NCBI GenBank assembly: GCA_036873755.1
Contig: JAVTVY010008113.1
Coordinates: 186,001-250,000, forward strand
Direction: 5' to 3'
Length of the DNA stretch: 64,000 nucleotides
Source: Hanleya hanleyi
Taxonomy: Eukaryota > Mollusca > Polyplacophora > Lepidopleurida > Hanleyidae
Shown: piece after piece, positions 1 through 64,000 of the stretch
Numbering within the stretch: the first letter of the stretch is position 1
How the letters are laid out: each line of letters starts with the position of its first letter
The notes under the pieces: generated by a model
What the model was told of the DNA's origin: nothing
Databases searched by the model: none
Seen by the model: the letters and a program-made list of their open reading frames with translations, nothing else
Program-made: the position numbers and the translations under genes

Positions 1-400
1 CACCACCACCACCATACACCACCACCACCTGGCGTTGACGGGCGTAAACGCCCGGTGGTGGTGGTAGCTCCCATGTGGCAGAGCTCTTGGTCGGAGCTCT
101 TGGAGCTCAAAGCTTGTGGAGCTCAGAGCTCGGAAGTGACGTCATCGCATGCATGCGCGCGTACCTGTGGTGCACCCTGTGCCCTATAGCCCGTAGGGTA
201 TAGGTTCACCAGGGTGCGGGTGCACCACAGGTACGCGCGCATGCATGCGATGACGTCACTTCCGAGCTCTGAGCTACACGAGCTTTGAGTTCCAAGAGCT
301 CCGATCCAAGAGCTCTGCCACACGGGAGCTACTACCACCACCGGGCGTTGACGCCCTTCACCGCCCGAAGGTGGTGGTGTATGGTGGTGGTGTGTGGTGG
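1..400. repeat. Long inverted repeat (head-to-head element ends)
   Basis: The first ~178 bases are close to the reverse complement of ~211-400. Both arms carry GGCGTTGACGCCC-like palindromes, GAGCTC-rich sequence, GTGACGTCA and GCATGCATGCGCGCGTAC. The arms meet at a small hairpin around 180-210. In the two later units (from about 1425 and 2603) only the right-hand arm is present, so the left arm looks like a second element end joined head to head. It may continue to the left of the window. Confidence 0.8.
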
Positions 401-515
401 TGGTGGAGGTGGTGTGTGGTGGTAGTAGAACTGGTGTGTGGTGGTAGTGGTGGTGGTGGTGGTGGTAGGGTGTGGTGGTAGTAGAACTGGTGTGTGATGG
501 TGTTGGTGGTGGTGT
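365..515. repeat. GGT/GTGGT microsatellite, unit 1
   Basis: Imperfect (GGT)n/(GTGTGGT)n tract between the element head and the ATPase frame. It makes open frames of Thr/His/Pro on the minus strand and Val on the plus strand that are not genes. Homologous tracts lie in units 2 and 3. Confidence 0.9.
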
Positions 516-1084
516 CTGTAAATATAGGAATGAACATGATCAGTCCATGTATTGGTCGACTGATGAACATGTCGTGTACGTGTTCGTTCTGTCAGAGAGC
601 CTTCTCACCTCGCGATAGTATGCTCAGGCACATTCAACGCAAACACAACCAAGAGACACCGCCGAGTCCCGCTATAGGTCCAACAAGAGCAGTAGAACAT
701 CCCTATACGATGACGGTGAGCGGCCCTACTGCATGTGGAAAGACGTCCTGGGTGATGAAGTTCTTATAGGAAGGTGTGGCAACCCCAGCTCCGACACGTG
801 TTGTTTGGTGTTATAGCCATTGGCAGCCCGCCTACGAAACTATCTGGTTACTGAATGTGAGCTTCGTCCCAGGGATTCCTCACGACATAAACGAACCGTA
901 TTACTTTGACCCCGAGCAGACCAACGTGGTAGTGCTAGATGATCTGATGAGTGCGGCCAAGGACAATTTACACGTCGCCGACTTGTTTACTAAAGGATTC
1001 CATCATCGGAATCTGTCCGTCATCTATTTGACCCAGAATCTCTTTCCTCAATGGAATTACAAGTGTCTAGTCCGTCATTCATAA
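494..1084 (+). pseudogene. Zinc finger + packaging ATPase (Polinton/adintovirus type), copy 1, interrupted
   Basis: Seen: one frame of 197 codons broken by a single TAG at 767-769. Before the stop are a C2H2 finger (C-x2-C-x12-H-x4-H, starting CSFCQRAF) and a Walker A loop GPTACGKT. After it are a Walker B VVVLDDLM and a C-terminal stretch containing FHHRNLSVIYLTQNLF. Known: this order of P-loop, DDxM-type Walker B and LTQNxF motif is that of the FtsK/HerA-like ATPase that packages DNA in Polintons and adintoviruses; a leading zinc finger on such proteins is my recollection, not checked. The stop falls between Walker A and B, so this copy cannot make an ATPase without readthrough. The frame ends at CLVRHS, short for the family. 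The Val-rich start is microsatellite; a more likely start is a Met just before the finger. Confidence 0.75.
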
Positions 1085-1424
1085 TTCAGCCGTCGTCCAT
1101 TAGAGAATATCCGCGTCCATAATCCTATTTCATATTCCATATAACAGTATTAGCACCAAATTCAAAAAGACAATCATAGTATACATGAACATAGCCTTGT
1201 TTCCTGCAAGAGAGAAGCGATCAACAGTTTTCAATGATGTCGGCAAGACATCATGATGTTCCAAAAATATCAAATCCGTATCGCTGATCAGTATTCTCAA
1301 TCCATATTATTCGCTGTAAAGTCGTCATCTAAAGAATGATGTATCTCAGTCACGCTATGATTGTGACTGTTCATATGAGTACCATGAGGATCTAGAAGTA
1401 CATGGGTTCTTACGGCCCCTAACG
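1085..1424 (+). repeat. 3' spacer of the ATPase cassette, unit 1
   Basis: Non-coding ~340 bp beginning at the ATPase stop (TAATTCAGCCGTCGTCCATT). It is cut off where the head of unit 2 begins. Other copies lie at 2263-2602, 3516-3884, 41145-41517 (reverse) and in pieces at 50287-51630. Confidence 0.85.
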
Positions 1425-1617
1425 GCACCCTGTACCCTATAGCCCGTAGGGTATATGTTCACCAGGGTGCGGGTGCACCACAAGTACGCGCGCATGCATG
1501 CGATGACGTCACTTCCGAGCTCTGAGCTACACAAGCTTTGAGCTCCAAGAGCTCCGATCCAAGAGCTCTGCCACACGGGAGCTACCACCACCACCGGGCG
1601 TTGACGCCCGTCACCGC

Positions 1618-1735
1618 CCGGTGGTGGTGGTGTGTGGTGGTGGTGGAGGTGGTGTGTGGTGGTGGTAGAACTGGTGTGTGGTGGTAGTGTGTGGTGGTGG
1701 TAGAACTGGTGTGTGGTGGTGTTGGTGGTGGTGTC
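1618..1735. repeat. GGT/GTGGT microsatellite, unit 2
   Basis: Shorter version of the GGT tract, at the same position relative to the ATPase cassette as in unit 1. Confidence 0.9.
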
Positions 1736-1773
1736 TGTAAATATAGGAATGAACATGTGTCCCTCATCAGTCC

Positions 1774-2262
1774 ATGTATTGGTCGACAGATGAACATGTC
1801 GTGTACGTGTTCGTTCTGTCAGAGAACCTTCTCTCCTTGCGAAAGTATGCTATAGGTCCAACAAGAGCAGTAGAACATCCATATACGATGACGGTGAGCG
1901 GCCCTACGGCATGTGGAAAGACGTCCTGGGTGATGAAGTTCTTAGAGGAAGGTGTGGCAACCCCAGCTCCGACACGTGTTGTTTGGTGTTATAGCCAATG
2001 GCAGCCCGCCTACGAAACTCTCAGGTTACTGAATGTGAGCTTCGTCCCAGGGATTCCCCACGACATAAACGAACCGTATTACTTTGACCCCGAGCAGACC
2101 AACGTTGTAGTGCTAGATGATCTGATGAGTGCGGCCAAGGACAATTTACACGTCGCCGACTTGTTTACTAAAGGATTCCATCATCGGAATCTGTCCGTCA
2201 TCTATTTGACCCAGAATCTCTTTCCTCAATGGAATTACAAGTGTCTAGTCCGTCATTCATAA
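1774..2262 (+). pseudogene. Packaging ATPase, copy 2: ATPase frame open, zinc finger lost
   Basis: Seen: 162 codons, open throughout. Walker A is at residues 43-50, Walker B at 111-118 and the TQN motif at about 146-148. At the codon where copies 1 and 3 have TAG, this copy has GAG. However, ~73 bp are missing upstream, so the finger half is read in a different frame and the first ~27 residues have no family resemblance. It is the only copy whose ATPase core is uninterrupted, yet it lacks the normal N terminus. Whether it is expressed is unknown. I call it a remnant because the neighbouring units are plainly broken and no capsid or protease gene was recognised nearby. Confidence 0.65.
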
Positions 2263-2602
2263 TTCAGCCGTCGTCCATTAGAGAATATCCGCGTCCATAA
2301 TCCTATTTCATATTCCATATAACAGTATTAGCACCAAATTCAAAAAGACAATCATAGTATACATGAACATAGCCTTGTTTCCTGCAAGAGAGAAGCGATC
2401 AACAGTTTTCAATGATGTCGGCAAGACATCATGATGTTCCAAAAATATCAAATCCGTATCGCTGATCAGTATTCTCAATCCATATTATTCGCTGTAAAGT
2501 CGTCATCTAAAGAATGATGTATCTCAGTCACGCTATGATTGTGACTGTTCATATGAGTACCATGAGGATCTAGAAGTACATGGGTTCTTACGGCCCCTAA
2601 CG
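2263..2602 (+). repeat. 3' spacer of the ATPase cassette, unit 2
   Basis: Near-identical to 1085-1424 and cut at the same point by the head of unit 3. Confidence 0.85.
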
Positions 2603-2798
2603 GCACCCTGTGCCCTATAGCCCGTAGGGTATAGGTTCACCAGGGTGCGGGTGCACCACAGGTACGCGCGCATGCATGCGATGACGTCACTTCCGAGCTC
2701 TGAGCTACACGAGCTTTGAGTTCCAAGAGCTCCGATCCAAGAGCTCTGCCACACGGGAGCTACTACCACCACCGGGCGTTGACGCCCTTCACCGCCCG

Positions 2799-2946
2799 AA
2801 GGTGGTGGTGTATGGTGGTGGTGTGTGGTGGTGGTGGAGGTGGTGTGTGGTGGTAGTAGAACTGGTGTGTGGTGGTAGTGGTGGTGGTGGTGGTGGTAGG
2901 GTGTGGTGGTAGTAGAACTGGTGTGTGATGGTGTTGGTGGTGGTGT
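2799..2946. repeat. GGT/GTGGT microsatellite, unit 3
   Basis: Nearly identical in length and sequence to the tract of unit 1, which supports a recent copying event between units 1 and 3. Confidence 0.9.
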
Positions 2947-3515
2947 CTGTAAATATAGGAATGAACATGATCAGTCCATGTATTGGTCGACTGATGAACA
3001 TGTCGTGTACGTGTTCGTTCTGTCAGAGAGCCTTCTCACCTCGCGATAGTATGCTCAGGCACATTCAACGCAAACACAACCAAGAGACACCGCCGAGTCC
3101 CGCTATAGGTCCAACAAGAGCAGTAGAACATCCCTATACGATGACGGTGAGCGGCCCTACTGCATGTGGAAAGACGTCCTGGGTGATGAAGTTCTTATAG
3201 GAAGGTGTGGCAACCCCAGCTCCGACACGTGTTGTTTGGTGTTATAGCCATTGGCAGCCCGCCTACGAAACTATCTGGTTACTGAATGTGAGCTTCGTCC
3301 CAGGGATTCCTCACGACATAAACGAACCGTATTACTTTGACCCCGAGCAGACCAACGTGGTAGTGCTAGATGATCTGATGAGTGCGGCCAAGGACAATTT
3401 ACACGTCGCCGACTTGTTTACCAAGCGATTCCATCATCGGAATCTAACCGTCATCTATTTGACCCAGAATCTCTTTCCTCAATGGAATTACAAGTGTCTA
3501 GTCCGTCATTCATAA
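2925..3515 (+). pseudogene. Zinc finger + packaging ATPase, copy 3, interrupted
   Basis: Same structure as copy 1: intact C2H2 finger, Walker A, then the same TAG (3198-3200), then Walker B and the LTQN motif. It differs from copy 1 by a few changes near the 3' end (for example FTKRFHHRNLTV instead of FTKGFHHRNLSV). Because copies 1 and 3 share the stop, the stop came before their duplication. This copy is followed by the full-length spacer and then by a convergent reverse-transcriptase fragment. Confidence 0.75.
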
Positions 3516-3884
3516 TTCAGCAGTCGTCCATTACAGAATATCCGCGTCCATAATCCAAAGACCTATTTCATATTCCATGTAACAGTATTAGCACCGAATT
3601 CAAAAAGACAATCATAGTATACATAAACATAGGCTTGTTTCCTGCAAGAGAGAAGCGGTCAACAGTTTTCAATGATGCCGGCAAGACACCATGATGTTCC
3701 AAAATAAATCCGTATCGCTGATCAGTATTCTTAATCCATAATATTCGTTGTAAAGTCGTCATCTAAAGAATGATGTATCTCAGTCACGCTTTGATTGTGA
3801 CTGTTCATATGAGTACCATGAGAATCTTGAAGTACATGGGTTCATACGGCCCCTTGTCCCGGGTTAAGCGGAATTAGACACAAG
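3516..3884 (+). repeat. Full spacer between convergent ATPase and reverse transcriptase
   Basis: Here the spacer runs on past the breakpoint seen in units 1 and 2 (CGGCCCCTTGTCCCGGGTTA..) and ends at the stop codon of a minus-strand reverse transcriptase. The reverse-complement arrangement is at 41145-41517, so this looks like the original junction. Confidence 0.85.
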
Positions 3885-4411
3885 TTACGAAACGTAGCGC
3901 CATAGATCTTGCACGCTACGTTCGTATTTTTCTATGAGCATGCGATATGTATCGCCAAGTTTGAGAAACTTTGAGTGGAGGCGCTTGGTGGTGTAGCCCT
4001 GTTTTATAAGTTTCTGCACCAATGTTTTGTGACGTTGATTAAAATCGTCACATTTAACACAGGATCTAGCAAATGCTACTAAGCGTGATATGTATACGCC
4101 ATATGCAGGTCCCACTGAATATTACTGTCCAGAAAGGGATAGTTGACGATGTCGAAATTGTAATCATCTCTTTTGTCATAAAGTCGACGAGAGAGAATGC
4201 CCGCTTCATTTTTATAGAGATATAGATCTAAATATGATGTGCCTGTAGGGCTGTCTGTAGTTTCCTTCAAATCCAGTGAAGGTGGATATATATCCTTCAC
4301 CGCGTCATTTATATAGCGATTATCCACAGCGAGAAGATCGTCTATATAGCGTTTGGTGAATGAGAAGGAACGGGCTTTGAATGGATCGGTTTTTGAAAGC
4401 GCCTGCATTTA
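3885..4411 (-). pseudogene. Penelope-like reverse transcriptase, 3' fragment with frameshift and stop
   Basis: Seen on the minus strand: motif C with an intact catalytic pair (RYIDDLLAVDN), then LKETTDSPTGTSYLDLYLY, LYDKRDDYNFDIVNYPFLD and, in another frame, PAYGVYISRLVAFARS and the C terminus ending DLWRYVS. The two frames meet near 4080-4115 (frameshift), and a TAA lies at 4409-4411. Known: the order GIPMGTNCAPLLADL / YIDD / SYLDL / DKRDD..F is a widespread animal reverse transcriptase family that I associate with Penelope-like elements; the exact clade is not certain. The fragment is ~85-90% like the plus-strand copy at 40470-41144 by eye. It is tail to tail with the ATPase of unit 3. Confidence 0.75.
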
Positions 4412-4732
4412 GTCATATTCATAAGAGAACAGATACAGGTCAGTCAACAGGGGTGCACAATTAGTACCCATTGGAATACCTATATGCTGCTGATATATTG
4501 TGATGCCAAATTTCACATATATATTTTTAATGAGAAAGTCATGTGGCTCTGTCAGTATGTCGGCACCTCTTCCCAATTCCCTTATTTGTGTGGCAATTTT
4601 TAACTGTATGTGGCGCGATTCTGCTTGTGGACGTTTCGTCCTCGAGGCCCGCCCCCTGTACAGACCTTTTGGTCTTTGATATATGTTGGCATTGTGGGAA
4701 GCTGATGCTGGGTCGACATCGGGCCTTACAGA
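4409..4732 (-). pseudogene. Chimeric open frame: unknown basic protein joined to reverse transcriptase motif B
   Basis: A 107-codon open frame on the minus strand without an ATG. Its downstream part (4536 to 4412) encodes reverse-transcriptase sequence including GIPMGTNCAPLLTDLYL, and stops at TAA 4409-4411. Its upstream part (4732 to 4537) encodes an Arg/Lys-rich segment (RPKGLYRGRASRTKRP, then IRELGRGADILTEPHDF). The basic part is not reverse transcriptase: the copy at 40.5 kb has different sequence upstream of the join, and a paralogue of the basic part at 5034-5132 ends on its own. I do not recognise the basic protein. Confidence 0.55.
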
Positions 4733-5033
4733 CTAGTCTTTTGTGTTAAATGCCGTCATTTTCATCTGACGACGATACAGCTCACCAATCTCCAGTGTAC
4801 GAATTGTCACAGCGACACAGCTCAACAATTACCAATATACGAGTTGTCAGAGCATTTCCATCATAGCTCTCTAGATTTGTATCTAATACCGCTTATGCCG
4901 GTGGTAGGGGCCGTGTGGTCATGTCATCGAAGTTGCCACATGAACAGGTACAATAAAAGCGTACCTGAGATACAACACATATCACGAATCGTTATATTCT
5001 TGGTATGTGCTTTAGAATACGTTAACCAGAAGA
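4733..5033. other. Short repeats and small ORF, no recognised gene
   Basis: A 38-codon plus-strand ORF starts at 4750. It overlaps an imperfect 40-bp direct repeat (GATACAGCTCACCAATCTCC.. and GACACAGCTCAACAATTACC..), which encodes related peptides (TAHQSPVYELS / TAQQLPIYELS) in frames shifted by one. This suggests a decayed coding repeat. Nothing recognisable otherwise. Confidence 0.35.
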
Positions 5034-5132
5034 CTACACTGTGAAGTCATGTGGCTCTGTCAGTAAGTCGGCACCTCTTCCCACTTCCCTTATATGCGTT
5101 GTAATCTCATCCACCTTTCGTGGAATCGCCCT
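5034..5132 (-). pseudogene. Remnant paralogue of the unknown basic protein
   Basis: A 32-codon open frame without ATG containing KVDEITTHIREVGRGADLLT and ending ..EPHDFTV, stop 5034-5036. It matches the basic half of the chimera at 4537-4580 in both DNA and protein (about 45 bp nearly identical, weaker similarity beyond). It reads away from the zinc-finger gene at 5227, with a TATA-like box between them. Confidence 0.4.
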
Positions 5133-5198
5133 TCATTTCAAGAGAATTGAATTGAATTGAATTCTATTCTCTTAATCTTGTACAAGACATAGAGATAC

Positions 5199-5207
5199 TA
5201 TATATAA
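5199..5207 (+). promoter_or_regulatory. TATA-like box upstream of the zinc-finger ORF
   Basis: TATATATAA, 19 bp before the ATG at 5227. If functional, the transcript start would be at or just past the ATG, so either the leader is extremely short or a later start is used. Confidence 0.3.
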
Positions 5208-5226
5208 CACATCACATCAGGCAGCG

Positions 5227-5565
5227 ATGCAACAAGCTATTCCTTCCGTAGATCGCCATGGCTGTTTTCCAGATGCAGCAACTCATTTGGATGCAAGACT
5301 GTTGGAGGGCGTTACGTCCATAAAATCAACACTAGGTGAAAGACATGCACAGTCGACGTCTACCCGTTATAGATGCTCCGAGTGCGAACGCACATTCATC
5401 AGACACTACGATATGATGCGGCACCAGAAGAATATACATGGATATGAAGACACCGAGGCACCAGACGTCAATGAGCATCCCGAGGCATATGATGCAGAGA
5501 GTTGGTCGCAGGGAAGCCCAAGTGATGCAGAAGAAAGAGAACTCACCTTTGGAATCGCATTGTAA
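5227..5565 (+). CDS. Small single C2H2 zinc-finger protein
   Basis: A 112-residue ORF with ATG. One classical finger lies at about residues 50-70 (YRCSECERTFIRHYDMMRHQ.., C-x2-C-x12-H-x4-H), followed by an acidic tail rich in Glu, Asp and Ser. The finger resembles in spacing the one at the N terminus of the packaging ATPase copies (CSFCQRAF..MLRHIQRKH), so this may be the front half of a related gene or a separate virus-derived DNA-binding protein. No ATPase follows in frame. It lies between the RT/ATPase remnants and the degenerate repeats at 6.2-6.9 kb. It could be host or element-derived; element-derived is favoured by context. No host family was recognised. Confidence 0.45.
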   Translation: MQQAIPSVDRHGCFPDAATHLDARLLEGVTSIKSTLGERHAQSTSTRYRCSECERTFIRHYDMMRHQKNIHGYEDTEAPDVNEHPEAYDAESWSQGSPSDAEERELTFGIAL

Positions 5566-5682
5566 CAGCGGCTATTAATACCCATGCTGAGGGGACACAA
5601 GATGCCGGAGAGAATAACTTATAACAGGCGTACGCCATCATCCTTCCCACATCAAGAAAAAAAAAACAGCCATGGCGATCTA
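5249..5682. repeat. 20-bp perfect inverted repeat, ~395 bp apart
   Basis: TAGATCGCCATGGCTGTTTT at 5249-5268 is exactly reverse-complemented at 5663-5682. The left copy lies inside the zinc-finger ORF; the right copy covers the ATG of the next small ORF. Confidence 0.7.
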
Positions 5683-5990
5683 TGAACCGTATAGGCTCTT
5701 GTCGCTTGAAAAGAAGGTCGACATCAGGCACCGAGCCATCATGCAAACCAAGCGGTACTTAGAACCGGGTATGAGGTTACCGCCGATTAAATCCGTTAAA
5801 TATGCGTTCCCAGGTCCGGTACCAACCTGAAAAGGCGAAGAAATTGGGGTCAACCTACCCGATTATTAATAATTTTTCTCACCGTAATTGGGACATAACT
5901 GACGCAGAACAAAATTCACTCCCCGACTACTCTATAGACGAAACCAGCTATCGACCCGTATATGCCAGTTTGCACCACTGGCGATGCTGA
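5672..5990 (+). CDS. Two overlapping short ORFs, unknown
   Basis: An ORF of 52 codons (ATG 5672, stop 5828-5830; begins MAIYEPYRLLSLEKKVDIRH) overlaps a second of 62 codons in another frame (ATG 5802, stop by 5990; contains STYPIINNFSHRNWDITDAE). Both have protein-like composition. They could be one gene split by a frameshift near 5800-5830. I do not recognise either. A leader with A10 precedes the first ATG. Confidence 0.3.
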
Positions 5991-6229
5991 AGAGGATGGT
6001 ATTATAGGAAAAGCTATTAAGAAGACGGAAGAATTATGATGTAACAGAAAACAACGGTCTACCCTATTATGGAATTAGGCAAATATGCAACTATCGAGTG
6101 GGCCCTTACGTCACTTTCGGTAATGCACTGTATAGTACTGGCTAGATCCATCCATATAAGTGACCTAGATCCCCTCCCTTACTCGTAACACAAATCCTAC
6201 ATCCACCGAATCAAACCTCTTATTTCATT

Positions 6230-6900
6230 TCTACATTACCCCCTGACTGCGCCTGGACATGACGTCATAGATCAAAGTCAACACCCCCAACCGCATTTTA
6301 ACCAACGCGAACTTCAATACGACGCCAGGCGCAAACCAAGGATGGCCCAAACACATCCATGCGCACCCGAATATGCCCTTTTTTACTATTCCTCGAGTGC
6401 GCATGTGCACCATGACTTCTCCGAGTCAACGGGAACAGCCCCCAGTTTGATTCTATACCGCGACAGCTTCAATGCGACACTACGCACGACACATTTGGAC
6501 CACGTATAACCAACATATACCCGAAGCTTTCACCACATACCTGATCGATAGCATCCCCACACCTTATACTTTGCTTCACAACAGCAACTGAGCACATACA
6601 CTCCCACAACAGACTGCCCTTTCCATACTACTCCCATCGGCGCATGTGCACAATAACATGATCGGACAAAATGAACATCACCTCGGTTTGATTCTACCCA
6701 ACAAACGATTCTATACGACACCGCACACGGCACGTTTGGACCACGTATGGCTCACCCACACTCCACAAGTCCCACAACAGGCCTCCCTTCCAAGGGCGTA
6801 TGCACACGATGACATTACAGGCCGTGGTCCCGAGGCGGCCCCTCTCCCCCCTCCCCTCCCCATCGTATTATACAGCTTAAATCTCATCGATAGCATCCAC
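6230..6900. repeat. Degenerate tandem repeats shared with 50.57-51.0 kb
   Basis: Copies of a ~120-240 bp module recur: CTTCAATRCGACRC.., CACRYTTGGACCACGTAT, GCGCATGTGCAC and GATCGATAGCATCC (for example near 6310, 6468 and 6709). The same module is at 50570-50990. No coding frame is convincing. Confidence 0.5.
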
Positions 6901-8115
6901 ACACCGTCTAGTTTGCTTCACAAAAAAAATCCCACTGGTTTATGTGAACTCAGTTTTTGGGGATTTTTTTGCGACAGAGTCCGACTTTTGCAGGCACCGG
7001 CGATCTCAAATGCACCTCCGGGAAGTGCGCGCGAAGGACCCGGATGTGCACGGTGACGCGGATATTGCACGCGATGTGACATCACTTCCGGGGATGACGT
7101 CAAGTGACCTTGACACACGGCCCTTATCCTTACCAACAACTCTCCAAATGCTAATGAATTTGCACTTTCTATACTACTGGATCAAGAGAATTTTTGAACG
7201 TTGAGAGAATAAGTCGAAATTACGAGATAGTATGCTAAATCAGATTTCGAGTTTCTAGCCGAAATTTCGAGATACTAAGTCGACTTATGTATATTTTTCC
7301 CCGACCATTCTCTTCCGGGAAGCGACTACGGACCCCGGTGAGAAATATATATATTTAAATGTCGAGAAACAATGTAGAGAAACTAAGTCTAACTTTCGAT
7401 TTAGTACTTTCAAATTTCGAAAGACTGCCTGGAAATTTCGACTTAATGTCACTTTCTCGACAAACAGTTTATTTCTCACCATGACCCCTAGACAGCGGAC
7501 CCCGAGCATAAAAAAAATATATAGATAAATGCGTTTGTACCGTGGTCATTTCGACGGAATTCGATGATCTAGAATGACCTTCATTCGAGTAAATAGTCCT
7601 TAATGGCATTCTTTTGCAGCCCAAATCAATAATTGCCTCCACGTGCGATCGTATTTTTCACAGAAGCTCAAAAGCATTTTACGCCGTGTGAACGCTTTCT
7701 ACATCAAATACAAACTGGATCACAAGAGGCACTTAGCGTCCAAGCTCCTTTAATATGTCCGGGAGTTATTAACACGCCTGGATAGGTAATCTATTTTTTT
7801 CCATTCCTCTAACAGCTGACCGGTGGAAATATGATTAATAAAACAGTTATAGAAACTAAACAGCCCGTTCATCACCACTTAGTATTGAACGTGGAAGAGA
7901 GATGTACATAGAGAATATATAATGGACCGAAATCGATATATAGCAAAACACATCACGTTAAACTTCCTATGAATAGTCTATAAAAAAAGAGAACGTTTTA
8001 TTATTTTCATGCTTTGAAACAAAGAAGGACTATAGGACATTAATGGTGCAAGCGGTACCCGTATAAAAATGTAGCATGAATAATCTCAACATAACGAAAA
8101 GCATCAGTGGTTTTT
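6901..8115. other. No gene seen; A+T-rich with scattered inverted motifs
   Basis: 7040-7110 has GTGACATCACTTCC/GATGACGTCA motifs. 7200-7540 has repeated TCGAAATTTCGAGA / AAGTCGA motifs on both strands, probably the remains of an inverted-repeat element. Nothing coding was recognised. Confidence 0.5.
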
Positions 8116-8208
8116 ACGCTCATACTAACAGCTTGTATCACCAACGTCCCTACTAACCCTAACAAGGAGAGTAAGGATGTCAGTGATACAAGCTGTTAGT
8201 ATGAGCGT
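8116..8208. repeat. Perfect 26-bp hairpin
   Basis: Left arm 8116-8141 (ACGCTCATACTAACAGCTTG..) and right arm 8183-8208 are exact reverse complements with a 41-nt loop. No flanking gene explains it. Confidence 0.85.
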
Positions 8209-9589
8209 ACAATGGTTTTCTGAAATAAGGCTAAATCGGAAAATCTAACAAAAATGTTATGGCAGAAGGTATTTCTTCAAGACAGTAAAGTGGGCCAACT
8301 GGTGAACCTGAGTAGTAATAAAAGCGTATTATAGAGATCATTGACCTCTCTGGGTCGGAGGTCAAGATTATAGTTCTGGCAAAGGTGATTGAGTGCACTT
8401 ACTGTCACCTGACCCCAGGGTGTATTCCTCCGCAGTGAAGACAGTCATTTCCGTTGATGATGCAGTCACGTCCGGTACCAGGGATGAGCCTCTGCTGGAA
8501 AAATAGGCCTCCGTCAATGTGAATGAGCTTCCCAGTCACGTCAATGTCCAGAAATATCCATGAGGTCAAATGTCAGGTGACCAGAACCAGAAGTGACGTC
8601 ACTAAGGTCAAAGGTCAATAGGCCTCTACATACTCTTTGAAAGGGGTCATTCGGTCAGCAAGTGTTATCTGTCCCTGAATGCGACCAAAGATGCCCTTCA
8701 GTTTACTTCAATGCTAATTGGCATCTCCGCGCATGTCCCAATCCTACCTTGCCCCAGGCACTTGGCAGAGCAATATCGATGATCTATGATCTATAAATAG
8801 AACAGGGGTTTTCCTAGCAAAATGTACTGGTGTAGAGCGATGACGTCAGTATCTACAAATAAAAAAGGTTTTTCTTTCTGCGTCGTAAAATTTCTTCAGA
8901 ATACAGTGATGACCTACAATAAAGGAGGGCATATTTACACCCCCAGCAGCCTCATTGTTATATAGTTTTAAAAGAAATGGAAAGGGGTTTATACCCAGGG
9001 AAGTCTCAATCTTATGAATGGGGTCAAGACAGACAAAGAGGATAGCATGGGAAACTTTATTCTATTTTTTAGTGCACTGAGAGAGGGTGTCCATTCAAAA
9101 TGTAGTGTACATGATTTGAAGGTCCTTTGTGTTCCTAGTCAAGTAACATGAAACTTGACTATTGTGTTCCTCACTAGATCAATGTTTTATTAAATACACT
9201 TCGGAAACAGCTTGCTTCTTCAACATAAATATCCTGTGAAAAAGTGACATGAAATATAGATGCCGGGTAACGGTACAAACAATAAAAACATTGGCGCCAG
9301 CGCCAATCACCCAATTGACGACGGCGAGTCGATCAGGGCGTCATCTACCTATAATTGGGGTGCATGAAATTCTTGGACTTGAAATATGCCGGCATACTTA
9401 CTAAAAAATCTGGAAACGTGGACTGTACCGGTACATTTAAACATTTTTCTTGTCGAGTACAGAGGTAACGGCGTGTTAAATTTATTCACTTCTTGCATTG
9501 TTTACCACGTTTCAGCGCATGCCAATGACGTCATAATATTAGTGTAACAATGTATCCGCTAAACGGAAGTCATAATACTAACCCGTGAT
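8209..9589. other. No gene seen
   Basis: Unique-looking sequence. 8340-8660 has many TGACCT/GTGACGTCA motifs. A minus-strand open stretch at ~8400-8555 lacks a start and splice sites and was rejected. Confidence 0.5.
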
Positions 9590-10060
9590 GAACCTGCTAA
9601 ATGGCTTACATGGCTCGCCCTGTAACCATCTGGGTCATCTATACGCGGTAAGACTGACCCTGGGATCGTGTGTATCTATTTTTAGCCTACTTTCGGCAAC
9701 AAAATTTAGGGAATTCACGGAAATCATGGCTAAACTCTACAGACGTAACCCAAACGTAACCCGCCATTTTCGAGTCATGTGCTGTCCTACTTGTTCAAAA
9801 TTACAGATCTACAACACCTCTTGGATGAAACGGAAGTTATTCATATCTGTATCTTTTGTAAGCTCAGAAATTATATATGTTTCAGAAGTAGTATTAAAAA
9901 TCTAATTTAAGATTTCTCGAGTTTGTTCTCTGCCGAATGAAGACCGAACTGTATACGGTAAAGTATCGGATATCACTCCGCAATAATGATGACACACGAT
10001 TCGCAAGCCATCTTATGGATGACGAAGTGTACGCAAATGACATGGCTCCGTCCCATTACA
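9590..10060 (+). repeat. Interspersed repeat, copy 1 (pair of 43020-43500)
   Basis: About 450 bp are reverse-complementary to 43020-43500. Shared stretches include ATCTATACGCGGTAAGACTG, AACCCGCCATTTTCGAGTCA and ATTCGCAAGCCATCTTATGG. The open frame at 9585-9905 falls inside it and is not conserved in the other copy, so I do not call it a gene. Confidence 0.7.
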
Positions 10061-11108
10061 TGGATTTTATAGTACAAAAAAATACACACTGAACTTACAA
10101 AAAAAAAAAAAAAAAAAATGAAACAAACAAAATCGGGGAGTAATATAGAAAGATAGCAGGGGACTGTTTGGACTATTTTTGCTCCTGATGGGCTGCTATT
10201 GTACCGTGTGGGGTAGACTATTATGTGGCATCGTCAATAACAGAGAAAGCCGATCTGAAGTCCAGTTACCCCCTTAGTAGTAGAGAAAGCAGAAACCCAA
10301 TATATTTGCCATATGACGATTGTGGAGAGTTTTGCAGTAATACCATGCAGGGTAATTAGTCGCTCTGGGCTATGAGGTCCATGTCGTAAACAGTTGGAAG
10401 AAAAGAGGCCGAGGTATAATTTCCCCATCTACATCAGCGTTTCTATGAAGGTCTGAAATGCCTCAAGCGGGGCCAACAGATTATGGGCACGTGAATCCTC
10501 TTTGGGTAGTATCTGTCTCTTATAAAAAAAAATCTACAAGAAGTAATCACACAAACATAGTGATGTAACGTCGCTTTCAACAATCTTTCAGTCATATCAG
10601 TTAACAGACGGTTATCCCGGGATATAATACTCAAAGGGACCAGAGACTCATTCTCACTTCAATTTCTCACTTCAATGCTCAGTCAAGAAAAGATGTCGTT
10701 TAAGGATGTCCGCTGGTGATTTTTGGCTTTGGCAGCCATTTTGCCTGTTTTTCCTATTGGATTATATCCCTTTCCTAGGTTAAGAGATAGGGATTTCCTT
10801 TAAAAGCCTTCTAGCCGTGAATTTTGCACAGCAACATCCATCCAATTTGATGAATTTTGATAGACTTTGTGATTATCTGCAAACAGTTAAATATAAGAAA
10901 AATATATACTATTTATATGAATTTTTCATGAATAGGTTTCAAAACTAGGGCTATTCCCTAGGCTTTCTGGGTTATCAAATGGAGCATGGGTTAGTCCACT
11001 TAACGTTGTCTACAGCTAAAAAATGCATACTGACCTATATTTTTTTCTTTGTTTTTCCTCTTATTACACCATTATGAATGCAACGACACACATTATTGAA
11101 AAAGTTAA
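10061..11108. other. No gene seen
   Basis: Contains a run of about 20 A at about 10100-10119. The rest is A+T-rich and unique-looking. Confidence 0.5.
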
Positions 11109-11302
11109 TTACTTTGATTTACCAGCAGTGGACATCTTCAATTTAATGCCGATATAACTGAATTGATCCCACCTTTTCTCTTGGTTTATACAGTTTCTCG
11201 AAAACGTGAAAAGTTTCATATAATGTTCCATATTGCAACGATATTGATCCAGTAAGTTATCAGCATTGAACGCATATTTCAGTGAAGCTTCTAATGAATC
11301 CA

Positions 11303-11521
11303 TTACATTGTATCTAAAGTTAGAACACAGAACCACAGTTGCCTGGCCTGTGGGATATTGGATAAGATTTCTATTCTTTTTTCAGAGAGATCAGGGTTAT
11401 GGTAGAAAATTGGTAACTTTATTAACTCGGGTTTTGTTGGGCTTGACATCAATGGAAGTGACTCTATTTGAGTGAAAGATGAGAGAAAACAAATCATAGT
11501 TAAAAATACGAAGCTGCGCAT
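11303..11521 (-). CDS. Putative small secreted protein (unrecognised)
   Basis: A 72-codon minus-strand ORF starting at ATG 11521-11519. Residues 1-21 form a convincing signal peptide (basic n-region, hydrophobic FVFLTMICFLSS core, then S-L). The mature part is short and polar and includes LSEKRIEILSNIPQARQL. The next frame (11336 down to 11109) is open and also protein-like (DSLEASLKYAFNADNLLDQ.., two Cys), so the two may be one gene separated by a frameshift or a missed intron; a good acceptor (TTCTGTGTTCTAACTTTAG) lies at the overlap but no donor at a plausible distance. No family was recognised; it may be spurious. Confidence 0.3.
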   Translation of the reverse strand: MRSFVFLTMICFLSSFTQIESLPLMSSPTKPELIKLPIFYHNPDLSEKRIEILSNIPQARQLWFCVLTLDTM

Positions 11522-11639
11522 CTGAAAACCCCTCGGCTCTGGGCGCCAGCCATTCATAATGTATTCAATTTAAAACAAGACTTCAGGAACATCAAGCAGT
11601 CAAGTAACAAATATACAGATTATGAAAAATTTTGCCATT

Positions 11640-13060
11640 AGAAATGGCCTCAAACGTTTCCGTCCAATCAGAGAAACCGGTATTCATTACATAAGTCTGT
11701 TGATGCATCGACGATGTATACCAAATTTTACATCGAACATTTGAAAATTATCTGAGATAGAGATCCCTAATGATTTCGCATAAATTAAAGATGGCCGCCC
11801 ATCCTTCCCACCACTCAGAGAAACTGATGTGGTTATTCATTGCAAGTCTCTTGATACATAGATTCTGTATACCAAGTTTCATATAGAACACTGAAATGGT
11901 ATCAAAGATAAACATCATTAAAGATTTTGCATAAATTAAAGATGGCCACCAAGGTTTCCGCCCAAGCAGAAAAACCAGAACTGTCTATTGATACATCGAT
12001 GATGTATACCAAATTTTACATCGAGCACTGGAACCGTATCAGAGATATAGATCATTAATGATTTCGCATAAATTAAAGATGGCTGCCCATCCTTCCCGCC
12101 ACTCAGAGGAACCGATGTGGTTATTCATTGCAAGTCTCTTGATACATCGATGCTGGATACCAAGTTTCATATAGAACACTGAAATGGTATCAAAGATATA
12201 TATCATTGAAGATTTTGCATAAATTAAAGATGGCCGCCAAGGTTCCGCCCAATCAGAAACGCCAGAACTGTCGTAAGTCTATTGATGCTTCGATGATATA
12301 TACCAAATTTTACATCGAGCACTCGAACAGTATCAGAGATAGAGATCATTAATGATTTTCCATAAATTAAAGATGGCCGCCCATCCTTCCCGCCACTCAG
12401 AGGAACTGATGTGGCTATACATTGCAGATCTCTTGATACATCGATGCTGTATACCAAGTTTCGTATAGAACACTTGAGTGGTATCAGAGATATGATATAT
12501 ATCATTGAAGATTTTGCATAAATTAAAGATGGCCGCCAAGGTTTACACCGAATCAGGGAAACTGGTTTGGTCATTCCTTTGAAGTTTCTTGATGCATCGA
12601 TGATCTATACCAAGTTTCACACTGAACAGAGAAATGATACCTAAGATACACAAGATTAATGATTTCGCATAAATTAAATATGGCCGCCAAAGTTTCCAAC
12701 CAATCAGGTCCAGATTCAATAGGGTTCTGGGTCATGAGCATATGGATGTGCAGTGCAAGTTTGGGGTGCCTAGGGTAAGTCGTTCTAAAGATATCTTGGT
12801 AACAAGCTGTGATGGTTTCGAATAAATTAAAGATGGCCGCCAAAGTTTCTAACCAATCAGGTCCAGATTCAATAGGGTTCTGGGTCACAAGCATACGGAT
12901 GTGCACTGCAAGTTTCGTGTGCCTAGGGTAAGTCGTTCTGAAGATATCTTGGTAACGAGAAAGGTGTGACGGACAGACGGACAGACGGACGGATGGACAG
13001 ACGGACAGACGTACATGACGACGACAATACCCTTCGGCCAAATTTTGGCCGAGGGGTAAA
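11640..13060 (+). mobile_element. Pearl/Helentron-like non-autonomous element
   Basis: Tandem cores of alternating ~140 and ~151 bp each contain CATAAATTAAAGATGGCCGCC and TGATACATCGATG..TATACCAA, from ~11640 to ~12960. They are followed by an (ACGG/GACA)n microsatellite (12967-13015) and a terminal palindrome TCGGCCAAATTTTGGCCGA (13034-13052), then GGGGTAAAAA. Known: this layout (tandem ~150-160 bp core, tetranucleotide microsatellite, 3' hairpin) is that of molluscan pearl elements, regarded as Helentron derivatives. The family assignment is inference. Confidence 0.65.
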
Positions 13061-16049
13061 AATCAATTTGAATTTTTTTAATTTTTTTTTAATTAATTCT
13101 CAGAGTTTATTGAAACTATATGTGGGAATCTACCATGCAATATCCCACAGGCCAAGCAACTGTGGATAGAACAGACCCCATCTTAGCAATATACAACGTC
13201 TGTAATTATGATAATTAATCCATGGAGTACAGACAGTCGGAACAAAACAAAACAATCACAGAAATGCAGTAGAAGTTCATTGGTCTTTACTATGTACAAG
13301 TATTTATATGGTAATACATTAAACAGACATACAAGTAGCATCATCGCACCACGCTTTCTAATATAATCTACCTCACATTAAAACAAAATTTTCCGTTAAT
13401 TTAACTAATTAAGTCATTTAATTAGTGGATCCATCCTCAGAGTAAAAATGCACTCTGTTTGCAGATTACTTCCTGCAGTAGCTCTGAGAAACCAAACACA
13501 GTGTTTCAAATATTTGAATAGTAGTGGAAAAATGAGAGTGAGGATGTCACATGCACCCTGCTTCTCACTCATCTGGCGCCAGACTCCTTTTCTCAATACT
13601 TTCAATGCAGTAACCACTAATCACAGGTAAAAATCATAAATATCTCTGAAGAGACCAATACTGTGGCATATGTGGTGACAAGCATTCAAATACATTCTTC
13701 AAAATAAAATCTATACTATTAATGCAAATGTCTTCAATTCAATTAATTAAGAAAACAAAAATTCACCCACTGTTGAAAAAATTTCAATTTTCAACAAATT
13801 TCTAAATCAAGCTCAATTTGACAGATAATAAAATTGTCACGAGATTCTTGCTCAAAAAGCAATCACACTTTGCTATAAATGCTACATAAGCAGCACACAA
13901 ACATGAAAGATTACATATTACTTCTGTTCATTATGCAAAAGCTTTGAAATCTATGCCGGTGTAAACAGACAATGTCCCTGTTTTGGCAAAAATGCCCATC
14001 TCGTTTCTTTTAACAAGAAATTTTCTTTCTAATTCGCAACTTAGAAAGAAAGATTTTTTGTAAAGAAATGTATAGTAGAACTAGAAGGGTTAACATTTTC
14101 TGTGACATTTTTTACCTTTGACTGCAGAAACCAAAAATTAAGAGACAAAATAGCTCAAGGCAGTACGTCATGGGTAAATTTAGTTTTTTTGTTGATTTTT
14201 TTCCTTCAACAAGTTTTCCTTTTCCTGTGTGAAAGTGCCCAAGATGTACTGTTTCATATCTAATACTAATACAAAACATTTTTTTGCATTTTTTTTGGTG
14301 ATATGAACAGAGCAGTCAGTTTTCCAAGGTCTGAAATGTGCTAAACTTCATGACAGAAATCTCTTTTAAATATTATTACAATGCTTAGAAAACATAAAAA
14401 AAAAACTAAAAAACTAAAAAATAAAATAAAAATAATGCGGGCACATTAAAACATAGAAGGGAGGATGTATTTCCAAATTGTAAACTATGTACCACATGTG
14501 ATGTTTGGTACAACACAGTGATCAAGAAAATGCAGTCATACCCTCTGTATTGCACTACTGCAAATCTTCCATTTACATTTACAGGTAAAACATTTCAAGG
14601 AAAGAAAATAAAAAATCGAATTATAAAAATACAAAAATAAAAAATAAAAAATCTATTGGACTGAGCTCAACTCCTTGGAGATAGGTGTTTAGAGTCGACC
14701 ATGAAGCAAATGATAATGTTGAGCAGAACTAAATTTTGTGCAAGATGAAGAAAAGAATGTTGTCTTGATAGTTCCAACTGTGGATATCTAACTTCTACCA
14801 ACAAATGTAATAAAATTTGCTGTCAGAGGAAATGGGATATCCCAATTGTGACATTAAAATGTGGATAGCCCTCTTCTGGTGCCAAATGATACCAATTCTG
14901 ACACCAAATGAGGATGTACCACTTTGGACTCAAGTGTTAATGTCCCACTTCTGACACCGATTGTTACCATCCCACTTCTGACACCAATTGTCATGATTCC
15001 ACATCTGACACCAATTTTCATCCCAATTCTGACACTAAGTGCTTAGCCCACTTCTGAACATATACTCAACAACATGACCAATAGCAGTACAAATGGGCAA
15101 CAGAGTTCAATGGGATCAGAAAATATGAATACTCTTTTAACTACTTTCTTTACATGTTGAACAAAAGAGAGGTACAGTAGAAAGAATAGAATATTCACTA
15201 CAGATGTTTGTAAACTGGAGAGGTTTCTACTGCAGTCGATTTACAGAAGGGACAACTTTTGTTACAAGCTGCACCAGTCTAACACTAACAGCCCATGAAG
15301 AGGCACTTCGGGTCAGTCTGATTAAAACATAGCCCACCTATCTAACTAGATCTGACACTTTGCATATCTCAAGGTCATTCATTGTGAATCTGAATCTGAG
15401 GCAGCACTGCTGGTCATGTGACACACTGGATCAGGGTTTCCCTATGAGCATTTCTCTATTTATCACAAATGTTAATCCATCAATGTTCATTGGTCAATTA
15501 TGATGTAGCCATTGACAGTTATTTTTAAATGCCAGAAGGTCAACGAATGACCTTCAGATATCAAATGTATCAGATTTAGTTGGAGGGGCACACTTTCTAA
15601 ATCTGTTTTTATCAGACAGACCTTCGATATCAATATTTCTATCTATAAGAAATAGCCCAATGTGCTCCAATACCCATTGGCTATCAGTTATTGTCTACAC
15701 TCAGCAATCATACATTGCATAAGATGTATTTTTAGAACTTTGACAACATCATGTAGGTTAACAAAAATGCTATCTTGTAGGGTTGACTGTAGTGCTGTCA
15801 TTTTAGAAATACATAGGAAGTTGAGCCACGTCAGCTATTGTCAAAGTCTTAATTGGTGGGGAAAATTTTGCACTGAGGTTCTGGTAGAGCATGAGAGCTC
15901 TAAATATACGTTTCTTTTAAGTACAATATTTCATGAATGATTATATCTACATTGTCCAAATGTATACAACATATGCCTGGACCTGAAGTCTAATGAATAT
16001 GAATTGAAGACCCTATAGCTTTAATCCTTCAAAAAATATAGCAAATACT
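13061..16049. other. A+T-rich stretch, no gene recognised
   Basis: Long A+T-rich sequence with A/T runs. A degenerate minisatellite at ~14860-15060 is built on CCACTTCTGACACCAATTGT. The composition would fit a long 3' UTR, but no coding exon next to it could be found on either strand. Confidence 0.45.
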
Positions 16050-16625
16050 AAAATTTGATCTTGATAAAATAGGTCAAGGTCAGTAATTCCTCGACACATC
16101 TCTGGATCATTTCCAGATGTATGCATAGTATTAAAAATCCCAGTGTGGAGCGGTTTAACCAAACTCATCAGTGCATTAGCCACTCTCTGAGGATGAAGAC
16201 AGTTGTCTTTGAAAGCTAAGAGAATACAGTATGTATCGTATTGCAGTAGTCACTTTATTTATTTTGAGTATACATAGTATTAATTTGGAAAGCCTAGTTA
16301 TATTTCTTCATGTTATATCATAATAAACAGTATATGACCTTGACAAAATAGGTCAAAGTAAGTCAACGGAGATAGGCTTCTGGTCAATCGCCAGTTGCAT
16401 ATTTAATATGAATTTGGAGACCCTAGCTTTAATTCTGCAAAAACATATTGCAAATACCAGAAATTGATAAAATAGATGTATATGTGGTATGAATTTACAA
16501 TGCCTGGCTATAATCCTTCTTGAGATATCATGTCCACAAGAAAGATGGACAGATAGAGAGACAGACAGACCAGCCGCCGACAATGACAATACCCTTCGAA
16601 CAAAATTTGCGAGAGGGGTAAAAAT
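16050..16625 (+). mobile_element. Second pearl-like element, degenerate
   Basis: Two diverged copies of a block (TTTAAT..CTTCAAAAA.., AATAGGTCAAGGTCAGT..) end in a GACA microsatellite (16541-16570). A terminal CAATACCCTTCG..GCGAGAGGGGTAAAAA follows, the same 3' end as at 13026-13060 but with a decayed palindrome. Confidence 0.5.
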
Positions 16626-16984
16626 GGGCCAAAGAGATCAGGGTACATAACAAAACATATATAATCTGTACATTATAGAAGAAAGTGAGATTTTTCAGTG
16701 ATAAATACATGAAGATGACACCCTAAACATCACTCTTTCACATAGTATTTTAAAATTCCATCTTAAATGCACAAATGAGTATTGGAGAGTGAGTGAGTGA
16801 ATAGAATTCAACGCCACTTTACAATTGAGTATTACCAAGCTACATGTATACTCAATGTATATTTATTGCCCGACTCAGTGACTAGCTAAATCCATACTCT
16901 AATCTTCAAACCAACTAGTTATTAAAGTAGGCTGAATTTTGATGTAGATATTTAGATGTTGGCATATATATCTGATACACTACG

Positions 16985-17453
16985 GTAATCCCTCTAATAA
17001 TTCACATCCCCCTGTCAGAATTCAATCACCCCCAATTTTGGTTGGTTGGTTGTTTGAAGTTTAACGTCGCACCTAACCTTATTGGTCACACGGCGACAAT
17101 GACCCAAACAAACATACCCTAGCAAAACCCTAACCCTAACAAAAACTACAAAAAATTTAAAATTTCGAATTTTGAAAATTAGGCTCTACAGACACTGGTG
17201 ATCACAATGGATTGTCAGAGAGCCTAATTTGTTTGGCACTTTAATCTACCTCCTGTGCCAGACAAACATGGTACAAACCATGCTGCCCTAAACTGGAGGG
17301 CCCCCCAATTTTGGGGAGAAAATTCAATCTGATCCCCCTCTAAAATTATAATGTGCATGCATTTTTGTCAACTTCCTGTTCTAATAAATTTGATCACCCC
17401 CGTTTTAGTGCAGAAAATTTCCCTTCCTGCGATTGAATTATTAGAGGGATTAC
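16985..17453. mobile_element. MITE with 20-bp terminal inverted repeats
   Basis: GTAATCCCTCTAATAATTCA at 16985-17004 is exactly reverse-complemented at 17434-17453. The interior carries AATTCAATCACCCCCAATTTTGG. It is interrupted by a different repeat (17040-17290). Relatives are at 18896-19625 and 20205-20385, and a fragment lies near 34590. Confidence 0.75.
17040..17290 (+). repeat. SINE-like repeat nested in the MITE
   Basis: TTGGTTGGTTGTTTGAAGTTTAACGTCGCACC.. to CCATGCTGCCCTAAACTGGAGG. The reverse-complement copy is at 54745-55022. Both contain an internal CCCTAACCCTAAC-type stretch. Confidence 0.7.
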
Positions 17454-18237
17454 AATGTAATTATGTGATCTAATGGAGAAGTACATGTACACATTCAAAA
17501 GTGTGAAATTCACAATAAATTTGATGGGAATCTAGCTTATTACAACATAAACTGAACATTCCTACTAAAATATGTCACAAACTTGGTTAGTATAACCAAG
17601 CTGTGAGATTCAGTCCAACCTGGATACATGTACGTGTATAAACAATTTGTTATGTGCAACTACACGTAAGAACACACAACGTAACATATTAAAGTACATC
17701 TTAAAAATAAAAAAATAAAAATAAAATAAAAATTTAATCACTCCCAGTTTTATGGACAAAATCCAATCCAGTTGTTCTAATAAATTGAATTGCCATTTAA
17801 AACCATGAGACGATGAAATGACACAAAAACAGAACTTTATGTTGATTCTCCCACTTTAGAAGGTGATCAAAATAATTATGACTGATCAAAATTTTGGGGA
17901 GATGGAACATCGAGCGAGTGATTGAATTAATACAGCATTTCCTGGATTTCTTGAGCATTGCCATGGTTACCGTGTCCATTTTTGCTGACCAACTCCATAG
18001 ACATACAAATATACATATATACATTGAAAAAATATACAATTAAATATACCTACATCTGTCAGATTAAACATTTAAATGTACTTCTGGAATGACGCGTGAA
18101 CATGTGAGAAGTTTATGTTCAGGTCATTCAACATGTTCAAGTACAGTATTATGCCCTTCCCCCGCCACCAGGCATTCTGATTGAGGCGAGCTGTCCTGTG
18201 CTTTAAGGGAGCTTCTTGAAATTAGGGCATGAGTTCC
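17454..18237. other. No gene seen
   Basis: A+T-rich, with an (AAAAT)n-like tract near 17704-17735 and scattered fragments of the CAATTTTGGGG MITE motif. Confidence 0.5.
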
Positions 18238-18545
18238 TTGATAGAGTGGGGGGGGGGGGGGATTTGGTTCAATGTCACACTTAACTTCAGGTTGTTTCAC
18301 TCATATGGTTTGGATGGTGGGGGGGGGGGATTTGGTTCAATGTCACACTTAACTTCAGGTTGTTTCACTCATATGGTTTGGATGGTGGAGGAAGCCGGAG
18401 TACCCGGAGAGAACCACCGCCCATCGGCAAGTAACTGACAAACTTGTACACATGCACCAGCTGGGCTCGAACCTGTGCCGGTTCAGTGGTATGAGGCAAG
18501 CGATAACCACTGAAACGCCTTAGACCAATCGACCACCGAGGGCCC
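18238..18545 (-). mobile_element. tRNA-derived SINE, minus strand, with duplicated 3' part
   Basis: Read on the minus strand: GGCCCTCGGTGGTCGATTGGTCTAAGGCG (A-box side), then a B-box-like GGTTCGAGCCCAGCTGG and TCTCCGGGTACTCCGGCTTC. The 3' ~65 bp (TTTGGTTCAATGTCACACTT.., plus strand) is present twice in tandem, each bordered by a G run (about 18240-18252 and 18320-18330). Confidence 0.75.
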
Positions 18546-18895
18546 TTAATAGGAATGGCATATGTCGGTTATCCAAATAGGATACACCATGCCCAGTGCA
18601 GTGTTATGATCTGGATGGATTAGAGTTCCAATTGGAATGGCATATGCCATGCCATTCCTCTCATGCTATTGCATGGTATGGCATAAGCCATCCTTTGACG
18701 AGTTCCAAAAAGTATGCCATGGAGTTCGAACTGTTCCTAGAAGTTCCAACTTGGCGCACCATGCCTCTCTGTTTAGAATACTAAACGCCAGTTCCTGCAT
18801 GCCCCAATTTCAAGAAGCTCCCTTAAAGCTAGACCACTCGCCTCAAATCAGAATGCCTGCGCCACCCACCCCTGCATTTCCCATTTTCGAATTGA
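18546..18895. other. No gene seen; ATGGCATATGCC palindromic repeats
   Basis: Several overlapping copies of AATGGCATATGCCATGCC-like sequence, and CAAGAAGCTCCCTTAA reverse-complementary to the flank at 18205-18222 (AGGGAGCTTCTTG). The SINE above may therefore have inserted into this element. Confidence 0.4.
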
Positions 18896-19625
18896 GTGGT
18901 AATTCCTCTAATTCAATCCCCCTATCAAAATTCAATCACCCCCAATTTTGGTTATCCCCCTAATAATTCAATCCCCCTATCAGAATTCAATCACTCCCAA
19001 TTTTGGTTATCCCCCTAATAATTCAATCCTATCAAAATTCAATCACCCCCAATTTTGGTTATCCCCCTAATAATTCAATCCTATCAAAATTCAATCACCC
19101 TCAATTTTGGTTATCCCCCTAATAATTCAATCCTATCAAAATTCAATCACCCCCAATTTTGGTTATCCCCCTAATAATTCAATCCTATCAAAATTCAATC
19201 ACCCTCAATTTTGGTTATCCCCCTAATAATTCAATCCTATCAAAATTCAATCACCCCCAATTTTGGTTATCCCCCTAATAATTCAATCCTATCAAAATTC
19301 AATCACTCCCAATTTTGGTGATCCCCCTAATAATTCAATCCTATCAAAATTCAATCACCCCCAATTTTGGTGATCCCTCTAATAATTCAATCCCCCTATC
19401 AAAATTCAATCACCCCCAATTTTGGAGACAAAATTCAATCATCTGTTCTAATAAATTTGATCACCCCCTAAAATCATTGAATACATGTAACAAAGAAACA
19501 ATGGATTACCTGCAGGATTTTGAACCATTTTCTCAACTTCCTGTTCTAAAAAATTTGCACACCCCCTCAGCTTATAGTGCAAAAATTTCACTTCCTGTGA
19601 TCAAATTATTACAGGGATCACCGTA
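18896..19625 (+). repeat. MITE expanded by a ~53-bp internal tandem repeat
   Basis: About nine copies of a ~53-bp unit (AATTCAATCCTATCAAAATTCAATCACCCCCAATTTTGGTTATCCCCCTAAT, given in full here only as its parts: AATTCAATCCTATC, AAAATTCAATCACCCCC, AATTTTGGTTATCCCC) run from ~18902 to ~19440. The ends resemble those of the MITE at 16985 (GGTAATTCCTCTAATTCA; TCAAATTATTACAGGGATCACC). Confidence 0.75.
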
Positions 19626-19989
19626 TACTACAATCATTAAAATTAAAAAATTTTAAAGCTTGCTCCGGGAGGCTCATCAATTGCCTTGGTATACATGTAA
19701 TAAATTTATTTCTTCAGTCAAACATCAAAAGGTAAGGTCATATATACATGCTGCAAAATAAGTGATCTGCAAGCATATTAGGCGAGTAGAAGACGTGCTT
19801 TTCTGTGCGCTGATGAGGCTATAACATGGTGATTTGTCAATTTTTCACACCAGACTGAATTTCCTAGCAAAAGCATCCAGACACCTCAAAATAGGATAAA
19901 AATAATCAAAGAAAATAATGCTATCTGACACAATGAAACTATTAATGCATATCACTGGCAGTTCAATAGAGGTGTACATGTAGGCAGTC

Positions 19990-20167
19990 AGTTTGGTTGG
20001 TGGAGGAAGCCGGATTACCCGGAGAGAACCACCACCTATCGGCAAGTAACTGACAAAGTTTCACACATTGGACCAGCTGGGCTCGAACTGTGCTGGTTCA
20101 GCGGTGTGAGGTTACATGTACATGTAGCAGTCGCCAGTGAAACGCCTTAGACCACTCGGTCACCATC
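19990..20167 (-). mobile_element. tRNA-derived SINE, minus strand
   Basis: Same family as 18238-18545: GGTTGGTGGAGGAAGCCGGATTACCCGG.., then GACCAGCTGGGCTCGAAC (B-box side) and CGCCTTAGACCACTCGGT (A-box side). It has an internal 15-bp insertion TTACATGTACATGTA. Confidence 0.75.
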
Positions 20168-20204
20168 AACCACATAGCCATTGTATGGCAATCGCTGTGA
20201 TAAT

Positions 20205-20385
20205 TCAGTCAGAGGGAGTGAATTTTTCTACTATAAAATGAGAGGGTGATCAAATTTATTAGAACAGGAACAAAATCAAGCATGTTATTTCAATGATTTT
20301 TTAATTGAAATTAATTCCCCAAATTTGGGGGTGATTGAATTTTAATAGGGGGGATTGAATTATTAGAGGGAATAACGTATCAATG
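20205..20385 (-). mobile_element. Short copy of the AATCCCTCTAATAATTCA MITE
   Basis: It ends in GATTGAATTATTAGAGGGAA. The interior has GGGGGTGATTGAATTTTAATAGGGGG, the reverse complement of the motif at 16985 and 18896. Confidence 0.55.
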
Positions 20386-20387
20386 CT

Positions 20388-21432
20388 CAAGAACGTTCAT
20401 GGACGACTTTTAATCATAGGCTTCAAAACTATTGTATTTCACCTATAACTGATTTGCAAAGGTGTGTGTTAAACTAAAATTAAAAATGTTTTTCGAGATA
20501 TGTGATAGTATCTTGCCAAATACACCCTGCTGTGCATCAATGAAAAATCAAAGTAATGACTGTCTACAAACCTATATACAGTGATAATAAACCATTAAAA
20601 TTATTTTGTACACCGACAAGCAAGTGCCCAACATGGAGAAGGGTAACACAGTATTACGCAATGTGTGTGTTTATATCCTCCATTGTTAGTAGTTCAATTT
20701 TGAGTGAGATGGATGGGGGACAGGCTGTAAAAAGGTGAGTGAGTGAATAAAATTTAACGTCGCTTTCAACAATATTTCAGCTATATCATGACGAACCAAC
20801 TAAGCACCGCCCAGCCCAGTTGTGTTCCTGCTACTTCAAAGAAGAAATTTTTGAAGCAGCATGGAACCAGACACCCTCCATCCACCCTATAAAACACTGA
20901 GGACAGCACGCAAGAAACAGACAGGACGCTTACATGGTGCAATAAAGACAAGTGACATTACAGTGCTAGACATCACATTATCAAGTTCCTGTTGCTTCTC
21001 AGCAAAACGCATTGAAGCAACAGGAACCTGTGCCCACCCAACCACCAGCTTATTAGACGGATTTAATACTGTATCACTTTCCAAGAATGTGCATGGACGA
21101 CTTTTCATCATAGGCTTTAAAACTATTGTATTTCACCTATAACTGATTTGCAAAGGTTTGTGTTGAACTAGAATTAAAAATGTTTTTCGATATCTGTGAT
21201 AGTATCTTGACAAATACATCCTGTTGTGTATCAATGAAAAAGTCAAAGTAATGACTGTCTACAAACCTATATACAGTGATAATAAACCATTAAAATTATT
21301 TTGTACACCGACAAGCAAGTGCCCAACATGGAGAAGGGTAACACAGTATTACGCAATGTGTGTGTTTATATCCTCCATTGTAAGTAGTAAGTTCAATTTG
21401 GAGCGAGATGGATGGGGGACGGGCTTTAAAAA
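20388..21432. repeat. ~350-bp direct duplication flanking an interspersed repeat
   Basis: 20388-20734 is repeated at 21083-21432 at high identity. Both run from GAACGTTCATGGACGACTTTT or its like, through GACAAGCAAGTGCCCAACATGG, to GAGATGGATGGGGGACNGGCT. The copies are separated by a repeat (20734-21082) whose relatives are at 44172-44530 and 55781-56345. Confidence 0.8.
20734..21082 (+). mobile_element. SINE-like repeat with internal TATA-like and tail motifs
   Basis: It begins GTGAGTGAGTGAATAAAATTTAACGTCGC.., continues CAACAATATTTCAGCTATAT, then CCTGCTACTTCAAAGAAGAA.. and ends near CATTGAAGCAACAGGAACC. Copies: 44172-44530 (minus) and 55781-56345 (plus). The small open frames in it (from 20861) are part of the repeat, not a gene. 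Confidence 0.7.
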
Positions 21433-21752
21433 ATGCAACAGCATCCCCCCTCCTCTTCCAATAAAACAAGGTTTTTGCATGCTCAGTTTTATGCTGGGAT
21501 GCTGATGCAATGTCTACAATTATCACAATGGCAAATAGTAGTACCATGAGCTGTGAACAGACATCCGTGTCAGTCACCCCAGGGCCATACAATTAAGAAA
21601 AAACCTACATGCAATTGCACAATTTAGCAGTCGACATACGTGTTTACTTACAAACATATTTATCAAATTCACAGACATAACTCATCCCAAAGTTGACATG
21701 AAAAAACTGCAGATTTTTCATAAATTTGTGTATCATTTACATGCATATGTAT
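21433..21752. other. No gene seen
   Basis: Unique-looking intergenic sequence. Confidence 0.5.
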
Positions 21753-22393
21753 GGTAACATTTCGGCATTTGACATTTCGGTAAGCAACAATTCGGGACCC
21801 GACATTTCGGCACAAAGTGAAGGGTAGGACTTTTCGGCACAACATTTTGGCACCTTTTTTTCTGGTCAAATTAAGCTAAAAATAAAGATTTTCACTTTTT
21901 TTTTAGCACATGCTACATATAAGCAGACCATTTTAAGGGTTACCAAGTTTTAGATTTTCGTGGTTGCCCACGATTACTCGCGACAAGTCTGCAGCTTTTT
22001 TCACATATTATTGGTTGATTGATGTGGTTTTTACTGTTAGTAGAATATTTACAACGTATCTATAATCACATTATGTACATGTACCTCAAAACTTGTGGTT
22101 TTGCTTTTTACATTATGACAACATGTCTAAAGTTCTAAACCAACTGATTATGTGAAAAAAGTTGCCGAAATATTGCAGATATACGCGGCCAAAGAATCTA
22201 CAACTTGGTAACCCATAAGATGGTCTGTTTATATGTTAAACATACAAGTGTATGTCAAAAAAAGACGTGAAAATCTTAAGTTTTATAATTTGGCCTGTAG
22301 TCAAAAAGGTGCCGAAATGTCGTGCGCCAAAATGTCACATGCCTAAATGTCGTACTCTTCACACTGAAATGTCGTGTGCCGAAACTGTTTCAT
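21753..22393. mobile_element. Foldback element with TGCCGAAATGTC subterminal repeats
   Basis: The left third (CATTTCGGCATTTGACATTTCGG.. to TTTTGGCACCTTTTTTTCTGG, then AGCAGACCATTTTAAGGGTTACCAAG) is matched in reverse by the right third (CTTGGTAACCCATAAGATGGTCTG.. to AAAGGTGCCGAAATGTCG..). The arms are imperfect. Confidence 0.65.
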
Positions 22394-22425
22394 GTTGTGA
22401 CAGTATTTTGCAGTGTATTTACCAG

Positions 22426-22527
22426 AATCTATCATTTATCAGGCGAAACTATAAGCAAATTAGTTGAATCCATGACATTTCGGCATATTTTTGTTATAAT
22501 TTCGCCTACTAAATGATAGATTATGGT
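22426..22527. repeat. Small inverted repeat
   Basis: AATCTATCATTTATCAGGCG.. is mirrored by ..CGCCTACTAAATGATAGATT, with ~25-30 bp arms. Confidence 0.65.
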
Positions 22528-23709
22528 TATATTCACTGCTTGGTTTAAGACAGATTTAAATGTTTGATATTTGCTGAGGGAAGCGAGGCCAAAAAATTTT
22601 CCCGAAATGTATTTCCTCATGCCAATTTGACTCATTTCAGAGCTTGGGTGAAAGTTTTCACGAGAAAAAGTCAAAATATAGGAAATATAGGAGGTTTTGA
22701 GTAAAATATAGGAAAATATAGGAATGACTCAAAAACATAGGAAACTATAGGGGGAAAAGGAGGCACTTGCAGGCTTGCATTTTACTTTGAAAACTGATAG
22801 AGATGACATAAAAAAAATTGTCTGTTCAACATTAATCAGCCTAAAAAATTCATCATTTTCTGTTTAGGTCTCTTCTACCGTTCTTCGTCTGATCTTGGAC
22901 TCGCAGGGCAAGTTTTGGTCATTTTTAACTTCACGTATGAAAACGTTCCACACTTGGGAGAGGTTATAGCTAAGATTTTTCCCTATGCCAGTAATATATG
23001 ATTATTGTGCACTTAGTTCTAGCTTTGTACCTTTGAAGTTTCCTGACACGAGTTTTGTTGAGAGAATGGTACAAAGAATATAAGTCGACCTAAATGGATG
23101 CCAAAATTGTCACCTTTCAGCAAAAAATTCGAATTTACTTAACCGCTGTACTCCAGTGAAGTTTATGGTAGATATAATTCAAAACAAATACTGAAGCTCA
23201 CACATATGTATAGCTGCCTTAGTTATGTATTGAAGGACGTACCAACACTAAATTAAAAATTTTTGCTGAAAGATGACGATTTCGGCGTCCACTGAGGTTG
23301 ACTTGTAAATGTATTCTTGGACAGTTCTCTCGATTAGCTTCATTCCGGAAAGGGTGCAAAGCTGAATATAAGTGCGCAATAATGATATTATTATTAGGCC
23401 TACCTGCATGGGAAAGAATAGGCATGTGGCCTAGCTATGAGGGAGGCAAGTACCCATGAAACTTAGCTAGGGAGACGTCATTATACGGGCTACAAATCTT
23501 CGCTACAGAAAATTACTAATTACTAAATTACTAATTTTTTAGGCTGATTACATCTTTAACATACATGTTGTTGAAAGTATCATCATACCCAAATCACAAA
23601 TGGTACAACTTTCAGTTTCAATTTCTCAGTCATATAAAGCAATATATACTCATACAGATCTGTGGAGTAGCAGAAGTTGACCGATTTTGGCGTGAAAATG
23701 TTCAGGGTA
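22528..23709. other. Downstream flank of the pinocchio-like gene; no other gene seen
   Basis: 22675-22760 is a low-complexity AATATAGGAAA repeat. The rest may include the 3' UTR of the minus-strand gene ending at 23710. No clear poly(A) signal was fixed. Confidence 0.4.
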
Positions 23710-23817
23710 TCAACTCGTCGACAAATCCTGCATGCCTTCTGTTAGCCTATCATCTTCATTGGAATCGGTAATCAGAGCACATTTTCCATCCCAGCGAGCT
23801 TCGTGAAAACTGTGTGA
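23710..23817 (-). CDS. pino: Pinocchio-like protein, exon 4 (last coding exon)
   Basis: Minus-strand exon after the acceptor GTGTATTTTACAG. It encodes residues 127-161, beginning SHSFHEARWDGKCAL and ending in an acidic tail; TGA is at 23712-23710. The SHS.HEARWDG.C motif is the C-terminal signature I recall for the pinocchio family. The exon starts in phase 0, exactly matching exon 3, and joins directly after its W-x-R-x3 segment. The intron to exon 3 is 8341 bp and holds the 157-bp repeat array. The assembled protein is 161 residues and complete from Met to stop. Confidence 0.85.
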   Translation of the reverse strand, partial: SHSFHEARWDGKCALITDSNEDDRLTEGMQDLSTS

Positions 23818-25535
23818 CTGTAAAATACACCAACATGGAAAGACACTGGAATAAAATCTTAGAGAAACATGGGGCTCCGCCTATAAATGTAGGTGGTTGC
23901 AGCAGTTAACAAAAGCAATTTAGTCAAAAGGTCGCAACCCTACATGTACACCAACAAGGCAGTCCATTGGTCCCCACCCCACCCCCACATTGCTTGGCAG
24001 TCCTAAATTTCAATGCAAAATGATATTCAATACTGGGAAATCATAATTTGAACTTTACATTGTTGAAACTTGTAGTTCACCAGTTTTTGACCCAGCAACA
24101 CTACACGGGAGGAAACTGTTCACTACATGGGAGGAAACTGTTCACCAAGCACTGTTGGCAAGTATAGATGGAGCCACTATAGCACCACCACAATATTAGG
24201 TTATGGGGTGGGGTGAGGCTTAGTTCGGAGTACCTGGGTATGGGGACTACCCTCCAGGGGTAATGGTGGTCTCCTGCAATTGTCCAATGATGTGAGCTTT
24301 CAGAATATATGAGGTTATGACATGTGGCCAGTTTTAGTTCTGGAGATATGTGGGGACCAGTTGGATGTGTCCCATACAGGTACAATGATTTAAGCTTTCA
24401 GAATATATGAGGTTATAAGGTGGGGTGAGGCTTAATTCAGGAGATAGAGGGTGGGGCTCCCATAAAATATCAGGGTAAGACAGGGTTGGGAGAGACTTAG
24501 TTTAGGAGATGAAGCCGAGAAGCTGTGGACAGGTTGAATTGTACCTTGAGTTGTCCTAAAACTGGGACATATAAACAGATTGTGGCAAATACAGCGAGTT
24601 TTCACAGCTATGCTACAGGCTCAAATTACAACTGAAATTGTATTAAAAAGAGAGAAAAATATGCATCTAAGAGAACCAGAAAAAGTAACGAGAGATCCTG
24701 AAGGATCTTGGCGCCCACCATTGTCCGATAATTGTAAGCCAATGACAAGAGGATCTTTTTGTCCATTGTTACTAAGACGATTGAGTTGTAATTTTGTTTA
24801 CAGAATTTAGAATCTGAGCGAAAAAGTTCGAAAAAGGGACACTGGAAAACACCAAGATATAATCTTTCTAAGTTTCAGAAGTTTCAAGATTTCTAGAAAC
24901 TGAACTTATGTCGGTTGTTATAGTACAAGAGAAATGAGCAAAGTTAGCCTAAAAGTGAATGTACATGTACGGAGGATCCTTCGTCTTCGTTTTGTAGTAT
25001 TTTAATTTTATTTATTTTTTTGCATGTGTCATCATTTGGTACTGGAAGCGAAGAAAAATCTCTTTGACACTTTGGCATATTTAAGATTTTATAACTTGGA
25101 ACGAATGCTAATTCTGTTCTGTTTACTGGACTAGTTTGAGATACTTTTAAGATAACATGCTCGAAAATAGTAAGATGGTACAATACTTAATACTGAAGGC
25201 ATCCGGTCCGCGCAGTATGTTGAAACTTCGAATTTGAAAGTGTCTGGATCTTGATTATTTCCCATGGATCGAAACATGCAGTAGTTTACAGTTGTCGAGT
25301 TGTGACATTGTGTCACAAGAGTGACGTCCCTCATGTAGCTGACCCGCCGGCAGACGAAAGGGTGGGGCAGTTCACTTTCAACTGCATGGACTAAATACAT
25401 TTTAATTCCGAATTATTTGAACTCCTTGATATGGAAGGTGAAGATATGGATATTCTCTATAGTCATTATATAGAATATGCCCCACCTTTTGATCCATCGA
25501 CTCTTGTGATGCAAGGTTAGAACTCGGGAATACCG
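23818..25535. other. Intron 3 of the pinocchio-like gene, 3' part; diverged tandem repeat
   Basis: 24150-24560 has three or four diverged ~95-110 bp repeats (CTTTCAGAATATATGAGGTTAT, GGTGGGGTGAGGCTTA, GGAGATATGTGGGG). A 29-codon plus-strand ORF at 25431-25520 was considered and rejected. Confidence 0.5.
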
Positions 25536-28500
25536 TATTAATTGGATTTTCGAATCAGACCGATAAAGCTATCTTGCAAAACTAGGCCCCATCTGGGACC
25601 TGTGTACCAAATTTCAGAAAGATCCATGAAATATTTTCCGAGAATTCAAGATAACAGTGTTTCAAGGAGAAATTCAAGATGGCCACCTGGCAACCATATT
25701 GGATTTTTGAATCTGACCAAAAAAGGTATCTTGCACAACTGGACCACAAGGGGAATCTGTGTACCAAATTTGAGGAAGATCCATGCAGTACTTCTTGAGA
25801 AATCACGATAACAAAGTTTCATTGGGAAATCCAAGATGGGCGCCTGGTGGCCATATTGGATTTTCGAATCGGACCAGAAAATGTATCTTGCACAACCTGG
25901 TGGCCATATTGGATTTTAAATTTGAACCGAAAAAGGTATCTTGCACAACTAGATCATAAGGTGAACCTGTGTACCAAGTTTGAGAAAGATCCATGCAGTA
26001 CTTCCTGAGAAATGACGATAAAGTTTCTTGGGGAAATCCAAGATGGCTGCTTGGTGGCCAAATTGGATTTTTGAATTGGACCAGGAAAGGCATCTTGCAC
26101 AACTAGACCCCAAGGCGAACCCGTGTATCAAATTTGAGAAAGATCCATGCAGTAGTTCTTGAGAAATTGTGATAACAAGGTTTCATGGGGAAATCCAAGA
26201 TGGCCACCTTCTGGCCATATTGGATCTTCGATTGGGACCGCAAAAGGTATCTTGCAAAACTAGACCCTAAGGAGAATCTGTGAACCTAATTTGAGAAAGA
26301 TCCATGCAGTACTGAGAAATGGCGATAACTAAGTTTCATGTGGAAATCCAAGATGGCTTCCTGGTGGCCATATTGGATTTTCGAATCGGAAGAGAAAGGG
26401 TATCTTGCTCAACTAGACCCCATGTGGCACCTGTGTACCAAATTTAAGAAAGATCCATGCAGTAGTTCCTGAGAAATCGCAGGAACAAAGGTTCATGTGG
26501 AAATCCAAGATGGCTGCCTGGTGGCCATATTGGATTTTCGAATCGGAAGAGAAAGGGTATCTTGCTCAACTAGACCCCATGTGGCACCTGTGTACCAAAT
26601 TTGAGAAAGATCCATGCAGTAGTTCCTGAGAAATCGCGGTAACAATGTTTCATGGGGAAATCCAAGATGGCTGCCTGGTGGCCATATTGGATTTTCGAAT
26701 CGGACCAGAAAAGGTTTCTCTCACAACTAGACCCCAAGGGGAACCTGTGTACCAAATTTGGAAAAGATCCATGCAGTAGTTCCGGAGAAATCGCGGTAAC
26801 AAGGTTTCATGGGGAAATCCAAGATGGCTGCCTGTTGGCCATATTGGATTTTTGAATCGGACCAGAAAAGGTTTGTTGCACAACTAAACCCCAAGGGGAA
26901 CCTGTGTACCAAATTTGGAAAAGATCCATGCAGTAGTTCCGGAGAAATCGCGGTAACAAGGTTTCATGGGGAAATCCATGATGGCCGCCTGGTGGCCATA
27001 TTGGATTTTCAAATCGGAAGAGAAAGGGTATCTTGCTCAACTAGACCCCATGTGGCACCTGTGTACCAAATTTGAAAAAGATCCATGCAGTAGTTCCTGA
27101 GAAATCGCGGTAACAAGGTTTCATGGGGAAATCCAAGATGGCCGCCTGGTGGCCATATTGGATTTTCGAATCGGACCAGAAAAGGTTTCTTGCACAACTA
27201 GACCCTGAGGGGAACCTGTGTACCAAATTTGAAAAAGATCCATGCGGTAGTTCCTGAGAAATCGCGGTAACAAGCTTTTATGGGAAAATCCAAGATGGCT
27301 GCCTGGTGGCCATATTGGATTTTCGAATCGGACCAGAAAAGGTTTCTTGCACAAGTAGACCCCAAGGGGAACCTGTTTACCAGATTTGAAAAAGATCCAT
27401 TCAGTAGTTCCTGAGGAATCGCGGTAACAAGTTTTCATGGGGAAATCCAAGATGGCTGCCTGGTGGCCATATTGGATTTTCGAATCGGAACAGAAAAGGT
27501 TTCTTGCACAACTAAACCCCAAGGGGAACCTGTGTACCAAATTTGAAAAAGATCCATGCAGTAGTTCCTGAGAAATCGCGGTAACAAGCTTTTATGGGGA
27601 AATCCAAGATAGCTGCCTGGTGGCCATATTGGATTTTCGAATCGGATCAGAAAAGGTTTGTTGCACAACTAGACCCCAAGGGGAACCTGTGTACCAAATT
27701 TGGGAAAGATCCATGCAGTAGTTCCTGAGAAATCGCGGTAACAAGGTTTCATGGGGAAATCCAAGATGGCTGCCTGGTGGCCATATTGGATTTTCGAATC
27801 GAACAAGAAAAGGCATATTGCACAACTAGACCCCAAGGGGAACCTGTGAACCAAATTTGAGAAAGATCCATGCAGTAGTTCGGAGAAATCGGTAACAAGG
27901 TTTCATGGGGAAATCGAATGTACCTGGTGGCCATATTGGATTTCGAATCACCAGAAAATGTTTCTTGCACAACTAGACCCCGAGGGGAACCTGTGTACCA
28001 AATTTGAAAAAGATCCATGCAGTAGTTCCTGAGAAATCGCGGTAACAAACTTTTATGGGGAAATCCAAGATGGCTGCCTGGTGGCCATATTGGATTTTCG
28101 AATCGGATCGGAAAAGGTTTGTTGCACAACTAGACCCCAAGGGGAACCTGTGTACCAAATTTGAGAAAGATCCATGCAGTAGTTCCTGAGAAATCGCGGT
28201 AACAAGGTTTCATGGGGGAAATCAAGATGGCACCTGGTGGCCATATTGGATTTTCGAGATCGGACAGAAAAGGGTTTCTTGCACAACTAGACCACAGGGA
28301 ACCTGTGGCACCAAATTTGGAAAAGATCCATGCAGTAGTTCCTGAGAAATCGCGGTAACAAGGTTTCAGGGGGGAAATCCAAGATGGCTGCCTGGTGGCC
28401 ATATTGGATTTTCGAATCGGACAGAAAAGGTTTCTTGCACAACTAGACCCCAAGGGGAACCTGTGTACCAAATTTGGAAAAGATCCATGCAGTAGTTCCT

Positions 28501-29444
28501 GAGAAATCGCGGTAACAAGCTTTTATGGGAAAATCCAAGATGGCTGCCTGGTGGCCATATTGGATTTTCGAATCAGGTTTCTTTTCATTGGAGCCACGGG
28601 AACCTGTTTATAGATTTGAAAAGATCCCATTCAGTAGTTTCTGAGGAATGCAGCGGTGGCACTGAAGTTTCAGCCAGGGAAATCCAAGATGGCTGCCTGG
28701 TGGCCATGTGGTTTTCAGATCGGACCAGAAAAGGTTTCTTGCACAACTAGACCCCGAGGGGAACCTGTGTACCAAATTTGAAAAGATCGTGCAGTAGTTT
28801 CGAAAAATCGCGGTAACAAGCATGAAATCAAGATGGCTGCCTGGTGGCCATATTGGATTTTCGAATCAGATCCAGACCCCAAGGGGAACCTGTGTACCAA
28901 ATTTAGAAAAGATCCATGCAGTAGTTCCGGAGAAATCGCGGTAACAAGGTTTCATGGGGAAATCCAAGATGGCTACCTGGTGGTCATATTGGATTTTCGA
29001 ATCGGACCAGAAAAGGTTTCTTGCACAACTAGACCCCAAGGGGAACCTGTGTACCAAATTTGTTAAAGATCCATGCAGTAGTTCCGGAGAAATCGCGGTA
29101 ACAAGGTTTCATGGGGAAATCCAAGATGGCCGCCTGGTGGCCATATTGGATTTTCGAATCCGGACCAGAAAAGGTTTCTTACTGCAAACTAGACCCCAAG
29201 AGGGGAACCTGTGTACCAAATTTGGAAAAGATCCATGCAATAGTTCCGGAGAAATCGCGGTAACAAAGTTTCATGGGGAAATCCAAGATAGCTGCCTGGT
29301 GGCCATATTGGATTTTCGAATCGGACCAGAAAAGGTTTCTTGCACAACTAGACCCCAAGGGGAACCTGTGTTCCAAATTTGAAAAAGATCCATGCAGTAG
29401 TTCCTGAGAAATCGCGGTAACAAGAATTGTTTACGGACGGACGG

Positions 29445-29475
<31 letters not shown>

Positions 29476-29535
29476 ACGGACCACGGACGAAAAGTGATTT
29501 GAACAGCCCACCATCTGATGATGGTGGGCTAAAAA
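25536..29535 (+). mobile_element. Pearl/Helentron-like element with ~25 tandem 157-bp units
   Basis: The unit contains CCAAGATGGCTGCCTGGTGG, CCATATTGGATTTTCGAATC, GACCCCAAGGGGAACCTGTG and GATCCATGCAGTAGTTCCTG. The period is 157 bp from ~26330 to ~28600. It is more diverged at the left end and has small internal rearrangements near 27880-28000 and 28560-28850. The array ends in (GGAC)n(TGAC)n (29431-29490), then a perfect 10-bp hairpin (29505-29514 / 29521-29530, loop CTGATG) and CTAAAAAG. Open frames of 60-140 codons on both strands repeat with the unit and are not genes. It lies inside intron 3 of the minus-strand pinocchio-like gene. Confidence 0.75.
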
Positions 29536-30069
29536 GATATTTGATAGAAGTCATACATGTACAAATGTACTTGCTTTTGAAATATATTCACATGTCAAGA
29601 ACTGCACATGTTTCGGTTTTCCTTAAAATTGAGAAATAATGTTTTTTCCTGACTACAGTAACATGTACCTTGTAACCATTAGAAATTGAGATTGAGAATT
29701 CATTTCCGAGAAGAATGCATCATTGTCAACTTCAGAAAGTTACAGGGTTGACAACTACAATGCAAGGGAGATAATTATGTAAAATTCCATGTCATTGACA
29801 GGGGAGAGGTTTATATCTCATTTTGATCTGAAACTACACCCAAAACTTCTTTGAAAAAAAGACAGTGTCATTTTTGCCACTTTTAATCCACGTTCGAATG
29901 GAACCAGAAACAATAGTGACAAGCTGTCAAAGTTGTATGAAATTATAACCGGAAATAAAAGAACACACAGTACAATGTCTTGTGTAGCTGTGTCATGCTG
30001 AGCTTATTCTGCTCTGAGGTTCGGTTCACAATCGCACGATGCCCGTTTGACCAAGACCCATGCGCACAA
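29536..30069. other. No gene seen (intron 3)
   Basis: A+T-rich intronic sequence without recognisable repeats. Confidence 0.5.
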
Positions 30070-30310
30070 AATGAGTGAGTGAGTGAATATGATTTAACAT
30101 CCCTTTCAACACTATTTCAGTCATATCACCATGTTTCGTTCCTATTCCTTTTCACACCCGGAAATCACCCGGGTAGGGTCCTCCCATGCCACAGTTAGTC
30201 ACATCTTATGACAAGCTCTCCAAGGGGTTGAGGTCTATTCTTACTATGACCTGGAGTGTGCACAACGACACCCCAGGTCAACCCCCGGGAACCCCACTGG
30301 GGTTTCAAGA
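30070..30310 (+). mobile_element. SINE-like repeat
   Basis: GAGTGAGTGAGTGAATATGATTTAACATCCC..CAACACTATTTCAGTCATATC head, followed by a G+C-rich body (CACCCGGAAATCACCCGGGT.., CCCCAGGTCAACCCCCGGGA). The head matches the repeats at 20734, 55781 and 61040. Confidence 0.5.
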
Positions 30311-30975
30311 AGAGATGGGGTTACATCAAAACAATGCATGTGTGTGATAGTGATGTTGCATTATGTCATTATGAAACCATGACATTCTGAACGATATAAA
30401 ATGTTACCGATGTGCTTTTTGACTGTGCTAAAGTACTTGCGCAAATGTTCATTTTGGATACTGCCAAGCCACCTTAAGTTAAAGAAGCAGTGTTTGCTTG
30501 TGAAATGCATAAATGTAAATTTTCAACATGTACACATAAAGTTGCAGTTTGAAATACTGCAAGCAATTCATTCAATGTACATATTAAATTCAAGGATTTT
30601 CACAAGATCTCTTCTAAATGTTGTCATTTTTCCAGAATTTCTAGGGACTGGTACTGGTATCGATTTTCTCAAACTCAGGACTCCTTCCTATAGCATGATA
30701 ACTCCTGTCCCTTCTACCGTTCTTCCCTCGCGATTCTAATAGGAACAGGGTGAGCCAGTGATAAAGATTTAACGTCACTATCAACACTTTTTCATCCAAC
30801 AAAAAGAACCGTGCATCATGGGATATCATCCAGTATCAAAGCACTTGATTGGTCCATTCAAATTTTCAAAAAGAAATCCAGGATTTTCATTGGCCGATAG
30901 GGAAATTTGAAAGACAATACAATCAATCATATTTTTCTGTAAAGGATCATTGCCAGATGTGATCAATCTGAACTG
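30311..30975. other. No gene seen (intron 3)
   Basis: A plus-strand open frame at 30401-30739 lacks family resemblance and is intronic to the minus-strand gene. Confidence 0.4.
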
Positions 30976-31236
30976 AGGCCATCCACAATAATGTATTTGT
31001 TTCCAGCAACCAACTTTAGAAAATTTGGGTAGGTAGGTAGGTGGGCAGGAATTCTAATTTTTTTATTTCTTTTATTTGTTTTGTGTGGATTTTTTACCTT
31101 TTTGTATAGTATTTCACGAAGTACTGCTGAAAAACATAGAAATAAAAAAAATGGTCTACCCAAACTTTTTTTTTTGACTGCAAAATATATGGGTAGGTAG
31201 GGTTACTGGAAACAGAAATATTACTGTGGATGGCCT
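30976..31236. mobile_element. MITE, ~35-bp terminal inverted repeats
   Basis: AGGCCATCCACAATAATG.. GTTTCCAGCAACC at the left is mirrored by GGTTACTGGAAAC..CAGTGGATGGCCT-type sequence at the right end (31198-31236). GGGTAGGTAGG motifs lie just inside both arms. Confidence 0.75.
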
Positions 31237-31446
31237 GATGTTTCTGATTTTAGTGTGAATGTGTTTATTAAAATCTGATTGGAAGATTTAAATTGAGTGA
31301 ATAACGGACAAACATACCAATGAAATTTTACAGAGATTATGTGATTTAGATCTGAGAACAAAGTTGGGATTTCCGTGTTCACGAAGACCTTGCTATCAAT
31401 TACAGATCAAGGTCATGTGCATTACCATGGAACTTTCCTCTATGGT

Positions 31447-31915
31447 CTGTCTCAGGTTGCGGAGAGGGGGGCGACAGGCGTACGATAAGGAAACTAAAAC
31501 TCATTTTCTCATATAGTTTAGCTTGTTTCATCAGATCAAAATGTTATTCTCTAGAAACGAAGATGATGTTCGATAAACATCAATAGAGTTTAGTTATATC
31601 GATCAATTACAAGAGACAAAATCACGAGGTCGGCCTGCATCTTCTGACGCAGCTGTGGTCGAGCTTGCGGTTAGGCCTGTCTCATGTTGTGGAGAGGGGG
31701 TGACAGGTGTACAATAAGGAAAGTAAAGCTTATCTTCTCATATTTATAGCTTGTTTCCTCAGATCAATATTTTATTCTCTAAAAACGATGATGAAGTTCG
31801 ATTAACATAAACAGAATTTAGATATATCGATCAATTACAAGACACATTTTTCCGTGCATAAAATCACCAGGTCGACCCATCTCCTTGACACCGCTGTGGA
31901 CTGAGCTTTACAATT
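31447..31915. repeat. ~230-bp tandem duplication
   Basis: 31447-31675 and 31677-31915 align end to end. Both run CTGTCTCAGGTTGCGGAGAG / CTGTCTCATGTTGTGGAGAG, then ATATATCGATCAATTACAAG, to CTGTGGNCNGAGCTT. Divergence is moderate. Confidence 0.75.
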
Positions 31916-32158
31916 CAAACATGTACATCTCGAAGTGGGGAGACCCTCTGTGATTGATCAGTACTCAGAACAAGGAAACGGGAATGTTGCTCCCAAATTT
32001 ACAAGAGTGAAAAGTAAGATGGGGGGCGGTTTTTGTAGATCTGGTTTTAATCACAAAAATTTGAAAATTTAAATTAATCAATCAAACATTTTTTAAACTG
32101 GATGATATGTCATGATATGCTGTTGTCTGTATAGAACTCCATTTCACAAGAAACGTAC

Positions 32159-32288
32159 CATTTTGACATTCCTCACCCATATCGTGCCACAATGACCTTG
32201 ACATAGAGGGCAGGGTCGTTCCAGGGGGAATCCCCCACATTCTAAACAGCCTGGTGTGAATTGTTCATCGAACCAGCATTGGCCACAG
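32159..32288 (-). CDS. pino: Pinocchio-like protein, exon 3 (Cys-rich core)
   Basis: Minus-strand exon between acceptor TCTGTGTTTTAG and donor ATG|GTACGT. It encodes residues 83-126: I-CGQCW (CxxC), then CLECGGFPLERPCPLCQG and HCGTIW-VRNVKM. The eight-odd cysteines (84, 87, 97, 100, 109, 112, 116) form the zinc-binding-like core of the pinocchio family, known in Drosophila as a small protein affecting olfactory behaviour; its biochemical role is not established. Phase 2 in and phase 0 out match exons 2 and 4. An alternative donor 18 nt upstream (TGG|GTGAGG) would also be in phase but would remove the W-x-R-x3 segment that precedes SHS in the family, so I prefer the later one. Confidence 0.85.
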
Positions 32289-32517
32289 CTAAAACACAGA
32301 GAATAGACAATAAACAATCAAATTATGTGTAGTTACCGTCATCTTTCTATCTATTCTGGAATATAAGTAGTTGAATAATTTATTAAACTAACGCTATACC
32401 ACATGGTTTAAACAATATATTTATTTCAATGAAGAAATAGGGATGGGCGAACAGGCCAGGCCTATGCAAACGCCTCTCCCGCTACGCTATACCACATCAA
32501 TATTATGGCCTAAATCG
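32289..32517. other. Intron 2 of pinocchio-like gene
   Basis: Short intronic stretch; nothing else recognised. Confidence 0.5.
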
Positions 32518-32690
32518 GGGGCCGGGGGAGGAGTTTAATGTCACACTTAAGGTTATTTCACTCATATGGTAACATCCAGTATAAGACAGCCAGTTTTAAT
32601 GGTGGAGAAAGCTGGAATTCCTGGAGAGAACCACCACTCGTTGGCAAGTAACTGGCAAACTTCACACATGCACCAGCAGGGCCCTAAATC
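32518..32690 (-). mobile_element. 5'-truncated tRNA-derived SINE, minus strand
   Basis: GTTTAATGTCACACTTAAGG.., GGAATTCCTGGAGAGAACCACCACTCG, CACATGCACCAGCAGGGCCC. It matches 18238-18545, but the A/B-box part is missing. Confidence 0.7.
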
Positions 32691-34261
32691 GGACAGTCTT
32701 GTCTCCCTCACAGTAAATTTCCTAATTATTCGCCTTCCAAATTCAATTCGAATTCAATTTTTCTGTCCTAATTAAACATTTTCAAGATAGTCCCGAAACA
32801 ATAATTTCGAAAACTTTCATTTTCCTTGCGAAGTTTCTGCCGACAAAAGCACATCAAATCCAATAATATGTTAGAATATGCTCATAATGAGAAGAACTAC
32901 TGCAAACATTAGACAAGCAAATTTAACCAGACTGAATAGGTATTTAATACTGGAATGCATAGTCCAATGTGACGATCTGTATTGGTACACGACTTGAGGT
33001 TATATAGATGATTCCACTATGGGTTCATTGGTGCAAGGAACTTTCTGTTTTAGGCTAGAGTATAGCCCAATTCAGAAAGTGTTTTATCTCCCTTGTTCCA
33101 CCAGGGGCATATTGGTGCAGAGAACTTCCGGTAGGTACCAAAGGCCGTCGCAATTATTGTTAGTAATTAAATATTCTAATTTTTTCAAGAAAATTTTCTT
33201 CATAAATGTACACGTATAAAAGATATACAATGTATTGGTTCAAGTAGAAAATATAAACAAAATAGTTTTTCAAAGAAATATTCTAGAATAGTTGATCAAT
33301 ATATTATTGAAAAAAATTGTGGGTGCCTTTGGTAAAAGTGAAACTGAGGTGATTGATACGACAATGGCATTACAATCTGTAAATCTTGTCAGCTTGACAA
33401 CTAGAATACAGTAAACACTGGATGTGTATATATGACTAAATGTCCACTTATTTATACAACAACTTTATCGTTTGAATCAGCCAAAAAAGAGGATAAATAT
33501 ATATATATATATATATATGATTTTTCTAGTATATTTCGGTTCGGGGTGAGTGGGAGGATATGTGTGTGTATGTGTGAGTAATGAAAACTGAAGTGCCAGA
33601 TTTATTTATTTATGTAGACGACAATCTTTCTCCTTTTTTTGGTATATATATATATACTTATATGTAACATTGCATGATAATGACTGGCAAATAAAATAAA
33701 AAAATTAAAAAAAACACTGGATGGTTAGCTATATTCAGAAGTTCACTACTACTTTTGCTGTATCTTACTTTCAAGATCATCCTAGATCACTTACTTTTGA
33801 ATGGGGTTCTGATAAATAACCACATGTATATGTGGTATAAAATTGGAAAGGCTGGTGGTACACGTACATGCACATGTAGCTAAAAATGTAGCACAAATGT
33901 TTAGAAAATGAATAAAATTAATCTCTAGGCTCACAGGCACTTTTTGGACAAATTGACGAGATCGAGAGGCTTTTTTTATATTTTTATTTTTCCTCTTTCG
34001 CACAGACCAAACATAATCATCTTTTCTGGCACACCGATGCAGTAGTTTAATACAGTTTGCATGAAAACAACAATGTTCCTCGAGTGACTTGTAGAGTTGG
34101 CCTTCAACGATGCTATTTCCATCAAATAAAACAAGACACTGGCTCAATATCTAAGAACATCATTTTGGCGAAACTTATGAGACAGAAATGTGTAAAAAAA
34201 AAAAAAAATGTGAGGTGAATTTTTTCTTTCTTTTAGCATATATTAAACTGAGCATACTTAC
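32691..34261. other. Intron 2, A+T-rich
   Basis: (TA)n at 33498-33520 and 33640-33655. The open frame at 33791-34147 (minus) was tested as an exon and dropped. Confidence 0.5.
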
Positions 34262-34406
34262 ATGTGGCAGGTGCTTATCTTTCTTTGATATGGCTCTGAC
34301 TTCATCAGTTTCTCTACTTGAGCCTTGCTGAAATCTCCCCCATCTGACATCATGGATGGGTCCCCACAGAAGTAAGTTGTTGCTCTGGCTCCTTCCATTA
34401 GCTCAT
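34262..34406 (-). CDS. pino: Pinocchio-like protein, exon 2
   Basis: Minus-strand exon between acceptor CCTTCGCTACCCTAG and donor CACAT|GTAAGT. It encodes residues 35-82 plus two bases: DELMEGARATTYFCGDPSMM, then a Lys/Glu-rich helix-like segment and STCH. Entry phase 1 completes the G left by exon 1, and exit phase 2 completes Ile83 with exon 3, giving C-H-I-C-G-Q-C across the junction. The open frame runs upstream past the acceptor, so the exon boundary rests on splice signal and phase rather than on a stop. Confidence 0.75.
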
Positions 34407-35629
34407 CTAGGGTAGCGAAGGATTCGTACAAGGAATGCCAAAGTGCAAAAAGAATCAGGACATAATTTAGATTCAAGATACAAAATTAGTTTGTAAATTA
34501 GATACAATTTAATTAAATTTAGATCAAGGCAGTATGTATTTAGACCAGAATTATGGGCTATGTCTAAAGGAGTACAGTGACCCTATAGTATTCAACCCCC
34601 CTATCAAAATTCAATCACTCGCAATACTGGGGAAAAATTTAATCAGCGTTAAGGCCACTGCCACTTGATTGGTTGTTTAGCATGACCTTGATGTCTTAAA
34701 TACACATGCTAAATGCTATAATTATTTATTATTTATTATTAAATTGCAAACCAATTGTATGCGAAAATGAAGATGAGTGAGTTTTACTCATGAAAATGTA
34801 AATCCTTCATCTATTTTAATTCTTTGCCCTCAAAAATATAGATTAGGGCTGGTCATGCTAAACAACCAATCAAGTGAAAATGGCCTAACAGGAAAAACTT
34901 GGTTACATTTATTCTGTCTGTACAAAACAGTTTTTCTTCAGAATTCAAGACATGAATTTTTAGCTTTACTATAAAATGCAACACACAAAGAAGTTTTTTG
35001 TATGGTATTGGTAATGTGACTAATCATTCACTTTGGTGGGACAAGTTTATATTCTCTCCCAATAACAAAGGTACATGTAACTCTTGCACATTATTCAGCA
35101 ATTGAGGACATCAGAATATGTCAAAATGTTGTTAGGAGAATTCTTCACCTTGTCAGAGTCAGACCATGTGAAGGGAGATCACTCTATGGTAAAACAATTT
35201 ATCTCCCTTGTTATATTGCAGAAAATTTTGATAGACTGCAGGACTCAAGATATTAACAGACAGTGTCAGCATGCTGTTCCAGCTGTCTCTCCTTCAGCGA
35301 TTGGTCATTTGATCAGATTCATTATAAATTAAGACAAGCTTTCTCAATGGATCATTAATCACAGGAGACATCCCAATCTTCATACACAACCACATGACTG
35401 TCTTAGTTGACCCAAGACGTAGACCAGCCCTGTTTTCTACTGAGAAAATATTTTGACTTCTTCCAATTTCGAAATTCGCCAAGTAATGTTCTTTGAGGGA
35501 AAATGTGGGAAGTGGTGTGATACAGAGAGAATTTGATCAATTATTTATGATTAATTTATCCTTTTTTATGAGATGAATACTCATCTTTCTAAATCAAAGG
35601 ACCTGGTGCAGCTTGATGACATTTTGGTC
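34407..35629. other. Intron 1 of pinocchio-like gene
   Basis: Contains a fragment of the CCCCCTATCAAAATTCAATCAC MITE motif near 34595-34625. No gene seen on the plus strand. Confidence 0.5.
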
Positions 35630-36142
35630 CCCATGAGGTGCTGTTTGGAGTGCCAAAATCAAATAGCACGTACGAAAAGAAATTTTTCAGATAGTGAAGG
35701 TATTTTATCTTGTCTTATGCTTTGAGTATTTTGTAGGCACTGGGTCTTATGTTTTTTAATAACAGCATATTGAAGTAGTGGATTTGTGCAAAATCATCTG
35801 TTTTGAGGTGAAAACAGCACACTTTTCTCTCCGTAAACATATGAAGCCAGTCCAGAACCAAAACCGTGTTTAGGCAACAACAAACTATTGTCACGGTCAG
35901 TAGTTTTATCTTGGTTCTCGATTGGCTTCATATGTTTACGGAGAGAAACGCGTGCAGTTTTTACCTCAAAACAAACGATTTTGCACGAATCCACTACCTC
36001 AAGAAGCTATTATTGAAAAACCATAAAACTCAGAGTCTACAAAATACTCAGAGCATACGAGCAGATAATATACTTTATGCTAACTGAAAAAAATTTTCAT
36101 ATGTGATATTTCATTTTGTCACTCCAAACCGCACCTCATGGG
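35630..36142. mobile_element. ~510-bp near-palindromic foldback element
   Basis: The two halves are reverse-complementary along their length. They run from CCCATGAGGTGCTGTTTGGA, through CTCTCCGTAAACATATGAAG / CTTCATATGTTTACGGAGAG, to TCCAAACCGCACCTCATGGG, with the centre near 35885. It lies in intron 1, ~90 bp from coding exon 1 of the pinocchio-like gene. Confidence 0.85.
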
Positions 36143-36230
36143 AGTCAGAATCACATTAAACCGTGCCAGGTTCTTTGCAATAAAAAAATGCATTTATTTT
36201 GGAGATTTGTCCCAAGGTCTATTATTTTAC

Positions 36231-36363
36231 CTTCACCCTCAGCTGACAAGGCCGTTTCCATGGCGTTATCTTCGGGGACTTCACCATCAGCAAATCCCTC
36301 ATCCTCCCCTTCCTCCGGCCAATCGTGGTCCATTACCACCAGGAGGCGCTATGTAGACCAAAT
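36231..36363 (-). CDS. pino: Pinocchio-like protein, exon 1 (first coding exon)
   Basis: Minus-strand exon after a strong acceptor (TCTTGTTGTTGCAG) with donor GAAG|GTAAAA. The ATG is at 36333-36331 in good context (GTAATGG), with an in-frame TAG upstream, so translation starts here; 36334-36363 is 5' UTR. It encodes 34 very acidic residues (MDHDWPEEGEDEGFADGEVP..) plus one base. The acceptor implies at least one further non-coding exon upstream, at higher coordinates, which I cannot place. Confidence 0.75.
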
Positions 36364-37399
36364 CTGCAACAACAAGAGTTTGGTTCACTGTCACATGAAA
36401 ACATAAAATATTATGAACGTATATAGTTCATCTGAGTGATTGGGATAATTAGTCTGATAAATAACATGGATTTCAAAGTGACATCAAGGTTCTTTAAAAA
36501 TTTTAATGAACATTTTTCTTAGAAAAAAAAATGAACACAGTGACCATTCGATTTCTATGCTTATATTTTCACTGCGTACATGTATTACTAACTGAAAGTA
36601 GGCACAAAAAAGCGTCCTACACCATGCCAATTTCTGGCAATAGAGATAAAGTGTCAAACTCAAATGTTAAAAGACAGGGGGTCGAAATTTACACCTGTCT
36701 ACCTGTCCCTGACAGGTATTTTTTGTAAAAGTGTGTTCAAAATATATCTTCGACAAAATTCATTCAAAACTGCTGCTAATTAGTGCATGGAAACAGGGTG
36801 TCATTAATTTATTGTTAGCCTGCAACATTAAGGTTGAATTACATGTACTTGACAATTTCAACGATTGCATGTTCGGGTAATTTTTAAAGATGACAGGTCA
36901 ACTTTTTGATCACCTGTCTCATGTGGCAACCTCAAATTCAAAGTATGCATGTAGACTGAAAATCAAGTGTAAATGTTAGTTATTCATTTTGATTACAACC
37001 CACACACTAATTGGTCACACTAGACTATCATTTATCGAGGGCAAGGACACATTTTGTTGTTGATGTAATACAATTGTTGTTGAAAGCTTACATGTACTAC
37101 AAATTACTTTTGTAGATCTATAAGGTTCACTGCTGATAGTGACCCAAATGGATAGGGTCCTAGCTGGACATTTCATTTTGCATGTCTTCATCTCTCAAGT
37201 GAACATTTGGCATCAAAGAATGTGGGTTGGGGGGTGATAGTCATATGGTCGAGCTGATCATATTGTCCTGAAACCTGATGATGTAGGCCCCCTATATCCT
37301 TGACAATAAAATCTCACTTATATCCCTTGATGCAATGCAGGCCCCCAACATCTATTATAATTAAGTCTTTATTCACATCAACTTAATTGCCAGCACGAG
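36364..37399. other. Upstream of pinocchio-like coding exons; no gene seen
   Basis: Should hold the promoter and a non-coding first exon of the minus-strand gene. No motif allows them to be placed. Confidence 0.4.
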
Positions 37400-37401
37400 T
37401 A

Positions 37402-38600
37402 CTGACATTTAATTTTGTGATATTGATTATGTAGGGTTCAGCCGTTGAACCGAAATTTCCTATCGCAAAATTTTCGCCTCCTGACCTGGGTAACAGCGGG
37501 TGGATTTGTGCTCATAACAATGGATAATGCCTACCGCTTTGTACTCGTTTGGATAAAATACATATTTGCCTACTTCCCTGGCTATTTAAGGCTGGTTAAA
37601 AATAATTTCCTGTTTAGCATCACCGCCCGCCCCCGAAATTTTTTTTTTTTTTGCCTAAAAGTCCGTTTTCGACTCAAATGTCCGTTTCCGAGGCCCAAGT
37701 CCGCATTTTGTAGATAACCGAGCATGCTGAGTTGTGAAGCGTGCGCGCTTCAAAGTTGCGAAAATGCCATTTGTTATCTGCCAAGTTCGACGATCAGTGG
37801 ATGTATTGAAGGCCTGGGCGTTTTGAAAATTTACAATTATGAAGGCAAACAGCAGAGCAGGACGATGGATGCCACCTACTTTATTCAGAGCAGAAAGTCA
37901 ACTATTCAGGCAAGGTTTATTGATGATTTTATTCACACAAGCCACTAAAAAAAAAAAAAAAAAAAAAATCCGCCCTCCCTACCCAGATTTATATAAAAAA
38001 ATGATGCTAAACAGGAAATTATTTTTAACCAGCCTAATTTCTCTGTCCAGCTCCTTTCATTTCCATAAACAGCAAAAGAAAAAAATATCATCGCGGACGA
38101 TCTTCCAAACACGAAATCCACCGCCATTTTCGAACACTCTCGCGTGACCCTGATTCTCTCACGTGAGGTTATTCTAAATTCAGGATTACAAGAGTCGGAA
38201 AAACTGAATCCGCTCAGTCGACCCAGTCGCTTAGGGAGATGAAAAATCCTGTGAATTACATTTTTCAGTATGTGCCTTTCCAACCTTCCTGTCTACAATC
38301 CCGAATTTACAAAAAATGGCGGTGGATTTCGTTTTTGGAAGATCGACCGCGATGATTTTTTTCTTTTCTTTTGTCGTTTATGGAAATTAAAGGAGCTGGA
38401 AGGAGAAATAAATGACCAGGAAAGTAGGCAAATACCTATTCTATCCAAACGAGTACAAAGGCTAGCGGTAGGCATTATCCATTGTTATGAGTGCAAATCC
38501 ACCCGCTGTTACCCAGGTCGGGAGGCGAAAATTTTGCGATAGGAAATTTCGGTTCAACGGCTGAACCCTACATAATCAATATCACAAAATGAAATGTCAG
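37402..38600. mobile_element. TA-flanked palindromic element (Tc1/mariner-like MITE?) with nested palindrome
   Basis: CTGACATTTNATTTTGTGATATTG-type ends: left from 37402, right to 38600, both bordered by TA. About 180 bp of each arm match (GGGTTCAGCCGTTGAACCGA, GGTAACAGCGGGTGGATTTG, ATAATGCCTACCGC). A second inverted pair inside (38045-38120 against 38315-38400, CCACCGCCATTTT) and a third (37590-37630 against 37999-38037) show stepwise rearrangement. Runs of about 15 T near 37640 and about 21 A near 37950 border the loop. The several 60-110 codon frames are by-products. Confidence 0.7.
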
Positions 38601-38602
38601 TA

Positions 38603-39184
38603 GGGTTCAGCTTGTTGAACTACTCGGTACCGCCGTATTGGACACCATTGAGACCCCAGTTTTCGCGTCATTCACACGAGCAGCACTCTCGGTAGCTGTG
38701 AATTTTGTCTTTGTCTAGCATCATCTGCAAATGAAATCTCAAGTCCGATGTCTGTCACATATGATAGAGATCGTGCTTCTAAGAGCAAATGCAAAATCAG
38801 TGTAATATTTTACCATTTCAGCGTGATATTGTGGAAAATATCTTCCGCAATCCGATAGAAAGTACAAAACACTTTACGACAATGAATTTGACCCCGGGTA
38901 CAATTCATAAGTTAGCAGGACAATAACGGATGACGTCACCGAAAACAGTGAGTCCGCTTACACACTGCAATTGTCTCCCTTCATTTACCGCCATCGTGGA
39001 GTAGACTCCCCCTTGACCACTGTGCTGATTTTCTGATCGCCCATTGATCTTGCTTGGTTGACATAAAACATTCAGCATCAATGTATATATGTGAAATCTA
39101 AAACCGAATAATGTGTGTTAATAGTAGCAGCATGTTCTAGTTTTTATCATAAATTTTATTTGATAGCAAAACAACAAACAGCAC
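38603..39184. other. No gene seen
   Basis: 38601-38720 repeats the TAGGGTTCAGCTTGTTGAAC motif of the neighbouring element. The remainder is unrecognised and may include the 5' end of the reverse-transcriptase element. Confidence 0.4.
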
Positions 39185-41144
39185 TTGCCAACAGCAGTAA
39201 TAATCGAAACATCCCAAGATCGGCTTTTCTTGAAACTCAACTACTCAGATAAAGGACTGGACATTATTAATTTATCTCGAATCCTGAATGATCCAGAGGT
39301 ACGCAACGCTGTACCAAACTATCTTAAGTTCACAGAACCTCTTTACATTTCATATAAGTATACTAAATCTATAGCCACCAAAATATTCAATTACTCTAAT
39401 GCTGTCAAGGAGTTTGGTTGGAACTTATACACGTCAGGAGGCTATAGTTGTGATTGTGAATCGTCGAACTTTATCTATACACCATGCAAACATGTTGACT
39501 GGTAACCATTGATGTAGTTAGTGATAATTAGGACCTAAAATTATTCCTGATGATGGGACCTAAATATAGAGAGCCGAGGAGAATAAATCTGAAGGCCGAC
39601 CAGAAGATAGTCGTGTCTGCATTGAAACAGTACGTTATTGATTGGTCTAAGCGAGAAAAAGTTGAACCTACAGTACTCGCTGATTGACTGGACCTCACCA
39701 AGAGCAAGGTCGTTGAAACAATCCGCCATATTGACTGAAGTACCCTTCCCCAAGCAAAACAAATACTGAGAAACCCCAATTCGCAAGAAGTTCTAGCAAA
39801 TCCACAGAGTAAATTCGTCATAGTCCCAGCAGACAAAGCTCCAAATAATATAATATTCATATGTAAATATTACTATTACCAGGTGCTGGTTAAAGAATTG
39901 AGTGTAAACGTATCATCATCAAATACGTCTACTTACTCCCAAACTGCATTTACTCTGGAAGATTTATTTAACAATCACAATTAACGTTTCTCAGGGAAAG
40001 AGGTAGTCGTCTTCCAACCAATCATAACCACATACCAAAAGTATACTGGACCCCCAAAATGCATAAATCACCATACAAAACTAGATTCATAGCTGGTTCT
40101 AGAAGCTGTACCACCAAGCTTCTTTCAACCCTGTTGACAAGGGCCCTTCAGGAGGTAAAAGCATTTTGGGAAAGGTACTGCGCCACTATTTCTAAGAACT
40201 CTGGCGTTGAATGTATGTGGATATTGAAAAACTCAAAATGTCTTACGGAAGAACTTGACGCTAAAGGTCACATACCGTACAGACATGTATCCACATGGGA
40301 TTTCTCGACTCTCTATACTACAATCCCTCATGAGGACCTTATTGACCGTCTAAGTTCATTAATAATATCTGTGTTCAAGAAAAGTGATCGTAGATATATT
40401 AATGTCGGAAGCCATAAAGCATTCTTTAGCTCTACTGCATACAAGAGATATCATTTATAGGATGTTTCGTTGTTTATAGAGTTGCTTGAATTTCTCATTA
40501 AAAATATCTATGTGAAATTTGGCAACACAATATATCAACAGCATATAGGTATTCCAATGGGTACTAATTGTGCACCCCTGTTGGCTGACCTATATCTGTT
40601 TTCTTATGAATATGACTATAGGCAGGCGCTTTCAAAAACCGATCCATTCAAAGCCCGTTCCTTCTCATTCACCAAATGTTATATAGACAATATTCTCGCT
40701 GTGGACAATCGCTATATAAATGACGCAGTGAAGGATATATATCCACCTTCACTGGATTTGAAGGAAACTACAGATAGCCCTACAGGCACATCATATTTAA
40801 ATCTATATCTCTATAAAAATGAAGCGGGCATTCTCTCTCGTCGATTTTATGACAAAAGAGATGATTACAATTTTGATATCGTCAACTATCCTTTTCTGGA
40901 CAGTAATATTCCAGTGGAACCTGCATATGGTGTATACATATCTCGCATAGTAGCATTTGCTAGATCCTGTGTTGAATGTGATGAATTTAATCAACGTCAC
41001 AAAACATTGTTGCAGAAACTTATAAAACATGGCTATACCACCAAGCGCCTCCACTCAAAGTTTCTCAAATTCGGCGATACATATCGCATGCTGATAGCAA
41101 AATACGAGCGTAGCGTGCAAGATCTATGGCGTTACGTTTCGTAA
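39185..41144 (+). pseudogene. Penelope-like reverse transcriptase, near full length, decayed
   Basis: Read across frames: an N-terminal region (39185-39505, ending CESSNFIYTPCKHVDW), then stops and frame changes to ~40050 with VIVPADKAPNN still visible. Then come KSPYKTRFIAGSRSCTT, motif A WDFSTLYTTIPH, motif B GIPMGTNCAPLLADLYL, motif C YIDNILAVDN, and the C-terminal DKRDDYNFDIV..DLWRYVS ending at 41144. Motif C has Asn where the second catalytic Asp should be; the fragment at 3.9-4.5 kb keeps YIDD. A stop at ~40458-40460 and several earlier ones confirm it is dead. It is followed by the same spacer that joins the ATPase and RT ends at 3.5-3.9 kb. I see no GIY-YIG domain attached. Confidence 0.75.
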
Positions 41145-41523
41145 CTTGTGTCTAATTCCGCTTAACCCAGGGCTAGGGGTCGTATGCACCCATGTACTTC
41201 AAAATCCTCTTGGTGCTCATATGAACAGTCACAATTAAGCGGGACTGAGATTCATCATTTCCAGATGACGACTTTACAACGATTATTATGGATTAAGAAT
41301 GCTGATCAGCGATACGGATTTGATATGTTTGGAACATCATGATGTCTTGCCGGCATCAATGAAAACTGTTGACCGCTTCTCTCTTGCAGGAAACTAACCT
41401 TTGTTTATGTATGCCATGATTGTCTTTTTGAGTTTGGTGCTAATACTGTTATATGGAATATGGAATAGGTCTTTGGGTTATGGACGCGGATATTCTTTAA
41501 TGGACGACGGCTGAATTATGAAT
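41145..41523 (-). repeat. ATPase-RT spacer in reverse, ending in the last ATPase codons
   Basis: Reverse complement of 3516-3884. Just past it (41508-41523) the last three codons and stop of the ATPase frame are still present on the minus strand, after which similarity stops. Confidence 0.8.
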
Positions 41524-41631
41524 GACGGATCACACGCTTGTTCTTGCTCATTTTCAGTTTTGATTTTAGTTGCTGCACCTTCAAGCACATCGCTTTTCCG
41601 ACAGATTTCCCTTGACACTGTCTACATGAAC

Positions 41632-41965
41632 CAGTACACTCTTAGAAAGTGTTACAATAAAAGTGTTGTATTTAACATTATAAATGATCGAGGAGTGACA
41701 ACATTATATAAAGCGTTAACACTCTAAGAAAGTGTTTTAAAAAAGTGTTATATCCAACATTATAGCGTTGTATCAGGAGCAATACAACAGTGTACAAGTG
41801 TTAATTTCAGCATTGTAACTTGAGTGTTAATTGTATTGCTCCTGATACATCAGTTTTGGCCTAATGTTGGATATAACATTTTTTTCACACTTTCTGCGAA
41901 TGTTATAAATATAGCACTTTATATGATGTTGTCAATCTTCGGACATTTATAATGTTAATTACAAC
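41632..41965. mobile_element. Foldback element rich in AGTGTTA/TAACACT
   Basis: AACACTCTAAGAAAGTGTTT.., TTATATCCAACATTATAG and GTATCAGGAGCAATACAA are mirrored around ~41800 (TTGTATTGCTCCTGATAC.., AATGTTGGATATAACA). Confidence 0.65.
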
Positions 41966-43019
41966 TTTCATTTTGAGATTAAATGCTATTTATGGTCGCT
42001 CTCGATTGATTATGGCCGTCTCTTTTCCATACGCACAACGTTCACGGAATCGAACAAAAATTTACTGGTTTGAAGAGATGATATAAGTGAAATATTGTTG
42101 AAAGCGACGTTAAATCAATTTCACTCACAATGTGCACGGGAATTATACAGGGTGAGTCAAAAACAAAATGTCCACCTGTGGTTTTGTTAATATATTAATC
42201 TGAAGTTATAATTTATTGTGTATATGAGCATAACACATGACAGTGTACTTCCTCTCTGCACTATATCCTCTCACTGTATGTTTTATTTATGAGCAAAAAT
42301 ATACAAATAATGTGTGTATTCCAATAACACTCGTGAACGGAAAGTGCAGTCTCCATATAATGAATGTGTGAAGCAAAACGCCGAGAATACTTCTCCTTAT
42401 GGAGAATAGTGTCCTGCTTTAAACTTTAAGACTTTCTCTCCGATAGTTGTTACTAGGCATTGGGGAAATGTGCAACAAAAATACGTGAAATCAGTAAACA
42501 GTGAAGAGTCTCATTCCTGTTTCTTCGATTTGACGTTTTTCCATATTTCTATCAAATTGCGATGGTTGTCATGACAAACAAATTTAGCCATTTTAAAATA
42601 AAATTTTGCGTTGTTCAAACATCAACGAACAAATATTTTCAGCACACCAAGCATTAGATTATCCGTTCGAAATATAACTTTTGTCTATTTAAAATGTATT
42701 ATAGGACCTGAGGTGTCATTCTCCACATTGAAGGGTTATTCCAACACTTTAAGTTGTAAGCGTGGGGAGTGAACCTGAACAACTTTGAACAAAACGGGCT
42801 ATTTTTTCCTCAAGAGTTGTGAAATATACCTTTGTCATCCATTTTGTGGTAACTTTTCTCCTAAACGGGTTGTCTCTGATTGGACAAAATGCTATCATTT
42901 TGACAGATTGACACATGCAGATCTGCAGTGTTAACCCTTTTTGTCACATTTTGACAGAGTGCAAAAGTTTGGACAAAACAGATTGCAGAATAAATTAGTT
43001 GTGCGCGCTTTTAGGCAAG
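41966..43019. other. No gene seen
   Basis: A+T-rich. 42095-42130 has the GTTGAAAGCGACGTTAAATC repeat motif (reverse of the GTCGCTTTCAAC head). CAGGGTGAGTCAAAAA near 42150 resembles a transposon end, but no partner was found. Confidence 0.45.
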
Positions 43020-43502
43020 AGTAGGGGGGGGGGGGGCTACATTTGCGTACACTTCGCCATCCATAAGATGGCTTGCGAATCGTGTGTCTCCATTATCGCG
43101 GAGCGATATCCGGTGTTTTACCGGATTCTGTTCGGCCTTCATCCGGCGGCGAACAGACTCGAAAACTCTGATAAATTACAGGTTTTCATACATACCTCGG
43201 AAACAGATATTGCCTGGGCTTATAAAATATATAGGTATGAATATCTTTCGTATCATCCAAGAGGTGTGGTAGATCTGTAATTTTGAACAAGTAGATCATC
43301 ACATGACTCGAAAATGGCGGGTTACGTTGGGGTTACGTCGGTAGACTTTAGCGGATTGGCTGACGAAGTCACGTGGTATTGATTCCTGGAAATTCCCTCT
43401 TGCAATTGCCGAAAGTAGTCTGAAATGGATACACACGATTCCAGGGTCAGTCTTACCGCGTATAGATGACCGAAATGGTTACAGGTTGGGGGGGGGGGGG
43501 CC
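43020..43502 (-). repeat. Interspersed repeat, copy 2, bordered by G runs
   Basis: Reverse complement of 9590-10060. It starts right after a run of 12-13 G (43024-43036) and stops at another (about 43488-43500). Confidence 0.7.
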
Positions 43503-43559
43503 TACTGTGATGACTGAAATATCAACTTTCTGAGGACCCCATGCAATTGGTCGACATTT

Positions 43560-44170
43560 TTAATTTCGCCCCTGCACTGTTACAAATTACCGTTATTTCA
43601 CGGTAAATGTGTGTTGGAGTTTACAGTATATTTAATCGTTAATTTGTAAAATGAACTGTGACATTTCAGTTGACATCAACTGGAATGGGCAACATTCATC
43701 GCATTATCAGAACACGCACTGGAAGGGACGCGGCGGCTAACTTTAATTTTTTGGCCAAAATAATACGGTTTGGTGTATCTGACGTAGATTTGTGCCCCAC
43801 TCATAAATCGTAAATTAGTGTAATTATTTCACAGATTCCTTCGCGCGATTATTTACGAAACTTGTGGTGACCGCATTTGTAAAGCGCTGAAATACGCGAA
43901 CGTGCAATTGCCACTTCGGCCTTCCGATGACCTACCTATACTTTTTCACGGAACCGATCATTGCAGACAACGGTGCCATGTAGTTATACAGTTTAAAGGG
44001 TGTACAAAAACGGTAATTGTAAATTACAGTGCAACCTAATTTACAGTTGAATGCCTGTTAACAAACGGTACTTATAAAATACTGTACACCATTTTACAGT
44101 TTGAAGCTTGCTGAAAAGCGGTAATTGTAAAATACGCGGTGCAACGTAATTTTCCAGTTGCATGTACCCT
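43560..44170. mobile_element. Possible MITE with AATTTACAGT/ACTGTAAATT repeats
   Basis: Recurrent motifs ACTGTTACAAATTACCGT, GTAATTGTAAATTACAGTGC, AATACTGTACACCATTTTAC and TTGTAAAATACGCGGTGCAA. The ends were not fixed. Confidence 0.4.
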
Positions 44171-44171
44171 A

Positions 44172-44530
44172 CTGGCACCTTTTCTGCCAGTTCATTTAAC
44201 TGAGAATTTACGTTGTGCTTTGTGATTATGCATGAAACCAGGCAACATGTTGCTTCGATGCATTTTATTGAGAAGCAACAGGAACTTGATAATGTGATGT
44301 CTAGTACTGTAATATCACTTGTCTTTATTGCACCATGTAAGCGTCCTGTCTTTGTCTTGTGTGCTGTCCTCAGTGTTTTATAGGGTGGATGATGGATGTC
44401 TGGTTTCATGCTGCTTCAAAGATTTCTTCTTTGAAGTAGCAGGAACGCATCTTGGCTGGGTGGTGCTGAGTTGGTTCGTCGCGATACGACTGAAATAATG
44501 TTGAAAGCGACGTTAAATTCTATTCGCTCA
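44172..44530 (-). mobile_element. SINE-like repeat, minus strand
   Basis: Reverse-complement copy of 20734-21082: GTTGCTTCGATGCATTTTAT.., TTTGAAGTAGCAGGAACGCA, GTTGAAAGCGACGTTAAATT, GCTCACCC. The 122-codon minus frame here is the repeat, not a gene. Confidence 0.75.
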
Positions 44531-44797
44531 CCCATGATCAATTATTATGTCAGACCAGATAGAGTTAAACGTGTATAATCACATATTGCAAGGATGTACA
44601 GACAAGGACGTTTTTTTTGTCTTTTTCAGACTGTACACCATATTTATGGTGGAAATGAAAATATTTGATATTGTATCTATGTGTTTGGTAGTTGGTATGC
44701 GATATTATTTGGATGGCGAGTCTGGAAATTATTGAGTGTGGTGTATTATGCTTAAATTACTCAGCTAATTTTAAATATCGACCTTATAAACGCATTG

Positions 44798-45079
44798 TAC
44801 ACTGTAACCTGAGGTGTTCAATTATTGAAAGCCTTATTTGTAACACTTACTGAACGCGTAATTGTGTTCAAATTGTTATCTTCCATGTTCAATTTTGAAC
44901 TTCAGCATTCAAACTATTAACGCAGGTATCCAAATGCAGAACGCATTATAAACACACGCATTCAAAGTTTGAACAATACCATTCTAAACTCTAACATAAG
45001 TGTTCACAACTTTAACACGCGTATATTTCAATCTTGAACACACTCAGAACACGTCGGCGTCCGATTTATTTACAGTGTA
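44798..45079. mobile_element. MITE with TACACTGTAA ends
   Basis: TACACTGTAA (44798-44807) is mirrored by TTACAGTGTA (45070-45079). The inside is full of GTGTTCAA / TTGAACAC motifs in both directions. Confidence 0.6.
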
Positions 45080-46022
45080 TATATGATAAAGAGATAACCT
45101 TAATTTTTATTGACTGTTGTTCAACCGAAAGATAACAAAGGGATGTGGAGTTTGATCGTCGGCCATATAATCCTATCGTCCTGAATAAATTGATAAACGG
45201 GTTCATGAAATAAGGTTGAGCCGAAAGATATATTTGTTTCTGTGTTTTCACTTGCAAAGAACACATTTCAATGTTAAATCCATTGACTGTTTTACGAATT
45301 TCCCGATTAGTGTGCAAGAGAAAAACATGGGAACTTTTGAAAGTGTGGAGAGAGAATATTCGTAAAGTACTTTTAGAATAAAAATCGAGTTTCCCGGGCC
45401 CCCACACATTATCTCTAGTCATGGTTCGTCAATCAAATCCGAGCCATGACGGATAACTTGCACACCACGACGCATTCGGAACTCCCGAGCGGAAATCTAC
45501 GAAGGGGACCGATTCTACGTCTCAAACCGGAGATCCCCGAGAAGTTATACCAGCCACGTCAATCGGAAATATTCTGGGGCGTATTCGTGAGCTCATGATC
45601 TCTCCGAACATGCCCATATTCGAACTAATTAAGCGCGAGGCAATGTGTCGTATACATTTCGTCTCCTTCAGGTTGCTTTGAAGTCAGATGTTGGTATCCG
45701 TGAATGTTTTGACTTAAGAAGACGGCCCCATGTTGTTTCCTCTCGGTCTAGGACAAAGAGTTTGGCCTTCACGGAAACTGCGCTTTCATTAAAATATACC
45801 GACATCATGAAGGTGGCGTATTGCTCCAGAACGCAGTCCGTTCATTGTCCGTTAAGGTATTTTATACCGACAGTTCCAGTATTAACTGAACAGAGATATG
45901 GAGGTACGGAGTATACAGACCTGCATTATGAAGGATTGACCCCGCCATGATGCAACGAAAGGTCCATGTCTGACTGACTTTCACTTTGCTTGGCCTAAAT
46001 CTATTGTCTGTCTAATCTCCTC
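45080..46022. other. Upstream region of the acid sphingomyelinase gene
   Basis: No recognised gene. An open frame at 45645-45950 shows no family resemblance. It presumably contains promoter elements of the gene starting at 46061. Confidence 0.4.
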
Positions 46023-46030
46023 TATATAAA
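46023..46030 (+). promoter_or_regulatory. TATA-like box before the sphingomyelinase start codon
   Basis: TATATAAA, 30 bp before the ATG at 46061. If it is the true box, the leader is only a few bases, so either initiation is elsewhere or the 5' UTR is unusually short. Confidence 0.3.
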
Positions 46031-46060
46031 TATGTAACGCATTAATTTTGAGGCGTGAAC

Positions 46061-46414
46061 ATGTCGATTTCTGGAATCTGGCGAGTTCTTTTTCTCTTTT
46101 CTCTCACTGTGTTAGTGCAAGTCGGAGAAGCTCGAGATGCCAAGGACCAAAACACCCTTCGCTGGATTCAGGAAAAGATAAGAGATACGCAATCACCATT
46201 GGAGACATTGCAGAAAGAAATTCTTCCTCAATTGTCCAACTCGAGAAGTGGAGACGCCTATTGCGTCGCATGCAAGCTAATCGTCGGCTTAGTCCAGGAT
46301 TTCGTAGAAGGGCGGCGAACGGAGGCAGAGATTGTCAAACTTGCGAAGGACGTCTGTGTAATTCTTAAGATAGAAGACAAGAATGTGTGTGATGCCATTG
46401 TCCCAGAATTCAAG
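46061..46414 (+). CDS. SMPD1: Acid sphingomyelinase (SMPD1-type), exon 1: signal peptide and first part of saposin domain
   Basis: It encodes residues 1-118 and ends at AAG|GTGAAC in phase 0. Residues 1-24 are a signal peptide (hydrophobic RVLFLFSLTVLVQVGEA). Residues ~64-118 begin a saposin B domain with Cys68, Cys71, Cys99 and Cys110 in the usual spacing (YCVACKLIVGLVQ..). Known: acid sphingomyelinase cleaves sphingomyelin to ceramide and phosphocholine in lysosomes or after secretion, and its own saposin domain presents the lipid. The saposin domain separates it from the SMPDL3 relatives. The ATG at 46061 is chosen because it directly precedes the signal peptide. Intron 1 (7346 bp) is full of transposons. 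Confidence 0.85.
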
Positions 46415-47491
46415 GTGAACCTTTTTTAGTATTTTAAATGAAATACACACATTGGTGTGATTAACGTAGTATAATCCGCCTTTTCCACAGAGAGAGAGAG
46501 AGGAGCCTGTCTGTGCAATGACACATGACTTCAGCTGATCAGCTACTGGTTCGTATAATTTCACTTTGCACTATCTTTTAACAGAGGACACTATTTTGAA
46601 CTGAGGAATGCTGGCATATTTTCTTGTAATATGTGCTAAATTACACTTATAGTACATATGTATAAAAATGATGTCAGTTATCACCAGTTAAAAATATTGT
46701 CCTGAGTTAAAAGATAGGGCAAAGTGAAATTCTCTTCGATCCTCCAATGTTTGGGTTTGTCTGAGGATTAATGTGGAAAAAGCAGATTAAAATCTCCAGT
46801 CATCCTCCCCACTGCGCATGCTCCATTTCGCAGGCTCATTTATCATCCCTGCCTCCAATAGCGGAAGTTGACCTTTACTACGTTGCTATGACGTATAGGG
46901 GAAAACCCACGTACGCACTGTTCAGTTTGAATCCGGCCTAACAACTCCTTCAGTGTTGCACATGAGCGAACTACTTTTCATATGCTCTGTCCAGATAAAC
47001 AGGGAAAATAATCTCCAGATAATTCTTTTTAACGCTAGGTCAACAGAGGTATTATGCAGACTTGAAAAGTAATCGAAATGTTCGGCAAACATCTATTTTA
47101 CTATATATGATGTCATTTCCGGCGATGTGCGCGAAGGCCCCGAATCCGGTCCAAAAATCTGACTGGTGGCTGGGGTATTATTACAATCTCGAAACCAGAG
47201 CCATCCGGTCCTGTCCTCCCTACTAGGAGCGGCCAATTTTCCAGCGGAGAGCGACCCCTGGTGGCGAGGTTGGTATTATTAGACCCCCAGCGAGGTGGTT
47301 GATCTCCAGTATGCTTTTCACAGAGGCAGGATTAACAGATTAGACAGATATTATGCTTCCGCTGGCAATTTCCATACACAGTTACGTCCCTTCGTTCCTA
47401 GGTTGTAGCTTTGCCACACGCCAGGCATATTTTCCGCGAAAACGACCTAAAACTTGCGAGATTACCAGAAGTGTTCTGGATTGAGCAGTAC
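46415..47491. other. Intron 1 of SMPD1-like gene, 5' part
   Basis: GA microsatellite at 46488-46502. No other feature recognised. Confidence 0.5.
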
Positions 47492-47495
47492 TTAA

Positions 47496-48009
47496 AGGTT
47501 ATACCAAATGACTCTATACTACTTTGCATTGAAACATACCCAGTAGTGTTCCAAACAACAAATTAGTATTTTTTTCTCGAATAATGTCGTCGAGGTGGGT
47601 TTTAGGACACGAATAGCACACATGTGGGGGGAAACGTATTGGAGCCGTGACCTCTGGTGCATGACGTCACAACCTGATTACGATTGCGCCCTAAACGTCA
47701 TAGTCTATGACTTCGGGCGTTGTTACGAAAGATTCACCCAACTGTGGGAGTTCTAGCGTGATGTCGCTGACATTTTGACGTCACAACATGCATTTGGGCG
47801 AGATCGTAATCAGGTTGTGACGTCACAGGTCAAGCGGTCACAGCTTTCGCCGTTTTCAAAGGGGCATGAAATTGTCGCACTTTACTGCTGCTATTTCCAA
47901 CCTTGGGCAGTTTAAAAACATACAAAAATGTCAAACAAGTCTATATAATCACCTCTACAACAATTTAGCACAAAAAAGTAGCAGATTTTGAGACCATTTT
48001 GTATAACCT
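47496..48009. mobile_element. TTAA-flanked MITE
   Basis: AGGTTATACCAAATG at the left (from 47496) is mirrored by CATTTTGTATAACCT at the right (to 48009). Both are bordered by TTAA (47492-47495, 48010-48013). A second inverted pair around GTGACGTCACAACCTGATTACGATN lies inside (about 47667 and 47800-47830). TTAA duplication suggests a piggyBac- or Kolobok-type mobiliser. Confidence 0.75.
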
Positions 48010-48013
48010 TTAA

Positions 48014-49465
48014 ACAGCAGCCTCGTTATTACAAGTTCAACTTGTTACCACAAGAACAGCCAGCCGTAGCTAGGTTTTCTGAAGCAAAAAAACACCCCCA
48101 TCTAAACCGTTTTTAAGTCGAAATCACACGCACGCATCTACAGCAGTTTGAAAAATCAATATCTCATTATATTGATGACGTTTGATAAAGATTTCTCGGC
48201 ATGTAACATGTACGTTTGTGATATGATGTTTTGGTTCCGGGCTACCCAATAAGTAAGTGGCACCCTGCAGTGCAGGGCCCTATACTTAAGATATATTGGC
48301 AGATCAATCCTGCCCGTATGTGCGATCCAGCAAAAAACTTTCTAACCGAAAATCGATCTAATCGGTTCAACCTGGATGAATGCTTTTAGTTCCTCATTTT
48401 ACCTTTTTAAAGAGCATAAACCAAGCTTAAATATAACACGATAATTAGCTCAATGTTCAAATACTTTGTCGATACCTCTTGCTTTTAACCATATCTGGCC
48501 TGCCGATTTGGGGTGTACCGCATCCTGGGCAGGGGTATTTTGACCCCTCCCTTGAATATTTTACCGAACTATATCTTTGGATCAGATTCTATGTGAAAAA
48601 GAAGTAGAAAAAAAAATCAAGATGGTTGTACTGGGGAAGGTCATTTTCCTTAAAGGCATTTTCCTCGAAGGCTGCTTTCGGCTAACTTTTCTGTCAGGTT
48701 TGTCTGTGTTTTATTTATACAATTTCTAAGCAGAAACTGCACGATACATTGGTAATTAATTATCTGATGTGAAATGAAATAGTTTTTGCACACTTTTAGT
48801 CTTAGAAATGATGAATAAACAGATGAAAACCTCACGTTTATGGTACCGGTACCCCACATGTCCGCCATTTTGAATTATTCCCTGGAATCAGGTGTTTTTA
48901 CTGGTTTGATAGAAATTCGAAAGGAAATACAGCCAATCATTCTGCAACGATCAATTGCAATAGCAAGTCAATGGACCATGTTCTTGAGAATAATGTATAT
49001 CTTGTAGCGCCTACACACCAAGGAAAGCGGTGCAACATAACGAAACATGTAAAAGCCTTTAAGCTTCTTTGAGTGAGGCAAACGAGGTTTTTCAGTGACC
49101 ATTTAAAGATTCTATAAAGAGCCTAGAGTGAGCACATCTTTTAACCAATATTTCTTTTACCAACACGTTAATTGGGTTGCGATGGCAACGACCTTGGGCC
49201 CTTGGCCTTTCATTTTTTACGTCACTTCCGGTCACGTGACTGGTGGGTGGATGCAAAAATAGACAACTACTGGTGTGGTTTTGAACGGAAGTGACGTAAT
49301 GGTGCACATGCGCAGTCGAGGAGTATTAGAGAAAGATGGCATTTTGGGGGTCGCAGAGTTTGAGCGATCTGTCCAAATATGACGAGCAGGGTGTCGTTTT
49401 GAAGCTCTCGTGATGTAGAATCCGAGAAAGGTGTCACTTTATGATGAGTCTTGCGTGGTAGGCCT
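48014..49465. other. Intron 1, no gene; diverged repeat and inverted motif
   Basis: 48180-48400 is related to 59060-59250 in intron 3 (GGTTCCGGGCT..AATAAGTAAGTGGCACCC / GGTTCAGGGCTGC..AAATAAGTGGCATCC). ACGTCACTTCCGGTCACGTG (49219-49238) and GAACGGAAGTGACGTAATGG (49283-49302) form an inverted pair. Confidence 0.5.
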
Positions 49466-49772
49466 GCAGAGTAGAGTGGTAGCAGGGTTTTTGAGTGAGT
49501 GAATGCGTGAGAGAGTCAGTGAGTTAGGCGTGAGTGAGTGAGTGATTGAGTGAGAGAGGAGTACCCAACGCCCGTCTTAACGCAGTGATGCCTTAACGCC
49601 GGGGAGGAAGATCCCCTACACACACACACACACCTATACCTAGCCTAGATCACAAGAACAACAACAAGATTTGACGATTAGGGATATGTCTAACGGACAA
49701 GAGCGAACATGGCCTAAGGTTGATGCAACACCAAATAACGGCTTCTGAACGGACACGAGCAGGCGAGAAAAC

Positions 49773-50018
49773 TACGGAAGCGTATTAGTGCCAGTGTGAA
49801 AAAAAAAATTCCGAGATTTATCTCCTAATTAGGACATAATATCTCCTAATTAGGAGATAATGGTCATTATCTCCTAATTAGGAGATAATAAGTCCTAATT
49901 AGGAGATAATATGTCCTAATTAGGAGATAATTATCTCCTAATTAGGAGATATTATGTCCTAATTAGGAGATAAATCTCGGAATTTTTTTTTTCACACTGG
50001 CACTAATACGCTTCCGTA
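49773..50018. mobile_element. MITE built of TCCTAATTAGGA palindromes
   Basis: 246 bp, bordered by the 6-bp duplication GAAAAC (49767-49772, 50019-50024). The terminal inverted repeats start TACGGAAGCGTATTAGTGCC and extend ~50 bp through an A10 run. The interior is about eight copies of the self-complementary TCCTAATTAGGA separated by AGATAAT-type links. Confidence 0.9.
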
Positions 50019-50248
50019 GAAAACATCTAACGGGTAAGAATGAATATGACAGATGCAGCACCAAACGGCAGCTCCTGATCGGACAAGAGCAAACCTGAAT
50101 TGTAAACATACCTAACGCGGCTCCTCCAGCTCGGATATGATGTTACATTGGGGAGAATAAACTATATAAAAACTTGTGAACGTGTTGATCTTTCTGTCTC
50201 TCATCTGTCTGCATCATGGCGTCAAGGTGTTGAGATGGGCGTTAAGAT

Positions 50249-50540
50249 AGGTGTTAATTTACAAGCGTCTAGTCCGTCATTCAACATTCAGCCGTCGTCC
50301 ATTAAAGAATTCCGCGCCCATAATCCAAAGACCTAATCCATCTAATAGCATTATTACCAAATTAGAAGAATAAATCATAGTATAAATAAAACTAGCTGGT
50401 TTCCTACAAGATAGAAGCGGTGAACAGTTTTCGATGATACCGGCAAGACATCATGATGTTCCAAACATATCAAATCCGTATCGCTGATCAGTATCCTTCA
50501 TCCACATCAGTTTCGTTGTAAAGTCGTTATCTAGAGTTAG
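50249..50540 (+). pseudogene. ATPase 3' end plus spacer, partial copy
   Basis: The last six or so ATPase codons (AAGCGTCTAGTCCGTCATTC), with the stop changed, then the spacer to GTAAAGTCGTTATCTAGAG. It corresponds to 3497-3765. Confidence 0.7.
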
Positions 50541-50569
50541 AGTTATCGTTACTCTACTCCACGACAGCT

Positions 50570-50995
50570 TCAGTATAACATTCCACACGGCCCATTCGGA
50601 CCACGGATTGTCCATCTCTACCCCAAAACGTCCATTCAAATGCCCTTTTCTCCATTGTGCATGCGCGCCATAGCCTTACTTCCACTACACACCATTACAG
50701 TCGGATTCTCCCTTACGAGTACTTCAATATAACACCCCATTCGGAGCAGGGATGGTCAATTTCTACCCCAAAACGTCCACTCAAATGCCCTAGCTTCGCC
50801 ACGATTCTCTGTCTGTCCATGAGCAGATGTATGTCTGTTTCACCACACATCAGTTCGTTCGGGCACTCCCCACGTGTGCTTCAATATGACACGTTACACG
50901 AACCATTCGGACCAATGATGGCCGACCTTGACCTCAAACCGTCCACTCCAGATCTGCCTATGCACCACGAATGCGCAGTCAGAATTTTTCACCGA
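50570..50995 (+). repeat. Tandem ~130-160 bp repeats shared with 6.2-6.9 kb
   Basis: Three units each carry CTTCAATATRACAC.., CCATTCGGACCANNGATGG, CTACCCCAAAACGTCCACTC and CATGCGC. The module CTTCAATRYGACAC / TTYGGACCACG is shared with 6230-6900. Confidence 0.6.
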
Positions 50996-51062
50996 ACGTC
51001 AACTCATGGCCACGAGACCCCTTCTATCGTATTCTGCAGCGTGAGACAGAAAGATTGAGGCT

Positions 51063-51420
51063 ACACTCTCAGAAATATTCAGGGAATAATCCTGAATAGA
51101 TCAGGCTGCACATCCACAACTCAGTTTCAGGGATTTTACCTGAAATCCAGGGATAATTTCCTGAAATTCATGTATATCATCCTTGAATTAAAGCTAAATT
51201 ACCTGAATTTTAGGGAATTTTATGTACCTGAATAGGGTCGAGAACTTACTAATCAGGGTGATAAATTTGCCTGAATTTCGGGGAAAATCCTCTCATTCAG
51301 GGATCTTTTTTCTGAAATTCAGGTAATTATCCCTGAATTTCAGGTAAAATCCCTGAAATTGAGTTGTGGATGTGCAGCCTGATCTATTCAGGATTATTCC
51401 CTGAATATTTCTGAGAGTGT
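51063..51420. mobile_element. 358-bp MITE with AGGCT target duplication
   Basis: ACACTCTCAGAAATATTCAG.. is mirrored to 51420, with terminal inverted repeats of ~65 bp. AGGCT lies on both sides (51058-51062, 51421-51425). The inside is built of CCTGAATTTCAGG-like palindromes. Confidence 0.85.
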
Positions 51421-51425
51421 AGGCT

Positions 51426-51910
51426 AATTTTCTGCAAGAGAGAAGCGGAAAACAGTTTTCAATGATGCCAGTAAGACGTCATCATGTTCCAAAAATATCA
51501 AATCTGTATCAGTATATAATATATCTCAGTCAGGCTTTGATTGTGACTGTTCATATCGACACTATGAGGATCTTGAAATACATGGCTTCATACGGCTCCT
51601 AGCCCCGGGTTAAGCGGAGTTAAACACAAGTTACGAAACGTACCGTCAAACATCTTGCACGCTAGGCTCATATTTTGCTATCAGCATGCGATATGTATCG
51701 TTAAATTTGAGAAACCTCGAGTGGAGGCGCTTTATGATATATCCCTGTTTTATAAGTTTCTGCAATAACGTTTTGTGACGTTGACTAAAATCGTCACATT
51801 TAACACATGCCATATGCAGATCCCTCTGGTATATTGCTGTCCAGATAGGGATAGTTTATGATGTCGAAATTGTAATCATCTCTTTCATTGTAAAGTCGAC
51901 GAGAGAGAAA
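51426..51910 (-). pseudogene. Spacer and reverse transcriptase C-terminal fragment, second partial copy
   Basis: The spacer from CTGCAAGAGAGAAGCGG (matching 3640 onward) leads into a minus-strand RT 3' end: stop at 51631-51633, then sequence matching 3885-4195 with deletions. It repeats spacer sequence already present in 50398-50530, so the two partial copies stand in tandem. Confidence 0.65.
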
Positions 51911-53350
51911 GAAGAATGTCCATGAGTTGGTTCCGCATTGGGCCTATTATATACCCGTCCTCTAGTACGTGACGTATATCAGGGTATTCTCAACCGTTTC
52001 TATTATGTACGGAGTCGTAGCCGAATAGAATGCCCTTTGACCCCTGCGCATGGAGATTACCGGACTTTCCCGGAGATGTCATTTTAACATTGAAGAAACT
52101 GAAGGTGATTTCGGCAAATAGGCGAAACAAGGGAGATAACCAGGAAATGTCCAAAAGAGTTATTTTCCCCTGAATGGGTGTTTAAATCACCTCTTACTTC
52201 TACTCCGGTGAATGTGCTTTCACACTCAGAGCTTGTATAGCCCAAGTTGACGGGTAAACGTCGACAGTACACGTCTTTTGGGTAGGGTTGGTTCCATAGA
52301 CGTAACATAGTGACGCTCGTAAACACCCTGGTGAGATAGCTCAGTAACTCCGATAGACATAAATGATCACATGATGGCATGGAATTGACACGAATTCATT
52401 GAAATGTTGTGACGCTTATCAACATCATCCGCCGTTACCCCTTAACGGCCGTCGTTACACATGGAAGCTCGTATCAACGCCTTAACGCTGCATTATAACG
52501 CCTTGAGCACGTTCTATCGTAAAGCCATAACGCGGAAGGGATGTCATAGCACACACAAGCTTTGGTCAGTTTATCGCCGGAAGTGACGATGTCTCTGGAA
52601 AAGACCATCCTCATAACAGGGGTCCAATAGACTCCTGACCGCAGTCTAATGCACTAGCACAGTTCCGAAGAATATAAGACAGCTATTCGGCGTGGTCTCC
52701 GGAGCTGATTGAAACGGTCTACTGGCGAAGCTAACGTTTCGATTTGTCAATTCTCGATTTGAAAAATGGAACCTTCCAAACAGTACAGCAATGTAGGGGG
52801 TGAGGCTACTGAGTGACAAACCGTGGGTTCGTTGTTTTATTTGCTAGCTAGCCTGAAATGACTGAAAGACTGTCATAGCAACATGTCCGTTTGGCATATC
52901 TAGATCAATGAATTGGAACACAGTGCCTTGATTTGCTTTCAGCGATAAAACCTAACAGTCGACATATGATCGCCTGACAAGCTGTCACCCCTACACAGTC
53001 AGTAATAGGATCCATTGTAACACACACTACGGCAGTTCCATACGCATGGACTATATTCACGCGAAACACAAACAAAAATCAATAACATAAATTCGCTAGC
53101 AGTGAAACCAGTTTATGTTGTTGTTGAACAGATTTTCGGATATATTTTGTTAATGAATAATGAGGTTATTACAATGATAGAAGAAGGTTTGTATTGGCGG
53201 AGTAATCTCTACGCTGAGAGCGTGTTAAGGATAATTTCAATTGCGGGCAATGCTTGTAGGCTAGACGATCGTCGTTCAGCTGACATTCGCGTCCTCCTAC
53301 GCATGTGCTCTAATCTGGAGGTGCCATCGGCGGCAGATACGTTATGGCGC
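51911..53350. other. Intron 1, no gene seen
   Basis: 52430-52520 has several TTAACGCC/CCTTAACG motifs like those near 49575 and 50110-50250. Nothing coding was recognised. Confidence 0.45.
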
Positions 53351-53351
53351 A

Positions 53352-53421
53352 TGGTGGTGTCACCTGGACTCCAATGTACCCTTTGGCCTACAAGTTACAT
53401 AGTCCAGGTGACGCCACCATG
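53352..53421. repeat. 20-bp hairpin beside TGACGTCA cluster
   Basis: ATGGTGGTGTCACCTGGACT and AGTCCAGGTGACGCCACCAT pair with one mismatch and a 30-nt loop. Four GATGACGT motifs follow (53429-53510). The layout resembles the hairpin plus GTGACGTCACTTCC at 140-260. Confidence 0.65.
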
Positions 53422-53760
53422 CACCATGACGTCAGTTCGACCGATGACGTCGCTTCCGGTTATGACGTTAATTTTCCGCCGATGACGTGACTTCCAGTGA
53501 TGACGTCAATTCAAGTGATAATTTCACTACTTTAGACGGGCGTTAGGCACGCCTCACTCTCTCACTTACTCACTCACTTAATCGTTCTTCACTCATTCAA
53601 TCACTCAATCACTCTTCACCCAGGCAGCGGTAACTCTGGCAGGCTTGAACCCAATTAAACAATTAACAACAGTAACGAGCCTCCGTGGAAGCTATCAGAG
53701 TCCTATCCCCGGGTATCGAAATATTGTTTCATTCTACACTGATTTGTTTTCTCTCTTCAG

Positions 53761-53922
53761 GACGAAGTTTTGTACGTTGCGGACAATCTGGCTTTCAGTC
53801 CTGACGAAGTTTGCGGATTGCTGTATGGAGATGCGTGTTCGACGGTCTACAACCCTTACGCTAACTGGACGGTGTCTGTACCCGGCAATAAACCTCCAGT
53901 GGTCCCACCTAAACCGCCCAAG
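53761..53922 (+). CDS. SMPD1: Acid sphingomyelinase, exon 2: end of saposin domain and proline-rich linker
   Basis: Acceptor TTTTCTCTCTTCAG, donor AAG|GTACGC, phase 0 at both ends. It encodes residues 119-172. Cys136 and Cys144 complete the six-cysteine saposin domain (PDEVCGLLYGDAC), Asn153 in NWT is a likely glycosylation site, and the proline-rich linker PPVVPPKPPK leads to the catalytic domain, as in the vertebrate enzyme. Confidence 0.85.
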
Positions 53923-54744
53923 GTACGCTATTACAATAGCTTCCTCAGAGATAAAAACACGGACGATCAACTTTTGGTCGAAATTTTTGAGTTGCTGACA
54001 ATAACGGCACAGGACCTACGAAGTAGGGTTTGTTTTGCCAATTTCGATGCTTATAGGTCACCTAAGTAGGTCAAATTTTCATCAAAAGTAGGTCAGCTCA
54101 GAACTTGCTGGTAACAGTCCCCTTATGCACGTTGATGCCAAAATCAAGGCTCTAATGTCAACGGTTCTCCTTATTTTGCCAGAGAAAATATTCGGATGGC
54201 TCACTGACTGACTCACTCATTACCGGACAATTGGCAAATGAGAGACTACTTCGTAGGAAGAAGAACGGAAAAGTGGTTTAAATAATATTTGATCTACTTT
54301 GTAAAAAAAGAAAACATTGAGAATATAAATATCTCTATGGTCTACATCACTCTGCAATTAATAGCAGTAACGGTACACAATACACAAGTCTGTTGATGTA
54401 ACTTTTGTCCAAATCAAGCAGAAATGTTAATCTAGTCATCATGGTTTTGTTGTCGATGCTAAATGAAAATATCTGGCTGGAATTAATTTAAGTAATATAT
54501 CTTATATTGCAGACATTATTAATGAGTCTAGATCGATGCTCTCCTTAAATGAACGAGATTTTCTCTGTTTATACTAATTTGGGTTTTATGGCTTTTGATA
54601 CCGTATCAATAATTAATAATGAATAAGGTACCGGTATTTTTATTATTAATGCAAATCAATTCCTATTGAATGTCGAATCTGAGTATTTAAGTATAATGGA
54701 GTGCAAATTTCCATATTCAAAAATAATTATTGAGCATATAGCAG
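53923..54744. other. Intron 2 of SMPD1-like gene, no gene seen
   Basis: A+T-rich, nothing recognised. Confidence 0.5.
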
Positions 54745-55022
54745 CCCTCCAGCTTAGGGCAGCATGGTTTACCATACCACGTTTTTCTGGCACAGGAGGT
54801 AGATTAAAGTGCCAAACGAATTAGGCTCTCTGACGATCCATTGTGATCACCAGTGTCTGTAGAGCCTAATTTCCAAAATTCCAAATTCAATTTTTTTTGT
54901 AGTTTTGGTTAGGTTTTTGTTAGGGTTAGGGTTTTGCTAGAGTATGTCTGTTTGGGTCATAGTCGCCGTGTGACCAATAAGGTTAGGTGCGACGTTGAAC
55001 TTCAAACAACCAACCAACCAGC
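54745..55022 (-). repeat. SINE-like repeat, minus strand, with TTAGGG stretch
   Basis: Reverse-complement copy of 17040-17290. It contains GTTAGGGTTAGGGTTTTG (54919-54936) and ends in CAAACAACCAACCAACCA. Confidence 0.7.
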
Positions 55023-55140
55023 ATATAGCATTTTTTGTATCGACTGGAAGCTTAACAACGCACTGAATCCAACGGTACAAATCAGGGGAGATAACTGAAC
55101 ATTGAACCAATGTCTACCACTGTGGTAGCTAAATAATATA

Positions 55141-55626
55141 TAGCCCTCACGAGTATGAGGGCTATAGGTCGGCCCCAGTCACCTCCAGCGAGGGTTTTAG
55201 ATAATTTTATTACGAATCACCCACCTCTGAAACTGTCGTACATCTAATCTCTATCTCCTCCTGCGCACTATTTTAAAATCTTGCGCACTATTGTGAAATA
55301 GTGACGCATATATCGCCGTCTGAATTTTCCAGTCGAAAACTTCAACTCTCTACGCGCCATGTTGGTGACGTCACGGTATATGTGTGCTAGGCCGTTTGTA
55401 ATTGAACATGGCGCATATAAAGTGGAAGTTGTCGACTGAAAAATTCAGACGGCGATATATTCGTTACTATTTCACAATAGTGCGCAAGATTTTAAAATAG
55501 TGCGCAGGAGGCGATAGAGATTAGATGTACGGCAGTTTCAGAGGTGGGTGATTCGTAATAAAATTATCTAAAACCCTCGTTGGAGGTGACTGGGGCCGAC
55601 CTATAGCCCTCGTACTCGTGAGGGTA
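55141..55626. mobile_element. ~490-bp near-palindromic foldback element
   Basis: The halves mirror each other from TAGCCCTCACGAGTATGAGG, through GGTCGGCCCCAGTCACCTCC and AATAGTGCGCAAGATTTTAA, to CTCGTACTCGTGAGGGTA. The centre is near 55385 and the arms are ~225 bp. Confidence 0.85.
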
Positions 55627-55780
55627 AAAAAAAAAATCGAAAATCCAAGTCGTCCTGAGACTGAGAAGAAGAGAACGAGAAGGTGCATTGATTTCATAGT
55701 GATTCGCCAGCTATAGCCCACGTAACCCAATAACAAATACTCAAATTCAAGTTGCCAGAAATAGAGCCTAATATAGGAGT

Positions 55781-56345
55781 GAGTGAATAGAATTTAACGT
55801 CGCTTTCAACAATATTTCGGGGCCCTCGGTGGCCGAGTGGTCTAAGGCGATTCGCTGGTGACCGCTAACCTCACACCGCTGAACCGGCACGGGTTCGAGC
55901 CCAGCTGGTCCATGTGTGAAAGTTTGTCAGTTACTTGCCGAAGGGCTGTGGTTCTCTCCGGGTACTCCGGCTTCCTCCACCAACCAAACTGACTGTCACC
56001 ATATGAGTGAAACAAACTTGAGTGTGACATTAAGCCAAATTCCTTCCCTCCCTCCTCAACAATATTTCAGCTATATCGCGACAAACCAACTAAGCACCAC
56101 CCAGCCCAGTTGCGTTCCTGCTACTTCAAAGAAGAAATCTTTGAAGCAGCATGGGACCAGACACCCTCCGCCCACCCTATAAAACACTGATGACAGCGCA
56201 CAAGACACGGACAGGACATTTACAGGGTGCAATAAAGACAAGTGATATTACAGTGCTAGACATCACATTATCAAGTTCCTGTTGCTTCTCAGCAAAATAC
56301 ATTGAAGCAACAGGAACCCATGCCCACCGGACACCCACCAACCAC
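55781..56345 (+). mobile_element. SINE-like repeat split by a younger SINE
   Basis: Plus-strand copy of the 20734-21082 family (GTGAGTGAATAGAATTTAAC.. to CATTGAAGCAACAGGAACCC), interrupted at CAACAATATTTC by the element below. Confidence 0.8.
55819..56056 (+). mobile_element. Full-length tRNA-derived SINE with 12-bp target duplication
   Basis: The 5' part resembles a class II (Leu/Ser-like) tRNA: A box GTGGCCGAGTGGTCTAAGGC, B box GGTTCGAGCCC. The body has TTCTCTCCGGGTACTCCGGC and TGAGTGTGACATTAAG, with a pyrimidine-rich CCTTCCCTCCCTCCT tail. CAACAATATTTC is duplicated on both sides (55807-55818, 56057-56068). Confidence 0.9.
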
Positions 56346-56914
56346 CCGCGTGCCTAATATTACTGATCGTGTACGCTAACGGTATCTTAGTCTAATTAAC
56401 AAATTAATAGTTAATAATGTATCAAAAGTATCAGTAGTTAATAATAGTTAATAGAGGCTAAAATTCTCGTTTAACTGCACCAGGTCCTAAGACGTTAAAG
56501 ACATTATCGGTAACACGTATAGACATAGACTGGATACAGTCCCTGTTTCATAATGTAATTTCTAATGAAAATAAAGGGAAGTAACTCTACCTAGAAAAAA
56601 AACCCTTGAAACAGGCGACGTCACTTCCGGTCTATGACGTCACTTCCGGTCTATTTTAATTTTTTTTTTTTCATTTTCTTTTTTTTCTCATTTTTTTTTT
56701 CTTCATTTTATTTATTTATCAAAAATAGTACATATGAAATAGAGACTCATCCAGTCTAGTATAGACAGTCATTAGTTTTGATATCTTCATTTACAAAAGA
56801 TGATAATCTGATCAACAAAATCATCGACGAACACTGAAATCTTAAAATATATATAACGAACTTAGGAAATTTGAATTTTAAATTTCTGACGTGAAAAATA
56901 TTTTCGTCGTACAG
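56346..56914. other. Intron 2, 3' part
   Basis: GACGTCACTTCCGGTCTATG in tandem (56617-56653), then a long T-rich tract (56655-56720). No gene. Confidence 0.5.
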
Positions 56915-57038
56915 AATGGTTCACCAGAGATCCGGATTCTCCACATGACAGACATCCATTTGGACCTGGAGTATGAAGAAGGTCTAACTACGAAATGTGG
57001 CGAACCGATTTGTTGTCGGAAGGGCAACGAAAAACCAA
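56915..57038 (+). CDS. SMPD1: Acid sphingomyelinase, exon 3: start of the metallophosphatase domain
   Basis: Acceptor TTTTCGTCGTACAG, donor CCAA|GTGAGT. It encodes residues 173-213 plus one base. It contains RILHMTDIHLDLEY, the first metal-binding block: Asp185 and His187 match the zinc ligands of the calcineurin-like phosphoesterase fold. CGEPICCRKG follows, the cysteine cluster typical of acid sphingomyelinases. Phase 0 in, phase 1 out. Confidence 0.88.
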
Positions 57039-57684
57039 GTGAGTGAATTTATCGGAAGAGTCCAATGAAACACCCCACATGGGTATGCTTCCAATTTGCA
57101 TACAAAGCTAAGGTCCTTCGCTTCAATATTTGCCATACGTCAACCATCTTGGCCGCGAAAACACCTTTTGCCATTCTTCGAGCAGGGCTGTTGTGACAGA
57201 TAATAGTGCGGAGAACAGTCTAAAACTGGCGCGATTACACGGAGTGTGGCATATTATACCGGAAGTAGTGTAGCACTATTGGGACTAATTCAACGCCGCC
57301 TAGTCTAAGTATGTTTTTGCGAACAACAGGATGTTTAAATGAGCCCATGATTATTCATTAAAAAAAAATTCACCTTGTTAGAAGCCAACGGTTGTTTTAA
57401 ATAATTAAACGCCGTTTCTACATCGAAATTCTATGACACTTGTGTCAATGACATCGAGGTAACCAGTGCAATAATTACAAGATTTACCACAGTTATGTGA
57501 AATGTACATGTGTCAAGAGCAGGTGTTCATTAGGAGATTCCATTTCACAAGTCGGACGAAGAAAAGGACGTCTGCTTTCATAAAGTAACAATCGAATAAA
57601 ACAAACAAATAAATTACAAAATGAAATTTCCTTCTCAAGTTTAACTGTTGTAAAAATCAGTTGTTCCACAGATTAGTTTAACAT
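57039..57684. other. Intron 3 of SMPD1-like gene, 5' part
   Basis: Nothing recognised. Confidence 0.5.
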
Positions 57685-58546
57685 AAACTAAGATAAATGT
57701 AACTCCGAAGATTGAAGTCATGGTGGTACGTGATATGATACTATATTTCGGCTATAATTTATGCCATCATCAGGATCGTATGAGCACCTGCTGTATACAG
57801 ACTATATATATACAGTGTGAAAACAATAGTATGACAAACAATAGTATGACAAAAAGAAAAGTATACAAATTGACCAATGAGGACACAATACAAAGAGTCA
57901 GGACTGATGAGTTCACTTAAAGACAATAAGGTCTTTTGAGGCTTTTAATCCGTGATTTAACTCAGGAGATCTGGTTTTAATAGCTAGGGCTTCTTTGAAT
58001 AACAATTCGTCCCAATGTTTAGCATAGGCTATTATTTTAACATCTGGTATCAACAAATCGGCGGTAAGCTCAAAAACACCCTGCTTTCTGTTTGGTAGTC
58101 TATCAGGTAGCCCCTACCAAACAGACAGCACGGTGTTTTTGAGCTTACCGCCGATTTGTTGATACCAGATGTTAAAATAATAGCCTATGCTAAACATTGG
58201 GACGAATTGTTATTCAAAGAAGCCCTAGCTATTAAAACCAGATCTCCTGAGTTAAATCACGGATTAAAAGCCTCAAAAGACCTTATTGTCTTTAAGTGAA
58301 CTCACCTGAGTACATATCAGTCCTGACTCTTTGTATTGTGTCCTCATTGGTCAATTTGTATACTTTTCTTTTTGTCATACTATTGTTTGTTATACTATTG
58401 TTTTCACACTGTATATATATAGTCTGTATACAGCAGGTGCTCATACGATCCTGATGATGGCATAAATTATAGCCGAAATATAGTATCATATCACGTACCA
58501 CCATGACTTCAATCTTCGGAGTTAGGGCCTACATTTATCTTAGTTT
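57685..58546. mobile_element. Inverted pair of Penelope-like 3' ends (~415-bp arms)
   Basis: Left arm 57685-58098 and right arm 58114-58546 are almost exact reverse complements (differences: a 12-bp and a ~6-bp indel and a few bases), with a 15-nt loop. On the outward-facing coding strand each arm holds the end of a protein (ADLLIPDVKIIAYAKHWDEL, then KEALAIKTRSPELN and GLKASKDLIVFK, stop). This resembles the C-terminal end of the GIY-YIG nuclease of Penelope-like elements, with its catalytic-type Glu (KEAL). Past the stop each arm has CTGATGA..GGC..GCC-GAAA, a hammerhead-like core (58451-58478 on plus, and its mirror at ~57745-57772). Confidence 0.65.
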
Positions 58547-58844
58547 AACTGTTGTTCCCATCGGGAAATTGATTAACAAAGCGACACAAATACGCATATA
58601 TCCACGTAATTTCCCAACAGCTGACTCAGCTGACAAACTCAATCCCCATTTGAAAGACGACATAAACTTATCCACTGACATTGGCACGATCCCAACCGAG
58701 ACGAGAGCATCGTCCCAACATCAGTGGACGAGTTTTTTTCAAAAACGGGGAGAAAGGTTGTCAAAATATAAATATGTTTTCAACCTTTCATTGTAATCTT
58801 TGTTGATACTCAATTTGAGTATAGTGCAATAGAACAGAAATAAT

Positions 58845-58995
58845 GTTTTCATAGGCGCGCTAAATTGTTATTTTACGCACGGTTAGTGTGAGAAAGTTTA
58901 TAAATTTTAGGGCGCGGGCTTCGCCCTTTCCCTAAAATATAAACTTTCCCACACCAACCGTGCGTAAAATAACGATTTAGCACGCATATGAAAAC
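58845..58995. repeat. Hairpin with ~65-bp arms
   Basis: GTTTTCATAGGCGCGCTAAA.. to ..TTTTAGGGCG is mirrored by CGCCCTTTCCCTAAAATATA.. to GCATATGAAAAC. The tip is CGGGCTT. Confidence 0.85.
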
Positions 58996-60472
58996 TTTAT
59001 TTCTTAAATCAATAGGCCATATATATATCTACAGCAGGGTGGTAATAAATACCTCTATATTGATTATATGCTCGATAGAGAAGTTTGTGATGATAAATGT
59101 ACGTTCGTGAGATTGTGTTCTGGTTCAGGGCTGCAAAAATAAGTGGCATCCAGCAGTGATGGACATACAAGAATTATGCGGAGTTCAATCCTGCTGGGAG
59201 TTTGGGCATGCTCCAATTTCTAGGCAGTCCGCTTGGACAGTACATCCCGGCAATAGCTTGAGCACGAATAACAGCCATAACTGCGAACTCGGGCACACTA
59301 CTTTTTAAATAAATATTATATTTTAAGGATTATACATGTTTGAAACAACTCCCAGAACTTCTCAGTCAAAAGAGCTATTGTAACAGAAAAAAGAGCTATT
59401 GTAAAAGAAAAAGAAAAGTAACGAAAATATGGAACTTTCCCATCAGATGACTTCACAGTGTGGTGACGTCACAGTGCGGGTTATCTGGTGGGAATTTCGG
59501 ACAATTATGATTTTCTTTCTCTCAAAACCGGTTTACTATCTCAGAGAATGATAATTTCATTCTGCACAGACGATTATGCAAATAGAATGAAACTGACCCT
59601 GAAGTCGAAACTGAAAATGACCCTGAAATCGGAAAGTTTCAGCTCTCGATATGCTACTTTCCGGGATGCACCCCTCTCCGCCGAGCCGCCACTCTGCATT
59701 CCCTCCCGTCCTCCTCCTTGTTCAGACAAATGATATGTAACGTTTACAGACAAAAAACTCCATTGTGTGCGACTTTTTTTTTTCAATCCAAACCTGCAAA
59801 ATTATATTTCCCTTGAAGTATACATATTGACATATCAGCCTCGAAAAGATTGTGATGGTCATTTGCATATAAATGGATTTATAATTTTTCAAAAATGTGC
59901 TTCCTGGCCTATTGCGGAATTATGGGGACATTTATAGGAAGGATCTCCTCTTGTAACAAAAATATAACACCTCAAACTAGAATTATATTTTCACATAATT
60001 ATATTTTCACATAATATAATACGAAGTTTGGTTATATGGAAGAACAAAGAATGGTTTGGTGGTTTGAGGTGACATACTTTTGTCACATATTTTTTTTAAG
60101 AGAAAATCTTAACTATAAATACGTGAAAATTACTAAATTAGGCCATGCATGGAGCAAAATTTGAGCAATCATAAATTCCATTTTATGCATTTTTTTCGCG
60201 GCTGATATTTCGGTACGGTATGTTAACTTCACGAAAAATATAATTTTGCAGGTATTCGATTGAAAATGATATTGGTTTTATTACCATCGCATACAAATGA
60301 GTTTTCGTGTGTATACGTCAAATATCCTTTAGGGTATCTGATTCAATTGTTCCGCCTTTCCCATCTTGCAATAGACTGGTTACCTCCCCTGAATGTCCAG
60401 AAATAGGGGAGAGAACTAGTCTGACCCCAAAATCGTTCTCACATGGATTGATTTCCGATGATTTCTTTACAG
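58996..60472. other. Intron 3, 3' part
   Basis: 59060-59250 is related to 48180-48400. ATTATATTTTCACATAATAT repeats lie near 59980-60015. The short frames here are intronic. Confidence 0.45.
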
Positions 60473-60579
60473 AAAACGCTTCTGATGGAGCTGGGAAATG
60501 GGGCGACTATAGAGGATGTGATCTACCTCTGAGGACGTTAGAAAATATGTTCCAATATCTGGAGACCATCCAAGACAAG
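60473..60579 (+). CDS. SMPD1: Acid sphingomyelinase, exon 4
   Basis: Acceptor TGATTTCTTTACAG, donor AAG|GTACTC. With the one base left by exon 3 it encodes residues 214-249: N-A-S glycosylation site at 215-217, then GKWGDYRGCDLPLRTLENMF, a conserved block of acid sphingomyelinases. Phase 1 in, phase 0 out. Together the four exons give 249 residues. The vertebrate enzyme is ~630, so the remaining metal ligands and the C-terminal domain should lie past 64000. Confidence 0.88.
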
Positions 60580-61650
60580 GTACTCCATGTAGGGGGAGAT
60601 TGGGGTACACTGGGACATTTTTCGCCTTTCTGCAAAAATCCCTGCTATTATTGTCCTGTAGAGTAGCCATATGCTCTAGTTATAACTACTATTTAGTATG
60701 ACATGATTATTAAAAACAAATCTGAAATATCTGTTACACTTTTCTTCAGAATTCGTTTTTAAAAGTAAAAAAATAGTGTCCCAGTTTGCCCCGGATATGG
60801 GTGCACTGGGACACCCACTCGGGTGCGGTGGGACAATAATCAAATTACATTTTAAATCAAGTAAATACTAATATGTTTCATAAAAGTTTTGAAGATTCAG
60901 CACCGATGGTTAAGTTAGTTGCAATTTTAGACACCTGCTTCACATAAAATATCTCCCAGAGGTCAAATTTGAGGAAATAAATATTTTGTGTGATTCTCAT
61001 GCCAATGAAAGCATTTGACTTTGAAAGTGTTAGTTAGAGAGAGAGAGAGAGAGATTAAACTTTAAAGTCGCGTTCAGCAATATTTCAGCTATATAGCGAC
61101 GATCAAACAAAATTCTAAGTATTCAAGTTAATAACTCAGTAATCTAATGCATTAAAACATGTACATACATTAAAATTTATACAACAAACCGATCCGTCTC
61201 AAATAATCTAAAATACAAACTTTTTTGTACCCGACTAAAAAGATCTTCCAAAGTAGCTGTTCGATAAAAAGTATCTCTTACAATCTTAAAATCTATACAG
61301 TCGATAAGAATGTTTCACTGTGAGATCTTTGTGGCATGGAATACACCTTGTGACTGGCTCTTGTTTTAGTAAATGTTTTTAGTTAATCGTGTATGACCGA
61401 TTCTACATCGTCTAATCATGGCTTGATCGAAACGTTTCTGGATGTTCACATGAGTATAGCCTACAGTTTTTTTGGACCTCGTGAAGATTGTTATTATACA
61501 TGGCATCCCATAAAGATTGAAACAACTTTCTCACATAAGCACAGATAGATGCCAGAATAAAGATCACGACGGATACAATTTTGTAGAAGACTGTGTCGAC
61601 AATTTCAGGTATATCCTACTATGGAGGGGTTAGATGGTCTGAAATCTATG
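60580..61650 (+). other. Intron 4 of SMPD1-like gene, no gene seen
   Basis: 60770-60835 has GTCCCAGTTTGCCCC..CTGGGACACC inverted motifs. 61037-61052 is (GA)n, followed by TTAAACTTTAAAGTCGCGTT-CAGCAATATTTCAGCTATAT (61054-61096), a copy of the SINE-like head. No further sphingomyelinase exon was recognised. Confidence 0.45.
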
Positions 61651-61652
61651 TA

Positions 61653-62718
61653 CGCCATGCCCTTATGGCAGGGTTGCAGTCATACCCTTATGGCACGGTT
61701 GCCCTTATGGCAGGGTTGCAGTCATACCCTTACGGCAGGGTTGCAGACATGCCCTTATGGCAGGGCTGCAGTCATACCCTTATGACAGGGTTGCAGGCAT
61801 GCCCTTATGGCAGGGCTGCAGTCATACCCTTATGACAGGGTTGCAGGCATGCCCTTATGGCAGGGCTGCAGTCATACCCTTATGACAGGGTTGCAGTCAT
61901 ACCCTTATGGCAGGGTTGCAGTCATACCCTTATGGCAGGGTTGCAGGCATGCCCTTATGGCAGGGCTGCAGTCATACCCTTATGACAGGGTTGGAGGCAT
62001 GCCCTTATGGCAGAGTTGCAGTCATACCCTTATGACAGAATTGCAGTCATACCCTTATGACAGGGTTGCAGTCATACCCTTATGACAGGGTTGGAGGCAT
62101 CCCTTATGGCAGGGTTGCAGTCATACCCTTATGGCAGGGTTGCAATCATACCCTTATGGCAGGGTTGCAGGCATACCCTTATGACAGGGTTGCAGTCATA
62201 CCCTTATGACAGGGTTGCAGTCATACCCTTATGACAGGGTTGGAGGCATGCCCTTATGGCAGGGTTGCAGTCATACCCTTATGACAGGGTTGCAGTCATA
62301 CCCTTATGACAGGGTTGCAGTACCCTTATGACAGGGTTGCAGTCATACCCTTATGACAGGGTTGCAGTCATACCCTTATGGCAGGGTTGCAGTCATACCC
62401 TTATGACAGGGTTGCAGTCATACCCTTATGACAGGGGGAGGCATGCCCTTATGGCAGGGTTGCAGTCATACCCTTATGGCAGGGTTGCAGGCATACCCTT
62501 ATGGCAGGGTTGCAGTCATGCCCTTAGGGCAGGGTTGCAGTCATACCCTTATGGCAAAATTACAGTCATGCCCTTATGGCAGGGTTGCAGGCCTGCCTTA
62601 CGGCAGGGTTGCAGTCATGCCCATTTGACAGGGTTGTAGTCATGCCCTTATGGGCAGGGTTACAATCATGCTCTTATGGTAGAGTTGCAGTCATGCCCTT
62701 ATGGTCGGGTGATGGTCA
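61653..62718. repeat. 25-bp minisatellite, about 40 copies
   Basis: Unit CCCTTATGRCAGGG-TTGCAGTCATA with RY variants (GTCATAC/GGCATGC). Because 25 is not a multiple of 3, translated frames repeat every 75 bp. The ~60-100 codon open frames are by-products. It is presumably inside intron 4. Confidence 0.9.
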
Positions 62719-63290
62719 TATCCTAAATAATGCGATAAATTATATAAAAATATATTGTGCCTTAGTTTGCGCCTCGTGTTATATTAATTACCATGCCTTA
62801 TCAGTAGCTTATATTCCATGCGCAGTCAAATATCCGGTTGTTAAACCGCACACACCTCTGTGACCGTACACGGCAGCACTGAAATTTGTCCGAGTCAACA
62901 CGAATACAATATGACATCATCATATGGGATTGTGTTCCGGTACACGAAACAACTAAACTGGAGTTTTATATGAAGAGAATTACGAAGTTATTTCAAGCGT
63001 GAAAAATTATCAATATCACGGTGTAATGGTAGTCACTTTATAGAGTTCGGATGCAATAAAGTAAAAATTTAAACAGAGCTAACTATTGATTTTCGACAAG
63101 CTCCAAAGTAGACAACTAATTAAAATGGACAGACTTCAGGACTAGTGCTAATTTGGAATAAATGTTCTGCCTCAACCTGAACACCAGGCTAGATCGACGA
63201 AACATCAGACCTCCAAGTCTTATGTCGCTGAAAATATCAGTTCACGCATGCGACATGAGTCTCGGTGGCCTGTAGGTATGGTATACCTGG
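62719..63290. other. No gene seen
   Basis: Unique sequence between two minisatellites. Confidence 0.5.
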
Positions 63291-63292
63291 CC

Positions 63293-64000
63293 CGGTGTTC
63301 AGGTAGTGTCCCGACGTTTTGGGGCAAAGATGACTTGGGGTTGTGTCCCGGCGTTTTTGGGGCGAAGATGACTGGGGTTGTGTTCCGACGTTTTGGGGCA
63401 AAGATGACTGGGGGGTTGTGTTCCGACGTTTTGAGGCAAAGATGACTGGGGTTGTGCCCCGACGTATTGGGGCAAAGATGACTGGGGTTGTGTCCCGACG
63501 TTTTGGGGCAAAGATGACTGGAGTTGTGTCCCGATATTTTGGGGCAAAGATGACTGGGGTTGTCCCGACGTTTTGGGGCAAAGATGACACGGGTTGTGCC
63601 CCGACGTTTTGAGGCAAAGATGACTGGGGTAGTGTCAGACGTTTTGGGCAAAGATGACTGGGGTTTTGTCCCAACGTTCTGGGGCAAAGATGACTGGAGT
63701 TATGTTCCGACGTTTTGGGGCGGGCTAGATGACTAGGGTTATGTCCCGACGTTTTGGGGCAAATATGACTGGGCGGTGTCTCGACGTTTTGGGGCAAAGA
63801 TGACTGGGGTTGTGTCCCGACGTTTTGGGAAAAGATGACTGAGGTTGTGTCCCGACGTTTTGGGAAAAGATGACTGGGGTTGTGTCCCGACATTTTGGGG
63901 CAAAGATGACTGGGTTTATGTTGCGACGTTTTGTGGGCAAAGGCGACTGGGCTGTGTCTCGACGTTTTGGGGCAAAGATGACTGGGGTTGTGTCCCGAGG
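63293..64000. repeat. 36-bp minisatellite, about 20 copies, running out of the window
   Basis: Unit TTGTGTCCCGACGTTTTGGG-GCAAAGATGACTGGGG with small variation. Since 36 is a multiple of 3, long open frames of a 12-residue repeat appear on both strands (the longest, minus, 63237-63893). They are judged non-coding. Confidence 0.9.

What the first reader, a model, noticed from the sequence alone, without database searches (positions are those of the whole stretch)
494..4536. Recurring convergent pair: packaging ATPase and Penelope-like reverse transcriptase share one spacer
At 3.5-4.5 kb an ATPase end and an RT end face each other across a ~370-bp spacer. The mirror arrangement is at 39185-41523, where the last ATPase codons are still attached, and pieces of it are at 50249-51910. 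Seen directly: the same junction at three loci. Established: Polinton/adintovirus elements carry such ATPases but use protein-primed DNA polymerase, and RT of this type belongs to retroelements. Inference: either one element carries both genes, or an RT inserted once beside an ATPase and the compound was then copied. A real element with both would be unfamiliar.
Basis: partly seen in the sequence, partly recalled or inferred. Interest (0 to 1): 0.75.

Follow-up and report, generated by a model that had tools for sequence, protein, structure and literature searches.

The report
Retroelement inserted in palindromic Maverick derivative
The two genes do not form one element: a common Penelope-like retroelement jumped into a gene of a separate, very abundant DNA element related to Mavericks (virus-like transposons), and that second element is often built as a near-perfect palindrome.

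Summary
The convergent ATPase/RT junction at 3.5-4.5 kb is real, but it is not "the same junction at three loci". The spacer and the supposed last ATPase codons are the 3' end of a Penelope-like retroelement. In 20 of 20 other copies fetched, this end is fixed; the ATPase-side flanks have nothing in common; the RT side is truncated at variable points. Only 2 of the 20 abut an ATPase, each a different ATPase cut at a different site. The window's junction 23-mer occurs 7 times in 2.48 Gb, all in this tandem array or a near-identical second contig. Head-to-tail tandem copies show a unit of about 3.37 kb (GIY-YIG, RT, 3' UTR) without an ATPase: Naiad-like domain order. The ATPase belongs to a non-autonomous Maverick/Polinton-derived family (1513 exact hits of one 26-mer) with AGTAGTAG termini and 6-bp target duplications. 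6 of 7 such elements examined are long palindromes; one of these lacks both genes, the others have ATPase copies head to head. The searches I ran listed no paper on palindromic Mavericks. The stated finding is ordinary nesting; the palindromic element is the interesting part.

The parts
172..1420 (+). tandem unit 1: sequence from the palindrome centre + ATPase fragment (542-1051) + retroelement 3' end (1059-1421)
   Evidence: self-BLAST; tblastn of intact ORF1; retroelement map
1425..2598 (+). tandem unit 2: ATPase fragment (1769-2229) + retroelement 3' end (2237-2599)
2603..3854 (+). tandem unit 3: ATPase fragment (2973-3482, ORF1 residues 7-176) ending at the retroelement insertion
177..213 (.). 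approximate centre of the palindromic Maverick derivative; the left arm, with ORF1 and ORF2 frames free of internal stops, lies outside the window at C7829:183251-185817 (L032)
   Evidence: inverted self-match centred at about window 195; ORF1 and ORF2 in L032
3490..4541 (-). 5'-truncated Penelope-like (Naiad-type) retroelement; 3' end at 3489/3490, 3' UTR including the 'spacer' 3516-3884, RT from 3885, broken by stops and frameshifts
5044..5105 (-). small further RT fragment (90% identical to part of the RT at 4536-4597)
5341..5809 (+). remnant of ORF2 of the Maverick derivative (C2H2 finger protein) in the right arm
   Evidence: tblastn
39200..41541 (+). second copy of the same retroelement, longest in the window, with CDC motif (39167-39505 frame), RT core and 3' end at 41541; no ATPase found beside it
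50259..50536 (-). third retroelement copy, 3' end piece, next to Maverick-derivative sequence at 50018-50246
51420..51909 (-). third retroelement copy, second piece (71-77% identical)

Best explanation
Two unrelated mobile elements are nested. (A) A Penelope-like retroelement of the Naiad type (GIY-YIG endonuclease, then RT, then about 0.4 kb 3' UTR; about 3.37 kb in all) inserts by target-primed reverse transcription: it keeps its 3' end and is truncated at variable points on the 5' side. It landed once in (B), an ATPase gene of a non-autonomous Maverick/Polinton-derived element. After that, a piece holding the ATPase fragment and the retroelement's 3' end was amplified in tandem at this locus. 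Element B is typically a palindrome: each arm runs from an AGTAGTAG terminus through subterminal repeats of about 150 bp, ORF2 and ORF1 (C2H2 finger + packaging-type ATPase) to the centre, where the two ATPase genes stand head to head. B integrates as a whole with a 6-bp target duplication, presumably by a Maverick integrase supplied in trans. I infer that the palindrome arises by snap-back copying during protein-primed replication. Shown: the nesting, both sets of termini, the target duplications, the palindromes, the confinement of the junction to one array. Inferred: target priming, trans supply, snap-back, order of events in the tandem array.
For: Retroelement is independent: 20 of 20 sampled copies share a fixed end. 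Collinear sharing among copies runs 0.4 to over 2.3 kb on the RT side and there is no common sequence on the other side (exceptions named in the Against line). In L002, L003 and L032 the 3' end of one copy is joined straight to the 5' part of another, the joined 5' part ending at the same place (3367-3368 bp from the 3' end of L021's copy), so a full unit has no ATPase. L034 carries a 1.25-kb copy in one palindrome arm; the other arm reads GGAGTTGAGTGAGG, and the copy is flanked GGAGTTGA|...|TTGAGTGAGG. Domain order: GIY-YIG (PF01541, 2.3e-4) upstream of RT in L021. Single event: junction 23-mer only 7 times, all in this array or C31795. ATPase element: C2H2 + Pox_A32/IVa2-like relatives; TSDs 6/6 in L029, L033, L036 and 5/6 in L035, with AGTAGTAG...CTACTACT ends, the end motif and TSD length reported for vertebrate Mavericks (PMC8097293, passages read). 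Palindromes: L029, L030, L031, L034, L035, L036. In the first 100 of 1513 exact 26-mer hits there are 26 head-to-head pairs within 3 kb and none of another orientation. ORF2: in 5 of 5 elements with both arms long enough to compare, the arms are mutual best matches.
Against: L013 and L025 also have the retroelement abutting ATPase genes in the same convergent orientation, and 6 of 27 scored retroelement 3' ends lie within 1 kb of Maverick-derived sequence; a targeting preference is not excluded. Some of the 20 one-kb flanks do share sequence pairwise: L009-L024 (another retroelement piece), L013-L017 (in both, the matched part overlaps ATPase), L018-L023 (80 bp); L022 and L024 also hold further retroelement pieces. 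The L034 duplication is 2-4 bp because the element's own last bases, AAT(T), overlap it; duplications at the 20 copies' own sites were not resolved. The GIY-YIG match is slightly under Pfam's cut-off (21.8 vs 22.6 bits). RT placement in the Naiad clade was not tested by a tree, and the Naiad paper is not held. L033 is not palindromic. For ORF1, L034's two arms are not each other's closest relatives. The palindromes come from one assembly; no reads were seen.
Confidence: 0.93

Rival explanations
1. One composite element carries both a packaging ATPase and an RT and moves as a unit.
For: Convergent ATPase|RT junctions in the window, L013 and L025.
Against: 18 of 20 sampled copies have no ATPase at the junction; the three junctions cut the ATPase at different residues and involve different ATPases; junction 23-mer confined to one array; tandem retroelement units leave no room for an ATPase; clean insertion with the empty site in the other arm in L034.
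Confidence: 0.01
2. The retroelement is not random in its choice: it prefers Maverick-derived DNA, or ATPase genes, as target, so the pairing recurs by targeting.
For: ATPase directly at 3 of 27 scored retroelement 3' ends, counting the window locus that prompted the search, and Maverick-derived sequence within 1 kb at 6 of 27 (window 3489, window 50261, L013, L017, L025, L026); one insertion inside L034.
Against: No base rate for Maverick-derived DNA in this genome was obtained; the ATPase family is very abundant (1513 exact hits of one 26-mer). No common target motif was evident by eye at the 20 ends. 3 of the 27 are joins to another copy's 5' part, not new sites.
Confidence: 0.2
3. The palindromes are not made by snap-back replication but by ordinary inverted duplication of an integrated copy, or are assembly artefacts.
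For: Inverted duplications arise in genomes generally; palindromes are hard to assemble; a near-identical second contig (C31795) of the window locus exists.
Against: A 6-bp TSD flanks the whole palindrome in L029 and L036 (6/6) and L035 (5/6), so the palindrome was there at integration. Arms differ by 1-7% in ORF2, and L034 has the retroelement in one arm only, which an assembly mirror would not produce.
Confidence: 0.15

Closest known systems
Naiad Penelope-like elements (Craig et al. 2021, Mol Biol Evol; features recalled, paper not held)
   Same: GIY-YIG before RT, CxC between them, no endonuclease after RT, many copies, 5' truncation, tandem and inverted arrangements
   Different: Nothing clearly different found; RT phylogeny not tested
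Maverick/Polinton (PMC8097293, passages read; PMC6431247, passages read)
   Same: (AGT)n...(ACT)n termini, 6-bp target duplications, packaging-type ATPase
   Different: 5.8-8.1 kb in the three palindromes measured end to end (L029, L035, L036), only ATPase and a small C2H2 protein or neither; whole element is a palindrome instead of having terminal inverted repeats round a unique middle
Foldback-type transposons and palindromic left-end defective adenovirus genomes (recalled)
   Same: Element or genome is largely an inverted repeat; the second also uses protein-primed replication
   Different: Foldback elements have other transposases; adenovirus palindromes are not integrated transposons

Membership tests
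Naiad (Penelope-like element) | GIY-YIG endonuclease N-terminal to RT | tested here: met
   L021:7011-7730(-) PF01541 2.3e-4, 21.8 bits (cut-off 22.6), upstream of RT; tested in one copy only, reading interrupted by stops
Naiad (Penelope-like element) | CxC motif between endonuclease and RT (recalled) | tested here: met
   'YSCDC' in window 39167-39505, read by eye
Naiad (Penelope-like element) | no endonuclease after RT | tested here: met
   RT frame ends at 41144 followed by about 0.4 kb to the element's 3' end
Naiad (Penelope-like element) | RT falls in the Naiad clade in a tree | not tested
   no labelled reference set fetched
Penelope-like element | 5'-truncated copies with tandem or inverted partners | tested here: met
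   variable truncation; in 5 of 20 loci (L011, L013, L016, L020, L024) the last shared point downstream is a second, inverted 3' end; head-to-tail joins in L002, L003, L032
Maverick/Polinton | 6-bp target duplication and AG(T)-repeat termini | tested here: met
   L029, L033, L036 6/6; L035 5/6; the other 3 of 7 elements were not scored at both ends
Maverick/Polinton | packaging ATPase | tested here: met
   database relatives of ORF1 match PF04665/PF02456; ORF1 itself only 12.6 bits to PF04665 and 17.8 to a C2H2 profile, both under cut-off
Maverick/Polinton | protein-primed DNA polymerase, integrase, capsid genes in the same element | tested here: not met
   in L029 and L030 the frames of 130 aa or more inside the palindrome are ORF1, ORF2 or frames overlapping them or the centre; only ORF1 and ORF2 were run against Pfam; hence 'Maverick-derived, non-autonomous'
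Composite ATPase-RT element | both genes inside common termini at independent loci | tested here: not met

The most novel reading that the evidence does not exclude
This genome holds a lineage of Maverick-derived elements that replicate and integrate as complete palindromes. Arms are homogenised at each round by snap-back (hairpin) copying during protein-primed replication, giving very many head-to-head ATPase palindromes. Either end of a Maverick may do this, since a DNA-polymerase-bearing pair at C41214 is also mirror-symmetric (91.5% over 413 bp at the predicted mirror position; a second pair, C4967, showed no match at its predicted mirror).
Probability: 0.5. Interest if true: 0.7.

Novelty: new variant of a known kind. 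Interest (0 to 1): 0.42.

Why it matters
The claimed ATPase-RT element can be struck off the list. The Maverick derivative beside it bears on an open question. Mavericks are thought to replicate by protein priming, but that replication is hardly seen directly (recalled). Integrated palindromes flanked by one target duplication would be a genomic record of snap-back intermediates, and they can be counted, dated and compared between species by computation alone.

Tried and rejected
Viral contigs: four scans (single ATPase, single RT, RT alignment, ATPase alignment) gave no relative. Pfam on the window's RT and ATPase pieces: no match at the limits used for the ATPase pieces; one RT piece weakly RVT_1. 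RT piece against solved structures: nothing; RT profile: one match at chance level, E 0.74. Rfam on L021, L025, L034 (hammerhead check): 0 matches. Simple search for target duplications at the 20 retroelement copies by longest common substring: inconclusive; replaced by the L034 empty-site comparison. One element carrying both genes, and last ATPase codons at 41.5 kb: rejected. Palindromy of a second polymerase pair (C4967): no match at the predicted mirror. Left out of the 27 scored 3' ends: L004, where my pattern found no end, and further 3' ends seen inside the fetched loci. Flank matches of L028, window 41541 and L032_4199 to stretches of L030 and L031 that may lie outside the palindromes were not counted as Maverick-derived. 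Literature: searches; no listed title or abstract start describes a palindromic Maverick, but one search listed 20 of 44 papers and one search listed 10 of 26. Passages were read in PMC11071296, PMC6431247, PMC8097293, PMC3846280, PMC2836005, PMC11167929 and PMC12477816. The retroelement's genome-wide count by pattern did not complete, nor was the genome search with its 5' part.
Full report
What was claimed.

The sequence. The window is G000:C7829:186001-250000 of a 2.48-Gb assembly in 52,793 contigs. ATPase fragments lie on + at 542-1051, 1769-2229 and 2973-3482, and an RT broken by stops and frameshifts lies on - from 3885. Self-comparison shows the ATPase plus spacer three times in tandem, and spacer plus RT again at 41541-40487 and in pieces at 50259-50536 and 51420-51909.

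The spacer belongs to the RT element. A genome search with the spacer gave 6416 first-look candidates, of which 40 were scored, all 96-100% identical. I fetched 10 kb (9.9 kb in one case) round 20 of the 39 scored copies other than the window's own. In 20 of 20 the copy starts at the same point, about 27-30 bp before the spacer, with ATT(A/G)CAAGCG; 15 of 20 have a further A before it. No sequence before that point is common to the copies; three pairs of the 20 one-kb flanks share something: L009-L024 another retroelement piece, L013-L017 a stretch that overlaps ATPase in both, L018-L023 80 bp. On the other side sharing runs for variable lengths, from about 0.4 kb to more than 2.3 kb, into the RT. 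That is the pattern of a retroelement with a fixed 3' end and 5' truncation. The 'last ATPase codons' at 41.5 kb are this terminus read in the ATPase frame; intact relatives continue LFPQGKASRDIAL.

A full unit has no ATPase. In L002, L003 and L032 the 3' end of one copy is joined directly to the 5' part of another, at the same place in all three, 3367-3368 bp from the 3' end of the copy in L021. The unit between holds GIY-YIG, RT and 3' UTR.

ATPase at the junction is rare, and where present it is different. tblastn with an intact ORF1 finds ATPase abutting the retroelement end in L013 and L025 only, 2 of 20; L017 has one about 0.6 kb away and L026 one about 3.5 kb from the 3' end. The three junctions (window, L013, L025) cut the ATPase at different places, and the L013 ATPase (45% identical to ORF1 over 136 residues) resumes beyond the retroelement. 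An exact 23-base junction pattern occurs 7 times in the genome: 3 in the window array and 4 in C31795 at the same unit spacings of 1178 and 1253 bases. A 681-base piece of C31795 is 100% identical to the window. So this is one insertion followed by local tandem amplification; C31795 is an allele or an assembly duplicate.

Independent proof of mobility. In L034 the two arms of a palindrome are 96-97% identical except that one holds a 1.25-kb retroelement copy. The empty arm reads GGAGTTGAGTGAGG; the occupied arm reads GGAGTTGA, retroelement, TTGAGTGAGG. The duplication is 2-4 bp, the doubt being how many of the bases AATT at the end belong to the element. No target sequence was lost.

What the retroelement is. 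The longest copy examined (L021) encodes a GIY-YIG domain upstream of the RT, the window copy at 39.2 kb has a CDC motif before the RT, and only about 0.4 kb follows the RT. This is the domain order of Naiad Penelope-like elements (recalled; Craig et al. 2021, seen cited in PMC11167929 and PMC12477816; the paper itself is not held). In 5 of the 20 loci the last shared point is a second, inverted 3' end, and further inverted copies occur in others; inverted and tandem arrangements are described for Penelope elements in PMC3846280 (passages read). Mechanism: target-primed reverse transcription, inferred from the family.

What the ATPase element is. Database relatives of the ATPase match Pox_A32 and adenovirus IVa2 profiles and several carry an N-terminal C2H2 finger. 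In this genome one 26-mer of the gene occurs exactly 1513 times (control 0). I examined six ATPase loci and one locus chosen from a terminus pair. L029 is a palindrome of 8.15 kb; L030, L034 and L035 are palindromic; L031 is palindromic with losses; L033 has one arm but both termini. L036, chosen from a terminus pair without regard to the ATPase, is a palindrome of 5.8 kb in which neither ORF1 nor ORF2 was seen. So 6 of 7 are palindromic; L029 and L030 had been picked because the hit table showed inverted pairs, the other five had not. Target duplications could be read at both ends in four: ATCAAC, AGCAAG, TGCGCC (each 6 of 6) and TACGC(C/T) (5 of 6), with AGTAGTAG...CTACTACT termini. PMC8097293 reports 6-bp duplications and (AGT)2...(ACT)2 ends for vertebrate Mavericks (passages read). 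Among the first 100 listed 26-mer places there are 26 head-to-head pairs within 3 kb (median 1.3 kb) and no close pair of another orientation. The exact terminus 25-mer gave 54 places, including 12 complete +/- pairs 1.7-11.8 kb apart.

How the palindromes may arise. The duplication flanks the whole palindrome in L029, L035 and L036, so the palindromic form was what integrated. For ORF2, the two arms of the same element are mutual best matches in 5 of 5 elements with both arms long enough to compare (93.0-99.0% within, median 92.5% between); for ORF1 this holds in L029 but not in L034, the only two with both arms in the comparison. Arm renewal at or shortly before integration explains this; snap-back copying during protein-primed replication is the mechanism I think most likely (inference). 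ORF1 and ORF2 show median dN/dS of 0.49 (36 of 36 pairs) and 0.60 (74 of 78 pairs) among the copies aligned, some of them broken, suggesting some coding constraint. Whether integrase and polymerase come in trans is inferred; polymerase-B genes are present in the genome (164 PF03175 matches from 84 scored of 1723 candidates), and one of two tested divergent polymerase pairs is mirror-symmetric where sampled.

The window locus. Its palindrome has the left arm outside the window (L032, with ORF1 and ORF2 frames free of internal stops), its centre near window 195, and a right arm consisting of the triplicated ATPase fragment, the retroelement, and ORF2 remnants at 5341-5809.

Verdict. The reported compound is a nested insertion, well explained. 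The by-product, a large family of palindromic Maverick derivatives, is not described in the papers that my searches listed and deserves its own study.

Noticed in passing
L029, L030, L034, L035, L036 (whole loci): Palindromic Maverick-derived elements; 6-bp target duplications read in L029, L035 (5 of 6) and L036. The main by-product of this work.
   Followed up: yes
G000:C41214:90702-103225 (L038, L039): Divergent pair of polymerase-B genes whose intervening DNA is mirror-symmetric where sampled (91.5% over 413 bp); C4967 pair showed no match where tested.
   Followed up: partly
L031:1904-2491: GIY-YIG domain (PF01541 3.3e-4, under cut-off) of what looks like another, canonical Penelope-like element inside a Maverick derivative.
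   Followed up: no
ORF1 residues 353-421 and ORF2 126-195; fingers 14-44 and 15-45: ORF2 looks like ORF1 without the ATPase: both share a C2H2 finger and a weakly similar C-terminal stretch (blastp 9e-7 and 0.001).
   Followed up: partly
terminus 25-mer: Strand imbalance: 18 forward and 36 reverse matches, though the 12 complete pairs are balanced; cause unknown.
   Followed up: no
window 25541-29424, 61656-62704, 63302-63998, 18921-19425: Long tandem arrays with units of 157, 25, 36 and 52 bases.
   Followed up: no
G000:C31795:9953-13584: Second contig carrying the window's ATPase-retroelement array with at least four units; allele or assembly duplicate.
   Followed up: partly
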